Part shown: positions 1 to 64,000 of the stretch, piece after piece
How positions within the stretch are numbered: the first letter of the stretch is position 1
Layout: the number at the start of each line of letters is the position of its first letter
NCBI GenBank assembly: GCA_028876395.1
Contig: JAGWRX010000024.1
Span: forward strand, 1-64,000
Length of the DNA: 64,000 nucleotides
Origin: Acidobacteriota bacterium
GTDB taxonomy: Bacteria; Acidobacteriota; Terriglobia; Terriglobales; Acidobacteriaceae
Direction: 5' to 3'
Position numbers and translations under genes: made by a program
Notes under the pieces: generated by a model
Told to the model about the DNA's origin: nothing
Database searches by the model: none
What the model saw: only the letters and a program-made list of their open reading frames with translations

Positions 1-131
1 CCGCGGCCGGAGATGAGAATGCCGAGGCGGAGTCTTTGCCGGACGGGCGACTCGGCGCTTTGCGCGCCTTCATCGTGCGGGGCTGGAGTGGGTCGGTTCA
101 GGGGATTGCCCTCAGGGACTAAAGCCCCCAT
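1..131 (-). CDS. purN: Phosphoribosylglycinamide formyltransferase, N-terminal fragment (runs off the window edge)
   Basis: Reverse strand from ATG (131-129) reads MGALVPEGNPLNRPTPAPHDEGAQSAESPVRQRLRLGILISGRG; 'LRLGILISGRG' resembles the PurN N-terminus, and it lies directly downstream of purM. The exact start is uncertain. Confidence 0.5.
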   Translation of the reverse strand, partial: MGALVPEGNPLNRPTPAPHDEGAQSAESPVRQRLRLGILISGR

Positions 132-151
132 TGCTTCGGTTGGATCGTTCT

Positions 152-171
152 GTACGGGCTAAAGCCCGTAC
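152..171. repeat. REP-like palindrome between purM and probable purN
   Basis: GTACGGGCT-AA-AGCCCGTAC perfect inverted repeat, with an imperfect related arm AGGGACT-AA-AGCCCCC at 114-129. Confidence 0.6.
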
Positions 172-242
172 CCTTCATCTGTGAATTCGTGCTCTCACTG
201 TCCGCGGCGGATCAGTTCGCGCCCTGGACTCAACGGCAAAGT

Positions 243-1286
243 TCATGTGTACTGCACGCGGCGCTCGCCCTTGACCACGCGGCCAACGACGTAGAACTTT
301 TCTTCGGCGCGGTCGAGGAGGTTTTTGGCGCGCGTGAATTTGGCGGCCGGGATGGCGGCGATAAGACCGATGCCCATGTTGAAGGTGCGCATCATCTCCT
401 CCTGCGAGACCTGGCCGAGGTCGCGGAGGTGCTCAAAGATGAGCAGCACGGGCCAGGAGCCCAGCTCGATTTGCGCGGCGGTGTTTTTGGGCAGGATGCG
501 CGGCAGATTCTCGGTGATTCCGCCGCCGGTGATGTGGGCCATGCCGGTGGTGAGGCCGGCGGTGACGAGCTTCTGAATGACGTGGAGGTAGCTGCGGTGG
601 GTTTTCATGAGGGCCGCGCCGGCTTTCTCCTTGATGGCGGTGACGTATTGCGTGGGCTTGTAGCCGGCCACTTCAAACATGAGCTTGCGAGCCAGCGAAT
701 AGCCATTGGTGTGCAGCCCGGTGGAGGGCAGGCCGATGAGCACGTCGCCGGGCTTGATCTCCGCGCCGGTCACCATCTTGTCGCGGTCCACGGCGCCGAC
801 GATGAAGCCGGCGAGATCGTATTCGCCGTCGGCATAGAAGCCGGGCATCTGCGCGGTTTCGCCGCCGATGAGGGCGCAGCCGTTGGCCTTGCAGGCCTCG
901 GCGAGACCGGTGACAACAGACTCGGTGACGGCGGGATCGAGGCGGCCGCTGGCGAGGTAGTCGAGGAAGAAGAGCGGCGTGGCGCCCTGCACGGCGATGT
1001 CGTTGACGCAGTGGTTGACCAGGTCCGCGCCCACGGTGTGGTGCATGCCCAGCTCAAAGGCCACCTTGAGCTTGGTGCCGACACCATCGGCGGAGCTGAC
1101 GAGGATGGGGTTCTTCCAGCGCTGCAGGTCGAGGCGGAAGAGCGCTCCAAAGCCGCCGATGCCGCCCAGCACATTGCGGTTGAAGGTCTTTTGCGCCAGG
1201 TACTTGATGCGTTCTTTGGCGCGGTCTCCGCCGGAGATGTCGACCCCGGCGTCGGCGTAAGTAACGGACTTGGGTGGGTTGGGCAC
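243..1286 (-). CDS. purM: Phosphoribosylformylglycinamidine cyclo-ligase (AIR synthetase)
   Basis: SVTYADAGVDISGGDRAKERIKYLAQKT..., SSADGVGTKLKVAFELGMHHTVGADLVNHCVNDIAVQGATPLFFLDYLA are PurM hallmarks; GTG start. Confidence 0.95.
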   Translation of the reverse strand: MPNPPKSVTYADAGVDISGGDRAKERIKYLAQKTFNRNVLGGIGGFGALFRLDLQRWKNPILVSSADGVGTKLKVAFELGMHHTVGADLVNHCVNDIAVQGATPLFFLDYLASGRLDPAVTESVVTGLAEACKANGCALIGGETAQMPGFYADGEYDLAGFIVGAVDRDKMVTGAEIKPGDVLIGLPSTGLHTNGYSLARKLMFEVAGYKPTQYVTAIKEKAGAALMKTHRSYLHVIQKLVTAGLTTGMAHITGGGITENLPRILPKNTAAQIELGSWPVLLIFEHLRDLGQVSQEEMMRTFNMGIGLIAAIPAAKFTRAKNLLDRAEEKFYVVGRVVKGERRVQYT

Positions 1287-1439
1287 GGTGCGGGCTTTCT
1301 GCGGGTGGAACCGCGCGCGGCCTGGCTGGCCGGAAAGCTAGATTTTAGCAGGATTTCGGCGATGCGGCCGTGACAGAGGGGGGCAGCCTGCACAGTTCCG
1401 ATGCAGGCGGAGTCACGAGGAGCAGGCGGACACGAGGCA

Positions 1440-4400
1440 TTAGCGCGGCAGGCCCTGATTATGGTGGCTCTGCAGTCCGTTGAGCTTTTCGAAGAGGGCG
1501 CCGCGCAGCTCATGCAACTCGGCCAGGCGGGCGAGCGCCGCCTCGGCCTGGCCCTGGGTTTTGAGGGCAACCAGCTCGGCCCCGAGCGCGTGCATCTGCT
1601 GATGCAGGACATTCATCTGCTCGAAAGCGGAGAGGCGGCCGCGCTGCGTCTGGGCCTCGGCAAGCAGCCAGAGGCCGAACTTGCACTCGCGGTGGTCGAG
1701 GGGCGGCTCCTTGTGGCGCAGGCCCTTGAGAAAGTCTTCGACGCCCGCGACCCAGGCGCGATGCTCGACGCCTGCGTGGAGCAGCGGCCAGTCGTCCACG
1801 GCAGCCGGAGCGACGTTGATCCAGCGGGGATGAGGACGCCACGAGGCCGCCCAGGCGGGCAGCTCATCGGCCGGCATGGGGCGGGCGATGCCGTATCCCT
1901 GCGCCAGCTGGCAGCCCAGCCGCAGCAGCATCAGTCCGTGGTCCACGGTCTCCACTCCCTCGGCGATGGCCCGGCGGCGGAAGGCAGTGGCCAGCCCGAG
2001 CACGCCCTCGAGAATCGCAAGGTCCTCCGGGTCGTCGAGCATGTCATGGACAAAGCTCTGGTCAATCTTGAGCACGTCCACCGGCAGGCGCTTGAGATAG
2101 GAAAGCGACGAATAGCCGGTGCCAAAATCATCCAGGGCGAAGGAAATACCGAGCCGGCTGCAGGCGCGAATCACCTCGGAGACCTGGGCAATATCCTGCA
2201 GGGCGCTGCTTTCAAGCACCTCCATCTCGAGGCTGGAAGGCGCAATGCCGGGGTGTTCGGCGAGCAGAGCCTGGAGCCGCTGGACAAACGTGTCCTGCTG
2301 CAGCTGGTGGGCCGCGATGTTGACACTGATGGGAATGTCGAGGCCCTCCGCGCGCCAGCGCTCCATCTGGCTGAGAGCGTTGCGGATGACCCACTCGCCA
2401 ATGTCAATGGCCAGCGGATCGCCTTCAACGACGGGCAGGAACTGCGCGGGCAGAACGAGGCCCTGCTCCGGGTGCTGCCAGCGGATGAGCGCCTCCGCGC
2501 CCAGAATGGCGCCCGTGCTCATGTTGACCCTGGGCTGGAAGTGGAGCACGAATTCGCTGGCTTCAAGAGCCTGGCGGATGCGGCCCAGGTCTTCATGGTG
2601 TCCGCGCATGCTGCGGTCGAGCCGGGGGTCGAAGATGTGGTAGCGGTTCTTGCCTTCGAGCTTGGCGTGGTACATGGCCTGGCCGGCCTGGCGCAGCAGC
2701 TGATCCGCATCCACGTCGTCGGTCTGGGGAAAGAAGGTGACGCCGAGGCTGGCCGACACCGGCAGCGTGAGTTCGCCCACCTGCACCGGCTCAGAGGTGG
2801 CGCGCAGCAGGCGGGTAATCAGTGGAGTGCTCTCCTTGCTGCCGGAGAGCTCAAGCAGAACTGCGGCGAACTCGTCTCCTCCCAGGCGGGCGAGCGTGTC
2901 GCCTTCGCGCAGCACAAGGCTGACGCGCCGGGTGAGGGCCGTCAGCAACTGGTCGCCTACATTGTGCCCGTGGCGGTCGTTAATGGCTTTGAAGTTGTCG
3001 AGGTCGAGACAGACGATCGCCATCATCCGGCCGCGGCGGTGCGCATGGGCCATGGCCTGATGCAGGCGGTCGGCGAGCAGGGTGCGGTTGGGAAGCCCGG
3101 TCAGCAGATCGTAGTGGGTGACATGCTCGAGCTTGCGCTCCTGCTCCTTGATGGAAGTGATGTCAGAGAACATCGCGACATACTGCCTGGGCTTTCCCGA
3201 TTCATCGGGCACCGCGGTGATGGTCAGATTCTCCGCGTAGATGCGTCCGTTCTTCGCGCGGTTCCAGATTTCGCCGGACCAGTTGCCCTGCTCGATGAGC
3301 TGGTTCCACATGCCGGCATAGAACTCGGAGCTGTAGCGGCCGGATCGCAGGAGGCGCGGATTGTCGCCCAGCACCTCTTCGCGGGAGTAGCCGGTGATGC
3401 GCGTGAAGGCTTCATTGACGTCGAGAATGGAGCCGTTGGCATCGGTAATCAGGATGCCCTCAGAGGCGTGCGTGAAGACGTTGGCGGCCAGGTGGAGCCG
3501 CTCATCGGCCTGCTTCTCGCGGGTGATGTCCTCAGCGAAGAGGATGATGCCGCCGATGGCGCCGCTGCCCGTGAACCATGGATGCACTTTTCTGCGCACC
3601 CACATGACATTGCCGTCCGGCCGGCGGAAGCTGTCCTCGCCGGCTTCGGTCGCTTCTCCCGCCAGGGCGCGGCGATGGGTCTGCTTCCAGCTCTCCGGCA
3701 GATCGGTGAAGATGTCGTAGTGGCAGCGGCCGATGAGTTCCTGCCCGGCCAGCCCGTGGCTCTCAACCCAGCGCCGGCTGGCGGCCAGGTAGCGCATCTC
3801 GCGGTCAAACATGGCCAGGGCGGCAGGGGCGTGCTGGATGAACAGTTGAAGCAGCTCGCGGCTCTCGCGCAGCGCCGCCTCGGTCTGCCTGCGCTCTGTA
3901 ATGTCCTGGATGGTGCCGCGCAGGACCGCGGGGCGTCCTTGCGCGTCGCACTCGACCCTGCCCAGTCCATGCACCCAGCGCTCGGCGCCGTCGCTTTGGC
4001 GAGTGATGCGAAATTCTCTGCTGAAGGGGGCGCCCACGTCCTGCAGAGCATTTGCCAGGCTGGTGGGGATTTCCGCGCGGTCATCGGGATGGATAAGGGC
4101 GCGCCAGCCTGCGTCGGTGCGGTCGTAGTCCTTGCCGATGCCGAGAATCCCATCCAGCACATCTGAAGCCGACCAGGCGCCGGTGGCGACATCCAAAGCG
4201 TAGCTGCCCAGGCCGGCTATCGTATGCGCCTCGCGCAGCGACTCGTCGGCCTCAAGGATGCGGGGACGCGCCGCGTGTGTCCGCTCGTCCGGGCTGGAAT
4301 GGGGGCCGGCGTGCGGGTGCTTCGCGCCCCGAAGGGTCAGATGCAGAATGAGCCCAACGCCGGGGCCGGTTTGCTTCGCGCATTGGCCGCTCACGCGGCA

Positions 4401-4637
4401 GAAGTGTCCATCCGCATGCCGCAGCCGGATGTTGAAGCCGCCGGAACCATTCCAGTCCTCAGCGGAGAAGAGCTTGCCCGCGATCTCGGAATCCCGGGGG
4501 TGAATCCGGTCCTGCAGATGCACACCTGCGGAGAGGAAGTCCTCCGGTTTGAAGCCCAGCAATGCCTCAACCCCCTCACTCACTGCCAGGACCTGAGGAT
4601 GCTCGCCCAGTAACAAGCGAAAGGTGGCTTCAACCAT
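1440..4637 (-). CDS. Multi-PAS GGDEF-EAL protein with C-terminal CZB-like zinc-binding domain
   Basis: Several PAS/PAC-like segments, RLGGDEFA, EALIRW, DDFGTGYSSLSYLKRLPVDVLKIDQSF; C-terminus EHRAWVAGVEDFL...DHRECKFGLWLL...LHQQMHALG. Confidence 0.9.
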   Translation of the reverse strand: MVEATFRLLLGEHPQVLAVSEGVEALLGFKPEDFLSAGVHLQDRIHPRDSEIAGKLFSAEDWNGSGGFNIRLRHADGHFCRVSGQCAKQTGPGVGLILHLTLRGAKHPHAGPHSSPDERTHAARPRILEADESLREAHTIAGLGSYALDVATGAWSASDVLDGILGIGKDYDRTDAGWRALIHPDDRAEIPTSLANALQDVGAPFSREFRITRQSDGAERWVHGLGRVECDAQGRPAVLRGTIQDITERRQTEAALRESRELLQLFIQHAPAALAMFDREMRYLAASRRWVESHGLAGQELIGRCHYDIFTDLPESWKQTHRRALAGEATEAGEDSFRRPDGNVMWVRRKVHPWFTGSGAIGGIILFAEDITREKQADERLHLAANVFTHASEGILITDANGSILDVNEAFTRITGYSREEVLGDNPRLLRSGRYSSEFYAGMWNQLIEQGNWSGEIWNRAKNGRIYAENLTITAVPDESGKPRQYVAMFSDITSIKEQERKLEHVTHYDLLTGLPNRTLLADRLHQAMAHAHRRGRMMAIVCLDLDNFKAINDRHGHNVGDQLLTALTRRVSLVLREGDTLARLGGDEFAAVLLELSGSKESTPLITRLLRATSEPVQVGELTLPVSASLGVTFFPQTDDVDADQLLRQAGQAMYHAKLEGKNRYHIFDPRLDRSMRGHHEDLGRIRQALEASEFVLHFQPRVNMSTGAILGAEALIRWQHPEQGLVLPAQFLPVVEGDPLAIDIGEWVIRNALSQMERWRAEGLDIPISVNIAAHQLQQDTFVQRLQALLAEHPGIAPSSLEMEVLESSALQDIAQVSEVIRACSRLGISFALDDFGTGYSSLSYLKRLPVDVLKIDQSFVHDMLDDPEDLAILEGVLGLATAFRRRAIAEGVETVDHGLMLLRLGCQLAQGYGIARPMPADELPAWAASWRPHPRWINVAPAAVDDWPLLHAGVEHRAWVAGVEDFLKGLRHKEPPLDHRECKFGLWLLAEAQTQRGRLSAFEQMNVLHQQMHALGAELVALKTQGQAEAALARLAELHELRGALFEKLNGLQSHHNQGLPR

Positions 4638-4806
4638 GCGTTCAGTCCATTTTCATCAAGCCGGGCCGGACGCGCCGGTGCGGCGGAACATTGGAAAGCT
4701 CAACCCAGCATAAAAGCGCTGCCCCCAAGACACAACATGACCGCCGTTCGATGACGCCATGCAGCCTTTTGGGGAATCGGCCGCGCCATGCCGAATTGCG
4801 CACGGC

Positions 4807-4908
4807 TTTTCCACAGAATGCCGCTTCCATGCCCCGCATGAACCAAATCAGGTACGGGTTATCCACTCACTTTTTCTTGCCGCCGCAATTGAAGCCTGCT
4901 TATCCACG
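4807..4908 (+). promoter_or_regulatory. Cluster of three DnaA-box-like 9-mers
   Basis: TTTTCCACA (4807-4815), TTATCCACT (4859-4867), TTATCCACG (4900-4908), all same orientation, in an intergenic region. Confidence 0.4.
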
Positions 4909-5051
4909 CATAATATTGGCATAATCGCAGCAAGAGCGGTTCCTCCATAACTGTTCCAAGAGCAACGTCCGGAACCGGAGCCGGGGTTCGAATTCCAGAA
5001 GGCCGTTCGCGACCCGACGCCGAGCCGGAGCCACCACGGGAGCATCGAAGA

Positions 5052-6005
5052 GTGACCAGCTACAGCCGCCAGGACGTATTGCGGATACTGCAAATCAGTT
5101 CCCGCCAGTTGCAGGGTTGGGAAAGGGCCGATCTGATTCCTTCGCAGCAGACCTACACATTCCAGGATCTCGGGCAGTTGAAGACGCTGCGCGCGCTGCG
5201 CGAGGAGGCCGTTTCGGCGGCCTCGATCCGGCACTCGATTGTCGCGATGAAGTCGGTGGCCGGCCTTTCCAATCCGCTGCTTGAGGCCAGCCTGGTGCGG
5301 ACCGGAACGCGGCTTGCGTTCCGCTGCGAAGGCGCGATGGTGGATCCGATCCGGCGGCAGTTTCTCTTCGACTTCGAGCGCCTCGACCGGGAACCGGGAT
5401 CACCGGAGCCGTGCGCTCTGCGTAAGCCGGGCACAGGCAGCGTGCAGGGCGTGCAGGAGTGCTTTCTGGCCGCGGTGCAGGCGGAGGAGACCGGCGACAA
5501 GCAGAGCGCCATTGAGCTCTACGAGGATATCCTCACGCGGGAACCGGAGTATGCGCCGGCCTGCATCAACCTGGGAACCATCCACTTCCACCTGCGCCAG
5601 TACGGGCGGGCGGAGGCGCTCTATCGCCGCGCCACGGAAGCCGACCCGGGCTACGTGCTGGCGTTCTTTGACCTGGGCAACGTGCTGGACGAGCTGGAGC
5701 GGCTGGATGAGTCAATTGCCGCCTACCGGCAGGCCGTGGCCCTGGCCCCGCACTACGCCGACGCGCACTACAACCTCGCCCTGGCCTATGAGCGCAAGGG
5801 AGAATGCCGGGCCGCGCTGCGCCACTGGCAGACCTATGTACGGCTGGACCGGAACGGCCCCTGGACCGACCACGCGCGCGGCCAGATTCGCAAGCTGCTG
5901 GACCGGGAAAGGCTGGCGATTGCCTGGCGCACAGACCGGTTTGTTGCGCCGCGCAAATCAACGCCGATCCTGGAACTGGTAAGCCCGGCCCCCTCCGCCG
6001 GCTGA
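5052..6005 (+). CDS. MerR-like HTH fused to tetratricopeptide repeats
   Basis: N-term SRQDVLRILQISSRQLQGWERADLIPSQQTYTFQDLGQLKTLRALREEAVS (MerR-like); then several TPR units (EYAPACINLGTIHFHLRQYGRAEALYRRATEADPGYVLAFFDLGNVLDELERLDESIAAYRQAV). GTG start. Confidence 0.75.
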   Translation: MTSYSRQDVLRILQISSRQLQGWERADLIPSQQTYTFQDLGQLKTLRALREEAVSAASIRHSIVAMKSVAGLSNPLLEASLVRTGTRLAFRCEGAMVDPIRRQFLFDFERLDREPGSPEPCALRKPGTGSVQGVQECFLAAVQAEETGDKQSAIELYEDILTREPEYAPACINLGTIHFHLRQYGRAEALYRRATEADPGYVLAFFDLGNVLDELERLDESIAAYRQAVALAPHYADAHYNLALAYERKGECRAALRHWQTYVRLDRNGPWTDHARGQIRKLLDRERLAIAWRTDRFVAPRKSTPILELVSPAPSAG

Positions 6006-6282
6006 GCGCGCTCTGTGCATGCCACGAAAGTGGCACGGCCTTCCGGGCAACTCTAAGCGAGAATCTGTGTCTATGATGGTTAGACAGGTGTGCTTTGTTC
6101 TTTTCTGGAGGCCGCTCCGGCGAAGCGCGGCGGATGGATGTCCGTCGTCTTCCTCATTCGTTCATTTCTGCTCCGGAAATGACTCCAGCGCGCTCGGTAC
6201 GACTCTCTGAACCCGGGTACGGAAGCGGTCTGTCCGTGCTAGCATGTTTGGACTTGGTACGCTCCACCTTATAAGGATGGCT

Positions 6283-9243
6283 ATGAAGACGATGCTTACA
6301 CTCCCAAAGAAAAAGTGGCTTAGGTTGGGCGGATGGATCGCCTGCTGCGTCATGGCGGCCACTGCTCTTGCCGCACAGGCGCCCGCTCCCCGTATTCGCT
6401 CCGAGGTCACCAACGAAATGTCCGCGCTGAAGGGCGGACCGCAGATGGAGGCGCAGTTTGACGCCGGCCCGATGTCCCCCGGCACCCGCCTCGAAAGCAT
6501 CAGCATCGTCTTCAATCGCTCGGCAGCGCAGCAGGCAGATCTGGACGCGCTGCTGGCCGCGCAGCAGAACCCGGCCTCGCCGCTCTATCACCAGTGGCTG
6601 ACACCGGACCAGTTTGCGGCCCGCTTCGGCATGGCCCAGTCCGACATCGACAAGGTGCGGCTCTGGCTCCAGCAGCAGGGCTTCTCAGTGGATTACACGG
6701 CCCGCAGCCGGAACATGATCCGCTTCTCCGGCACCGTAGGCCAGGTGGAGCAGGCGTTCCGGACCCAGATGCGCTTCTACAGCGTGAACGGCACAATGCA
6801 CTTTGGCCCGGCCTCGGCGCTCTCGGTGCCGTCGGCGATTGCGCCGGTGGTTGAGGGCGTGAGGAATCTGAGCGACTTCAAGCCGCGCTCCATGCACGCC
6901 GCGCGCGTGGCCCCGGTTGCCAGTCCGGCGTTTACGTCGTACATCTCAGGCAATGTGTTCTTTGCCCCCGGCGACATCAAGATGGCCTACGACCCGACCA
7001 GCGCCATCACCAAGAATTTCGACGGCACGGGGCAGACGATCGCCATCATGGGCCAGTCTGCCATTGTGGTCAGCGATATTGAGAACTTCCAGAAGGCGGC
7101 CGGGCTCACCGTCAAGGACCCGACGCAGGTGCTGGTGCCCGGCACCGGTACGTCGACCATCAGCAGCGGAGATGAGAGCGAGTCCGATCTTGACCTGGAG
7201 TGGTCCGGCGCAATGGCTCCCGGCGCGGACATCTTCTTTGTCTACACCGGCAACAGCACGACCAGCAGCGGCGTGTTTGACTCCATCACCTACGCGGTCG
7301 ATCAGAAGATCGGCGACATTATCAGCGTGAGCTACGGCGCCTGCGAGACGGTTCTTCAGGGCTACTCGCTGGAGTCGGTCTTCAAGCAGGCGGCCTCGCA
7401 GGGACAGACGATTCTTTCCGCCTCGGGCGACCAGGGCTCGACCTCCTGCAACGGCGTGAGCAGCCTGACGACAGCGCAGCAGCAGGCGCTGGCCGTGAAC
7501 TACCCGGCGAGCAGCCCCTACGTCACCGGCGTGGGCGGCACGGAAATCGATAATCCCAACACGGCGTATTACACCTCAAGCATTGCCTATGACGCGGCCT
7601 ACTACACTTCCGGCTCGGCGTACTGGGCGGCCAAGCAATCGACCGACGTGATTACCTCCGCGCTGCAGTGGCTGCCTGAGGTCACGTGGAACGACGACTC
7701 CAGCTCCTTTGGCCTGAGCGCCACGGGCGGCGGCGTCAGCGCACTTTTCTCCAAGCCCACGTGGCAGGGTGGCGTTCCCGGGATTCCTAACGACAGCAAG
7801 CGCGATGTGCCGGATATCTCGCTCTACTCCTCGCCGAACTTCGTTGCGTATCTTTACTGCACGAGCGACACGAGCGCATGGCAGCCGGCATCGGGCACAA
7901 ACCCGGCGCAGGCGGCGAGCTGCAACAGCGGCTTCCGCGACGGCACCTCGGGCGGCAACTACCTGACGCTGGCCGGCGGCACCAGCTTTGCGACGCCGGT
8001 GTTTGCGGGCATGCTGGCGCTGATCAACCAGCAGAAGAACTACCCGACCGGACAGGGACTCATCAACCCGACGCTCTATACGCTGGCCTCGAACAGCGCC
8101 ACGTATGCGGCGGCCTTCCACGACATCACGATCGGCAACAACAACTGCCTTGCCGGAACAACCTACTGCGGCACATCCACGGCGGGCTACTCCGCGGGCA
8201 CGGGCTACGACCTCGCGACGGGGCTCGGCTCAGTCCAACTTGCCGGTCTTTCCACTGCGTGGCCGGCCAACTCAGGCGGTTCAGCCGGGCTGATTGACAC
8301 CACGACGGCCGTGACCGCGTCGACCGCAACGCCGACCTCGGGCACCAACGTGACCTTCACCATCAAGGTTGCCTCGTCCACCGGATCGACGATCCCCTCG
8401 GGCACGGTGAACCTGGCCATCGATCAGACGCTGAGCGGCGGCGGCACAACCGCGACCGCGACGCTGGACGGGACCGGCACGGCGACGTATACAACCTCGT
8501 TCACAACCTCGGGCACGCACGTGGTGGTGGCCAACTATGCGGGCGACACGACTCATGCAGCCTCAACGGGCGCGGGATCGGTGACGATTGGCGGAAGCAC
8601 GGGTACAGCCAGCTTCAGGGTGTCGGCGAGCCCCTCTACCCTGACGGTCAAGCAAGGCACCTCGGGCCAGGAGACGCTGACCTTTACACCGTCGGGCGGC
8701 TATACGGGCACGATCTACATCAGCTTTACGGCCTCCAATTCCAGCGCGCTCGCCAACCTGTGCTACAACTTCACCAAGATCGCCCCGGACGGTTCGAGCG
8801 GCCAGGTGACGGTGAGCGGCACAACCGCCGCCAGCACGACCTTTACGCTGGACACGAATGCGGCGGATTGCAACGCCAGCGGCGCCGGTTACGGCGGTTA
8901 CTATGGCTACTACAGCGGCAAGAGCCACATGCTGCCGATGCGCGCGATGATGGGGACGCATACCTCGCGCAACAACGCGCCCAATCCTGCACCGGCGGGG
9001 CTGGCCTTTGCCGGGCTGCTGCTGGCCGGGTTCATGGCCCGTTACTCGAAGAAGCTGCGCGGCGTGGCCGGCGTGATTGCACTGGTGGCGCTCGGCCTGA
9101 CCATCTCCGCGTGCGGCGGGGGCGGCGGCGGTGTCAGCGTCCCGAACCCATCCAAGGGCACTTACACCATCACCGTGACGGGCAAGGATTCAACGAACAC
9201 GGCCCTCACGGCGTCCACCACGTTCACGTTCGTCATCGACTAA
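6283..9243 (+). CDS. Secreted S53 (sedolisin/kumamolisin) peptidase with Ig-like domain and C-terminal two-TM/AC-GGGG module
   Basis: Pro-kumamolisin-like N-term, ESDLDLEWSGAMAPGADI, GGTSFATPVFAGMLALINQ Ser motif, GYDLATGLGSVQ; signal peptide; AAGGA before ATG 6283 (6244 and 6277 are alternative starts). Confidence 0.9.
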   Translation: MKTMLTLPKKKWLRLGGWIACCVMAATALAAQAPAPRIRSEVTNEMSALKGGPQMEAQFDAGPMSPGTRLESISIVFNRSAAQQADLDALLAAQQNPASPLYHQWLTPDQFAARFGMAQSDIDKVRLWLQQQGFSVDYTARSRNMIRFSGTVGQVEQAFRTQMRFYSVNGTMHFGPASALSVPSAIAPVVEGVRNLSDFKPRSMHAARVAPVASPAFTSYISGNVFFAPGDIKMAYDPTSAITKNFDGTGQTIAIMGQSAIVVSDIENFQKAAGLTVKDPTQVLVPGTGTSTISSGDESESDLDLEWSGAMAPGADIFFVYTGNSTTSSGVFDSITYAVDQKIGDIISVSYGACETVLQGYSLESVFKQAASQGQTILSASGDQGSTSCNGVSSLTTAQQQALAVNYPASSPYVTGVGGTEIDNPNTAYYTSSIAYDAAYYTSGSAYWAAKQSTDVITSALQWLPEVTWNDDSSSFGLSATGGGVSALFSKPTWQGGVPGIPNDSKRDVPDISLYSSPNFVAYLYCTSDTSAWQPASGTNPAQAASCNSGFRDGTSGGNYLTLAGGTSFATPVFAGMLALINQQKNYPTGQGLINPTLYTLASNSATYAAAFHDITIGNNNCLAGTTYCGTSTAGYSAGTGYDLATGLGSVQLAGLSTAWPANSGGSAGLIDTTTAVTASTATPTSGTNVTFTIKVASSTGSTIPSGTVNLAIDQTLSGGGTTATATLDGTGTATYTTSFTTSGTHVVVANYAGDTTHAASTGAGSVTIGGSTGTASFRVSASPSTLTVKQGTSGQETLTFTPSGGYTGTIYISFTASNSSALANLCYNFTKIAPDGSSGQVTVSGTTAASTTFTLDTNAADCNASGAGYGGYYGYYSGKSHMLPMRAMMGTHTSRNNAPNPAPAGLAFAGLLLAGFMARYSKKLRGVAGVIALVALGLTISACGGGGGGVSVPNPSKGTYTITVTGKDSTNTALTASTTFTFVID

Positions 9244-9261
9244 CCCAGGCGCACCAGGACC

Positions 9262-9300
9262 GGGGGCAGTCGCCACGCGGCGACTGCCCCCTTTTCTTTT
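9262..9300 (+). terminator. Intrinsic terminator downstream of S53 peptidase gene
   Basis: Perfect 13-bp stem GGGGGCAGTCGCC-ACGC-GGCGACTGCCCCC followed by TTTTCTTTT. Confidence 0.9.
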
Positions 9301-9361
9301 GCGCGGCTCGGCTTGCCTGGCGCCCGCTTTGATACACTCCGAGGGCTGAAGGAGTACTCCG

Positions 9362-10519
9362 TTGACCGCTCTTGCTCATGCCCCGCTCACGCAGCTCTCT
9401 GAAGAAGAAAATCTGTTCTACTCCACGGTGCGGCAGTTTGCCGGGGAGACCATTGGGCCGTTGGTGCGGCAGATGGACGACGAGCAGCAGTTTGCAGCCG
9501 GCCTTGTGGAGAAGCTGTTTGCGCTGGGGCTGATGGGCATTGAGGTCCCCGAGGAGATGGGCGGCGCGGGCGGCACGTTTTTTGACGCGGTGCTTGCCAT
9601 TGAAGCCATCTCCACCGTGGACCCGGCTGTGGCCGTGCTGGTGGACGTGCACAATACACTGGTGATCAATGCCATGCGGCGGTGGGGCACGGCGGAGCAG
9701 CAGGGCGCGTGGCTGCCGCGGCTGGCAGCCGACACGCCGGGCGCCTATGCGCTGAGCGAGGCCGGCTCCGGCTCGGACGCCTTTGCGCTGCAGACCCGCG
9801 CGGAAGCCACGGAGGGCGGCTACCGGCTGAACGGACGCAAGCTGTGGATCAGCAACGCGCGCGAGGCGGGGCTGTTTATGGTCTTCGCCACGCTCGACCC
9901 GGCGGCGGGCTATCGCGGCATCACGGCCTTTCTGGTGGAGAAGGGCACGCCGGGCTTCACGGTGGGGCGCAAGGAAGACAAGATGGGCATCCGCGCGAGC
10001 AGTACCTGCGAACTGATCTTTGAGGACTGCGAAGTGCCTGCGACAACCCTGCTCGGCGAGCCGGGCAAGGGCTACAAGATTGCCATTGAAACGCTGAATG
10101 AAGGGCGCATCGGCATCGGCGCGCAGATGCTGGGTCTGGCCGAGGGCGCATGGGGCCACGCGGCGCGCTACGCAAAGGAACGCCGCCAGTTCGGCAAGCC
10201 CATCGCGGAGTTTCAGGCGGTGCAGTTTACGCTGGCCGAAATGGCGACGGAGATTGAGGCGGCGCGGCTGATGGTCTACAACGCGGCGCGCCTGAAAGAC
10301 GCGGGGCAGCCCTTTGTGCGCGAGGCGGCGATGGCCAAGCTGTTCACGTCGCAGGTGGCGGAGCGCGTGGCCTCGCAGTGCGTGGAGATTTTCGGCGGCA
10401 ACGGCTTTGTGCGCGACTATCCGGCGGAGAAGTATTATCGCGACGCCAAGGTGGGCAAGATTTATGAGGGCACGTCGAACATGCAGCTGGCTACGATTGC
10501 CAAGCTGGTGCTGAGCTAG
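9362..10519 (+). CDS. Acyl-CoA dehydrogenase
   Basis: AYALSEAGSGSDAFALQTRA, KLWISNAREAGLFMVFA, YAKERRQFGKPIAEFQAVQF, CVEIFGGNGFVRDYPAEKYYRDAKVGKIYEGTSNMQ; TTG start. Confidence 0.93.
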   Translation: MTALAHAPLTQLSEEENLFYSTVRQFAGETIGPLVRQMDDEQQFAAGLVEKLFALGLMGIEVPEEMGGAGGTFFDAVLAIEAISTVDPAVAVLVDVHNTLVINAMRRWGTAEQQGAWLPRLAADTPGAYALSEAGSGSDAFALQTRAEATEGGYRLNGRKLWISNAREAGLFMVFATLDPAAGYRGITAFLVEKGTPGFTVGRKEDKMGIRASSTCELIFEDCEVPATTLLGEPGKGYKIAIETLNEGRIGIGAQMLGLAEGAWGHAARYAKERRQFGKPIAEFQAVQFTLAEMATEIEAARLMVYNAARLKDAGQPFVREAAMAKLFTSQVAERVASQCVEIFGGNGFVRDYPAEKYYRDAKVGKIYEGTSNMQLATIAKLVLS

Positions 10520-12816
10520 ATCTTCTGCGTGCGCTGCACATCCCGGACGCCGCTGACGCGGCGCAGGCCGAGCACCATGCGGTTGAGATGGCGCAGGTCT
10601 TCCGCCTCGACGATGAACTCGATGATGGCCTCGCCGTTCTCATCGCGGCGGATGTCCACGCCGCGGATGTTGGTGTCGTCGTCGGAGATGACGGCGGTGA
10701 GCTCCTTCAACATGCCCGTGCGGTCGTCGCAGAAGACGGTGATTTTGACGGGGTAGCGCTGGATGCGGCCCGCGGACTCATCGCCCACGCGGGCCCACTC
10801 GACGGCGATGCGGCGGTCGCTCTCGTAAAGCAAATTCTGAATATTGGGGCAGCTGCGCGCATGCACGGCCACGCCCTTGCCGCGCGTGACATAGCCGATG
10901 ATTTCCTCGCCGCGAATGGGATTGCAGCAGCGCGCGCGATAGACGAGCAGGTCGTTCTGGCCCTCGACCTCGAGCGAATCGGAGCCGGTGAGGTGCAGCT
11001 TGCGCACCGCGTCGGTCATCGGCGTCTCGCCGGGTTTCGTCTCTGTGCCCGGCTCGGGCTCGGCGGGCGCGGCGTAGCCGGGTGCGAGCTTGTTGAGCAC
11101 CTGGTGGGCGGAGTGCTTGCCCTGGCCCAGCGTGGCCAACAGGTCGGCGGCCGTGGCCACTCCATATTCATTGGCGATGCGGCTCAGGTCCTGGTCGTCA
11201 ATCTGGCTCATCGGCACCTTGAACTTGCGCGCCTCGCGCTCCAGCAGCTTGCGGCCAATCTCCACGGCGCGGCGGCGCTGGTCCTCATTGAGCCAGTGCT
11301 TGATCTTGTTGCGGGCGCGCGGGCTCTTGACGAAGGAGAGCCAGTCGCGGCTTGGCTTGTGATCCTTCTGCGTGACGATTTCAACGATGTCGCCCGTACG
11401 CAGCTTGGTGCGCAGGGGCACCATGCGCCCGTTGACCTTGGCGCCCACGCAGGTGTGCCCCACCTCAGTGTGGATGGTGTAGGCGAAATCGATGGGCGTG
11501 CCGTCGGCCGGAACCACAACGACCTTCCCCTTGGGCGTGAAGGTGTAGACCTCGTCGGGATACAGGTCCATCTTCAGGCTGGAGAGGAATTCGTTGGGGT
11601 CGGTCATTTCCTTTTGCCACTCGACGAGCTGGCGAATCCAGTTGAGGCGCTCCTCGTCGCGGGCTGTGACCGCGCCATCGCCGGCCTTGTATTTCCAGTG
11701 GGCGGCGATGCCCTCCTCGGCGATGCGGTGCATCTCCTCGGTGCGAATCTGCACTTCAAACTGGTGGCCGCCTTCGCCAATCACCGTGGTGTGGAGCGAC
11801 TGGTAGCGATTGGCGCGGGGCATGGCGATGAAGTCCTTGATGCGGCCCGGCACCGGACGCCACAGCGTGTGGATGAGTCCGAAGACGGCGTAACAGGAGG
11901 CAACGTCCTGAGTGATGACGCGGACGGCCAGCAGGTCGTAGACCTGATCGAAGGTGACCTTGGTGCGCTGCAACTTCTGGAAGATGGAGTAGAGGCGCTT
12001 GATGCGCCACTCCACGCGGGCCTCGATGTGGTTCTCGCGCAACTGCTCAACGAGCGTGTCTTCAACGGAGTGCAGGAATTGCTCGCCCTCGATGCGGCGC
12101 GCTTCGACGGCCGCAGCCACCTGCTCGTAGCTCACGGGGTCGGTGTAGCGGAAGGCCAGGTCTTCTAGCTCGCCGCGCACTTTGCCCATGCCGAGGCGAT
12201 GCGCCAGCGGGGCATAAATGTCCAGCGTCTCGCGGGCGATGGCCTCCTGCCGTTCGGGCTTCAGATGCTCCAGTGTGCGCATGTTGTGCAGCCGGTCAGC
12301 CAGCTTGATCAGAACCACGCGCACGTCGGTGACCATGGCCAGCAGCATCTTGCGCACGTTCTCGGCCTGGCGGTCCTCGCGATTGGCAAACTGGATCTTG
12401 TCGATCTTGGTGACGCCCTCGACGATGTGGGCCACCTGGTCTCCAAAACCGGCCTCAATCTCTTCACTGGTGGCGGGCGTGTCCTCAACGGCATCGTGCA
12501 GCAGCGCGGCGGCGATGGCTGTCGCGTCCAGCTTCATCTCCGCCAGCACCTCGGCAACCTCAAGCGGATGAATAATGTATGGCTCGCCGGAGGCTCGCAC
12601 CTGCCCCTGATGGTGCTGGACGCAGAAATCCCACGCCTTGCGGATGAGACTCACATCTTCATTGGGACGATTGGCCTGAACGTGGCGGAGAAGCGCCTCA
12701 AAGCGCTGGTCGATGGCCTGCTCATCAGGAACGCGCAAGACAGTCGGGCCCTGCCCCGGAGATGCCGGGGTGGCGCTGGGTACATCCGCGGGGATGGACT
12801 GCCGAACTGTCGCCAT
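10516..12816 (-). CDS. rel: Bifunctional (p)ppGpp synthetase/hydrolase, RelA/SpoT family
   Basis: HD domain (LLHDAVEDT), synthetase (RVITQDVASCYAVFGLIHTLWRPVPGRIKDFIAMPRANRYQSLHTTV...EVQIRTEEMHRIAEEGIAAHWKYK), TGS (YTFTPKGKVVVVPADGTPIDFAYTIHTEVGHTCVGAKVNG), ACT. Confidence 0.96.
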   Translation of the reverse strand: MATVRQSIPADVPSATPASPGQGPTVLRVPDEQAIDQRFEALLRHVQANRPNEDVSLIRKAWDFCVQHHQGQVRASGEPYIIHPLEVAEVLAEMKLDATAIAAALLHDAVEDTPATSEEIEAGFGDQVAHIVEGVTKIDKIQFANREDRQAENVRKMLLAMVTDVRVVLIKLADRLHNMRTLEHLKPERQEAIARETLDIYAPLAHRLGMGKVRGELEDLAFRYTDPVSYEQVAAAVEARRIEGEQFLHSVEDTLVEQLRENHIEARVEWRIKRLYSIFQKLQRTKVTFDQVYDLLAVRVITQDVASCYAVFGLIHTLWRPVPGRIKDFIAMPRANRYQSLHTTVIGEGGHQFEVQIRTEEMHRIAEEGIAAHWKYKAGDGAVTARDEERLNWIRQLVEWQKEMTDPNEFLSSLKMDLYPDEVYTFTPKGKVVVVPADGTPIDFAYTIHTEVGHTCVGAKVNGRMVPLRTKLRTGDIVEIVTQKDHKPSRDWLSFVKSPRARNKIKHWLNEDQRRRAVEIGRKLLEREARKFKVPMSQIDDQDLSRIANEYGVATAADLLATLGQGKHSAHQVLNKLAPGYAAPAEPEPGTETKPGETPMTDAVRKLHLTGSDSLEVEGQNDLLVYRARCCNPIRGEEIIGYVTRGKGVAVHARSCPNIQNLLYESDRRIAVEWARVGDESAGRIQRYPVKITVFCDDRTGMLKELTAVISDDDTNIRGVDIRRDENGEAIIEFIVEAEDLRHLNRMVLGLRRVSGVRDVQRTQKI

Positions 12817-13348
12817 GCTTCATTATAGGCCTGAGCCTTTGCAACAGAGGGAAACTCCCTCCCTCGGCGGCGCCGGACGGCGATTCGCCTGACCATCAAC
12901 AGGGAAAGACCGGGAGACCCGGCGACTGCGCGGGATACATGTATGCTGCTGATTCCAGATATATTTCTTATCCAATAGGCGCTCGACACCGCGGATCAGA
13001 CACGCCTGTGGTGATCGTGACCCATCACGGTAGCGAGTCATCCGACAGAGCCGGGCTTGCCTTCCACCGCCCTCCCAGCCCTGCCCTTTGCCGCATGCAT
13101 GAGTAAGCGTGCCGGGACACATCTATCACTTCTTTCCGGTTTGAAGATGAGTTACTTGTTCCATCACTTACTTGATTTCAAGAAGTGGTAAAGGAGCGAG
13201 TTATGAATTAACCCTCGAATGTTATCGTGCGTGGCCTGCGATGGTCAGTGCCGCACGGCCCGGTTGACTGTGCCCGCCGTCACAGCGATCCCCTTGCTGG
13301 ATAGGCGTAGAGTCCCTTGCGGAGTAGAGGTCCAGAACGGAGGAACTT

Positions 13349-13777
13349 ATGTTACAACGCCTCTTACTTACAGCCCTCGCCGCGGCCTTTGTCGCAGGCG
13401 TGGGATATGCAGGTGAAACGCAGTCAAAAATCATCATTCCGGTGAATAAGGTGTCACCTACGAGCGGCCAGGCGATGTTCAAGAGCTATTGCGCGCCATG
13501 TCACGGAGTGGATGGCAAGGGCAATGGTCCAGCGGCAAACGCGCTGAAGCCAGCGCCGACCGACCTGACTGAGCTGAGAAAGCAGAACCGCGGCAGATTT
13601 CCGGACTCCCATATCGTGGCCGTGCTTGAATTCGGCACCGAGGTACCGGCGCACGGATCGAACCTGATGCCCGTATGGGGCCCGATCCTTGGTAAGATGG
13701 ACCAGGCTAACTCCCAGCAGAAGCAACTCAGAATCAGCAATCTGAGCCGCTACCTGGAGAGTATCCAGGCACAGTAA
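13349..13777 (+). CDS. Secreted monohaem c-type cytochrome
   Basis: Signal peptide, CAPCHGVDGKGNG haem motif, candidate axial Met in NLMPVWG; GGAGG ribosome-binding site upstream. Confidence 0.88.
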   Translation: MLQRLLLTALAAAFVAGVGYAGETQSKIIIPVNKVSPTSGQAMFKSYCAPCHGVDGKGNGPAANALKPAPTDLTELRKQNRGRFPDSHIVAVLEFGTEVPAHGSNLMPVWGPILGKMDQANSQQKQLRISNLSRYLESIQAQ

Positions 13778-13830
13778 GGAGCAGCGGCTCATCTGCTCCT
13801 GCCTGGGGCTCGAGGAATCCGAGGGAGCTG

Positions 13831-15228
13831 ATGAACAAGCCGCGCAAGCCACAGTCTGACCCAAACCGGAAGGCGCCCAGGGACTCGAGTCCGGTGGCGC
13901 CTTTCGACCGGAGTCGCCAGAAGCCCTCCCCGCCCCAGCATGCGGAAGCCCGCAAGCCCGCGAGAAGTCCCTTTTCCGCAGAAAAGCGGCCGGAAAAAAA
14001 CCAAGCAGGGCCGGGAGCCCGCGTGAGCCGGCGCGCCGCAGACAGGCTGCGCGCGGGCCATCTGTGGGTGTACGCCTCCGATATCGAGGCGATTGAGACG
14101 GGCGAAGGCGAGGCACCCGCGCTGCTGCCCGTGGCCGACTCCCGCGGATTGCTGCTGGGCACGGCGCTTTACAGTCCATCGTCCCAGATTGCGCTGCGGC
14201 TGGTATCGCGCGAGGCGGTTGATGAGGCCGCGTGGCTGAAATTGCTGGAAGACCGGCTGCGCGCGGCGATTGCCCGGCGCAGGCCGCTGCTGGACGACGA
14301 GACCGATGCCTGCCGCCTTTGCTTCAGCGAGGCCGACGAGCTGCCCGGCGTGGTGGCGGACAAGTACGGCGAGCTGATCGTTCTGCAACTGCTGACCAAG
14401 GGTCTGGACTCGGCTGCGACGCGCGAGACCTGCACGCGGGTTCTGCGCGATGAGATGCAGCCCGCTTCCATTCTGGAGCGGCCTGACCCGCGCATGCGCG
14501 AGCTGGAGGGACTGACTGCGCCCGGCATCGCGCCCTTATGGGCCGCGCAGCCGGATGCGCCGGTGACCAGCACACAGTTCCGGCTGAATGGCCTGCTGTT
14601 CTACTACGACGCCAACGCAGGGCAAAAGACCGGCGCCTTTCTGGACCAGCGGGCCAACTACGCCGCCGCCCGGCAGTGGGCCGAGCGCCTGGGTACAGCC
14701 GGCCGGGCACTGGATATTTGCTGCTACCAGGGCGGCTTTGCTCTGCATCTGGCCCAGGTCTGCAAGCAGGTGACGGGGATTGACGCTTCGCGCGCCTCGC
14801 TGGAGGTGGCCGAGCGGAACGTAGAGGCCAATCGCGCCCGGCTCAGCGCCGAGGTGGACTGGGTGGAGGCCGACGCCTTTCAGATTCTGCGCGACTTGTC
14901 GGAGGCCGGCGAGCGGTTCGACACGATCATTCTGGACCCTCCGGCCTTTGCCAAGACCAAGCGCGCCGTCGAAGGAGCACTGCGCGGCTACAAGGAGCTG
15001 AACCTGCGCGCCTTGCGCATGATGAGGCCGGGTGGGCTGCTGATGACCTTCTCCTGCAGCCACCATGTAGGCTGGGAGGATCTGCAGGGCGCGGTGGCCG
15101 CGGCCGCCGCCGATGCGCACCGCCGCGTGCGCCTGCTGGAGCGCAGAGGCGCGACGCTGGACCACCCCGTGGTGCTGAGTCTGCCCGAGACCGAATACCT
15201 GAAGTGCCTGGTGCTGGAAGTCGAGTAG
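13831..15228 (+). CDS. rlmI: Class I SAM-dependent rRNA methyltransferase (RlmI/YccW-like) with basic, Pro-rich N-terminal extension
   Basis: PUA-like RRAADRLRAGHLWVYASDIE, ADKYGELIVLQLLTKG, GQKTGAFLDQRANY, ALDICCYQGGFALHLA, DTIILDPPAFAK, LLMTFSCSHHV. Confidence 0.85.
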   Translation: MNKPRKPQSDPNRKAPRDSSPVAPFDRSRQKPSPPQHAEARKPARSPFSAEKRPEKNQAGPGARVSRRAADRLRAGHLWVYASDIEAIETGEGEAPALLPVADSRGLLLGTALYSPSSQIALRLVSREAVDEAAWLKLLEDRLRAAIARRRPLLDDETDACRLCFSEADELPGVVADKYGELIVLQLLTKGLDSAATRETCTRVLRDEMQPASILERPDPRMRELEGLTAPGIAPLWAAQPDAPVTSTQFRLNGLLFYYDANAGQKTGAFLDQRANYAAARQWAERLGTAGRALDICCYQGGFALHLAQVCKQVTGIDASRASLEVAERNVEANRARLSAEVDWVEADAFQILRDLSEAGERFDTIILDPPAFAKTKRAVEGALRGYKELNLRALRMMRPGGLLMTFSCSHHVGWEDLQGAVAAAAADAHRRVRLLERRGATLDHPVVLSLPETEYLKCLVLEVE

Positions 15229-15232
15229 GCTC

Positions 15233-15880
15233 TCATGCGTGCGCCGGCCGCTGGCTGCCCGCCCAGCGCGGAAACAGCCGCGCCCGCCAGGTGGGTTGGG
15301 GGGAAAATGCCCGTCCAGGCGCAGGGGATCCTGGCTCCTCAGCCGGCGCGGCCGACCTGATTTCGGAGAGCGCCTGCTTGACCTGCGTGCGCAAGGCCTC
15401 GACCTCGAAGGCGCAGGAACGCAGATAGGCTGAAACGGTCATTCCGGCCTCCGCTGCGCGCTCACGCAGTTGCGCTGCTTCCTCCTCGCTCAGACGGATG
15501 GTGATGCTGGCCGACTTTCGGTTTTCCCGTGGCACGGCGGGGTGCCGCTTTGCCGATTCTGGCGGACGGACAGTCTGTTTGTTCTGCCTGGTTGCGGGAT
15601 TTCCCGGGCGCGTGGCGGGAGAAAGGCCCGGCAGCGCGCCAGCATCGGCAGGGCGATAGCGCGCATGGGCGCGAAGCGCCTGCTCATAACTGAGGGTGGC
15701 CACGTCGTCGGCAAGGGCGTCATCGGCAGCAGAGGCCGGCTCCGGCACCGTCTCTGCTGCAGGCGCTGCGAGCGATGCCAGCAATGCTGCAAAACTGGCA
15801 GCGGAAAGTGTGGGCGAAGCTTCTGCGGTTTCCTGCATGGGTTGAAGCATACCCGGGCCTGAGCCGTAGCCGTGAGCCAT
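15233..15880 (-). CDS. Ribbon-helix-helix (MobC/CopG-like) domain protein
   Basis: SASITIRLSEEEAAQLRERAAEAGMTVSAYLRSCAFEVEALRTQVKQALSEIR inside a low-complexity protein. Confidence 0.6.
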   Translation of the reverse strand: MAHGYGSGPGMLQPMQETAEASPTLSAASFAALLASLAAPAAETVPEPASAADDALADDVATLSYEQALRAHARYRPADAGALPGLSPATRPGNPATRQNKQTVRPPESAKRHPAVPRENRKSASITIRLSEEEAAQLRERAAEAGMTVSAYLRSCAFEVEALRTQVKQALSEIRSAAPAEEPGSPAPGRAFSPQPTWRARLFPRWAGSQRPAHA

Positions 15881-16024
15881 TTCGCGAAGGACGGTGCTGT
15901 TGGATTCCCGGATGGGGACGACGCGCTGCCAGTTTCAAATTGGAATAGCGTCGAGGTCAGGCAGAGGATCGTGAGGCCGCGGCGCGCTTGCATGACGGAA
16001 ACGCGCCCGGACTCTGCGCAAAGA

Positions 16025-18151
16025 TCATTTGCCCGCGGGCGCTCGCCCTGTTTCAGTCCACAGGAAGGTCAATTCGTCGGCGTCGTCCTGGATTTGCTGC
16101 TCCACGCTCACGCCGGCCGAGTGGCCCCCGGCCAGGCTGTAATGCAGCAGGATCGGCCGCCCGCTGGACGAAGCCGCCTGCATGAGAGCCGTCATCTTGC
16201 GCGCATGCAGCGGGTCCACGCGCGTGTCGCTGTCGCCGGTGAAGAACAGCACCGCCGGATACGCCGTGCCCGCTTTCACGTTCTGATAGGGCGAGTATTT
16301 GAGCAGGTAGAAGAACTGCTTCTCGTCCTCGGACGACCCGTACTCCGTGGTCCAGTGCGAGCCCTGCAGGAAGCTCTGATAGCGCAGCATATCGAGGAGC
16401 GGATAGCCGCAGTCAATGGCGGAGAACAGCTCTGGATGCTGTGTCATAGCCGCGCCCATCAGCAGGCCGCCGTTGGAGCGGCCGACGATGGCGAAGTGCT
16501 CGGGCGAGGTGTACTTCTGGGCGATCAGGTATTCGGCGGCCGCGAACCAGTCGTCAAAGACGTTCTGCTTTTTCTCGAACATGCCCTGCTCGTGCCAGTG
16601 CTCGCCATACTCGCCGCCGCCGCGCAGGCTGGGCAGGGCAAACCAGCCGCCCTGCTGCATCCACCAGGCATAGGCCGCGCTCCATTCCGGCGTCATGCTC
16701 ACATTGAAGCCACCATAGCCGGTCATCAGCAGGCGCGCGGAGCCGTCCTGCCGCAGGCCTTTTTTTCCTGCAATGAACATGGGAACCTGCGTGCCGTCTT
16801 TTGACTTGAAGAAGACCTGCTTCAACTCGTACTGGCTCGAATCAAAGGAGACCTCGGGCTGGGCGAAGACGTCGCGCTTGCCGGTGACCGTGTCCAGCCG
16901 GTAGAGCGTGGGTGGCTGGATGAACGACTGCACGCTGAAAAAGCCGTAGCGGTCGGTCGTTTTGCCGTAGACGCCGGATGCGGAGACGATGCCGTCGTAG
17001 CTGACAGCGCCGGCGGACTTGCCTTCGAGCATATAGACGGATGTCTGCGAAATCACATCCTTGAGGCGCGTGACGTAGACCTTGCCGCCCACAATCGAGA
17101 AATGATCGATGGCCTCCTGCGCTTCGGGGACGATGGTCTTCCAGGCGTCGGGCAGCACGCCGGGATCTGCCCTGAGGATGCGGCCCATGGACGCCTCGTA
17201 ATCGGTCTTCACATACCACGCGCCTCTTGCGTAGATAGCCGAGAAGCGCGAATCCAGATCCCACACGAGCACGTCAAAGGGCGCGTCTTTTCTTGTCAGG
17301 TCGCGGAAGACGATGTCCACACGCCGGGCGGGGACGCCGCGCTCAATGGTGACGACGAGATAGCGGCCATCGTCGGTCACGTTGGACATGAACAGGTCGA
17401 TGGGGCCGAGGGGCTCGCCGTGGAACTCGCGGCCAAAGAGGAGCGTGTCGCGGACAACGCGCGTGCCCAGCACGTGCTCGTAAAGCAGCGAGCCCTGGCT
17501 GTTGGTGCGCGTGTAGAAGAGGCCCGTGGCGTCGGGCGTGAAGCTGACGGACCAGTAGAGGCCCGCGGGCAGCTGGTCTTCGAGAATTTTTCCGGTTTTC
17601 ACGTTGAACACGCGTACCGTGGTCTCGTCCGCGCCGCCGCTGCGCACCCGGTAGGCGATCAGCTGCCCGTCACGCGAAACATCCGCCAGATCCACCGAGT
17701 TGTTGGGGTCGCGGCTCAGCGCGGCGGGATCGATGAGTCGCTCATCCTTGCCTGTCCAGCCGCGGCGCATATAGATCGAGGCCTGATTCTCGCCAGCCAG
17801 CCGCTTTTGGAAGTAGTAATTGCCGGCGCGCTCGATGGGCAGCGTCCAGCGGGCTACCTGCTCCAGCCGTTCGAGGCCGGCAACAACCTCCGGACGGATA
17901 CGCGCCTGCTTGAAGTAGCGCGCCGTATAGGTGTTCTGCTGGTCGATGAAGGCGCGCGTCTCCTCGCTCTTTGCATCTTCGAGCCAGCGGTAGCTGTCGG
18001 GGATCTTCGTGCCGAAATAACTGTCGTAGACGGGGCTCACCTGCACGGGAGGCGGAGGCGGCAGGGTGATGCCGTCGCGGCCGTGTATTGTCTGCGCCAG
18101 CGCAGACATGCCAAGGCATAAGCCAAGTCCATAAACAGAGAGAAGCCGCAT
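16025..18151 (-). CDS. Prolyl oligopeptidase family serine peptidase (S9), secreted
   Basis: YFGTKIPDSYRWLEDAKSEETRAFI, catalytic GRSNGGLLMGAAM, DSDTRVDPLHARKM, GGHSAG; signal peptide after internal ATG at 18151. Confidence 0.93.
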   Translation of the reverse strand: MRLLSVYGLGLCLGMSALAQTIHGRDGITLPPPPPVQVSPVYDSYFGTKIPDSYRWLEDAKSEETRAFIDQQNTYTARYFKQARIRPEVVAGLERLEQVARWTLPIERAGNYYFQKRLAGENQASIYMRRGWTGKDERLIDPAALSRDPNNSVDLADVSRDGQLIAYRVRSGGADETTVRVFNVKTGKILEDQLPAGLYWSVSFTPDATGLFYTRTNSQGSLLYEHVLGTRVVRDTLLFGREFHGEPLGPIDLFMSNVTDDGRYLVVTIERGVPARRVDIVFRDLTRKDAPFDVLVWDLDSRFSAIYARGAWYVKTDYEASMGRILRADPGVLPDAWKTIVPEAQEAIDHFSIVGGKVYVTRLKDVISQTSVYMLEGKSAGAVSYDGIVSASGVYGKTTDRYGFFSVQSFIQPPTLYRLDTVTGKRDVFAQPEVSFDSSQYELKQVFFKSKDGTQVPMFIAGKKGLRQDGSARLLMTGYGGFNVSMTPEWSAAYAWWMQQGGWFALPSLRGGGEYGEHWHEQGMFEKKQNVFDDWFAAAEYLIAQKYTSPEHFAIVGRSNGGLLMGAAMTQHPELFSAIDCGYPLLDMLRYQSFLQGSHWTTEYGSSEDEKQFFYLLKYSPYQNVKAGTAYPAVLFFTGDSDTRVDPLHARKMTALMQAASSSGRPILLHYSLAGGHSAGVSVEQQIQDDADELTFLWTETGRAPAGK

Positions 18152-18231
18152 GAACGCCCCCTTGCCAAAAAGCATTCGCTAAGATGACGGGTGAATCTCC
18201 TGCAGCAGGCGGCATAGCCGTCCGCCACTGA

Positions 18232-19935
18232 ATGGTAACGCCGCTGCCAGACCTTGTCCCGGTAGAATCAAGTCCAGTGACGGAACCGCCCACAACTCAG
18301 CCGAGGCAGCAGACGGGCCGGCCGCCCGCATCGCGCTGGATGCGGGGCCTGCGGATGCTGCACCCCTCGCACGCTCATTCGGCCTTCAGCGCGACGCTGG
18401 TGCTGATGGCTGCGACCTTTCTGTCGCGCATCATCGGGCTGGTGCGGGTCAAGTACATTGTCTGGCTCTTCGGACGCGGCGTGCAGGCCGATGCGCTGAA
18501 CGCCGCCTTTGTGCTGCCGGACATGATTTCGTATTTTCTGGTGGGGGGCGCGGCTTCCATCACCTTTGTCACCATCCTGACGCGGTACCGCGAAGCGGGC
18601 CGCGAGGCCGAAGGCGAGCGCTCGCTCTCAGTAATTCTGACGACGATGTACCTGGTGCTGGGCACAGCCATCGTGCTGGCAGAAATTTTTGCTCCCGTCT
18701 ACATTCACTGGTGGTTCAACGGCTTTGACGCCGAGAAAGCGGCGCTCTGCGTGCGGCTGACGCGCATCCTGCTTCCGGCGCAGTTGTGCTTCTTTGCCGG
18801 GGGCGTGTTTGGCGCGGTGCTGCTGGTGCGCAAGCAGTTCACCATGCAGGCCGTCGCGCCGCTCATCTATGGGCTGGGTACGATTGTCGGCGGCGTGCTG
18901 CTGGAGAAGCGCATGGGCGTGACGTCGTTGGCCATTGGCACGGTCGCGGGAGCCTTCTTCGGCCCATTCTTCCTGAATTTCCTTTTCGCGCGGCGCGCGG
19001 GCACGCGCTACCGGCCCATTCTCGACTGGCACGACGAGGGCCTGCGCGAGTGGGTGCGGCTCTCGCTGCCGCTCATTGCCGGGGTATCCCTGGTGACGGC
19101 CGACAGCTGGATCATTGCGCACTTTGCCTCGGCCACCCATGGCGCGGTCTCGCTGATGAGCTATGCGAAGCAGCTTTTTACCGCGCCGATGGCCATGCTG
19201 GCGCAGGCAGCGGGCGCGGCGTCGATGCCGTTCTTCGCCAGCCTGTGGACAAAGGAGCGCCACTACGACTTCGCGGTGCAGGTGGCGGACTCGGTTTCGC
19301 GTGTGGCCGCGTTGAGCCTGCTGGCCGCCTCGGCGATGATTGCCCTGGGCAAGCCGATGATCGATCTGGTGTTTATCGGCGGAAGATTTTCCGCTGCCGA
19401 TGCGCACGAGTGCGCCGCCTATTTCGCCGTCTTCTCCGTGTCGATGTTTCTCTGGTCGGCCCAGGCCATCTACTCGCGCGCATTTTACGCGGCGGGGAAC
19501 ACGTTTGTGCCGATGGTGGCGGGAACGGTGGTGACGGTGGTGTCGCTGCCGATCTATGCCTCGCTCTATCACTGGCATGGAGCGATGGGGCTGGCCGTCG
19601 CCTCGGACCTCGGCATCGCGATGCAGACCGTGACCATCGCCATTTTGCTGCACCGGCGGCAGATGGTTTCGCTGGCCAGCCTGGACTACGTCGAGCTGGG
19701 CCGCTGCGCACTGGCTGGAGCGGCAGGCGGCGCGGCGGTGTGGATCATCTTCTTCTGGCTTGGGGGATTGGTGATTCCGCATCTCGGGTCCTATCTGCGC
19801 ACACCAAGCCGGTGGACAGACCTGGACATTGTGCTGGCGGGCACGGCCGTGTGGCTGGCCGTTACAGACCGGGTGCTTGCAAAGACCGGGTCGGCCCTGC
19901 CCAAGGTGGCCCGGCAGAGGCTGGGACTGGGTTAG
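18232..19935 (+). CDS. murJ: Lipid II flippase MurJ
   Basis: MVF-like polytopic protein: ATFLSRIIGLVRVKYIVWLFGRGVQADALNAAFVLPDMISYFLVGGAASITFVTILTRY..., multiple TM segments. Confidence 0.88.
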   Translation: MVTPLPDLVPVESSPVTEPPTTQPRQQTGRPPASRWMRGLRMLHPSHAHSAFSATLVLMAATFLSRIIGLVRVKYIVWLFGRGVQADALNAAFVLPDMISYFLVGGAASITFVTILTRYREAGREAEGERSLSVILTTMYLVLGTAIVLAEIFAPVYIHWWFNGFDAEKAALCVRLTRILLPAQLCFFAGGVFGAVLLVRKQFTMQAVAPLIYGLGTIVGGVLLEKRMGVTSLAIGTVAGAFFGPFFLNFLFARRAGTRYRPILDWHDEGLREWVRLSLPLIAGVSLVTADSWIIAHFASATHGAVSLMSYAKQLFTAPMAMLAQAAGAASMPFFASLWTKERHYDFAVQVADSVSRVAALSLLAASAMIALGKPMIDLVFIGGRFSAADAHECAAYFAVFSVSMFLWSAQAIYSRAFYAAGNTFVPMVAGTVVTVVSLPIYASLYHWHGAMGLAVASDLGIAMQTVTIAILLHRRQMVSLASLDYVELGRCALAGAAGGAAVWIIFFWLGGLVIPHLGSYLRTPSRWTDLDIVLAGTAVWLAVTDRVLAKTGSALPKVARQRLGLG

Positions 19936-19961
19936 ACTCGATTCCGCCGCTGACACGACAC

Positions 19962-19988
19962 AAAAGCCCCGCCGTGGCGGGGCTTTTT
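19962..19988. terminator. Bidirectional intrinsic terminator between convergent murJ and bactofilin genes
   Basis: Perfect AAAAGCCCCGCC-GT-GGCGGGGCTTTT(T) hairpin between stop codons at 19935 and 20008. Confidence 0.9.
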
Positions 19989-20007
19989 GCGCGGGTGCAT
20001 TCCAGGA

Positions 20008-20496
20008 CTAAGCCGGTTTGGGCGCTTCCGGTGCTGCTGCGGCAGCGGCTGCCGGCTTGCTCTCCGGCTTGCGGATGTCGATCCCGCCCTTGAAGAAAGC
20101 GCCGTCCTCGATGCTGATACGGGCTGCGGCTACATCACCGGTGAGGGAGCCCTCGGCGCGGATGTCCACACGGTCAGTGGCGCTGACATTGCCGCGCACC
20201 TTGCCTAGAACCACGATTTCGCGGGCGGTGATGCTGGCGGAGACCTGGCCATTGCGGCCCACGGTGAGGCGGTTGCCCGGCAGGTTGATGCTGCCTTCGA
20301 TTTTGCCGTCGATAAACAGCGATTCTGAGCCGGTGATTTCACCCTTGATAAACAGGCCTTTGCCGATGGTTGCCTGTTCGCCGACGGGGGCCGCGGGGCG
20401 GGCGGGGGGTTCAAACGCCGGAGGCGGGGGTACTGGCCGCGAAGGCTCCGGGGTGGGGGTGGGGGCGGGTGTTCCGGACTGGCTGGGTTTCCACAT
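20008..20496 (-). CDS. Bactofilin (polymer-forming cytoskeletal protein)
   Basis: TIGKGLFIKGEITGSESLFIDGKIEGSINLPGNRLTVGRNGQVSASITAREIVVLGKVRGNVSATDRVDIRAEGSLTGDV, typical bactofilin beta-helix. Confidence 0.92.
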   Translation of the reverse strand: MWKPSQSGTPAPTPTPEPSRPVPPPPAFEPPARPAAPVGEQATIGKGLFIKGEITGSESLFIDGKIEGSINLPGNRLTVGRNGQVSASITAREIVVLGKVRGNVSATDRVDIRAEGSLTGDVAAARISIEDGAFFKGGIDIRKPESKPAAAAAAAPEAPKPA

Positions 20497-20817
20497 AGCG
20501 CTCAAGGGTGTTCCTTTTCTGTCCTGGTGGGACTGGGTTTCCAAGGCAGGGGCCAATTCCGTGGTCCCAAAATGCTGTTGCCGCGGGGTCTGGTGCAATG
20601 TGCATGTAGGGTTCCACATGCGTCCGCGTCTCTGATGTTCTTGCTGCTCGGCGGTCCCAAGCATGTCACTGCGGCTATTTTATGCTGCCGCACGGCAGAT
20701 GTTCGAGCGCAGGTGACATTGGGAGCCCGAAGGTTTCCAACTGTGACAACACTATACAACCTTAAAATGGCGAGGCATCACGCAACAGACCCTACAATCA
20801 CCCTACAAGAGGATAGA

Positions 20818-22536
20818 ATGCAGCGCAACGCGGGAACGTTGAAGATAGGTGCAAGTGTGGTTGTGGCGGCGGCGCTGGGCATGGGGGTGCAGGCTGCGGC
20901 CCAGCAGGAGCCATTCGACATCGTCATTACCCATGGCCACATCATGGATGGAACCGGCTCACCCTGGTACTCGGGCGACGTGGGGACTCGTGGCGGAAGA
21001 ATCGCGGCCATCGGCCACCTGGCGGGAGCGCCCGCAAAGCGCACCATCGACGCCCACGGCATGGTGGTTGCGCCGGGATTCATCGACATGCTGGGCCAGT
21101 CGGAGCTGACCATGCTCGTGGACCCGCGCCTGCCATCGAAGATCTACCAGGGCATCACCACGGAGATTACGGGCGAGGGCGACTCCGCCGCGCCGGTGAA
21201 CGACGCGATGCTTGCCGACGATCGCGCCGCCTATGAGCACTTCCACATCACGCCGGACTGGCGCACCCTGCGTCAATACTTCGCGCACATCCAGAAGCAG
21301 GGCATGGGCATCAACCTCGGCAGCTACGTGGGGGCCACCTCCGTGCGGCGCATGGTGCTGGGCGAGTCCGACGTGCAGCCAACGCCTTCGCAACTGAAGC
21401 AGATGCAGGCGCTGGTCCGCGATGCAATGCGCGACGGGGCCATGGGCCTGTCTACGTCGCTGCAGTACGCGCCTGCGCCGTATGCAAAGACGGACGAGCT
21501 GATTGCGCTGGCCGGCGTGGCAGGCCAGTATGGCGGTATCTATGCCACGCACATGCGCAGCGAGGGCGATGCGGTGCTGGAGTCCATCGATGAGGCCGTA
21601 CGGATCGGCCGCGAAGCCCATATACCCGTGGAGATCTGGCACCTGAAGGCCGCAGGCAAAGCGAACTGGGGCAAGATGCCGCAGATTGTGGCGCGCATCA
21701 ACGCCGCGCGCGCCGCAGGCGTGGACATCAGCGCCAACACCTACGCCTACACCGCGTGGTTCAATTCGTTTTCAGCCTTCATTCCGCCATGGGCGCACGA
21801 TGGCGGCGATGAAAAGCTGATTGCCCGGCTCAGGGACCCGGCGATGCGGGTGCGGATTCGCAAAGACCTGCTGAGCAAGGGCAAGGACTCGGCGGGCGAG
21901 GACTGGGACAACGAGTGGCAGGAGGTCCCCGGCCCCGAGGGAATCCTGATTGCCGTGGTGCAGAATCCCGAGTTGCTGCCGCTCCAGGGCAAGCGGCTGT
22001 CGGAAGTGGCGGCAGAGTGGCACGAGGACGCCATCGACGCGCTCTGCGACCTGCTCATCAAGGACAAGGCATTTACTGAGGTGGCCGTCTTTGGCATGAG
22101 CGAGCCCGACGTGGTGCTGGCGCTGAAGCAGCCGTGGGTTTCCATCGACAACGACTCGCAAGGGACTTCGCCCGAGGGACTGCTGGGCACGGAGCATCCG
22201 CATCCCCGCGCGTATGGCACGTTTCCGCGCATCCTGCGCAAGTATGTGCGTGAAGAAAGAGCGCTGACGCTGGCGGATGCGATTCGCAAATTCACCGCTC
22301 TGCCCGCGCAGCGCATGCGGCTGGCCGACCGCGGCGTGCTGAAGCAGGGCATGTGGGCCGATGTGGTGGTGTTTGATCCCGCAAAAATTCGCGATCTCGC
22401 GACCTATGAGAAGCCCAACCAGCTCTCGCAGGGCATGGAAGACGTGCTGGTGAATGGCGTGCCGGTCATCGTAGACGGCAAAATGACCGGGGCCTTGCCG
22501 GGCAAGGTACTGCGCGGGCCGGGGTACGTGCCGTAG
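20818..22536 (+). CDS. Amidohydrolase of the D-aminoacylase/N-acyl-D-amino-acid deacylase family, secreted, atypical metal-ligand motifs
   Basis: FDIVITHGHIMDGTGSPWYSGDVGTRGGRIAAIG, VAPGFIDMLGQSE, YATHMRSEGDAVLESIDEAVRIG, ARINAARAAGVDISANTYAYTA; signal peptide; GAGGA RBS. Confidence 0.85.
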   Translation: MQRNAGTLKIGASVVVAAALGMGVQAAAQQEPFDIVITHGHIMDGTGSPWYSGDVGTRGGRIAAIGHLAGAPAKRTIDAHGMVVAPGFIDMLGQSELTMLVDPRLPSKIYQGITTEITGEGDSAAPVNDAMLADDRAAYEHFHITPDWRTLRQYFAHIQKQGMGINLGSYVGATSVRRMVLGESDVQPTPSQLKQMQALVRDAMRDGAMGLSTSLQYAPAPYAKTDELIALAGVAGQYGGIYATHMRSEGDAVLESIDEAVRIGREAHIPVEIWHLKAAGKANWGKMPQIVARINAARAAGVDISANTYAYTAWFNSFSAFIPPWAHDGGDEKLIARLRDPAMRVRIRKDLLSKGKDSAGEDWDNEWQEVPGPEGILIAVVQNPELLPLQGKRLSEVAAEWHEDAIDALCDLLIKDKAFTEVAVFGMSEPDVVLALKQPWVSIDNDSQGTSPEGLLGTEHPHPRAYGTFPRILRKYVREERALTLADAIRKFTALPAQRMRLADRGVLKQGMWADVVVFDPAKIRDLATYEKPNQLSQGMEDVLVNGVPVIVDGKMTGALPGKVLRGPGYVP

Positions 22537-22574
22537 CTCCAACGCGCGAGGCATTTTTGCCCTACTCTTGAGAT

Positions 22575-25136
22575 ATGACGGATCGCGAACTGGTGGCGCG
22601 GATTGCCCGCTCGCCTGGCGGCAAGGCGGGGTACAAGCAACTCGTCCGCGAACTGGGACTGGCCGGCGGGCGCGAGCGGCGCCTGCTGCTGGAGCAGCTT
22701 GCGCGGCTGACCGTGCGCGGCGAGCTCACGAAGGTTGACCGCGAGCAGTGGGGCATTCCCCGCGCCGTCTCGTCCTTTGCGGGCACGCGCGACAATCTGG
22801 TGGCCGGGCGGCTCGACCTGCATCGCGACGGCTATGGATTTGTGCGGCCGAATGCGCGGCAGGCTGCGGGACAAGAGGACATCTTTATTCCGCCGAATGA
22901 GATGAGCGGAGCCATGCAGGGCGACCAGGTGCTGGTGGAGCTTGAGCCGCCGCGCGCCGATGGCCGCCGGTCAGGGCGCATTGCGCGCGTGCTGGAACGG
23001 CGTAACCCCACCGTCGTCGGCGTCTTTCACTATGCGCGCGCGGGACGCACGCGCGAGCACACCGTTGTTCCCTTCGATGAGCGCATGACGCAGCACATCC
23101 TGATTCCCGCCGGGCAAGAGCTGCCGCCCGCCGTTGAAGGCCAGACGCCGCACCGCGTGCTGGGCAGCGAGGCCGCGCCAGCCGCCGGGCACGAGGACCT
23201 GGAAGGCCTCGTCGTGGATGTGGAGATCACGAGCTGGCCCTCGCCCACAAGGCCGCCGATGGGCCGCGTGATTGAAGTGCTCGGCGACCCCGACGACTTT
23301 GGCGTGGACGTCGAGATGATGATCCGCAAGCATCAGCTCCCGCGCATCTTTCCCGAGCACGTTCTCGCGGAAGCCCGCGCCGTGGCGCATCTGGACCTCT
23401 CCGAGGTGGAACATCGCCGGGATTTTCGCGGACTGCCGATTGTGACCATCGACGGCGAGACGGCGAAAGACTTCGACGATGGCGTGCTGGTGAAAGAGCA
23501 TGCCAGCGGTGGATACGAGTTGCAAGTCCACATTGCCGACGTGGCCGAGTATGTGCGCGCGGGCACGGACCTCGACCTGGAAGCGCGGCTGCGCGGCACC
23601 AGCGTCTACTTTCCTGACCGCGCTATTCCCATGCTGCCGCAGGAGCTCTCCACCGACATCTGCAGCCTGCGCCCCGGCGAGGACCGGCTGGTGCTGAGCT
23701 GCATCATGCAGCTCACCGCGGAAGGCCGCATCGAGAGCTACGAGATTGTCCAAGGCGTCATTCGCTCGGCGGCGCGCATGACGTACACCGAGGTCCACGC
23801 GATTCTGCAAGGCGATGCGGAGATGCGCGCGCGCTATGCCGCTCTGACGCCCGATTTCGAGCGCATGCACAAGCTCGCCATGCTGATGAACAAGCGTCGC
23901 GAGGAGCGCGGCAGCATCGACTTTGACCTGCCTGAGCCGGTCATCGAGTTTGACGAGCAAGGGCAGATGCGCGGCGTGACGCGGGCCGAGCGCACGTGGG
24001 CCAATCGCCTCATCGAAGAGTTCATGCTGGCGGCCAACGAGTGCGTGGCCACATGGCTTGAGGATCTCGGCGTGCCGTCGCTTTACCGCATCCACGAGAA
24101 GCCGGAGCCGCGGCGTGTCGTCCAGTTCGAGGAGATTGCGGCAACCTTTGGCTATTCGCTGGGGCTGGGTTCGCTGCCGGTCAGGCGCATCCAGACGCGG
24201 GGCGACCGTCGCGACGCGCAGCGCAGCGGGCGCACTCCACGCACCCACGAGGTGGCGGAAGACATTGCTGTAACTCCGCGCATGTATCAGGCGCTGGCCG
24301 CGCGCATTGAAGGCAAGCCGGAGGAGCGGATTCTGAGCTACCTGATGCTGCGCTCGCTCAGGCAGGCGCGCTACTCCGAAATCAACGAGGGGCATTTTGC
24401 GCTGGCCGCGCCCACATACACGCACTTCACCTCGCCAATTCGACGCTATCCGGATCTGATTGTGCACCGCATTACGAAGGAGCTGCTGCGCAGAGGCGTG
24501 GAAGGCCGCGGCGAAGTGGCAGAGGGACGGCACGCCTCGCCGTGGACGCACCCGCATGAGGGTCGCGAGCCGCAGATTCGCCCTTCCGCAGCGCGAGCCA
24601 GAGCAGGCGCGCTGTTCGCCGGCGAGCCTCCCATCCCCGAGGCGGAACTGGCGCAGATTGCCGACGAGACAAGCCAGACCGAGCGCCGCGCCGCGGAAGC
24701 CGAGCGCGAGCTGGTGGAGTGGAAGAAGGTGCGCTTCATGCAGGACCGTGTGGGCGAGGAGTTTGCCGCCCTCGTGCTGAACCCCGCCAAATTCGGGCTG
24801 TTTGTCGAGCTGATCGATATGTTTGTCGAGGGCCTGGTGCCCATCGACTCACTGCGCGACGACCACTATACCTGGCGGGAAAACACGCACGAGATTGTGG
24901 GCGATCGCTGGGGGCGGCGCTTCCGTGCAGGCGACCGCGTGCAGGTGATTCTGGACCGCATCCTGGCGCAGGAGCGCAAGCTGCAGTTTTCCATCGTCGA
25001 GGAAGGCATTCCTCTGACCGGGAAAAAGCCCGCTGCGCGCCCATCCAAGCCGCCCAAGAAGCCCAGAAAGACACCGCAGCATGCGAGCAAAGGCCACAAG
25101 CAGGGCAAGCGGCCGGGCAAAAAGCGCCGCCGCTGA
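22575..25136 (+). CDS. rnr: Ribonuclease R
   Basis: DGYGFVRPN cold-shock domain, VTIDGETAKDFDDGV catalytic Asp cluster, HFTSPIRRYPDLIVHR, S1 domain, Lys/Arg-rich C-terminal tail. Confidence 0.94.
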   Translation: MTDRELVARIARSPGGKAGYKQLVRELGLAGGRERRLLLEQLARLTVRGELTKVDREQWGIPRAVSSFAGTRDNLVAGRLDLHRDGYGFVRPNARQAAGQEDIFIPPNEMSGAMQGDQVLVELEPPRADGRRSGRIARVLERRNPTVVGVFHYARAGRTREHTVVPFDERMTQHILIPAGQELPPAVEGQTPHRVLGSEAAPAAGHEDLEGLVVDVEITSWPSPTRPPMGRVIEVLGDPDDFGVDVEMMIRKHQLPRIFPEHVLAEARAVAHLDLSEVEHRRDFRGLPIVTIDGETAKDFDDGVLVKEHASGGYELQVHIADVAEYVRAGTDLDLEARLRGTSVYFPDRAIPMLPQELSTDICSLRPGEDRLVLSCIMQLTAEGRIESYEIVQGVIRSAARMTYTEVHAILQGDAEMRARYAALTPDFERMHKLAMLMNKRREERGSIDFDLPEPVIEFDEQGQMRGVTRAERTWANRLIEEFMLAANECVATWLEDLGVPSLYRIHEKPEPRRVVQFEEIAATFGYSLGLGSLPVRRIQTRGDRRDAQRSGRTPRTHEVAEDIAVTPRMYQALAARIEGKPEERILSYLMLRSLRQARYSEINEGHFALAAPTYTHFTSPIRRYPDLIVHRITKELLRRGVEGRGEVAEGRHASPWTHPHEGREPQIRPSAARARAGALFAGEPPIPEAELAQIADETSQTERRAAEAERELVEWKKVRFMQDRVGEEFAALVLNPAKFGLFVELIDMFVEGLVPIDSLRDDHYTWRENTHEIVGDRWGRRFRAGDRVQVILDRILAQERKLQFSIVEEGIPLTGKKPAARPSKPPKKPRKTPQHASKGHKQGKRPGKKRRR

Positions 25137-25227
25137 GCACGACCTCGCACGGCACAGCTATGCTCTTCGCCTTATTGATTCTTCGTTGCATCCCGAAAAC
25201 GATCAGCTCTGCGCCTGTGCGTAGCGT

Positions 25228-25620
25228 CTATCGCCGAGCCTTGCGCTCAGCCATCGAGCCGATGATGGGAATCTTGTACCACTCGCCGTTGAATGCCTTG
25301 ATGAGCACGACAATCCACAGAATCACTAGAGCCAGCGAATCCAGTGGAAAGTGGTCGAAGTTCAAAAATCGCAGCGCCGGAATCACATTCGAAATGACCC
25401 CGAGCACAATGGTGATGAGCACGGATGCAATCAGCAGGTAGATCGCCTGCCAGCAGTGAAACCGGACATACGGCCTCTTCTTGTAGCGCCTGGCCAGCAG
25501 AAAATAAAGCGCGGGAATTGCCGTGATGTAAGCCATTCCGCCCGCGGCTTTATCTGAAAGTCCAACTCGGCTCCGTGTGAGGGAACGCTGGGATGTCATG
25601 GTCCTCCTTTGGACGTGCAT
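25228..25620 (-). CDS. DUF4870/Tic20-like small membrane protein
   Basis: GGMAYITAIPALYFLLARRYKKRPYVRFHCWQAIYLLIASVLITIVLG... helical membrane protein with the expected FHCWQA motif. Confidence 0.65.
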   Translation of the reverse strand: MHVQRRTMTSQRSLTRSRVGLSDKAAGGMAYITAIPALYFLLARRYKKRPYVRFHCWQAIYLLIASVLITIVLGVISNVIPALRFLNFDHFPLDSLALVILWIVVLIKAFNGEWYKIPIIGSMAERKARR

Positions 25621-25835
25621 GCCGGATGGACCGCCTCAAATCTCTTTGCCGGGGCCACAACCCGCCCTGGCATAGGCGAAACCAATGTAGGACGCTATGG
25701 CAGCAGCATAGCACCATCGCAATCCATTGAGAAACTGCGCCCGGACGCCGCACAACGTCGGAAGGCCGGCGCATGCAATTGACGGAGAATCCGAAGGTTC
25801 CGCTGGACATCGACTCCAAAAACATGTGGCCCGGG

Positions 25836-28052
25836 CTAGAGCTTGACAGACACTTCGCGTGCTGAGATGGCGATGTGTTTGCTGCCCCTGGTTCCGGCAA
25901 TTTCGACAAGCAAAGACTCCTGCTTTGGCATCTGGCCAAGGGGATCGACCTGGAGCGTGAGCGTGCGCTTGCTGTCGCTCCACGTGCATGCGATGCGGCA
26001 TAACTCCCCTTGCTGATAGCGGAAGCTGGAGCCGTCATCGTCATAAAGCAAGAAGGTCCCGTCGGCGCCGGGATACACGCGAAGCTGCATCGGCTCGCTG
26101 CTCTCCTCCTGCGTGAATTGCTTGACGGGGCCGATCGGCAGAATCGTGCCGGCCTTCACATACAGCGGCATTGTCTCCAGATTGATCTCGCGCTTTAGCT
26201 CACGGCCGCCTTCGACAGGAGCGTTCGTCCAGTAATCCCACCAAAGCCCGCGAGGAAGATAGACTGTGCGATGCGTGGCTCCCGGCTCCAGCACAGGGGC
26301 AACCAGGATGTTGTCTCCCCAGAGATATGCGTCTTCAGTGGCAACAGCCCTTTCATCGTCGGGGTATGCCAGCCAGAGTGCGCGCATGATCGGAAGCCCC
26401 GTGGCATGGGCTTCGGCCACCGCCGAATAAAGATAGGGCAAGAGGATGTAGCGCAGGTTGAGATAGGTTCTGCAGATTTCTTCGACGGCCTTGTTGTGCA
26501 GATCCTCGGGCCGCGGCAGCATGGATGCGTTGAATTGGCCATCGAACTCCGCCGGCCCGTAGTTTCCGAGATCCCATCCCCAGGGCAGACGCAGCTTCCA
26601 TGTTCGCCCATGGCATCGAAACAGCGGACAGAATGCGCTGAACTGAAACCACCGGACGAAAAGCTCGGCTGTGAATTCGCTGGTCGGCACAAATCCTCCG
26701 GTATCGCTGCCCCAGTAGGGTATGCCGCACAGTCCGGCGGTGATCCCGACCGTCACTTGCGCAGCCAGCGTTTTCCAGGTCGAAAATGTGTCGCCCGACC
26801 AGAGCCAACCATACCGCTGCAGGCCGGCGTATCCATTCCTGTGCAGTGCAAACGGCCGCACATTCGGCTGCTGGATCTGCGGACCTTCCCAATACATGCG
26901 GTTTCTGGCCAGGCGCGATGCCGGAGGCAGCTCATCCCCTTCATCGGGCCACCAGCCATCAGCTCCTGCGGCCTGCACAGGCAGATGATTGGGCCAGTAT
27001 GCCGCCGCGCTGCTCGGGTCCTTAAGAGCTGCGCCGCAGTCGGCGACCTCGCCGTGAAGATCTTCAGGACAACTGACAACGTGGAGCACAATCTTGAAGT
27101 GTTCGTCGTGCATCTCATGAAACATCGCGGCCGGGTCCGGAAATACGGTCGGGTTGAAGGTGAACGACCCGTGGCCCGTATTCCAACCAGAAGGACAGAA
27201 GCCCGTGCCGAGATAGATCATTGCATCGCAAGGCAGCTTCCTCTCGCGGAACTGCCTTGCCTCTTCGAGCACGGCCTCGCGGTTCTCCAGCGTGCGATGC
27301 GATTGCATATATCCCAGCGCCCAGCGCGGAGGCATGTGAGGATAGCCGGTCAGATCGGCCCACTCCTGCAGCAGCTCTGCGGGGGAATCCGCCAGGACGA
27401 TGAAGATGTCCCGCGTCGGCGTCTGCTCGACGGGAAGGAAGCGCCCCTCTTCTCCGCTGAGATCGAAGGTGCCCCATGGATGAGCAACAAATACGCCCCA
27501 ATAACCAGCGCCCATGATCCACGGGATTGGCACGCGCGCGCCAAAGGTAGCAAGGTCCGGGCGATGCGATCCGTTCAGCATGGCATCTGAAGTGCCGCGC
27601 CGATTCAGCGGATGGCCCCCTTCGCCGAGGCCAAAGAGCGGGCCCTGGCCAAGAGAAAAGTGGATGGCGCCCGTCGAGGGCTCCAGGTAAACCCGCTGCC
27701 GCGTCTGGCCGGCGCCGTCCACAATGCGCACTCCCCACGGAGACTGCTCCAGGTAGACCTTGTACTGTCCCCACGCGGCGAAACCGGCGTCCGTCTCAAC
27801 AAGCGGCTCAGGCCATTCTCTCGGCACGATGCCGGTCTCGGCGGCGGGCCCCTGCTTCCCTTGTTGAATCACGCGCAGCCGCAGCGTTCTGGGACTCACC
27901 GCAACCACGGTCAACAGGTGCGAATTTCCCACAGCAGGAACGCCCTGCACCCCGCTGAAAACCTGCCCGGCGCGGATGGTTCGCGAGAAGAGCAGGCTTG
28001 TTGCTCCACAGGCCACGCCCGACAGAACTCTGCGCCGCGTCAACTCTCCCAT
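25836..28052 (-). CDS. Glycoside hydrolase family 31 (alpha-glucosidase/xylosidase type), Tat-like signal
   Basis: WPDEGDE, PYWGSDTGGF, RYILLPYLYSAVAEAHATGLPIMRALWLAYPDD; N-term ELTRRRVLSGVACGATSLL. Confidence 0.9.
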   Translation of the reverse strand: MGELTRRRVLSGVACGATSLLFSRTIRAGQVFSGVQGVPAVGNSHLLTVVAVSPRTLRLRVIQQGKQGPAAETGIVPREWPEPLVETDAGFAAWGQYKVYLEQSPWGVRIVDGAGQTRQRVYLEPSTGAIHFSLGQGPLFGLGEGGHPLNRRGTSDAMLNGSHRPDLATFGARVPIPWIMGAGYWGVFVAHPWGTFDLSGEEGRFLPVEQTPTRDIFIVLADSPAELLQEWADLTGYPHMPPRWALGYMQSHRTLENREAVLEEARQFRERKLPCDAMIYLGTGFCPSGWNTGHGSFTFNPTVFPDPAAMFHEMHDEHFKIVLHVVSCPEDLHGEVADCGAALKDPSSAAAYWPNHLPVQAAGADGWWPDEGDELPPASRLARNRMYWEGPQIQQPNVRPFALHRNGYAGLQRYGWLWSGDTFSTWKTLAAQVTVGITAGLCGIPYWGSDTGGFVPTSEFTAELFVRWFQFSAFCPLFRCHGRTWKLRLPWGWDLGNYGPAEFDGQFNASMLPRPEDLHNKAVEEICRTYLNLRYILLPYLYSAVAEAHATGLPIMRALWLAYPDDERAVATEDAYLWGDNILVAPVLEPGATHRTVYLPRGLWWDYWTNAPVEGGRELKREINLETMPLYVKAGTILPIGPVKQFTQEESSEPMQLRVYPGADGTFLLYDDDGSSFRYQQGELCRIACTWSDSKRTLTLQVDPLGQMPKQESLLVEIAGTRGSKHIAISAREVSVKL

Positions 28053-28132
28053 GTCATTTCACTCTTCCTTCCAATCAACCGCACCTCTAACGATCGGGCT
28101 AACCCATTGCCGCGCCGGTTGCGACTCAGTTG

Positions 28133-29008
28133 CTAACTCTGGCGAGCGCGCAGCGGCTCGATGACGGCGGACATATCCTTGTCGGCATAGCCGGCGGCGG
28201 CTGCTTCCACAAAGCGTTCTTCCGCAGACTTCGCCGTGCGCAGCTCAACGCCCAGGGTTGCCGCGTCCGCGCCCGCATAGCTCAGATCTTTCCTCATCAG
28301 TGAGAGCAGAAAGTTCACGTCGTAGGAAGCCGCTGCCATGCGGGCGGAGAGTGCGTTGAGCAGCGGACTGCCCGGCGCGCCGTTGCACAGCACCTTCAAA
28401 GCCTGCTCGCGATCGAGGCCGCTGCGCTCAATCCACGCCATGCCTTCCGCCAGGGACGCAACCTGAACGCCGCAGAGGAAGTTGTTGATCAGCTTCATGC
28501 GTGCCCCGCTGCCCACCGGACCAAGATGCACAATCTCTTTGCTCATGGCAGCAAGCACCGGCCGAGCGCGCTCCAGGACGGCGGCATCGCCGCCAACAAG
28601 AAAGTTGAGCTGGCCTCCTTCCGCCTGTACGCGGCTTCCGGTCACAGGAGCATCGAGCAGGCTGAGGCCGCGCGCTGCCGCGAGGCCCGCAAGCTCGGCA
28701 ATCCACGCGGGAGTCACCGTACTGGACTCGACCAGCACGGCACCCGGCCTCGCGCCAGCGAGAGCGCCTTGCTCTCCAGTCCACGCGCTCCGCGAGGCAT
28801 CGTCATCCGACAGCATGCTGATCACCACGTCCGCATCGCTCGCTGCTTCAGCCGGTGTGCCCGCAATGCGCGCGCCCGCCGCGGCCAGCGGCGCTCCTTT
28901 TGCATGAGTCCGGTTGAAGGCGGCGACAGAGAAGCCCGCTTTGAGCAGGTTTCTGGCCATGCCCATGCCCATGGTGCCCAGTCCAAGGATTGCGACTCGC
29001 TGCGTCAT
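28133..29008 (-). CDS. 3-hydroxyisobutyrate dehydrogenase-family NAD(P)-dependent oxidoreductase
   Basis: VAILGLGTMGMGMARNLLKAGFSVAAFNRT, LLDAPVTGSRVQAEGGQLNFLVGGD, MKLINNFLCGVQVASLAEGM. Confidence 0.92.
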   Translation of the reverse strand: MTQRVAILGLGTMGMGMARNLLKAGFSVAAFNRTHAKGAPLAAAGARIAGTPAEAASDADVVISMLSDDDASRSAWTGEQGALAGARPGAVLVESSTVTPAWIAELAGLAAARGLSLLDAPVTGSRVQAEGGQLNFLVGGDAAVLERARPVLAAMSKEIVHLGPVGSGARMKLINNFLCGVQVASLAEGMAWIERSGLDREQALKVLCNGAPGSPLLNALSARMAAASYDVNFLLSLMRKDLSYAGADAATLGVELRTAKSAEERFVEAAAAGYADKDMSAVIEPLRARQS

Positions 29009-29041
29009 TTTTCTCTCCATTTTGGTCGAAGGGATTGATGT

Positions 29042-30058
29042 TCAAGCGAACGGCTGCACGCGCACCAGCCGGTTCAACTGCTTGTCTTCCATGCGAAGAG
29101 GATTGCGCAGCGGGCGGCCGTATCCCTCGAAGCGCACCTGCATCCAGTCGCCGTCCCTGAGTTCAATTCCCTCCCCGAAGCTGAGGGAGTGGGCTCCGAA
29201 GAAATGTACATGAACACTTCCAGGAACTCGGTGGCCCTCGAATTTGAAGTGATGGTGCTCCAGGTTGGCCAGGCTGTGCGACATGTTTTCTTCGCCCGTC
29301 TCAATCGCTTTTTGCCACAGCGGAACGCCGCCGCGCTCGATGCTCACTTCTCCGATGGCCGAGCGAAACTCCGCGCCGACAACGAGCTCCGGGCCGATGC
29401 TGCATGGGCGCAGCTTGGAGCCGGCGAGGTTCAGATAGTTGCGCCGCTCGAAGCGGTGATCGGAGAACTCGTTCCCCGCGCACATGCCGATGCGGTGCGG
29501 CGTGCCGTCGCCCGCGATGAGATACACGCCGGCGATTTCCGCCTCCTCGCCGCCGTCCTCTGCGTAGGCCGTCACCGTAAGCGGCGCAAAGGGGGCTTGC
29601 AGCATGTCGCCGTGCCCCTTGTAAAACCATTCGGGAGCAACGCCGATCTCGCCTTCCTTGGGCCGTCCGCCGGCGATGCCCCATTCAAACATGCGCATGC
29701 TGTCGGTCATGGGTTTGGCTTCGGCGGTTGCGGTCTGTGTGTGCATGGCCTGCCTGTCCTTCGCGCTGCCCAGATGGGTCAGCCCGGTTCCGGAAACGAG
29801 CACGCGCTCCGGAAAGCCCGGAACATCGATCGGCGGAAGCAGGCGCCACGCGCTCTTCCCTGAGTAAACATCGTCATAGGAGATCTGCTCGCCGGTCGCA
29901 AGGTCTTGAGCGCGCGTGGACAGCGAGGCATTCTCGCGCATGCAGGCCGAGGCCAACTCGTAAACCGACTCGACGCCTGCGAGGCAGGCAAGATGCGGCT
30001 CCGCCACAAGGGCGACTCGCCGCTGGGAGCCGTTGGCAATCTGCACAAGATGGACCAA
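29042..30058 (-). CDS. GguC/AraD1-like (FAH-superfamily) sugar-acid enzyme
   Basis: VHLVQIANGSQRRVALVAEP, VLVSGTGLTHLGSAKDRQAMH, PEWFYKGHGDMLQAPFAPLTV, AEDGGEEAEIAGVYLIAGDGTPHRIGMCAGNEFSDH. Family recognised by eye. Confidence 0.75.
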   Translation of the reverse strand: MVHLVQIANGSQRRVALVAEPHLACLAGVESVYELASACMRENASLSTRAQDLATGEQISYDDVYSGKSAWRLLPPIDVPGFPERVLVSGTGLTHLGSAKDRQAMHTQTATAEAKPMTDSMRMFEWGIAGGRPKEGEIGVAPEWFYKGHGDMLQAPFAPLTVTAYAEDGGEEAEIAGVYLIAGDGTPHRIGMCAGNEFSDHRFERRNYLNLAGSKLRPCSIGPELVVGAEFRSAIGEVSIERGGVPLWQKAIETGEENMSHSLANLEHHHFKFEGHRVPGSVHVHFFGAHSLSFGEGIELRDGDWMQVRFEGYGRPLRNPLRMEDKQLNRLVRVQPFA

Positions 30059-30070
30059 TTTCGAGTTCTC

Positions 30071-31243
30071 CTATTCAATCACTTTGAAGCGCTTCAACGA
30101 TTCTTCATTGACCGTCAGACCGAGTCCGGGCAGCGCATCGTCGAGGTCGATGTAACCGTCTGCTGGCACCGGTTCGCCGTCGAAGATGTACCAGAAAAGT
30201 TCGTTCCCCACTTCTACATCCACCTTGGGAAAGAACTCCGCTATCGGCGAGTTCAGGCTTGCCATCACCACGTGATAGTTATGCATCTGTCCGGCATGCG
30301 GCACGACGGGCACCTGGAACGACTCGGCAAGCGCGGAAATTTTTCGCGCCTGGCTGATGCCGCCCACGCGATTGGTGTCGAATTGAATATAGTCGAGCGC
30401 GTTGTTCTCCAGCAGTTCGCGGAAGCCGAAGATGGTGAACTCGTGCTCGCCGCCCGCGATGGGGACACGGCCGTGGCTCTTCAACTCCTTGTAGCCGCGC
30501 GTATCGTCTGGAATCACCGGCTCTTCAAGCCAGCGGAGATGGAATGGCTCCAGCAGGGGCAGCATACGTTTGGCATAGTCGAGTGTCCACCCCATGTAGG
30601 CGTCGGCCATCAGGTCAATGCCGTCGCCGATCACTTCGCGCACCGTGCGCACCAGTTCGACATTCTTCTGCATTCCCGCGGCGCCGTCGATGGGCCCCCA
30701 GCCGAAACGGAGCTTCATGGCTTTGTAGCCTTCGGCCTTATAGCGCTCGGCCTCAGCGCGCAGCTCAGGGATGGGCATGGCGTACAACCGGCTGGCATAG
30801 ACCGGGATCTTGTCCTTTGTTCGTCCTCCAAGCAGGCGGAATACCGGCTGCTTCGCGCTTTTCCCGATCAGGTCCCACAGGGCGATGTCCACTGCCGAAA
30901 TGGCTGTCATCGCCACCCCCTTACGGCCGAAGGCCATGGTGCGCCGGTACATCTGCTGCCACAGAAATTCAATATCCCACGGGTCGGCGCCGATGAGCAG
31001 CGGCTTCAGGTAGGTATCGATCAGCGTCTTGGTCACGATGGGGGACAGCGCCGCGTTGCCCAGCCCGACCTCGCCGCTGTCGGTAAATATCTCCACCAGC
31101 ACCCAGCCGTGAAAGGCAAAGTTGCCCATGGAGGCCTCGCGGAAGGCAACCAGGTCCATCGGGTTGGTACAGAAATGAGGGGGCAGCGGCACTGTCGTGC
31201 CTTCCCATTGAACAACACGTGTGCGCACTTCAGTGATCTTCAT
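30071..31243 (-). CDS. Mandelate racemase/muconate lactonizing enzyme (enolase superfamily) sugar-acid dehydratase
   Basis: AISAVDIALWDLIGKSAKQPVFRLLGG, AMKLRFGWGPIDGAAGM, LRWLEEPVIPDDTRGYKELKSHGRVPIAGGEHEF, VPHAGQMHNYHVVMASLNSP. Confidence 0.9.
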   Translation of the reverse strand: MKITEVRTRVVQWEGTTVPLPPHFCTNPMDLVAFREASMGNFAFHGWVLVEIFTDSGEVGLGNAALSPIVTKTLIDTYLKPLLIGADPWDIEFLWQQMYRRTMAFGRKGVAMTAISAVDIALWDLIGKSAKQPVFRLLGGRTKDKIPVYASRLYAMPIPELRAEAERYKAEGYKAMKLRFGWGPIDGAAGMQKNVELVRTVREVIGDGIDLMADAYMGWTLDYAKRMLPLLEPFHLRWLEEPVIPDDTRGYKELKSHGRVPIAGGEHEFTIFGFRELLENNALDYIQFDTNRVGGISQARKISALAESFQVPVVPHAGQMHNYHVVMASLNSPIAEFFPKVDVEVGNELFWYIFDGEPVPADGYIDLDDALPGLGLTVNEESLKRFKVIE

Positions 31244-32529
31244 GCGTGACTCTCAATCTCCCGGAGGTCTTTCGATTGCAGTGGTTGAATCCTGCCCATG
31301 AGCAGGACGAGGGCAAGGAAGCCGATAAGGTGAAATGTCCCGATGGCGATGAAGAGCACGCCGTAGCTGAAGCCGTGCCCCAGAAGCGCTCCGGCAATCA
31401 GGCCGAAGATGGCTCCGCCAATGGAGCCGCCAAAGCCGACCAGTCCGGAAACCGTGCCGACCGCCGACAGCGGAAAGACGTCCGCGGGTATGGTCATGAT
31501 GAGCCCCGACCATGACTGCTGCGCAAAGAATGCAATGCTGAACAGCGCCAGCGCATAGGATACCGGCACCAGAGGGACCAGCATCACGGCGGGCATCATG
31601 GCTGCGCTGACGCCCAGCACCAGCTTGCGCGAGAAGTCGAGCGAGCGCCCGCTGCGCAGCAGGCGGCTGGATGACCATCCGCCAAGAAAGCTGCCGACGC
31701 CGGACGCGGCATAGGGTATCCATGCGTAGAGACCGACGTGCTTGACGTCGAAGCCGCGAGCATCATAAAGATACTTGGGCAGCCAGAACAGCATGAAATA
31801 CCATGCCGAGTCGCTCATGAATTTTGCAAACACAAGGGCCTGCACGCTGCGCAATCCTACGATCTCGCGAAACGACAGACGCTGCGCCAGCAGGCGCGCG
31901 TCGAGCGTATTGGACGAGAGAACAGGCATGCTTCCGCTATAAGAAAAAAACCACCACAGCACCCAAAGCAGCCCGATGGCGCCGGCTGAAAAGAAGACCG
32001 CGCGCCATCCGCTATAAATCAGCACCACGCCGATAAGCGGCGGAGCCAGCAGGGAACCGGCCGCTGTTCCCGCGTTGATGAATCCCATGGCGGTCGCGCG
32101 CTCCTGCGCCGGCAGCCACTCCGACACCACACGCGCGGCGGCGGGAAATGCGCCGCCCTCGCCCATGCCAAGCAGGAAACGCATCACCAGCAGCCATGCA
32201 AAATTGAATGCGAAGCCGTGCATCATGCATGCGACGGACCACCAGAGCATGATGAGCAGAAAGCCGCGGCGCGTACCCAGCTTGTCCAGCATGCGGCCGC
32301 CGATTGCATAGAGGGCCGCGTAAGAAAGGAGAAAGGCCGTCTGAAGGTAGGAGAACTGCTCATTCGAGATGGGGATGGCGCGCTGGATTGCGGCAATGGC
32401 GACAGAAAGCGTTTGCCGGTCGAAGTAGCTGATGGCAATGGCGGCTGTAACGAGCGCAACGAAGCGCCAGCGAAGCGGGTGGCCGCCGCACGGTGCTTCC
32501 ATCGGGTCAGTGCCGGCCATCGCATCCAT
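31240..32529 (-). CDS. MFS transporter (sugar-acid/anion:cation symporter type)
   Basis: AISYFDRQTLSVAIAAIQRAIPISNEQFSYLQTAFLLSYAALYAIGGRMLDKLGTRRGFLL; polytopic. ATGA overlap with the downstream dehydratase. Confidence 0.88.
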   Translation of the reverse strand: MDAMAGTDPMEAPCGGHPLRWRFVALVTAAIAISYFDRQTLSVAIAAIQRAIPISNEQFSYLQTAFLLSYAALYAIGGRMLDKLGTRRGFLLIMLWWSVACMMHGFAFNFAWLLVMRFLLGMGEGGAFPAAARVVSEWLPAQERATAMGFINAGTAAGSLLAPPLIGVVLIYSGWRAVFFSAGAIGLLWVLWWFFSYSGSMPVLSSNTLDARLLAQRLSFREIVGLRSVQALVFAKFMSDSAWYFMLFWLPKYLYDARGFDVKHVGLYAWIPYAASGVGSFLGGWSSSRLLRSGRSLDFSRKLVLGVSAAMMPAVMLVPLVPVSYALALFSIAFFAQQSWSGLIMTIPADVFPLSAVGTVSGLVGFGGSIGGAIFGLIAGALLGHGFSYGVLFIAIGTFHLIGFLALVLLMGRIQPLQSKDLREIESHA

Positions 32530-32729
32530 CGCGGTCGCTCCCTGCCACTCTATTTGCAACCGCGCTATGGACTGTCGCGGCATCGCCAAGCCGACCGCCA
32601 ACATGCCCGCGCCCACGGCATACAAACATTCTGCGCAGAATCATTGTGAATCGGGCTGTCCACATTCGTCCAGCGTGACCGGCAAATCTGAGGAATCCGC
32701 TCTCAGGCTCCGTCAGCAATTCCGTCTCG

Positions 32730-34538
32730 TCACTTCTTTTTTTGTTGCGCGATCCATGCGTCAATCCGCGCGTCGAGCATGTCCAGCGGAAGGGGGCCTT
32801 CGTCGAGAACGGCGTCGTGAAAGGCGCGCAGGTCAAAACGGTTCCCGAGCGCCTGCCGTGCCCGCTCGCGTAATTCGAGAATCTTCATCTGTCCGAGCTT
32901 GTAGGCCAGCGCCTGGCCGGGCCATGCAATGTAGCGGTCCACCTCCGTCTCGATGTTCTTGTCGTCCATTGCGGTGTGCTGGTGGAAGAAGTCAATCATC
33001 TGCTGGCGCGACCAGTGTTTTTCGTGCACTCCGGTATCGACCACGAGGCGGACCGAGCGCCACATCTCGTTCTCCAGCCGCCCGTATTCGCTGTATGGAT
33101 CCTGATAGAAGCCGGCCTCCTTGCCGAGCCGCTCCGCATAAAAGGCCCACCCTTCTGAGTAGGCGTTGTATTCCGAGAAACGGCGGAAAGCGGGAAGAGC
33201 AGGCAGCTCCTGCGCGATGGAGAACTGCATGTGATGGCCGGGGATGCCTTCGTGGTAGGCGATGGCCTCCACGTTGAGCAGCAGGCGATGGGTCGGGTCG
33301 TACTCGTTGACGTTGATGCGTCCGGGACGGCTGCCGTCACCTGCGCCCGGCGAGTAGTCCGCCGGCACGGCGTCCGGAGCGCGGTAGGCCTCCATGGGCA
33401 CAACCTCCAGGCGCGTCTTCGGCAAATGGCCGAAGAGCTGCGGCAGCTTCGCGTACATCTGATCGGTGTAGTGCTGGTAGAGATCGAATACCTGCTGGCT
33501 CGATTTGCCGTAGAGATCCTGATCGTTGCGGATGTGCTCGTTGAAACTCTTCAGGTCGTGGTATCCCAGAGACTCGGCGAGCTTGAGCATCTGGGCGTCA
33601 ATCTCAGCTACCTGCTTCAGGCCCATCGTGTGGATCTGGTCGGGGGTCAGGTCAGTGGTGGTCATGTGGCGAACAGCGAAGCGATACTGGCCTGCACCAT
33701 TCTGCAGGGCCCACACACCATACTCGGTTCGCCCGTGCGGGGCATAATCGTTGCGAACGAATGCGGCGAATTTCGCATAGGCTGGTTCCACCTCGTACTG
33801 CACAGCGGCCTCGATGGCATGGGTCAGCCGCTGCCGGTCCGGCGCGGAGATCGTGGCGGGGAATTTTTTGAGCGGCGCGGTAAAGGGGCTCGCTGCCAGC
33901 GGTTTCGTGGCGATGTCCTCAGCCTGCGAAGCGACCTTTTCGAGCAGGTACTTCGGCGGCATGAGGCGGTCGCGCAGGCCGAGGCGCATGTTCGCGGTGA
34001 CTTGATCGAGGGCGTGCGGGATGGCGTGCAGGCGGGCGAGGTAATTCTCGTAGTCCTTTACGGTGCGGAACGGCATCTGCGAGGCCAGCGCGGCCAGTTC
34101 GAGGTGATCGCCGTTCAACTGGTTCACCGGCATCTCCCACGACCGGAATTGCGCGCTCTGCACGCGGTCGTGCAGCTGGCGGAGCATCAGCGTTTTGTTC
34201 AACGCTTCGTGTTCCGGAAAGCCCTGAGTGTCGATCGATGTGAAAATGCGAATTTCTTCGCGGGCATGCTGAGTGTCCTGCTCCCGCGCGGCAGCGGAGC
34301 GGTCGTCCAGGCGGTCGTTATAGCGCGGATCGCCGATTGCAGTGGCCAACTCAGGATAGGTTTTCAGCCGGTATTGCCACTCCTGCTCGATGGCTTCGCG
34401 CAGCTGTGCCCGGCGCGCGGCAAGCGACGCGGTCGCCGCGGAATGCGGTGGAGCGGGTGCGGCCTGCTGTGCTGGAGAGATTGGCACCAGGGCAAGCGTA
34501 AGCATCCATACCGGGAGCACTCGATGATCGCTGAACAT
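32730..34538 (-). CDS. DUF885-family predicted metallopeptidase, secreted
   Basis: NVEAIAYHEGIPGHHMQFSIAQELP, GWAFYAERLGKEAG, YIAWPGQALAYKLGQMKILELRERAR; N-terminal signal peptide (MFSDHRVLPVWMLTLALVPISPAQQ). Confidence 0.88.
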   Translation of the reverse strand: MFSDHRVLPVWMLTLALVPISPAQQAAPAPPHSAATASLAARRAQLREAIEQEWQYRLKTYPELATAIGDPRYNDRLDDRSAAAREQDTQHAREEIRIFTSIDTQGFPEHEALNKTLMLRQLHDRVQSAQFRSWEMPVNQLNGDHLELAALASQMPFRTVKDYENYLARLHAIPHALDQVTANMRLGLRDRLMPPKYLLEKVASQAEDIATKPLAASPFTAPLKKFPATISAPDRQRLTHAIEAAVQYEVEPAYAKFAAFVRNDYAPHGRTEYGVWALQNGAGQYRFAVRHMTTTDLTPDQIHTMGLKQVAEIDAQMLKLAESLGYHDLKSFNEHIRNDQDLYGKSSQQVFDLYQHYTDQMYAKLPQLFGHLPKTRLEVVPMEAYRAPDAVPADYSPGAGDGSRPGRINVNEYDPTHRLLLNVEAIAYHEGIPGHHMQFSIAQELPALPAFRRFSEYNAYSEGWAFYAERLGKEAGFYQDPYSEYGRLENEMWRSVRLVVDTGVHEKHWSRQQMIDFFHQHTAMDDKNIETEVDRYIAWPGQALAYKLGQMKILELRERARQALGNRFDLRAFHDAVLDEGPLPLDMLDARIDAWIAQQKKK

Positions 34539-34542
34539 GCAC

Positions 34543-35469
34543 TTAACCTCCGTGCCCAATCGATAACACCGTGCTTTGCGCCGCGGGCCGATTACGCAAC
34601 GCTTCAAGAACGATGGCGCGCGTCTCTTCCAGCTCCGCGCCGGCGACCGGGAGCCGAGGCGGACGCACACGCGCATTGCCCGTGCCGGTTTCCTGCTGCA
34701 CCTGGTGGATGAGCTGAACGAACTTTGGCACCGTATCCATGCGCAGCAGCGGCAAGAACCAGCGATACAGCGCAAAGGCTTCTTCCTGCTTTCCCGCGGC
34801 GGCATGGTTGAACAGCGCGACAGACTCCGCAGGGAATGCGTTCACCAGGCCGGCCACCCAACCCACGGCACCCGCGGCAATGCCTTCAACGATGGCGTCA
34901 TCGACGCCGACAAAGACCTGAAGACGATCCGCCAGCAACGCGCGAATAGCCGTCACCCGGCGCACGTCGGTGCTGGACTCCTTGACCGCCGCGAAATTTT
35001 CGTGCTCGTGGGCAAGCTCTGCGATTTGCTCAGGCCGAAAATCCGTTCCATAGGCAACGGGATTGTTGTAGAGCATGCAGGAGAGTGGAGTGGCGCGCAA
35101 CACGGCCGCCACGTGCGCCTTCATCTCGCGCCAGTCGCCGCAATAGACATAAGGAGGCAGCACCATGAGGCCGGAGCATCCCGCCTGCTCCGCCGCCCTG
35201 GCCAGCGCGACAGCCTCTTCGGTCGAGAGCGCGGAGATGGCGGCGACCACGGGAGCGCGGCCTCCGACGGACGCTGTCATGTTCCGCAAAATTGCTTCCT
35301 TCTCCGCGAAGGAGAGCGTTGCGGCCTGACCCAGAGAGCCAAGCGAAACAATGCCGGTGCAGCCGTTATCGAGCAGCCAACGGGCGTGCGCGGTCATGAA
35401 CGCAGCATCCACCTGCAGGCTCTCGTCTAAACACGTTGTCATCGCAGGCATCACGCCATACCACTTCAT
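34543..35469 (-). CDS. Dihydrodipicolinate synthase family protein (candidate 1-pyrroline-4-hydroxy-2-carboxylate deaminase)
   Basis: GIVSLGSLGQAATLSFAEKEAILRNMTASVGGRAPVVAAIS, PLSCMLYNNPVAYGTDF, FAAVKESSTDVRR (Schiff-base Lys); context with epimerase and dehydrogenase. Confidence 0.88.
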   Translation of the reverse strand: MKWYGVMPAMTTCLDESLQVDAAFMTAHARWLLDNGCTGIVSLGSLGQAATLSFAEKEAILRNMTASVGGRAPVVAAISALSTEEAVALARAAEQAGCSGLMVLPPYVYCGDWREMKAHVAAVLRATPLSCMLYNNPVAYGTDFRPEQIAELAHEHENFAAVKESSTDVRRVTAIRALLADRLQVFVGVDDAIVEGIAAGAVGWVAGLVNAFPAESVALFNHAAAGKQEEAFALYRWFLPLLRMDTVPKFVQLIHQVQQETGTGNARVRPPRLPVAGAELEETRAIVLEALRNRPAAQSTVLSIGHGG

Positions 35470-36788
35470 AGAATCTCCTTTTGACTGCCAGTCGATGCAC
35501 CTGCTGAAGGCAGGCCGTCACTCTGGCAAGTTTCTTTGGCGGAAGCACCGAGGCTGGAAACCAGCGCGGGAAAGACCGGGGGACGAATGGAAGATTGGAC
35601 CGAAGCCGCGCTCCAGCCGAAGAGAAATTCCGCTGCTGTTCCGCAGATGCGTCCCTGGCAGGGGCCCATGCCGCAGCGGGTGTGCAACTTGGCATCGCGC
35701 CAGTTGGCGTGCTCGCGCAAGGCGGCAAATGGAACATCCTCGCAGCGGCAGACGATGGTTGTGTCCGACGCGAGCTTCCCGAGTTGCGGGTCAAGCACGG
35801 AAGCAGTTCGCAGCGCATGAACAAACCCCTGCCGCTTTCGACGGCGGGCCAGCTTTTCCGCTTCCGCCGTTCTGCCCGCGGCTGCGAGCCCGGCAACCTG
35901 CCCCTCCAGCAGCGCCAGTTCCACGCCGCCGATGCCGGTGGGTTCTCCCGCGCAGAACACATCGGCAACCGAAGTTCGCTGCAGGTCGTCTGCAACGACG
36001 AAACCATTCTCGATGCGGCAGCCGAGCAGCGCGGGCAATTCCAGGTTGGGCACCAGGTGAAATCCGCACGCCAGGTAGTCGCAGCCAACGTCCCAGTGCT
36101 TCCTGTTTCGCTGGAGCGTCACGGATTCAAGCTTCTCACGGCCGTTCACGGCGATCGGCCAGCAGCCGGTGAAGAAGCGAGCGCCGCGCGCCGCCACGCC
36201 ATACGCGATTCCTTGCAGCAGCTTCGCAGGCTCGCCGAGCAGGGCCGCAGTCAAGGGCACAATGCGGCGCAGCGGAGCCTGCTCGCACACGGCGACGACC
36301 TTCGCGCCACGGCGCGCCAGATGCGCCGCCACCGCCAGCAGCAGCGGACCTGTTCCGGCCACCACCACGCGCTTGCCGGCGATGGGCAGCCCGCCCCGCA
36401 CCATCGCATCCAGGCCGCCCGCACCCATCACATTGGGCAGCGTCCATCCCGGAAACGGCAGGAAGCGCTCGCGCGCGCCGGTCGCCAGAATGAGTTGTTC
36501 GTAACACAAGTCGCGACAATCGCTATTCCGCTCTGCGCGCAGCGTGCCGCGTTGAGGGGAATCGAAAATGCGCCAGCCTTGAAGCCGTACCAATGGAGCG
36601 GCATTGAGCCTTGCGAGCCACCTGCGGGCTGCAGCAGGCTGGAAAGTCCCGCTTCGCCAGATCTGGCCGCCTGGCGCTGGATTATCATCCGCCAGTCCGA
36701 CGCGCTTGCCCGCTGCCGCTGCACTCACCGCCGCGGCAATGCCTGCCGGTCCCGCGCCCACCACCAGGATGTCGAAGTGTTCGCTCAT
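35466..36788 (-). CDS. FAD/NAD(P)-binding oxidoreductase with BFD-like [2Fe-2S] domain (HcnB/hydroxyproline dehydrogenase subunit type)
   Basis: FDILVVGAGPAGIAAAVSAAAAGKRVGLADDNPAPGGQIWR, ATGARERFLPFPGWTLPNVMGAGG, CRCEDVPFAALREHANWRDAKLHTRCGMGPCQGRIC. Confidence 0.88.
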   Translation of the reverse strand: MSEHFDILVVGAGPAGIAAAVSAAAAGKRVGLADDNPAPGGQIWRSGTFQPAAARRWLARLNAAPLVRLQGWRIFDSPQRGTLRAERNSDCRDLCYEQLILATGARERFLPFPGWTLPNVMGAGGLDAMVRGGLPIAGKRVVVAGTGPLLLAVAAHLARRGAKVVAVCEQAPLRRIVPLTAALLGEPAKLLQGIAYGVAARGARFFTGCWPIAVNGREKLESVTLQRNRKHWDVGCDYLACGFHLVPNLELPALLGCRIENGFVVADDLQRTSVADVFCAGEPTGIGGVELALLEGQVAGLAAAGRTAEAEKLARRRKRQGFVHALRTASVLDPQLGKLASDTTIVCRCEDVPFAALREHANWRDAKLHTRCGMGPCQGRICGTAAEFLFGWSAASVQSSIRPPVFPALVSSLGASAKETCQSDGLPSAGASTGSQKEIL

Positions 36789-37036
36789 GAGGTGCGCACG
36801 TCCATTCCTTCAGCGCAGAGAATCTGGCAGCTCCGCTGATGCGGCGTTCCGTCGACCGTCGCCCGGCATTCGAAGCAGATGCCCATCCCGCACAAGGGTC
36901 CGCGCGGTTCGCCGCTCACCGATCTTCGCGCAGGCGCTCCGGCCATCATGATTGCCGCCGCCACCGTGGTACCCGGGGCGACTGTCAGGGGGACACCGTT
37001 CACACGCAGCGCGAGAGAACGCACCGGATCAGGCAT
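36785..37036 (-). CDS. (2Fe-2S)-binding subunit (HcnA-like)
   Basis: VNGVPLTVAPGTTVAAAIMMAG...GPLCGMGICFECRATVDGTPHQRSC; start at ATG 37036 inside the upstream gene's 3' end. Confidence 0.87.
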   Translation of the reverse strand: MPDPVRSLALRVNGVPLTVAPGTTVAAAIMMAGAPARRSVSGEPRGPLCGMGICFECRATVDGTPHQRSCQILCAEGMDVRTS

Positions 37037-38156
37037 GAGCCTCACTCCTTGCAAACCGTGACGGGAGATACGGCTCAATAGGAATCTTCGTCTGCTCACC
37101 CAGTAGATGGTCCACCAGTATCCGTGCGGTTCCGAGCGATGTGGTGATGCCCAGCCCCTCGTGTCCCGTTGCCAGAAACAGCGAATCATCCTCCGGCCAG
37201 GGACCGATCAGCGGCAGTTTATCCGGCGTCGCCGCTCGGAACCCGGTCCAGGCGCGAATCGCGGAGAGCGCGCCGATTTCCGGCAGATACCACTGTGCCC
37301 GCTCGATCATGGACGACAGAATCTGCGCGTCCACCGCGGGACCCTCAGTGTTGTACTGGCGCGAGGAGCCGATAAGCACCTGGCCCGTCCTGCGCGGCTG
37401 CACGTTGAATGCAACCGAGTCGGCGGTGAGCGAATGTGCGCTCTTCAGGTATCCGAGTTCCACCAGTTGATGCCGCACAAATCCAGGGTAGCGATCCGTA
37501 ATCACCAGATGGCCCTTGCGCTTCCGGATGGGCAGACCCGGAAGAAGCTCTGCGGCATCCGCACCGCACGCATGCACAATGCGCGCTGCTTGCAACTCGC
37601 TTCCATCGTCGAGCCGCGCCTTTCCCGCCTGCGCCGATAGCACCGTGCGCGGAGCGTAAAGCCGCGCGCCCAGGCGCAGCGCTTCGCGCAGCAGATATCC
37701 AGCCGCGCACGGCGGATAGAGTACGGCGTCCGAGGGCACCAGCAACGCGCCTGCCAGCGGCTTGCGCAAGTGTGGCTCGGCATCCGCCAGCATTTGGCTG
37801 TCCAGTATGGCAGTGGCAATACCGGCAGTGGCGTAGAGCGCGCTCTTGCGATGGACCTCCTGCATTTCCTCTTCGTCGCTGGCAACCCATAGCGTTCCGC
37901 AAGGCTCGTATTCCACGTCGCGCGGAAGGCGGTCGGAGAGCTCCTGCCACAGCGTCTGCGAATAATGGGTGAGAGCCATTTGCGCGGGCGAGTCGTCCAT
38001 CACCACGATGTGTCCCATCCCCGCCGCCGTGGCTCCGCCGCCGATGCCTCTGCCTTCGACGATCGCTGTGCGCAGCCCGCGGCTTGCACACTCCAGCGCG
38101 CAGGCCGCGCCAACAATGCCCGCGCCGACAACGACCACATCCCAGCGATCGCTCAT
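37029..38156 (-). CDS. FAD-dependent amino-acid oxidoreductase (DadA/HcnC-like)
   Basis: [97 protein letters not shown]. Confidence 0.9.
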
Positions 38157-39112
38157 GCCCGTATGCCCGCGATGAACGGATCGCCGGGACTCAGAATAAG
38201 CCAGCTCTCAGCTGTAATAAACGCAGTGCCGGTAATGCTGGGGATCAGTTGGCCCTCACGCAGTTCATAGGACCCTTCAAACACTGTGCCGAGAATGCCT
38301 GCCTGCCGCCACACCTGGCCGGGCGCAAGTTTGCCGTCGGCCGCCAGGCACGCGAGCTTCGCGCTGGTTCCGGTTCCGCAGGGAGAGCGGTCATAGGCCT
38401 TGCCCGGGCACAGGACGAAATTGCGGCTGTCCACTCCGGGTGTCGGCGAGCCGTGTGACAGCTCAATGTGGTCGATCTCCTCCCCGCCTGCGCCCATGAT
38501 GCCGCCGGCGCACAGCGCGCTGCGCATGGCCCAGGCAAATTCAGTCAGCTGCTCCACATTGCCGATTTCCAGCGGGAGCGGGGAATCCTCCACCAGAAAG
38601 AACCAATTGCCACCCCAGGCAACATCGCCGCACACATTTCCAAAGCCCTCCACGTGTACAGGAACGCCGGCTTTGTGCCGGTAGCTTGGTACATTCTCCA
38701 CCGTCACGTTGCCTTCGGGATGGAGCGTTGCGCGGACCTGGCCAACGGGTGTTTCGATGCGGTGCACTCCTGGACCGATTCGACCAAGATGGGCAAGTGT
38801 CGCGACCACTCCGATGGTGCCGTGGCCGCACATGCCCAGGTAGCCGACATTGTTAAAAAAGATCACTCCTGTAACGCAACCTTTGTCCACCGGCTCGCAG
38901 AGCAGCGCGCCCACCAGCACGTCGGAGCCGCGCGGCTCGTTCACCACCGCCGAGCGGAAGTCGTCATGTTGCGCGGCGAAGCGCTGCAGACGCTCCGCAA
39001 GCGGGCCGCTGCCCAACTCCGGTCCCCCGACGATAACCACGCGCGTCGGCTCACCCGCCGTGTGCGAGTCGACAACCTGGACAGATGATACGGGCGCAGG
39101 AGTGCGAGGCAT
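38153..39112 (-). CDS. 4-hydroxyproline 2-epimerase / proline racemase family
   Basis: [61 protein letters not shown] (both catalytic Cys present). Confidence 0.9.
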
Positions 39113-39465
39113 GCGAAGAATTCTAGCTGAAGACGGGGGGCTCGATATTCCGCCGCACGCACGAACCGCGAAGCACGCGAACCCGTGGCCGCCTTCAACC
39201 ACAGTCGCAGCGAAAATATTGGACGCAAAAGCGGGTTCGGCCCGCCCTGGGAGGGGTGCTTCAAGGAAGTATGGAAGCATCCTTCACGCGATTGGCTCGG
39301 GAATCGTCTTGAAAAGGGCGCAGTGTCTCTGTGCCGCGCTGGCGCTTCGCTTCCATGGTTCATGCCCCGCGCTTACGATGTACAATTCCGGCGGATGCGA
39401 GGCAGAGGCAGCGCATATCTTGCTGCGGCAAGTGTCTGCTACGCTTCGTGTACAGGATCTGGTCA

Positions 39466-42030
39466 ATGCCATTGAGACAGGATTTTCCGGCCAGCGTGCG
39501 GGGACTCACCGAAGCTGAAGCGGCTGCCAGGCTGCGGGCCGAGGGTTTCAATGAGCTGCCAGCAGCCGGAAGACGGAATCTTCTCGCGACGGTGTGGGAA
39601 GTCTTGCGCGAGCCGATGATCCTGCTGCTGGTTGGCGCGGGCGTCCTCTATTTCTTTCTCGGCGAACTGCGTGACTCCATCGTCCTGCTCGCCTCCATCT
39701 TTGTGGTTGTGGGTATCGATCTGTACCAGCAACGCAAGACCGAGCATGCGCTGGAGGCGCTGCGCGACCTTTCCAGCCCTCGCGCAATGGTTGTTCGCGA
39801 TGGAAAGCAGGCACGCATTGCCGGGCGCGAGGTGGTGCGGGGAGATGTTGTCATTGTCTCTGAAGGAGATCGCGTGCCTGCCGACGGGGTTGTGCTGTCG
39901 GCAGTCAACCTGTCCATCGACGAGTCGCTGTTGACGGGCGAGTCCGTCTCCGTGCGCAAGTCCGCCTCTGATATCGCGCCTGACGACATCGGCCGGCCAG
40001 GCGGAGATGACTTTCCATTTGTATTTTCCGGAACCCTGGTGGTGCAGGGGCAGGGATTTGCCGAGATCAGGGCAACCGGCGCAAAGACCGAGTTAGGCAA
40101 AATCGGCAAGGCTCTGCGATCCGTTGAGCCTGGAGCCACCAGGCTGCAGGCTGAAGTGAACCGTTTAGCGCGGATTCTGGCCACGCTCGGCCTGTCACTG
40201 TGCGGCGTCATAGCCGTCGTGTACAGCCTGACTCGCGGAAGCTGGGTGAACGGTCTTCTTGCCGGCATTACGACAGCGATGTCCCTGCTTCCCGAGGAAT
40301 TTCCCGTCGTACTCACAGTTTTCCTGGCATTGGGCGCCTGGCGCATTTCGCAGAAGCATGTTCTTACGCGGCGCGGCAATGCAATCGAGGCGCTCGGCTC
40401 GGCGACGGTTCTGTGCGTGGACAAGACCGGCACGCTGACGCAAAACCGCATGGAGGCGCAGAAACTGTTCGCCGGCGGGCAGACTTTGGATGTCCATGCG
40501 CAAATGGACGCACTGCCGGAGGCATTTCATGAATTGCTGGAATACAGCATCCTTGCCAGCAAGCGGAATCCGCTTGACCCGATGGAGATCGCATTTCAGC
40601 AGCTTGGCTCCCACAGTTTATCGAACACGGAACACTTGCACCGCGACTGGACGCTGGTTCACGAGTACCCGTTGTCTCCGGCTCTCCTGGCCATGTCGCG
40701 GGCCTGGAGGCCCGCGCAGGGCGATGGCCACGTGATCGCTGCCAAGGGCGCGCCGGAGGCCATCGCCGAGCTGTGTCAACTATCGCCTGAGGACGTCCAT
40801 GAGGTAACAGCGCGTGCTTCGAGCATGGCTGCCGAGGGGCTGCGCATCCTGGGCGTCGCAAAGAGCCAGTGGCAGCAGACTCCACTGCCGGAGCGCCAGC
40901 AGGACCTGCCCTTCACATTCGTCGGATTGGTGGGTCTCGCCGATCCCATTCGTCCGGAGGTTCCTGCGGCTGTCGTGGAGTGTTACCGTGCCGGCATTCG
41001 CGTCATCATGATCACCGGCGATTATTCCGGCACGGCACAAAGCATTGCCAGACAGGTCGGCATCGCTGGCGTGGAGCATGTCCTTACCGGCGCCGAACTG
41101 GAGCGCATGGATGAAGCGGAACTCCGGGAGCACGTCGGGACAACCAACATCTTTGCCCGCATGGTTCCGGAGCAGAAGCTGCGGCTGGTCAATGCCCTGA
41201 AAGCGAACGGCGAAGTCGTCGCCATGACCGGCGACGGAGTGAATGACGCGCCGGCCTTGAAGGCTGCGCAGATCGGCATCGCGATGGGCGGGCGCGGAAC
41301 CGACGTGGCTCGCGAATCGGCTGACCTGGTGCTCCTGGATGACGCGTTCTCATCGATCGTGGAAGCCATTCGCCAGGGTCGCCGCATCTTCGACAACCTG
41401 CGCAAGGCCATGTCGTTCGTGTTTGCGGTGCACGTGCCCATTGCGGGCATTGCATTGATACCCATTCTGGCGCGATGGCCGCTGGTGCTGATGCCGATCC
41501 ATATTGTTTTTCTGGAACTGATCATCGACCCCGCCTGCTCGATTGCCTTTGAAGCGGAACCCGGCGAGCCGGGCCTGATGGAGCGCCCGCCGCGCAACCC
41601 GCACGAGCCGCTGCTCTCCCGCCGCCGCATCCTCTTGAGTTCCATGCAAGGCGCGAGCGTTCTTCTGGTAGTTATTCTTTTGTTTGCCGCGGCACAGTAC
41701 CGCGGCGAGAGCGAGATGACAGCGCGCACGCTCACATTCGCAACCCTCATCATCGGGAACCTCATGCTGATCCTCACGAACCGGTCATGGACGCGCGTGA
41801 TCGTAGCCACGCTGCGCTCTCCCAACCCCGCGGTGTGGTGGGTTGTAGGCGGTGCCCTGATTGTGCTCGGTCTTGTGGTCTACGTCCCGTTTCTGCAGGC
41901 ACTCTTCCGGTTTGCGCCTCTTCAATGGCCGGATATCGCATTCTGCCTCGCAGGTGGCGTTTCCAGTCTGCTGTGGTTTGAAGCCTGGAAGCTCCTGAGG
42001 AAGAGAGTGGTTGCGAAAAAGGCGCAATAG
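39466..42030 (+). CDS. HAD-IC cation-translocating P-type ATPase
   Basis: DESLLTGESVSVRKS, VLCVDKTGTLTQNRMEAQ, AMTGDGVNDAPALKAAQIGIAMG; TM4 motif LLPEEFPVVLT. Confidence 0.93.
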   Translation: MPLRQDFPASVRGLTEAEAAARLRAEGFNELPAAGRRNLLATVWEVLREPMILLLVGAGVLYFFLGELRDSIVLLASIFVVVGIDLYQQRKTEHALEALRDLSSPRAMVVRDGKQARIAGREVVRGDVVIVSEGDRVPADGVVLSAVNLSIDESLLTGESVSVRKSASDIAPDDIGRPGGDDFPFVFSGTLVVQGQGFAEIRATGAKTELGKIGKALRSVEPGATRLQAEVNRLARILATLGLSLCGVIAVVYSLTRGSWVNGLLAGITTAMSLLPEEFPVVLTVFLALGAWRISQKHVLTRRGNAIEALGSATVLCVDKTGTLTQNRMEAQKLFAGGQTLDVHAQMDALPEAFHELLEYSILASKRNPLDPMEIAFQQLGSHSLSNTEHLHRDWTLVHEYPLSPALLAMSRAWRPAQGDGHVIAAKGAPEAIAELCQLSPEDVHEVTARASSMAAEGLRILGVAKSQWQQTPLPERQQDLPFTFVGLVGLADPIRPEVPAAVVECYRAGIRVIMITGDYSGTAQSIARQVGIAGVEHVLTGAELERMDEAELREHVGTTNIFARMVPEQKLRLVNALKANGEVVAMTGDGVNDAPALKAAQIGIAMGGRGTDVARESADLVLLDDAFSSIVEAIRQGRRIFDNLRKAMSFVFAVHVPIAGIALIPILARWPLVLMPIHIVFLELIIDPACSIAFEAEPGEPGLMERPPRNPHEPLLSRRRILLSSMQGASVLLVVILLFAAAQYRGESEMTARTLTFATLIIGNLMLILTNRSWTRVIVATLRSPNPAVWWVVGGALIVLGLVVYVPFLQALFRFAPLQWPDIAFCLAGGVSSLLWFEAWKLLRKRVVAKKAQ

Positions 42031-42240
42031 CCGAAGCTTTCGCAGGATTAAGCTCCTCGTCCGATGCGCGTCTCTGCGTGCTGGAAAACGCCCTGCAACC
42101 GGTCTCATCGATGAGGCTGGACGCGTCTTCCGGGCCGCGTGAGGCTCTCAACCCGGAGTACAATTCAAGCCAGTTTAATTTGCAACGGGAGAGTCCTTCT
42201 TTAGGGACCCTTCCCATCAGAAGGGTCCGGGACCGATCGA

Positions 42241-45200
42241 ATGCGTCTCCTGCGTACGCTCATTCTGCCTCTTTTTGTCATCGCCCTGGTTTGCGGAACG
42301 CCATCCCTCGCTCAGGATTCAGCGCGCGCGGCGCGCATAGTCGACAAGGTGGATGAGAGCCAGCTTGTGCCACTGAAAGGCGACACGCACCCTGAGGCCA
42401 ATAGCCGCAACGATCTTGGCCCGGTCAGCCCGAATTTGCCAATGACTGACCTGGTGCTGGTTCTGAGGCGGAGCCCGGAGCAACAGGCTGCCTTTGACGA
42501 GTTTGTGTCCAGCCAGTATGACTCCAGCTCTCCCAACTTTCACCATTGGCTGGAGCCGGCGGAAGTGGGCAAACGGTTCGGCCCATCGCTGACCGACATC
42601 TCGACCATCTCCGGCTGGCTGACAGGGCATGGTTTCTCAATCGCCGAGGTGTCAAAGAATCGCATGTCCATCCGCTTCAACGGCACTGCGGCACAGGTGG
42701 AGAGAGCCTTTCACACTGAAATCCACAACCTGTCAGTGAAGGGCAAACAGCATATAGGGAACATCAGTGACCCGCAGATTCCCGCCGCGCTGGCGCCCGT
42801 AGTGGCAGGCGTAAAGGCTCTGCACAATTTCTTCCCGCGACCGCTTCACAGCCTGAGCAGCAAGGCTGCATTCAACAGCGAGACAGGCAGGTGGCAGCGG
42901 CTTGCGAACCCCCAGGCGACTGGCGCAACAGTGAGTCTCTCTCCGGATGTCACTACCGCCCGTCCTGAATTTGGCATTAGCATCGGCACGGGTTCCAGCG
43001 CCTACGTGATTGAGGATGTAGCGCCCTATGATTTTGCGACCATCTACAATGTGCTTCCGTTGTGGAGCGCGGGCATTGACGGGACCGGAGAAACCATCGC
43101 CATCGCCGGCACCAGCGACATTGACAATGCCGATGTTGCCACCTTCCGCAGCGTCTTCGGGCTGCCGGCCGGCACGACGCCAAAGACGATTGTCGCCAAT
43201 GGCATCGACCCTGGACTATGCACAAGCACGAGTTCGACTTCGCCTTGTACGATTGGGGATCTGATCGAGAACACGCTGGATGTGGAGTGGTCAGGAGCGG
43301 TGGCCAAAGGGGCAAGCATCGTGCTCGTGGTCTCCGGACAAACCTCGCCCATGACCGACACGGTCTACTCGTCGGCCGACTATGTCATCCAGAACAACAT
43401 TGCCAATATTCTGAACGTCAGCTATGGCGAGTGCGAGCTGTTCGCGGGAACCAGCGGAAACGCGGCGTACAACAATTTGTGGGAGACGGCAGCGACCGAG
43501 GGCATTGCGGTGTTTGTGGCTTCAGGAGATGCTGGAGCCGCCACCTGCGATCAGGGAATGGCCTCAAGCGTGCCCTATCGCGCGCAGTACGGTCTCACCG
43601 TCAGCGGCCTTGCATCCACGCCCTACAACACGGCCGTGGGCGGCACCGACTTGAACTGGGGCACGACCGCGTCGCCATACTGGGGCGCGTCCAATAACTC
43701 CGGCAACGGGTCAAACGCGCTGGGCTACATCCCCGAGGTCCCCTGGAACGACACCTGCACCAATCCGCTGGCTCTGAGTTACCTGCAGAAATGGGCCGCG
43801 GCTCTCCAGAAGGCGGGCTATGCGGCGACCAGTCCAACGGATGCCGAGTCAGCCTGCAATTTTGTCATTACCTGGTATACGACTATCTACAACAACACCA
43901 GCCCGGCGGTGAATCTGGCCGGGTTCGTCAACACAGTCGGCGGGGGCGGAGGTGCGAGCAGCTGCACCACCAGCGACGGGGCAACCAATTCGACTTGCGC
44001 CGGCGGCTACACAAAGCCGAGCTGGCAATCGGGACCTGTTGGCATTCCGGCCGATGGAAAACGAGACCTGCCCGACGTTTCTTTTTTTGCTTCCAATGGC
44101 TTTCTGGGCAGCGCATACCTGATGTGCGTCTCTGCCACCGGCACGTGCGTCACTTCCACTTCGCTCACCACCGAGCCAGTGGGCCAGGAGGTGGGCGGCA
44201 CGTCGGTGGCATCGCCGGCCATGGCAGGTGTCATGGCGCTGATCAACCAGAAGGCAGGCATGGCGCAGGGGAATCCCAACGCGGAACTCTACTCTCTGGG
44301 CGCGAAGCAAACCTATACGAATTGCAAGGCGGAGACCGGCAAAACAAACAATGGCTGCTATTTCAACGACATCGACACGGGCACCATCGCGATGCCATGT
44401 GCGCTCAATTCGCCGAACTGCACCGTGCTTTACTCCGGCGATTCCACAGGTGTTCTGTCAGGTTATGGCGCCACAACCGGTTTTGATCCGGCCACCGGGC
44501 TGGGTTCGCTGAATGTAGCCAACGTGGTGAACGCGTGGACATCGACCATCGGGACTGCAACCGCGACGATGACCTTGACGCCGTCGCAAAGCAGCTTGCC
44601 GCTGAACCAGAGCCTGAGCGTCGCGGTCGCGGTAAGCGGCTCGAATGGAACCCCTACCGGCACAGTCGCGCTCGTGGGCGGCGGGTACACGGCAGCAGCG
44701 GGGACGCTTTCCGGCGGGAGCTACACATTCACCATTCCGGCCGACAGCCTGAGCACAGGGAATGACACGCTGAAGGCAAGCTACAGCGGAGACGCAACCT
44801 ATGCCGCGACCACCGGAACGGCAAGCGTGACCATCAGCAAGCTGACTCCGACCGTAACCGTACAGCCCAACTCGACAACGGTAGGAGCCAATTCAAACGG
44901 CGTGTCGGTCACAATAACGGTCGCTGGCGCCGGCCCGGGGCCAACCGGCACGGTAACGGCGTCTGTCCCCGGCTACACATCGCCGTCATGCGCCCTGCTC
45001 ACCGGCAACTGCACGATTGTCATTCCGGTCGGCAACCTCACCAACGGAACGGACACCATTACGGCCAACTACAGCGGAGACTCGAATTACAACGCAGCCA
45101 GCGGGACAACAACGGTGACTGTAAACATTCTGACTCCGACCGTGCAGGTGACGCCGTCAGCAACCAGTCTCAGCTCGATTTCCAGCCTTCAGGTCGCGGT

Positions 45201-46542
45201 GAACGTGACCGGATCCGGGGGCACGCCGACCGGAAATGTGAACCTGTCCGGCCTCTACGCGGGAAGCTCCATGGGAGCAATACTTGTCGGCGGCAGCTAC
45301 ACCTTCACGGTCGGCCCGGGCGGTCTGAATCCGGGAACCGACACGCTGACGGTGACCTATTCCGGCGATAACACGTACCTTGCCGCGAGCGCGAAGACCG
45401 CCGTGACAGTGACCCAGGTGACGCCAACGGTGACGGTAACTCCGGCGGCCACCAGCATCGCCTCCAATGTGGCTCTCACGGTGACAGGGTCGGTTACCGG
45501 CGCAGGGCCCACGCCCACAGGGCAAGTGACGCTGATTGCCGGCGGCCAATCATTCGGCTCTTTTCTTTCCGGCGGCAGCTACTCGGTCACCATTCCAGCA
45601 GGCAGTCTGAGCAGCGGAGTTGACACGCTGACAGCCACGTACAGCGGGGACAATATCTACACCTCGGCAACCAACTCAGCCTCGGTCACGGTGACGGCCT
45701 TCACGAAACTGACGCCTGTTGTGACGGTGACACCGGCATCAGGCAGCGTGGATTCAGGCCAATCGCTGAATGTGACTGCCACGGTGACCGGCACCGATGG
45801 GACGCCGACAGGAACAGTTACGTTGTCAAGCGGCGGCTACACATCATTCACGCAGACGCTTTACAACGGCAGTTGGACCTTCACCATTCCGCCGAACAGT
45901 CTCAGCGCGGGAACGGACAGTCTGAGCGTCAACTACAGCGGCGATGCCACCTACCTAGCAGGCACGGGGGCAAGCTCCGCCACGGTGACGCAGTCGGCCT
46001 ATGCACTGGCGGCATCAACGCCGGCCGCGGTGGCTCCCGGCGGCTCGACAAACTCAACGATTACGGTGAGCACAAGCACCGGCTACACAGGCACGGTCAC
46101 GGTAACCTGCGCGCTGACGTCCTCTCCCACAGGAGCATCGTACTTGCCAACTTGCTCGACTCCGGGCTTCGTTGGCCTTCTTTCCGGGGCGACCAGCGGA
46201 ACGCTCACCGCCTCGGTAGCAACCACAGCGGCTACCGCAGCGCTGGCGCGGCCGGGCCTGGGCCGGTGGGTTGACGCAGGGAGTAGCGTGGTTCTCGCCT
46301 TCCTCGTCTTTCTGGGCATTCCGGCGCGGAGACGAAGCTGGCGGGCCATGCTGGGCGTGCTCGTGTTGCTGATGACGTTCGCCGGCCTGTCTGCCTGCGG
46401 CGGCGGAGGCGCCGCTAGCGTTGGCGGGAGTGGAGGCAACTCGGGAACCACCGCCGGCAACTACACCTTTACTGTGACGGGAAAGGGCGACCCTGCAGTG
46501 AATCCGGCGCCAACGGCCACGTTTACGGTGGCCGTGAACTAG
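42241..46542 (+). CDS. Large secreted S53 (sedolisin) peptidase with five Ig-like repeats and C-terminal two-TM/AC-GGGG module
   Basis: Pro-kumamolisin N-term, ENTLDVEWSGAVAKGASIV, GGTSVASPAMAGVMALINQKAG, GFDPATGLGSLNV; repeats of TPTVTVTP...GDTLTATYSGD. Confidence 0.92.
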   Translation: MRLLRTLILPLFVIALVCGTPSLAQDSARAARIVDKVDESQLVPLKGDTHPEANSRNDLGPVSPNLPMTDLVLVLRRSPEQQAAFDEFVSSQYDSSSPNFHHWLEPAEVGKRFGPSLTDISTISGWLTGHGFSIAEVSKNRMSIRFNGTAAQVERAFHTEIHNLSVKGKQHIGNISDPQIPAALAPVVAGVKALHNFFPRPLHSLSSKAAFNSETGRWQRLANPQATGATVSLSPDVTTARPEFGISIGTGSSAYVIEDVAPYDFATIYNVLPLWSAGIDGTGETIAIAGTSDIDNADVATFRSVFGLPAGTTPKTIVANGIDPGLCTSTSSTSPCTIGDLIENTLDVEWSGAVAKGASIVLVVSGQTSPMTDTVYSSADYVIQNNIANILNVSYGECELFAGTSGNAAYNNLWETAATEGIAVFVASGDAGAATCDQGMASSVPYRAQYGLTVSGLASTPYNTAVGGTDLNWGTTASPYWGASNNSGNGSNALGYIPEVPWNDTCTNPLALSYLQKWAAALQKAGYAATSPTDAESACNFVITWYTTIYNNTSPAVNLAGFVNTVGGGGGASSCTTSDGATNSTCAGGYTKPSWQSGPVGIPADGKRDLPDVSFFASNGFLGSAYLMCVSATGTCVTSTSLTTEPVGQEVGGTSVASPAMAGVMALINQKAGMAQGNPNAELYSLGAKQTYTNCKAETGKTNNGCYFNDIDTGTIAMPCALNSPNCTVLYSGDSTGVLSGYGATTGFDPATGLGSLNVANVVNAWTSTIGTATATMTLTPSQSSLPLNQSLSVAVAVSGSNGTPTGTVALVGGGYTAAAGTLSGGSYTFTIPADSLSTGNDTLKASYSGDATYAATTGTASVTISKLTPTVTVQPNSTTVGANSNGVSVTITVAGAGPGPTGTVTASVPGYTSPSCALLTGNCTIVIPVGNLTNGTDTITANYSGDSNYNAASGTTTVTVNILTPTVQVTPSATSLSSISSLQVAVNVTGSGGTPTGNVNLSGLYAGSSMGAILVGGSYTFTVGPGGLNPGTDTLTVTYSGDNTYLAASAKTAVTVTQVTPTVTVTPAATSIASNVALTVTGSVTGAGPTPTGQVTLIAGGQSFGSFLSGGSYSVTIPAGSLSSGVDTLTATYSGDNIYTSATNSASVTVTAFTKLTPVVTVTPASGSVDSGQSLNVTATVTGTDGTPTGTVTLSSGGYTSFTQTLYNGSWTFTIPPNSLSAGTDSLSVNYSGDATYLAGTGASSATVTQSAYALAASTPAAVAPGGSTNSTITVSTSTGYTGTVTVTCALTSSPTGASYLPTCSTPGFVGLLSGATSGTLTASVATTAATAALARPGLGRWVDAGSSVVLAFLVFLGIPARRRSWRAMLGVLVLLMTFAGLSACGGGGAASVGGSGGNSGTTAGNYTFTVTGKGDPAVNPAPTATFTVAVN
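44557..45997 (+). repeat. Five tandem Ig-like repeats (~96 aa / 288 bp each) within the S53 peptidase
   Basis: Periodic TPT(V)TV(T)P... / GTPTGTV / GGSYTFTIPAGSLS / GTDTLTATYSGDNTY segments read directly from the translation. Confidence 0.85.
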
Positions 46543-46645
46543 GCCGGGAAGCAGGGCCCTGCGTGCGCTCCGCGGGCGCACAGATGCAATGCGAATCTCT
46601 CGCAATTGCGGGTCCTGCGTCCAGCGCTTCGTGATAGAAGAAGAA

Positions 46646-49177
46646 ATGCGCAAACTTCCCTTTCTGGCTCTGCTGCTTGCTTCCATCGCCGCCCTTGCGC
46701 AAGTCCCCAAGGCAGCCCCTGACTCGGCCGCGCTGCCGACCATTCGCGCCAAGACAGCGCAGATGAAGCGCCTCGACGGATTTCTTCCGATCGATTGGGA
46801 CGCCCGAAGCGGGAGACTCTACATCGAGATTCCGCGCCTCGGTCCCGATGGCAGCAGTTCAGACATGCTCTACGTCAACTCTCTGCCCTACGGCACGGGC
46901 TCGAACGACCTGGGCCTCGACCGCGGCCAGGTTTCAGAAGGCCGCATCGTGCGCTTCATGCGCAGCGGACCCAAGGTGCTGCTCGTCGAGCGCAACATGG
47001 CTTTTCGCGCTTCGAGCACCGACCCCGACGAGCAGCTCGCTGTCACGCAGTCTTTCCCCGAGTCTGTTCTGTGGGGTTTTACCGTGGCAGCCGAGTCTCC
47101 GCAAGGCGCCGTGCTCCTCGACGCCACTGACTTCTTTCTGCACGACGCGCACGGCGTCTCCGACACGCTGACCCGGCTGAAGCAGGGCGCCTACAAGGTC
47201 GACGCCACCCGCTCCGCCATTGCCCTCGACGATACCAAAGTCTTCCCGAAGAACACGGAGGTGGAAGCCGAGCTTACGTTCACGACCGACGGCCCGGCGG
47301 AGGGGGACTTCGTCAACGACGTCACGCCCGATCCGCACGCCATGACCGTTCGTGAGCGCACTTCCTTCATTGAGCTGCCGCCGCCCGGCTTCAAGCCGCG
47401 ACGCTTCAACCCCCGCGCCGGCTATTTTCCCGGCGGCTATCGCGACTACACGGCGCCCCTCGGCGAACCTCTCGATCAGCTCTTCATCCTGCGCCATCGC
47501 CTTCAAAAAAAGTATCCCAACTGTGCCTCCGCCTGCGAAGCCGTCACGCCCATTCAGTACTACGTGGATCGCGGTGCGCCGGAGCCCGTCCGCACCGCCC
47601 TGCTGGAAGGGGCGCGCTGGTGGGATCAGGCCTTCCAGGCTGCCGGGTGGGCCAAAGGAACCTTTCGCGTGGACCTGCTGCCCGCCGGCGCGGACCCCAT
47701 GGACGTGCGCTACAACATCATCCAGTGGGTCCACCGCTACACGCGCGGCTGGAGCTACGGCGAGGCGGTCGCCGATCCGCGCACGGGCGAGATCATCAAA
47801 GGCAATGTCACGCTCGGCTCCCTGCGCGCGCGCCAGGACTTCATGATCGCGGAGGCGCTCTTGTCTCCCTACGGCAACGACGCCTCTGCGCCGGACAAGA
47901 AGAAGGAAGCAGCGGACTCGGACGGCACCCCGATGCTCGAGATGGTGCTGGCGCGCATTCGCCAGCTGGCCGCGCATGAGACCGGCCACACGCTGGGCCT
48001 GGCGCACAACTTTGCCGCTTCGACCATCTCGCAGGGCGACAGCGTGATGGATTATCCCCACCCCTACGTCACGCTCGACACCAATGGCCGCGTCGATCTC
48101 TCGCACGCTTATACCGTGAACATCGGCGCCTGGGACAAGGTGGCCATCGATTACGGCTACCGCCAGTTCGCTCCCCACATGTCTGCTGAATCCGAAAAGG
48201 CGGCGCTGAACAAGATCCTCACCGATGCGGATCGCGCCGGCCAGGTCTTCATTACGGATGAAGACGCCCGCCCAATGGGCTCCGCGCACCCGCGGGCGCA
48301 TCTGTGGGATAACGGCCCCGATCCCGCAGCTGAACTCGATCGGGTTCTGGCCGTGCGCGCAGCCGCGCTGAAGAACTTCGGCGAGGACGCAATCAAGCCC
48401 GGCACTCCGATGGCCCAGCTCGAACAGACCCTGGTGCCGCTCTATCTCTATCACCGCTACCAGACCGAAGCCGCCATCAAGGAGATCGGCGGCCTGGATT
48501 ACCGCTACAACCTGCGCGGCGACGGGCTTCCGAGCCCTTCCGTCGTCGATCCAGCGGAGCAGCGCAAGGCGCTCGCTGCCGTCCTCAAGACGCTGACTCC
48601 GGAGACGCTTACGCTGCCCGAGCCGCTGCTGCGCCTGCTGCCGCCTGTTCCACCCGGCTACCCGCGCACCCGGGAGTCCTTCCCATCGCACACGGGTCTC
48701 ACCTTTGATCCGGTTGCCGCCGCTGAATCCGCGGCCGACCTCACGCTTTCCGCGCTCCTCGACCCGGCCCGCGCCAGCCGCCTCATCGAGTACCACATGC
48801 GCGTGCCGGCCTCGCTTGCGCTCCGCAGCGTTCTTGAGGCGGTCTCCTCCACCGTTGCCGAGCGGCCGGAATCCGGTCACAGCATGTCCTCTGAAGTTGA
48901 GCGCGCCGTTGAATTCCGCGCCCTCGAAGCCATGCTCTCCCTCGCCGTGAATCCGGCCGCGTCCAGCCAGGCTCGCGCCATCACCCGCGCGCACATCACC
49001 GGCCTTCTCAAGCACCTGACCTCGACGCCGGCGCCGCCGGACTCCGCTGAGGCAATCCATCGCGCCGCGCTCATTGACCGCATCAAGAGGTTCGAGGATG
49101 ACCCGGCCCGGTTCGTACCCGCTCCACCCGTCAAAGCGCCTGCGGGTATGCCGATAGGCGATGATGAGGACTTTTAA
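46646..49177 (+). CDS. Zinc-dependent metzincin-like peptidase (DUF5117/DUF5118-type), secreted
   Basis: RQLAAHETGHTLGLAHNFAAS (HExxHxxGxxH), Met-turn SVMDYPHPY; signal peptide MRKLPFLALLLASIAALAQ. Confidence 0.88.
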   Translation: MRKLPFLALLLASIAALAQVPKAAPDSAALPTIRAKTAQMKRLDGFLPIDWDARSGRLYIEIPRLGPDGSSSDMLYVNSLPYGTGSNDLGLDRGQVSEGRIVRFMRSGPKVLLVERNMAFRASSTDPDEQLAVTQSFPESVLWGFTVAAESPQGAVLLDATDFFLHDAHGVSDTLTRLKQGAYKVDATRSAIALDDTKVFPKNTEVEAELTFTTDGPAEGDFVNDVTPDPHAMTVRERTSFIELPPPGFKPRRFNPRAGYFPGGYRDYTAPLGEPLDQLFILRHRLQKKYPNCASACEAVTPIQYYVDRGAPEPVRTALLEGARWWDQAFQAAGWAKGTFRVDLLPAGADPMDVRYNIIQWVHRYTRGWSYGEAVADPRTGEIIKGNVTLGSLRARQDFMIAEALLSPYGNDASAPDKKKEAADSDGTPMLEMVLARIRQLAAHETGHTLGLAHNFAASTISQGDSVMDYPHPYVTLDTNGRVDLSHAYTVNIGAWDKVAIDYGYRQFAPHMSAESEKAALNKILTDADRAGQVFITDEDARPMGSAHPRAHLWDNGPDPAAELDRVLAVRAAALKNFGEDAIKPGTPMAQLEQTLVPLYLYHRYQTEAAIKEIGGLDYRYNLRGDGLPSPSVVDPAEQRKALAAVLKTLTPETLTLPEPLLRLLPPVPPGYPRTRESFPSHTGLTFDPVAAAESAADLTLSALLDPARASRLIEYHMRVPASLALRSVLEAVSSTVAERPESGHSMSSEVERAVEFRALEAMLSLAVNPAASSQARAITRAHITGLLKHLTSTPAPPDSAEAIHRAALIDRIKRFEDDPARFVPAPPVKAPAGMPIGDDEDF

Positions 49178-49395
49178 CAACCGCGGGGCCCATGCCTGGG
49201 CGGGAGCGGGTTCAAGTCAGGGACTGCCACTTTGAATTCGAATCATAAATAAGTTCCTTTTCGAATACCGATCTCGTATGCTAAGGTTCTTTGCGCCCGG
49301 AAATGAGCATTCCCGACGCCCTCGACAGGGTCAATCAAAGTCCGGAATTCAACCCCCGGGGAGCATCCGCAATGGGTTGCCAAAGAGGAGACGCA

Positions 49396-52300
49396 ATGAG
49401 ACGTTCTGCCATGACACTGATGATGGCCTGCATGATGATCGCCGGCATGGGTGACGCACGGGCACAGCAGCAACCCGATGCGCTCAAGAGCGGCTTTGAG
49501 AATCCTCCGGCCAGCGCGCGTCCCAGGGTGTGGTGGCACTGGATGAACGGCAATATCACCAAGGAAGGCATCAAGCTGGATGAGGAGTGGATGCATCGGG
49601 CCGGTCTGGGCGGCTTCCAGAATTTCGATGCCGCGATGTCTACGCCGCAGGTGGTGGAGAAGCGTCTGGCCTACATGACGCCCGAATGGAAAGACGCGTT
49701 CAAGTACGCGACGACGCTGGCCGATCAGCTTGGGTTTGAAGAGGCGATAGCCGGCTCGCCGGGCTGGAGCGAGACGGGCGGTCCCTGGGTTCCGGCTTCC
49801 GAGGCAATGAAGAAGTATGTATGGAGCGAGACGCGCGTAGAGGGCGGCAGGCCCTTCACGGGCGCGCTGGCTCACCCGCCCTCGAACACGGGCGCATTTC
49901 AGAATCTTCTGGTTGAAGATGTTGGCGGCGCTCTGGGCACCCCGTTCGCCGCGCCTCAGTTTTATGCAGACAGCGAAGTGGTCGCGTTCCGCGTCCCGGC
50001 CAGCGAAGTCGCCGCCGATGCCGAGCAGGCAAAGATTACCGCCAGCAGCGGAACCATCGACCCTGCGCTGCTGAGCGATGGCGACCTGGTGAAGCATGTC
50101 GCCTTTCCGAAGGCTGCAATGGGCGAGAAGGCCTGGATTCAGTATGAATATCCCCAGCCGAAGACCATTCGCGGCATCACGATTGTTGCGGGCGTCAAGG
50201 GACCGTTCGACGCTTTTCTGCCTCCCGGCGGCGACAGCGGGCAGGCGCTGGAGGCCAGCGACGACGGGCAAAGCTACCATGTCGTCGCTGCGATTCCGAA
50301 GGGCGGCTCGACAGAGCACACCATTTCGTTTGCGCCTGTTACGGCAAAGTATTTTCGTGTGACGTTCAAGACCATGCCGGCACCGCCGAGTCCCTTCGGC
50401 GACGACCCCACCATGGCTGCGCTGATTCCCAAGCCATCCAGCGACGTGCTGGTGTCCGAGCTTGTGCTGCATCCGGGGGCGCGCGTCAACCGCTTTGAAG
50501 AGAAGGCAGCCTTCAACCAGATGCGCGATTTGTATGAATTTGCCACGCCGGAGTTCGATTCCGCCGACGTCATCCAAAAGAACGACGTGGTGGATTTGAC
50601 CGGCAGGATGCGCCCCGACGGCACGCTGGACTGGACGCCGCCGGCGGGCAACTGGGTGGTGCTGCGGTTTGGCTATTCGCTGCTCGGAATCGCCAATCAC
50701 CCGGCCACCAAGGAAGCCACCGGGCTTGAAGTGGACAAGCTGAATGCGGGTTACGTGAAGCACTACATGGATCGCTACCTGGACAGCTACAAGGAGACGG
50801 TGGGCGCGGACATGATGGGCAAACGCGGCATCAAGTACGTGGTCACCGACAGCTGGGAGGCCGGCGCGCAGAACTGGACCGACGATATGATCGCCCAGTT
50901 CAAGAAGCGGCGCGGCTACGATCCTTCTCCGTGGCTGCCGGTTCTTGCCGGCCGCGTGGTTGAAAGCGCGCAGGCCAGCGACCAGTTCCTGTGGGACCTG
51001 CGCAAGACCATCGCCGACCTGACCGCGGATGAGCACTATGGCCAGGTTCAGGCGTCGCTGAAGGAGCGGGGCATGGGCCACTACGGCGAGTCGCACGAGG
51101 ACGGGCGCGCCTTTATCGCCGATGGCATGGAGGTGAAGAAGCTGGACGACATCCCGATGAGCGCGATGTGGGTCCAGATGCCGGGCGTGAACAAGCCCAC
51201 CTTTGGCTACAACGCGGATGATCGCGAATCAGCTTCCGTGGCGCACATCTATGGGCAGAATCTCGCCGCGGCGGAGTCGATGACCTCCTGCACTCCGGCC
51301 GCGGCCTGGGCCTGGTCCCCGTCAACGCTCAAGCCGACCGCGGACCAGGAGTTCCTGAACGGCATCAACCGGTTTGTCATTCACGAGTCAGCCCACCAGC
51401 CATTGATCGACAAAGTTCCCGGGCTGACTCTGGGGCCGTGCGGGCAATGGTTCAACCGCAACGAAACCTGGGCAGACCAGGCAAACGTGTGGATCAGCTA
51501 CCTTGCCCGCAACTCGTTTCTTCTCCAACAGGGCCGCTTTGTCGCGGATGTCATTTACTTCTACGGCGAGGATTCAAACATCACGGCGATCTTTGCCGGC
51601 AAGGCGCCCGACGTGCCCGCAGGGTACAACTTCGACTACATCAACGCCGATGGCCTGATCCACGAACTGGGTGCGGCGGATGGACGGGTCACGACCAGAA
51701 GCGGCATGAGCTACCGCGTGCTGGCGCTGGACCCGTACAGCAGGCACATGTCGCTCCCGGTGCTTCAAGCGCTCTACAAGCTTGTGCAGCAGGGCGCGGT
51801 GGTCGCCGGCGAGAAGCCGACCGACACGCCGAGCCTGGCGGACAACCAGGCTGAATTCAAAAAGCTGAATGACGAGTTGTTCGGCAACGGAACCGGCATG
51901 CATACCGTCGGCAAGGGAAAGGTCTACGCGGGACAGAACGCCGATGCCGTCCTGAAGGCGTTGGACGTGGCTCCGGACTTCGACTACTGCAAGCCGGAGA
52001 GCGATTCGCATATTCTGTTTGTGCATCGCAGGCTGGCGGACGCAGACATTTATTTCGTAGACAACCGCGGCGACCATGACGCAACGGTCGAGGCAAGCTT
52101 CCGGGTTGCAGGAAAGGCCCCTGACCTGTGGTATTCCGAAACCGGCAAGATCGAGCCGGCCTCTTACAGCATCGCGGGCGGGCGCACAACGGTGCCATTG
52201 CACCTGGAGCCGTGGGGCACGGTGTTTGTGGTGTTTCGCGCGCCAGCAAAGGCGATGTCGCGTACATTGCCCCGGCCGGTCGAGACGCAACTGGCAACTC

Positions 52301-52779
52301 TGGATGGACCATGGAATGTGAGTTTCCAGCCGGGCCGCGGCGCGCCGCCATCCATCACCCTGGACAAGCTGATTTCCTGGAACGACAGCGACGACAAGGG
52401 AGTGAAGTACTTCTCCGGGGCAGGAACCTATACCAGGACGATTCAGGCTTCGGCCGACTGGTTCAGGCATGGCGCAGCTCTCTGGATTGACCTGGGCGAC
52501 GTCAAGAATCTGGCGGAGGTGACGGTGAACGGAAAAGACCTCGGCGTTGTGTGGCATGCACCCTACCGGGTCAATGTGACCGGGGTCCTGAAACCCGGAC
52601 CGAATGAGGTCTCAATCAAGGTGATCAATGCCTGGGTCAACCGGCTGATTGGCGACCAGCAGCCGGACACTGCGACGAAGTACACCTTTGCCCCTTCAAA
52701 GCCGTACAACGCGAATGCGCCACTGCTTCCTTCGGGCCTGCTCGGACCGGTCAATCTTTACTCCGTTGCGGCAAAATGA
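49396..52779 (+). CDS. GH106-like (alpha-L-rhamnosidase family) glycosyl hydrolase, secreted
   Basis: PRVWWHWMNGNITKEGIKLDEEWMHRAGLGGFQNFDAAM, TDSWEAGAQNWTDDMIAQFKKRRGYDPSPWLPVLAGRVV, YGESHEDGRAFIADGMEVKKLDDIPMSAMW. Confidence 0.82.
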   Translation: MRRSAMTLMMACMMIAGMGDARAQQQPDALKSGFENPPASARPRVWWHWMNGNITKEGIKLDEEWMHRAGLGGFQNFDAAMSTPQVVEKRLAYMTPEWKDAFKYATTLADQLGFEEAIAGSPGWSETGGPWVPASEAMKKYVWSETRVEGGRPFTGALAHPPSNTGAFQNLLVEDVGGALGTPFAAPQFYADSEVVAFRVPASEVAADAEQAKITASSGTIDPALLSDGDLVKHVAFPKAAMGEKAWIQYEYPQPKTIRGITIVAGVKGPFDAFLPPGGDSGQALEASDDGQSYHVVAAIPKGGSTEHTISFAPVTAKYFRVTFKTMPAPPSPFGDDPTMAALIPKPSSDVLVSELVLHPGARVNRFEEKAAFNQMRDLYEFATPEFDSADVIQKNDVVDLTGRMRPDGTLDWTPPAGNWVVLRFGYSLLGIANHPATKEATGLEVDKLNAGYVKHYMDRYLDSYKETVGADMMGKRGIKYVVTDSWEAGAQNWTDDMIAQFKKRRGYDPSPWLPVLAGRVVESAQASDQFLWDLRKTIADLTADEHYGQVQASLKERGMGHYGESHEDGRAFIADGMEVKKLDDIPMSAMWVQMPGVNKPTFGYNADDRESASVAHIYGQNLAAAESMTSCTPAAAWAWSPSTLKPTADQEFLNGINRFVIHESAHQPLIDKVPGLTLGPCGQWFNRNETWADQANVWISYLARNSFLLQQGRFVADVIYFYGEDSNITAIFAGKAPDVPAGYNFDYINADGLIHELGAADGRVTTRSGMSYRVLALDPYSRHMSLPVLQALYKLVQQGAVVAGEKPTDTPSLADNQAEFKKLNDELFGNGTGMHTVGKGKVYAGQNADAVLKALDVAPDFDYCKPESDSHILFVHRRLADADIYFVDNRGDHDATVEASFRVAGKAPDLWYSETGKIEPASYSIAGGRTTVPLHLEPWGTVFVVFRAPAKAMSRTLPRPVETQLATLDGPWNVSFQPGRGAPPSITLDKLISWNDSDDKGVKYFSGAGTYTRTIQASADWFRHGAALWIDLGDVKNLAEVTVNGKDLGVVWHAPYRVNVTGVLKPGPNEVSIKVINAWVNRLIGDQQPDTATKYTFAPSKPYNANAPLLPSGLLGPVNLYSVAAK

Positions 52780-52825
52780 CGGAGCATGGAGGCGCTCGGC
52801 AGTCGGCCACGGAGCGTTCAAACTG

Positions 52826-53100
52826 TTAGCCCGAATACGGGGTTCGGCAAAAAGGAAGCTCCGGACCGTTGCTGTCCGCAATCGTTGCGGTGGCAAGGTG
52901 GCCAAATGGTGAGGCGGGGAGGTCGATGCCGGGACGGAAGACCCGAAGGAGGGCGCCATCGCTGGAGTAGACAAACAACCCGCCCGGGCCGCGATGCCGC
53001 GATCCGCTCCGCGCAAGGCGCGCTCAGCCCGCCACGCGATCACCGCTCCCAGAGACAACAACGCACCTGTGATGCCCAGAACCGCTGCGGTCCGTCGCAA
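52826..53100 (-). pseudogene. Possible frameshifted/truncated remnant of a membrane-anchored protein
   Basis: Frame 1 MRRTAAVLGITGALLSLGAVIAWRAERALRGADRGIA; a shifted frame continues GPGGLFVYSSDGALLRVFRPGIDLPASPFGHLATATIADSNGP then stop. Neither frame alone looks like a complete protein. Confidence 0.3.
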
Positions 53101-53295
53101 TCAGGTCATTCGGCGCGGTCGCCCTTCGCGGCCCCGCGGTGTGATTCGAGTTCCGGGTTCATCACCCGCAAGCGTGCAATGCGGGTTGCGGGTCAATGTT
53201 GACTACTTCATAACTACCGCGTCAGCAATCAGCAACAGTGCCTGGCGTCGATTCGCCTGCAAACTGCAACAGACCTTCTGCTGCCCGCATGGTGT

Positions 53296-55953
53296 TCATT
53301 TGGGCTGTTCCGGCCGCCAGTTCAGAATTACGCTCAGGGACGAGGCGTCGGCGGCATTCTCGCTGATAATCAGGAACCGGTTGCCGTCGGGGGAAATATC
53401 CCAGCTCATCGGCCCGGTGCGAATTCCGGTATCCACCATCTGCGTGTTGAACAGAGCGAGCGGTGTGCCCGATTGAAAGACAGGGCTGGTGGTCACCTTG
53501 ACCTCCGTCATTTTCCAGTCCTCGGAGATATAGAACAGCGCTTTGCCGTCCCGCCGCCAGCGCGGCATGACGCCCCCGCCCCTGGACACCATCCATTTAC
53601 CACTGTTCGCGGCGGGCGGGAACGGAATCACATAGATTTCGCTCAGGCCAGACTCGTTCGAGGTGTACGCGACCCAGTGCCCGTCGGGAGAAAATTGTCC
53701 CTGGTCTTCGTTCCCCTTCGTATGTGCCAGAACCAGCGGATGTGAGTCAGATTCCACGGGTTTGACCGGCAGAGCGAACAAATCTGCCCCGGTGCCGGGA
53801 TCGATTTGCGCATAGAGGATGTACTTTCCATCCGGCGACCAGCTCTTGGGAACAGCCAGGGTATGATTTGTCCGCAACAGCATCTCTTCAGCCCCAGCTC
53901 CGTCGGCGCGCTTCCGGCAAATGCCGGCTCCGTTGTTGTACGCCAGGTACCGGCCGTCGGGCGACCAGATGGGATTCGAGCCCCCAAGCGGCCCAAAGGC
54001 GATTCGCGTGGCCACTCCCTGTCCGAATTCGAGCACCGTTGTTTTGCCGTCAGGATCCCCCACGAGCTGCTTTCCATCCGGTGAAATCATGACGGAGCCG
54101 CCCGCATGTCCCAGGGTGCCCAAATCTCCGCCTTGACGGTCCCTCCAAACGTACTGCCTGTTGGTTGGCAGGCCAGAGACGTACGCCAGCACTCCGTGTT
54201 TGGATGCGGTGGCCAACCAGCGCCCGTTGATGCCCATCGCAATGCCTTGCGCCACAGGGAATGGGTCGCCTGCCGCTTGAAGCCGTTTCATATTGAAGGG
54301 CAACGCCATCAGAGCGCCGGCGCGTGTGAACAAGATTGCTCCGACGCTGCTGCCGGAGGGTGGATCAACAATTTCGGCATTGGAAACATCGGGCAGGATG
54401 CGCGTTGTCTGCGGGCTGTCCATGGAACTCAACCAGATTCCGTCTTGCGCCGGGTCCCCCCAAATGTTGCGTGTGGCCACAAAGTGGCGCCCGTCGGGCA
54501 GGAAAACGGGGAAGGTCTCGGTGACGGCGCGATGCCCGGAAAGATCCGTGACCGCGCCACCCGCGTCAGACACTCTCTGCACCCTCCACAGGCCGCCAAG
54601 TAAAATGTCGCCGTTGCGATTCCACGTTCCGCCCAGCACTCCGAGCGCGTCGCAAAGCGTTTGCACCGGCCCGCCTTCACGATCAATCTTCTTCAACTGG
54701 GCATCTGCAAAGAATGCGATGGACCGGTTGTCAGGCGACCAGAATGGATCTACGGCGTTATCCGTGCCGGCCAGCGGCGTTGCTTCGAGCGCATCGAGCG
54801 GCCGAACCCAGATCTGCTGCTTTCCATCCTTGACCAGGACCATGGCAATGGCGCGCCCGTCCGGAGAAACCGCGAGGGCGTGGACGCGCGTCTTCTCGGG
54901 CAGCAAGACGTTCACCCGCGTGGTTGGCTGCGAAGCGGGCTGTTGGCGAAAATAGACGACGGTCAACACCACCAGAAGAAGCGTGACGAGTCCCAGCGCG
55001 CCGGCGAGCATGGCGCTGCGGGAACGTGGCGAAGCGGCAGCGGGAGCATGTGCAATCGACTCCAACTCCCATTTCAGGTCGCGCGCGCATTGCCAGCGTT
55101 CATCCGGGTCGGTCTCCAGGCACCGCTTCACGACGCGGTGGAGGGCCGGTGGCAATTCTTCAGGAGACTTCGAACGCTTGCCGGTCGCCATCTCTGTCAG
55201 AATCAGGCCCAGGGCGTAGATATCCGAGCGTACATCCGCCTCTTTTCCCTCCAATCGCTCCGGAGCCATGTATGCAGGAGTGCCCATCACCCCTCCTGCG
55301 ACGGTAAGGGACGGATCTACCGCCGATTTGGCCAGTCCGAAGTCCAGCACCTTGATCCCGGATTTGGTGAGCATAATGTTGCCGGGTTTCAGATCGCGGT
55401 GAACGATACCCTTGGCGTGGGCCACCGCCAGAGCCTCCGCGATCTGTGCTCCATATCGGATGATCTGGTCGATCGGCAATTTGCCGCGCTTCAGGCGCGC
55501 ACTCAGCGTTTCGCCTTCAATCAGCTCCATTACAAGGTAGTTGGGACCCACGTCATAGAGCGTGCAAACGTTCGGATGATTGATCGCTGCGATGGAACGC
55601 GACTCCTGCTCGAAGCGGCCGCTGAATTCTTCTTTGCAGATTTTGATCGCAACCGGGCGGTTCAGGCGCGTGTCTGTGGCGCGGAAGACCTTGCCCATGC
55701 CGCCTTGGCCCAGCGTCGCCTCGATCCTGTACGGGCCCAGCTGGGATCCGGGCGTAATCGGCGTGTCCTCGAGTCCCGTGAGCAGGTCCGTGGCGCGCTG
55801 ATCGAGCAGCTTGCGGCCGCTCTCCGAGTTGTGCAACAGCAGCTTTTCGACCTCTCTGCGCATCTCGGGGTCGACGCCGTCCAGAACCGCAACGCCGTGC
55901 TCACACGCGGCGTGGTAGAGCTCCTCGATCTGCCGCCAGCGCTGCGAAGACAA
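53296..55953 (-). CDS. Serine/threonine protein kinase with C-terminal TolB/PD40-like beta-propeller
   Basis: LGQGGMGKVFRATDTRLNRPVAIKI, GIVHRDLKPGNIMLTKSGIKVLDFGLAKS, APERLEGKEADVRSDIYALG; then repeated SPDG.. units. Confidence 0.93.
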   Translation of the reverse strand: MSSQRWRQIEELYHAACEHGVAVLDGVDPEMRREVEKLLLHNSESGRKLLDQRATDLLTGLEDTPITPGSQLGPYRIEATLGQGGMGKVFRATDTRLNRPVAIKICKEEFSGRFEQESRSIAAINHPNVCTLYDVGPNYLVMELIEGETLSARLKRGKLPIDQIIRYGAQIAEALAVAHAKGIVHRDLKPGNIMLTKSGIKVLDFGLAKSAVDPSLTVAGGVMGTPAYMAPERLEGKEADVRSDIYALGLILTEMATGKRSKSPEELPPALHRVVKRCLETDPDERWQCARDLKWELESIAHAPAAASPRSRSAMLAGALGLVTLLLVVLTVVYFRQQPASQPTTRVNVLLPEKTRVHALAVSPDGRAIAMVLVKDGKQQIWVRPLDALEATPLAGTDNAVDPFWSPDNRSIAFFADAQLKKIDREGGPVQTLCDALGVLGGTWNRNGDILLGGLWRVQRVSDAGGAVTDLSGHRAVTETFPVFLPDGRHFVATRNIWGDPAQDGIWLSSMDSPQTTRILPDVSNAEIVDPPSGSSVGAILFTRAGALMALPFNMKRLQAAGDPFPVAQGIAMGINGRWLATASKHGVLAYVSGLPTNRQYVWRDRQGGDLGTLGHAGGSVMISPDGKQLVGDPDGKTTVLEFGQGVATRIAFGPLGGSNPIWSPDGRYLAYNNGAGICRKRADGAGAEEMLLRTNHTLAVPKSWSPDGKYILYAQIDPGTGADLFALPVKPVESDSHPLVLAHTKGNEDQGQFSPDGHWVAYTSNESGLSEIYVIPFPPAANSGKWMVSRGGGVMPRWRRDGKALFYISEDWKMTEVKVTTSPVFQSGTPLALFNTQMVDTGIRTGPMSWDISPDGNRFLIISENAADASSLSVILNWRPEQPK

Positions 55954-56071
55954 GGATTACCTCACTGGGGAAGCATGGTGGATGGTATTATGACGCAGAC
56001 GGCGAGGCAATGTACACGGCCTTGTCGCCCCTCCTCAACCTGTGCCGGAGATCAGCCGGGAGGTCTGCACG

Positions 56072-56665
56072 TTGTCCGATCAGCCCCAAACGAGTTCCAG
56101 AGACGAGCAGGCATCGGAAACCACCCAGCTTCTTCGCGCGTGGGCCGACGGCGACCAGGCCGCGCTGGACCGGCTGACACCGCATGTCTATCGCACGCTG
56201 CGGCGCATTGCCGGACGCCAGTTGCAGGACGAACGTCCCGGACAAACTCTGCAGGCCACTGCCCTGGTCCACGAAGCCTACCTGGAACTGATCGACGTCA
56301 CGAACGTGAATTGGCAGCACAGGGCGCATTTCTTTGCCGTTTCGGCGCAGATCATGCGGCACATCCTGCTCGACCGCGCAAGACGGCGCGTGGCAGCCAA
56401 ACGAGGCGGAGCCGCGGAGCGGGTAAATCTCGATGAGCTGCCCGACCTCGGCGGAAGCCGGGCACAGGAACTGATCGCTCTTGAAGATGCACTGAATGCA
56501 CTGGCCGCGATCGATGCGCGCAAGGCCCGCGTCGTGGAAATGCGCTTTTTCGGCGGGCTCAGTGTGGAAGAAACTGCTGCCGTTCTGGCCATCTCCCCGG
56601 AAACGGTCATGCGCGATTGGAAGTTCTCGCGATCCTGGCTCCATGCGGAACTCAGCAAGAGCTAA
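56072..56665 (+). CDS. ECF-type RNA polymerase sigma factor (Acidobacteria/Planctomycetes-type)
   Basis: LLRAWADGDQAALDRLTPHVYRTLRRIAGRQLQDERPGQTLQATALVHEAYLELID...RHILLDRARRRVAAKRGG...RVVEMRFFGGLSVEETAAVLAISPETVMRDWKFSRSWL; TTG at 56072 preceded by GGGAGG; GTG 56042 is the alternative. Confidence 0.88.
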   Translation: MSDQPQTSSRDEQASETTQLLRAWADGDQAALDRLTPHVYRTLRRIAGRQLQDERPGQTLQATALVHEAYLELIDVTNVNWQHRAHFFAVSAQIMRHILLDRARRRVAAKRGGAAERVNLDELPDLGGSRAQELIALEDALNALAAIDARKARVVEMRFFGGLSVEETAAVLAISPETVMRDWKFSRSWLHAELSKS

Positions 56666-56791
56666 AAAGCGCTCAATCAAAAATTAAATTTTCAGCTCAT
56701 GCCAGTTTCTCCCTCCGAATCGCGCCTATGAGATTGAAGGCGGTCAAATACCCCGTTCACCGCCCAATTTCAAAGCGAAAAGGAGATCGAC

Positions 56792-57259
56792 ATGAAAAAT
56801 CTGTTGCGGATCTGCACCATGCTGGCGTTGGGCCTTGCAGCTTCTCAGACGATGTTGCAGGCGCAGGAGGGAAGCGGCCTCCTGGGTGTTTGGAACGTAA
56901 GCGTCACCGTGGTGAATTGCCAGAGCGGCGCGCCCATCAGGACCGTGCATTCCCTGCAGATGTTTGGGCTGAACGGCATCTTTACAGAGACTGCCAATAC
57001 GGCATTGCGAGGAATCAGCGAAGGCGTCTGGAGCAATCAGGGCGGGCAGACCTACGTGGCCCTCTACTGGTTCTACCGCTATAACCCTGATGGATCGTTT
57101 GCCTCGCTTGCCAAGGCTACGAACACGGTCATGCTGGGCGATAACGGCCAATTCGAGGCTACGGGCCTTATACAGGATTTCAACGCGAGCGGTGAGCTCA
57201 TCTCGGTGGGCTGCGTCACCCAGACCGCCTCTCGCCTGGTCAGTCCGGCGCAGCCATAG
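56792..57259 (+). CDS. Small secreted protein of unknown function
   Basis: Signal peptide MKNLLRICTMLALGLAASQTMLQAQ; ribosome-binding site AAAAGGAG; compact ~130 aa mature region. Confidence 0.7.
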   Translation: MKNLLRICTMLALGLAASQTMLQAQEGSGLLGVWNVSVTVVNCQSGAPIRTVHSLQMFGLNGIFTETANTALRGISEGVWSNQGGQTYVALYWFYRYNPDGSFASLAKATNTVMLGDNGQFEATGLIQDFNASGELISVGCVTQTASRLVSPAQP

Positions 57260-57633
57260 CACCAGAACCGGCCGTGACGATGACGGAGCTTGCGTGAACT
57301 CGGCGGGCCATGGATGTCGCAATTGGGCGCCAGGCCCGTCGATGCACCTCCGTCCTCTCCGCTCGGCAAGCGAGCTAACCTCCGATTCTTGAATTCAGGC
57401 CAATGCGCTCATTGATCCACGGTTAGGCGGCGCTCCGCGGATGACTCCTGACGTTGGGCGTAAACCACGTCAGTCGAACACCATGAAAGGATTCCGTCTG
57501 CATGCAAGGCTTGATAAAAATTACGATACGGACGGATCCTCTCGATGATCGGTGAGTCAGGTAGCGGAGCACGAGAGTGCATGTGCTCCGCCATCTCTTG
57601 GTTGTGCAGTCTGGCCGGCCTCGCTTTCAAATG

Positions 57634-60318
57634 CTATTCAGGCAAGGCATATTGGCCGTCAATGTGGAACTGCCCCGTAACACCCGGCGCTCCGGTTTCA
57701 GGCTGGCCTCCACCGATGCTGATGGTGTAATCACCCTGGGCAATGATCGGATTGCCGTCTTTGGTCACCATGCCCATATCGCGTGGCTTCAAATCGAAAT
57801 GAACTTTCTGACTTGCCCCGGGTTCCAGATGAATGCGTTCAAAACCACGGAGAGCGATGCGGGGAGCTCCCTCGACCGGCGGGAACTTGAGATAGAGCTG
57901 GACGACCTCGTCGCCCGCGAGCTTGCCGGAATTCGTCACGGTCACATCGGCGCCAACGGGCTGTCCGGCAGCAACCGCCTGCGCCGGCACATTCAGTTCG
58001 CTGTAGTCGAATTTGGTGTAGCTGAGCCCGTAGCCGAACGGATAAAGCGGCTTGCCGGTGAAGTAGCGGTAGGTCCGGTTCGCCATTCCGTAGTCTTCAA
58101 AGTTGGGCAACTGGTCCGCGCCCGTGTAGAAGGTCACGGGCAGCCGGCCTGCCGGGTTGTTTCTCCCGCTCAGCGTTTCAGCCACTGCTGCGCCGCCCTC
58201 TTCGCCGGGATACCACGCCTCAAGAACGGCATTGGCATGCTGGTTGATCCAGTTCACAGCCAGGGCGCTGCCATTCATGAGAACGACAGCGACGGGCTTG
58301 CCGGTGGCGGCCACAGCTTCCACCAGGTCTTCTTCCGGCTGGGGCAGGTCGATGCTGGTGCGATCCCCGCCGAGGAAGCCGGGTTCGGTGACCGGCATCT
58401 CTTCGCCCTCCAGCTGGCTGGTGATTCCAACCACGGCGATCACGGCGTCGGCATTCTTCGCGGCGGCGATTGCCTCCGGCGAAACCCCGTTATTCGCCTT
58501 GGCCCAGATCAGTTCCGCATGCGGCTTGCTGTTCCTGGTTCCGTACGAGATCTCGAGCGCGACCTTGCGACCCTTTTCGAGGTGGACGCGACCCAGGCCC
58601 GCTGCGAGTCCGCGCGTGCCACCGCCGAACGCCGTCGCGATCTGCTTGCCATCAACGGTAAGCCTTCCGAATCCTTCGCAGCGAATTCCAAGCAGAAAGT
58701 CGCCCGATTCCGTGGGTGCGAGGAACCCGGACCATTGCACACCGAAGGTTTTCTTTCCGGCAATCTCTGCCGGCATATTGCTTTCGCTGAGCTTGACGTT
58801 GGACTCCGTGCGGCTGACGATCGGTTTCGTGCTCGCACCCGGGGCCTGTGGGCCTCTTCGCATGCCTTCGTTGTAGTCAGCCTTCAGCCCGGGCTTGCCA
58901 TCAGGAGTGGTGAGCAAAGAGTCAGGCACGGGGCTTCCATCCGCGCGAAGGAACTGCGTTCCGGGCACGAACGTGATGGTTGCCTTGGGGAACTCAGCGT
59001 GGAGCCCGTCGAGGATGGAGACGATATGCGTAGGCTGACCGGCATAGTTTCCGATGAGCGGCCTCGTCTGGTCGGCAAGAGGCCCGACTACGGCGATTTT
59101 CCGGATTTCCGGTTTCAGCGGCAGCAAGCCGTCGTTCTTCAGCAGGACCATGGACTCATTTGCCAGCTTGCGCGCCTCTGCGCGATGTTCGGCGCTGTCC
59201 AGTTCCTTCTCATCGATCTTCGTGTAGGGGACCATTTCAGGAGGATCGAACATGCCAAGCTTGAAGCGCGCGGTGAAGAGCCGGATGAGTGCGGTATCGA
59301 GGTCGCTTTCCGGCAGATATCCCTGCTGGACGGCATCAAGATAGGCCTTGTCCACCGGGTCGCCGAATCGTGAAGTGAAGGTAACGCATTCGTTATCCAT
59401 GCCGCGAATCACGGAGATCGCAGCGCCTTGCGCCTGGGTCGGGCGATAGCGATGGTTAGCCGCCACATCTCTCACCGCGTCGCAGTCCGACACCACATAT
59501 CCCTGGAAACCCCACTTGCCGCGCAACTGGTCCTGCAGCAGATACTGGTTGGCGCATGCCGGCTCGCCATTGATCGCGTTGTACGCGCACATCACCGATC
59601 CGGCCTTGCCTTCCACGATGGCCGCTCGGAATGCGGGCTCGTACGTATCCACCTCGTCGTGCTTGCTCACGTCCACATCGGCAAAGTGCCGCGTGGGTTC
59701 CGGTCCGCTGTGAACCGCGAAGTGTTTGGGTGTTGCGATGGCGAGATAGTACTTCGGGTTGTTCCCCTGCAACCCGGTCACGTAGGCAACTCCCATGCGG
59801 CCTGTGAGGAACGGGTCTTCGCCGTAGGTCTCCTGTCCACGGCCCCAGCGCGGATCGCGGAAGATGTTCAGATTGGGCGACCAGAAATCGAGGCCTCCCA
59901 TGATGCCGGTGTGCCCCTCGCGCGCGTTCTGCACGTGCTTGATGCGGCCCTCGATGCCAATCTGCGCAGCCATTGTGTGAATGCCCGCCGCGTCAAACGT
60001 AGCGGCCAGGCCGACCGGTTCCGGATACTCGGTTACGCCCTCGTTAATCACTCCGTGAAGAGCCTCGCTCCACCATTGGTAGGCGGGTATCTTGAGCCGC
60101 GGCACGGCGGCGGAGTTGTTCTGCATCTGCGAAGCTTTCTCCGCCAGCGTCATGCGGCGCACGAGGTCCGTGGCGCGCTGCTCGGGTGAAAGCTGCGGAT
60201 TCATGTAGGGAGGGTTTGCTGCGTCCTGGGCAACTGCCTTTTGCAGGGATGAGCAGATGAAGAACGCTCCCGCGCAGGCAAGGATGCACTCGACGGTTCG
60301 CGTGATGCGGCGTTTCAT
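57634..60318 (-). CDS. Glycoside hydrolase family 3 with PA14-like insert, secreted (beta-glucosidase/xylosidase type)
   Basis: PYMNPQLSPEQRATDLVRRMTLAEKASQMQNN, GLDFWSPNLNIFRDPRWGRGQETYGEDPFLTGRMGVAYVTGLQG, YVVSDCDAVRDV, PA14-like SGFLAPTESGDFLLGIRCEGFGRLTVDGK; FnIII-like C-term. Confidence 0.94.
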   Translation of the reverse strand: MKRRITRTVECILACAGAFFICSSLQKAVAQDAANPPYMNPQLSPEQRATDLVRRMTLAEKASQMQNNSAAVPRLKIPAYQWWSEALHGVINEGVTEYPEPVGLAATFDAAGIHTMAAQIGIEGRIKHVQNAREGHTGIMGGLDFWSPNLNIFRDPRWGRGQETYGEDPFLTGRMGVAYVTGLQGNNPKYYLAIATPKHFAVHSGPEPTRHFADVDVSKHDEVDTYEPAFRAAIVEGKAGSVMCAYNAINGEPACANQYLLQDQLRGKWGFQGYVVSDCDAVRDVAANHRYRPTQAQGAAISVIRGMDNECVTFTSRFGDPVDKAYLDAVQQGYLPESDLDTALIRLFTARFKLGMFDPPEMVPYTKIDEKELDSAEHRAEARKLANESMVLLKNDGLLPLKPEIRKIAVVGPLADQTRPLIGNYAGQPTHIVSILDGLHAEFPKATITFVPGTQFLRADGSPVPDSLLTTPDGKPGLKADYNEGMRRGPQAPGASTKPIVSRTESNVKLSESNMPAEIAGKKTFGVQWSGFLAPTESGDFLLGIRCEGFGRLTVDGKQIATAFGGGTRGLAAGLGRVHLEKGRKVALEISYGTRNSKPHAELIWAKANNGVSPEAIAAAKNADAVIAVVGITSQLEGEEMPVTEPGFLGGDRTSIDLPQPEEDLVEAVAATGKPVAVVLMNGSALAVNWINQHANAVLEAWYPGEEGGAAVAETLSGRNNPAGRLPVTFYTGADQLPNFEDYGMANRTYRYFTGKPLYPFGYGLSYTKFDYSELNVPAQAVAAGQPVGADVTVTNSGKLAGDEVVQLYLKFPPVEGAPRIALRGFERIHLEPGASQKVHFDLKPRDMGMVTKDGNPIIAQGDYTISIGGGQPETGAPGVTGQFHIDGQYALPE

Positions 60319-60493
60319 AAAGTCTTCTCCATTTGGTATCTGAAGTTGGGGACTCGAGCTTGTCGCCCTTTTACGACGAGACCACCGGCCGTGTGGGTGA
60401 AGTGCAGGCTTATGGACCCGGGAAGGCGCTCGACGGATGTGAGCGTGGAGCCGGGAACCATGAATGCAGATCCCTCGCGACGAGTCTCGAAAG

Positions 60494-62110
60494 TCATTGG
60501 CATTGGAAGTTGCTCGCGTCCTGAGTGTCACCTGTCCCGGTGTATTGTGCGTGCTTCGGGTACGCACAGAGCGGCCGGCTGCGACCGGGGAATGCCTTGC
60601 CGGTGGCAATGACCGACGCAGGCACAGTGCCTTTCTCGACCCAGTCAACGACAGCGCTGAGCATGTCGAAGTGATCGAGAGCAGGCCCGCCGCCGCAATG
60701 GGCCATTCCTGGAACGAGGAAGAGGCGGCTCCATTCCGCCACCTTGTCGGCGCCGCCGTTCGCAGCAGCAAGTGATTTGTAATACCCGAGCGTATCGAGC
60801 GGCGAGAACCAGGGATCACTGTCACCGTGAAAGAAGATGAGCTTGCCGCCGTTGAGCGAGAAGGTCGAGAGGTTGGTGGATGCGGGCTCGACGAGCGGAT
60901 CCGAGGCGTGAAGCGCCGCCTTGTCAACGTCAAGTTCTGTTGCGGTGGTGTAGGGACCGAATAGCCCGTTTTTCCCCACGGCGAGCAGACCGGGCACAGG
61001 GCCTTTCATGGTAATGCCCGCGTCATATAGGAATCCTGGATAGACCTGCGTTCCGTAGGCATTCTTCGGTCCCGCAAAGGCTTTCTTGATGGCGGCAATC
61101 TTCTCAGGCGCGAGGCACGATGCAGCCTGGCCATGCCTGCAGGCCAGGACTGCGGGATCGAAATCGCAGCCGAGGGGATCGGAGATCATGCCGTCGGCCA
61201 CGCCGTCCTTCGCATCGCACTGTTTCATCAGCGCATCCATGAAGAGCTTGCGTTCGTCGTCTGAGAGGAACTTGTCTGTCTGCGGTTTGCCGGACGCGTC
61301 TTGCGGAGCGGCTTCGTTGTAGGCCACGGGAATCCATTGTGCGATAGCGAGGTTGGAGAGACCGGTACGCATGGCAGGGTCCCCGGAGACGATGCCGTTA
61401 AATACCGTGGGATAGCGCTGCGAAAGGACCATGCCTTCGCGCCCACCCGTGGAACAGCCGACAAAGTAGGAGTAGCCGGCAGGCTTTGCGTAGTAGTGCG
61501 CGATGATCTGCTTGGCGACCCCGGCCACCTCGGCGTTCGCGAGAAAGGCGAAATCGAGGTAGGCCTGCTGGTCGCGCATGAAGGAGAAATCAAAGGGACC
61601 GGTTCTGGCCTTGTGTCCTGTATCGGTGCTGGCCACAGCGAATCCGCGGGAGAGCGCGGGCTTGTCGCCGGAGTAGTTCGCACCACTGGGGTAGGCGATG
61701 ATCCCATTGCCACCTCCGCCGCCTTGCATCATGAAGTCACCGTTCCAGGCCTCGGGTGGAGGAAGAGCCACGGCAAAGCCAATGCCGAACTCCTGGCCGT
61801 CGACTCCTTTGCGACGGTTGATGATCCCGTCCACACGGCAGTGCGCAGGAAGAGGTCCGATGGAGGGAGCGCCGGGGTAGGGCGGCGGTACGGTCGTGCC
61901 CGCTGGAATGATTGCGGCCTTGGTAATCTCGATGCCGGCGAGTTTGAGATCGGCGAGGCCAGCGCAGGCTATCGAGGCGGTTTTGCTGGTGTCAGAGATC
62001 CTGGGAACCTGGGCCGGAACAGGAACCTGTGAACTCAGCAGTACAGCGACAGCCAGCGCCGGTAGCGATAAGGGCATTTGGGCGACCGCAAATTTTCCGA
62101 GTGAGAGCAT
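60494..62110 (-). CDS. Tannase/feruloyl esterase family protein, secreted
   Basis: YFVGCSTGGREGMVLSQRYPTVFNGIVSGDPA, KLIFFHGDSDPWFSPLDTLGYYKSL, LFLVPGMAHCGGGPALDHFDML. Confidence 0.92.
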   Translation of the reverse strand: MLSLGKFAVAQMPLSLPALAVAVLLSSQVPVPAQVPRISDTSKTASIACAGLADLKLAGIEITKAAIIPAGTTVPPPYPGAPSIGPLPAHCRVDGIINRRKGVDGQEFGIGFAVALPPPEAWNGDFMMQGGGGGNGIIAYPSGANYSGDKPALSRGFAVASTDTGHKARTGPFDFSFMRDQQAYLDFAFLANAEVAGVAKQIIAHYYAKPAGYSYFVGCSTGGREGMVLSQRYPTVFNGIVSGDPAMRTGLSNLAIAQWIPVAYNEAAPQDASGKPQTDKFLSDDERKLFMDALMKQCDAKDGVADGMISDPLGCDFDPAVLACRHGQAASCLAPEKIAAIKKAFAGPKNAYGTQVYPGFLYDAGITMKGPVPGLLAVGKNGLFGPYTTATELDVDKAALHASDPLVEPASTNLSTFSLNGGKLIFFHGDSDPWFSPLDTLGYYKSLAAANGGADKVAEWSRLFLVPGMAHCGGGPALDHFDMLSAVVDWVEKGTVPASVIATGKAFPGRSRPLCAYPKHAQYTGTGDTQDASNFQCQ

Positions 62111-62377
62111 GAATCGTTTTCTCCGGATTCTGCACTGATTCGTACCGGTATACGACCCTGGGGCGCCGCGCCTTGGCAGTTGTACTTCACAACCAGGCAC
62201 ACCAAGTCGCCGGTCGTCCCGCGGATTCCCAAATATACATAGGCAGAGGTACGGCCGACAAGCAAAAATAAATCGCTTTATTTAGAGGCGACTTGTGTAT
62301 TACCATGCCGCTGATCGAAAAGGACGGGGCAATTTCGGCCGCTGTGCTGCGAGGCATCCCATCCATGGAGGTACGCA

Positions 62378-63583
62378 ATGAGATTCGTGGCAGTAGTGCT
62401 ACTGGCAACGAGCTTCTGTTTTGCGCAGGAGCAGGGTGGCTTCAAGCCGGCGACGTCGAATGTTCTCGATGCGCAGTATCCGAAGGTGGACAGCAACTCA
62501 CGCGTGCAGATCCGGTTCAAGGCTCCCGACGCTTCGAAGATGCGAGTCAACTTCTGGAGCGGGCCCAAGGCCGATATGGAGAAGCAGCCGGACGGATTTT
62601 GGACGTTTACGACGCCCCCCATGGCTCCGGGACTTCATTACTACACGATCATCGTCGACGGGGCCGAGGTGAGCGATCCGGGCAGCACGGCCTACTTTGG
62701 CGGAGGCAAGTGGGCGAGCGCCGTCGAAGTCCCTGAAGCGGGAGCAGACTATTATCAGCCAGAGGACGTCCCGCACGGGCAGGTGCGCCAGATCTGGTAT
62801 CACTCCAGCGTGACCGGGAAATGGCGGGACGCATTCGTATACCTGCCGCCTGACTACGACACGTCACACGCACGTTATCCGGTTCTATATCTGCAACACG
62901 GCGCAGGCGAGGACGAAACCGGCTGGACCCGGCAGGGCAAGGCCAACTTCATTCTCGACAACCTGATCGCCAGCGGAAGCACAAAGCCGATGATTATCGT
63001 GATGGCGAACGGCTATGCGAGCCGCGCCGGCTACGTGGCTCCTGACCTCACAGGAAAGCCCTTCGGTTCGCCGGAGTTCATGCAAGTGATGCAGGAGCGG
63101 ATGGGCGCCTTCGAAGACGACATGACCCAGGTGCTGATCCCCTTTGTCGATAAGACATTCCGCACGCTTTCCGACCGCGATCATCGCGCCATGGCCGGAC
63201 TGTCAATGGGCGGCATGCAGACGTTCCAGGTGACGTTCGATCATCTCGACCTGTTCTCCTACATCGGCGGATTCAGCGGTGCGGCGAACGTGTTCGCGAT
63301 GGGAAACAACAAGCTGGACACAAAGACGGCATTCCATGGCGCAATGGCCGATCCGGCTGCATTTGCGAAGCGCGTGCATCTGCTCTGGATCGGCGTGGGA
63401 ACAGACGAGCCAGAGCGTATGAGAACTGGACTGAAGAATCTTCACGCGGCGTTGGATGAAGGCAAGATCCAGCACGTCTTTTATGAGTCGCCTGGTACCA
63501 ACCACGAGTGGCAGACGTGGCGTCGCGATCTGAAAGACTTCGCGCCGCGCTTGTTCCAGTCGGCGGGTAAACAGCCAAAGTAG
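62378..63583 (+). CDS. CE1-like esterase with N-terminal E-set/CBM48-like domain, secreted
   Basis: RVQIRFKAPDASKMRVNFWSG...PPMAPGLHYYTIIVDGAEVSDPGS; YPVLYLQHGAGEDETGW, DHRAMAGLSMGGMQTF, ESPGTNHEWQTWRRDLKDFAP. Confidence 0.9.
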   Translation: MRFVAVVLLATSFCFAQEQGGFKPATSNVLDAQYPKVDSNSRVQIRFKAPDASKMRVNFWSGPKADMEKQPDGFWTFTTPPMAPGLHYYTIIVDGAEVSDPGSTAYFGGGKWASAVEVPEAGADYYQPEDVPHGQVRQIWYHSSVTGKWRDAFVYLPPDYDTSHARYPVLYLQHGAGEDETGWTRQGKANFILDNLIASGSTKPMIIVMANGYASRAGYVAPDLTGKPFGSPEFMQVMQERMGAFEDDMTQVLIPFVDKTFRTLSDRDHRAMAGLSMGGMQTFQVTFDHLDLFSYIGGFSGAANVFAMGNNKLDTKTAFHGAMADPAAFAKRVHLLWIGVGTDEPERMRTGLKNLHAALDEGKIQHVFYESPGTNHEWQTWRRDLKDFAPRLFQSAGKQPK

Positions 63584-63617
63584 CGTGTCCCTGGCCGTTC
63601 GTTCCGGTGCATTTGTC

Positions 63618-64000
63618 ATGATGACTCGCATCACAGAGTTGATTGCAATTTCAGCGCTCTCGATCCTGGGCGGAATGAGCGGCCAAACCGCGCGGGTGCA
63701 GGCCGCCGAGGCACGGCCTGTGCCGCGAGAGGTTCTTTGGTATCGCGCTCCCGCCCCCGTGTGGGACAACGCACTGCCGATCGGGAATGGACGGCTCGGC
63801 GCGATGGTTTTCGGCGGCGCAAATGCAGGCGAAAACAACGGGGACCGGCAGGCCTCGCCGAAGAATGCGCCCCTGATGGATGGCTCGCAGACCTCGGGCG
63901 CGGACGAACACCTGCAATTGAATGAGTCGTCGCTTTGGAGAGGCGGCCGCTCCGATCGGCTCAATCCGCGCGCTCACGAAGCAGTGCCGCAGATTCGCAA
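63618..64000 (+). CDS. GH95-like (alpha-L-fucosidase family) glycoside hydrolase, N-terminal fragment (runs off the window)
   Basis: Open frame from ATG 63618 to window end: LWYRAPAPVWDNALPIGNGRLGAMVFGG...EHLQLNESSLWRGGRSDRLNPRAHEAVPQIR. Confidence 0.82.
   Translation, partial: MMTRITELIAISALSILGGMSGQTARVQAAEARPVPREVLWYRAPAPVWDNALPIGNGRLGAMVFGGANAGENNGDRQASPKNAPLMDGSQTSGADEHLQLNESSLWRGGRSDRLNPRAHEAVPQIR

Follow-up and report, generated by a model that had tools for sequence, protein, structure and literature searches.

Beyond its own catalogued family, the described systems closest to the C-terminal module reported here are other C-terminal sorting tags and the classical N-terminal lipoprotein signal. 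GlyGly-CTERM tags are found on S8/S53 peptidases, and C-terminal tags swap among homologues (PMC3237569). Like GlyGly-CTERM and PEP-CTERM, the module is a C-terminal tag exchanged among homologous extracellular enzymes. However, these tags consist of one transmembrane segment (TM) and a basic C-terminal end, whereas the module is a predicted hairpin with both ends outside, for which their cognate proteases are absent or dispensable. Compared with PEP-CTERM, moreover, the module lacks the Pro-Glu-Pro motif, has two TMs and an outer tail, and matches the Pfam PEP-CTERM model at E 7.8 only. MYXO-CTERM, the target of myxosortase, shares with it a C-terminal sorting region, an invariant Cys as proposed lipidation site and a basic cytoplasmic cluster (PMC11980579). 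In that system, the Cys precedes a single TM, the topology is inverted and a defined lipobox is absent (PMC11980579), whereas in the module the Cys follows the second of two TMs, in a lipobox-like context. Finally, the classical signal read by Lgt, LspA and Lnt has the same basic n-side, hydrophobic stretch and small residue-Cys pair at the outer face, followed by a short Gly/Ser-rich stretch, and some N-terminal lipoproteins (L008, L125) match the family model over TM2 and the Cys. The module differs from it in being internal, near the C-terminus, after TM1 and a whole exported enzyme; in addition, many modules have no L, V or I at position -3.

The window analysed is a stretch of 64,000 nucleotides from an Acidobacteriota bacterium (contig JAGWRX010000024.1). 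The earlier note described an S53 peptidase ending in two hydrophobic helices around a basic loop, then a Cys and a Gly run, and translation of the open reading frame at 6244-9243 agrees exactly. The encoded protein consists of a pro-domain (Pfam Pro-kuma_activ, E 1.7e-29), a catalytic domain (Peptidase_S8, the S8/S53 catalytic family, E 2.7e-10), a Big_3_5 Ig domain (E 3.1e-13) and a last Ig-like domain carrying the hairpin. Its features, and those of a second gene of the same kind, are as follows (AF2, AlphaFold2 model):

6244-9243, forward strand: host S53 (sedolisin/kumamolisin-like) peptidase, secreted, ORF of 999 aa
8611-8853, forward strand: last Ig-like domain, strands A-E (AF2 strands 11-91 of a 220-aa model, pLDDT mostly 83-97)
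8854-8985, forward strand: linker from the E strand to TM1, low confidence (pLDDT <50 over most of it)
8986-9039, forward strand: TM1 (LAFAGLLLAGFMA...), residues ~915-932 (AF2 helix 138-155)
9040-9063, forward strand: basic loop RYSKKLRG, residues 933-940, predicted cytoplasmic from sequence
9064-9111, forward strand: TM2, h-region of the type II signal-like segment, residues 941-956 (AF2 helix 160-175), ending ISA directly before Cys957
9112-9114, forward strand: Cys957 (TGC codon), predicted lipidation site and first residue after the predicted LspA cut
9115-9156, forward strand: Gly-rich linker starting GGGGGG, from sequence
9157-9240, forward strand: strands F and G of the last Ig-like domain (AF2 strands 193-203 and 210-219, pLDDT 95-97)
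42241-46542, forward strand: second S53 peptidase with the same C-terminal module, 1433 aa
46000-46221, forward strand: second copy, last Ig-like domain, strands A-E (AF2)
46270-46398, forward strand: second copy, TM1, RRRSWR loop, TM2 and Cys (AF2 helices 109-123 and 132-148), with the Cys codon at 46396-46398
46456-46539, forward strand: second copy, strands F-G (AF2 strands 171-182 and 190-197, pLDDT about 93-97)

Directly 3' of the second S53 gene, at 46589-49177 on the forward strand, lies a gene for an 862-aa protein with a HETGHTLGLAHN zinc-metalloprotease motif; an NCBIfam search of this protein at E 0.001 gave zero matches.

The earlier note took the tail for a possibly undescribed signal, but NCBIfam already covers both window tails with NF058595 (invert_tail, 'lipo-invert putative C-terminal anchoring domain'). 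Against a curated cut-off of 37 bits, this model scored 44.0 bits on the whole 999-aa protein, 50.9 on its tail and 63.5 on the tail of the second copy; in the whole-genome search, the two proteins reached 49.5 and 60.9 bits. Both tails are thus members of this catalogued family, from which they show no difference. The name 'lipo-invert' was found in no paper of the full-text library searched, and among the papers listed in a search for internal or C-terminal lipoboxes, no precedent could be identified by title and abstract. The present analysis adds the splitting of an Ig domain by insertion in its E-F loop and a test in which the Cys was masked; NF058595 itself is known here by its title.

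The distribution of the module was assayed at several taxonomic levels. In the assembly to which the window belongs (3.85 Mb, 87% complete), 7-9 matches were counted. Among 297 genomes of the phylum, all 31 of the same family carry several modules each, and outside that family the whole module was found in only two genomes of one family (f42); the remaining matches covered tail model positions only or were N-terminal lipoproteins. The two f42 genomes, which belong to a distant family, have one full module each (L072 in G216, L082 in G272), either inherited or transferred. A wider draw within the class added two families (f83, f84), together with rare occurrences in f82 and f86; the module was not found in f2, f85 and f87 among the listed genomes of that draw, in which 46 negative genomes are unlisted. 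None of 14 control genomes from other phyla gave a match above the NF058595 cut-off. A comparison with named plasmid records gave no match. Copy number and arrangement vary: one 5.4-Mb genome (G321) gave 35 matches to the masked model described below, far above any other, and one locus (L071, G241:C1:3933800-3945500) holds three module-bearing genes on one strand within 12 kb.

In sequence comparison, the Cys is the sole invariant column among 57 diverse sequences with a mean column identity of about 23%. To guard against a bias towards Cys that such tails might build into the model, the Cys and its preceding residue were hidden and the genomes were searched anew; the Gly run was left unmasked, so that a module with neither Cys nor Gly run could still escape the search. 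With this model, 58 of 60 genomes of the window's family, representing 59 genera, were positive, and the Cys followed G, A or S in 94/94 newly fetched modules. In the combined first set, in which the Cys after G/A/S was favoured where two were possible, position -1 was G (95), A (43) or S (30) in 168 of 168 modules, compared with 28.5% G/A/S in the TM2 core. When the Cys was picked regardless of its neighbour, the residue before it was again G, A or S in 78/78 modules. Twenty of 20 further modules from other families of the class agreed, bringing the total to 188/188. Position +1 was G in 130 and S in 24 of the 168 modules (154 together). The strict lipobox [LVI][ASTVI][GAS]C was present in 59 of the 168 and a relaxed form in 139; the 999-aa protein reads T-I-S-A-C, with I at -3.

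Between 34 and 55 residues follow the Cys (median 43, 168 modules), which places the module at the C-terminus. Scattered matches with no conserved Cys, which the earlier note had named as grounds for abandoning its proposal, did not occur, and both the recurrence of the module and its lipobox-like Cys were borne out. With its repeated copies in one genome, its presence in nearly all sampled genomes of the family and a Cys as its only invariant column, the tail module is not a product of chance.

The earlier note described the residues after the Gly run as a beta-rich tail. To compare them with Ig domains, a model of 116 positions was built from 26 uninterrupted Ig-like domains of the fetched genes, an earlier model from two intact domains having been too weak; with 26 domains the question was settled. 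Some of these domains belong to hosts of the modules under study; by design, the comparison thus stays inside a single broad Ig family. For the 106 modules with enough upstream sequence, every upstream part scored above 5 bits (median 41, model positions about 7-87), as did every tail after the Cys (median 27, positions about 83-113). No hairpin matched (0/106), and only 1 and 5 of 106 shuffled controls exceeded 5 bits. Twenty of 20 further modules from other families of the class showed the same split, that is 126/126 in all. Locus L059 provides an internal control: of its three tandem Ig copies, two are uninterrupted, while the third is broken between 'TLTITTTAP' and 'GQYTVTVTG'.

Structure prediction agreed with this division. 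For both window proteins, AlphaFold2 formed one sandwich from the two parts (pLDDT about 95), with the two helices between them. Foldseek aligned a 110-aa CARDB Ig-like domain (3idu_B) across the interruption over 196 columns with a target TM-score of 0.63; its best E-values, 0.007 and 0.011, were weak, as is usual for the short Ig fold. The 'beta tail' is therefore no element of its own but strands F and G of the last Ig-like domain, whose E-F loop the hairpin interrupts. For the two Ig halves to come together on the same side of the membrane, the helices between them must be even in number, which accounts for two TMs in the module where other C-terminal tags have one. A nearly conserved Pro before TM1 was also considered as a cleavage motif and dropped, its position falling in the badly aligned linker.

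Across the family, the loop between the helices of the hairpin contains a median of 4 R/K and 0.1 D/E, the last basic residue precedes the Cys by 17-21 residues in most modules, and TM2 is hydrophobic up to the lipobox (KD mean 2.27). A scan with the whole 999-aa protein gave two orthologues, both from Acidobacteria MAGs, 79% and 72% identical overall. The loop RYSKKLRG is 100% identical in both, and TM1 is 96% and 83% identical, equal to or above the catalytic domain; as far as two orthologues can tell, TM1 is therefore under more constraint than a spacer would be. The positive-inside rule predicts a cytoplasmic loop and two external ends, with the Cys at the outward end of TM2; in this arrangement, TM2 would be oriented and laid out like a type II (lipoprotein) signal. 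Most hosts are predicted to begin with a type I signal peptide: a simple test was passed by 55 of 71, and the others have uncertain starts. At residue 957 of 999, the Cys lies far from the N-terminal place of a lipoprotein signal, and N-terminal lipoprotein candidates in the same genomes numbered only 2 and 8.

The module is carried by extracellular enzymes and choice-of-anchor proteins. Among 54 full-length hosts, 15 have an S53 pro-domain, 11 have choice-of-anchor D domains, 5 are ExeM/NucH nucleases, 4 belong to TIGR03118 (a family named for PEP-CTERM), and there is one 1,6-beta-glucanase and one multicopper oxidase. The module thus occupies the place of sorting tags in related proteins.

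Altogether, the idea of a C-terminal anchor is well supported by this comparative evidence. We consider it likely that the signal consists of the E-F loop hairpin with a Cys lipidated by Lgt, which LspA would probably cut; here we infer the topology, lipidation, cleavage and the final location (inner membrane, outer membrane or surface). The host would be exported through its N-terminal signal peptide until TM1 halts transfer, leaving the basic loop in the cytoplasm. TM2 would then lead back outward and expose the Cys on the inner membrane's outer side, as an ordinary lipoprotein signal does. Lgt would add diacylglycerol to this internal Cys, LspA would probably cleave the bond directly preceding it, and the N-terminus so formed could be acylated by Lnt. 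On the outer side, strands A-E and F-G would fold together, and because F-G pairs with A-E in the Ig domain, the cut protein would still be joined to the lipidated F-G piece. A two-chain lipoprotein of this kind, in which LspA cuts inside the folded Ig domain and the lipidated F-G hairpin non-covalently holds a large secreted enzyme, is a serious possibility that we advance tentatively. Against our preferred reading as a whole stand the 59 of 168 modules with a strict lipobox, a minority, and TM1, which would keep the enzyme tied to the inner membrane unless it were removed later; no enzyme for such a removal was found.

The same sequence evidence would fit a protein that is lipidated and left uncut, Lgt acting on the Cys while TM1 and the folded Ig domain block LspA, so that two helices and a lipid would keep the protein in the inner membrane. 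The prospective cut would fall within the Ig domain, and an uncut chain would fold more simply. However, position -1 is limited in all modules to G/A/S, the residue that LspA needs, and the hairpin alone would stay in the membrane without a lipid. We regard this arrangement as rather unlikely.

The cleavage and lipidation proposed in our preferred reading call on enzymes that the genomes encode: in good assemblies, LspA was present in 47/47, Lgt in 32/32, Lnt in 15/15 and LolA in 15/15 (the incomplete assembly to which the window belongs yielded no LolA). The presence of an Lsp gene, for which the earlier note proposed a co-occurrence test, fits a lipoprotein route, as does that of the others, but discriminates nothing, since these are housekeeping genes. 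One family genome has tandem LspA genes (G257:C21:54452-54886 and 55055-55486), nearly all the others having one.

Alternatively, a dedicated membrane protease or transferase could act at the Cys in place of LspA, as myxosortase (CPBP family) does on MYXO-CTERM. We judge this improbable. MYXO-CTERM, too, relies on an invariant Cys and is served by a protease of its own (PMC11980579), and the concentration of the module in a few families of one class is what a dedicated system predicts. Many family genomes also have two or three Lgt paralogues (e.g. G000:C30:6588-7295 and C212:3557-4306), of which one is divergent (about 80-130 bits) and could be a second diacylglyceryl transferase. However, a Cys after TM2, in the orientation of an ordinary lipoprotein, makes a special enzyme unnecessary, and genomes with a single Lgt also carry the module; several, such as G023 and G210, have one Lgt and one LspA only.

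Two helices alone would suffice as an anchor, and the Cys might then be unlipidated and serve elsewhere, in a disulfide, in metal binding or in helix capping. Such a plain transmembrane hairpin leaves the invariant [GAS]-Cys-[mostly Gly/Ser] pattern unexplained, and 74/78 tails have no second Cys for pairing, which makes it quite improbable. Finally, a role of TM1 and the loop as a PEP-CTERM- or GlyGly-CTERM-like target of exosortase or rhombosortase, partners considered in the earlier note and suggested by appearance and by weak matches to PEP-CTERM (E 7.8, as above) and VPDSG-CTERM (E 0.26-0.4), is largely refuted and scarcely credible: the basic cluster lies away from the C-terminus, exosortase is missing from the window's genome and 25 others of the 60 family genomes searched, 25 of these 26 (many 98-100% complete) still carry the module, and rhombosortase (TIGR03902) exceeded its 84-bit cut-off in 0/60.

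The mechanism of this catalogued family is directly testable, one protein being distinguished from two chains. If it operates as proposed, the module could serve as a tool for C-terminal protein display. Sedolisins lose their N-terminal pro-domain on activation; a C-terminal anchor would therefore outlast activation where an N-terminal lipid would not. A two-chain lipoprotein, if confirmed, would represent anchoring by split-domain complementation in dozens of secreted proteins of one bacterial class. Abundant soil bacteria of this class place many different extracellular proteins, among them sedolisins, nucleases, glucanases, copper oxidases and beta-propellers, on one kind of probable C-terminal anchor. 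Should this anchor prove to be an internal lipoprotein signal, the Lgt/LspA pathway would gain a second, C-terminal mode of use.
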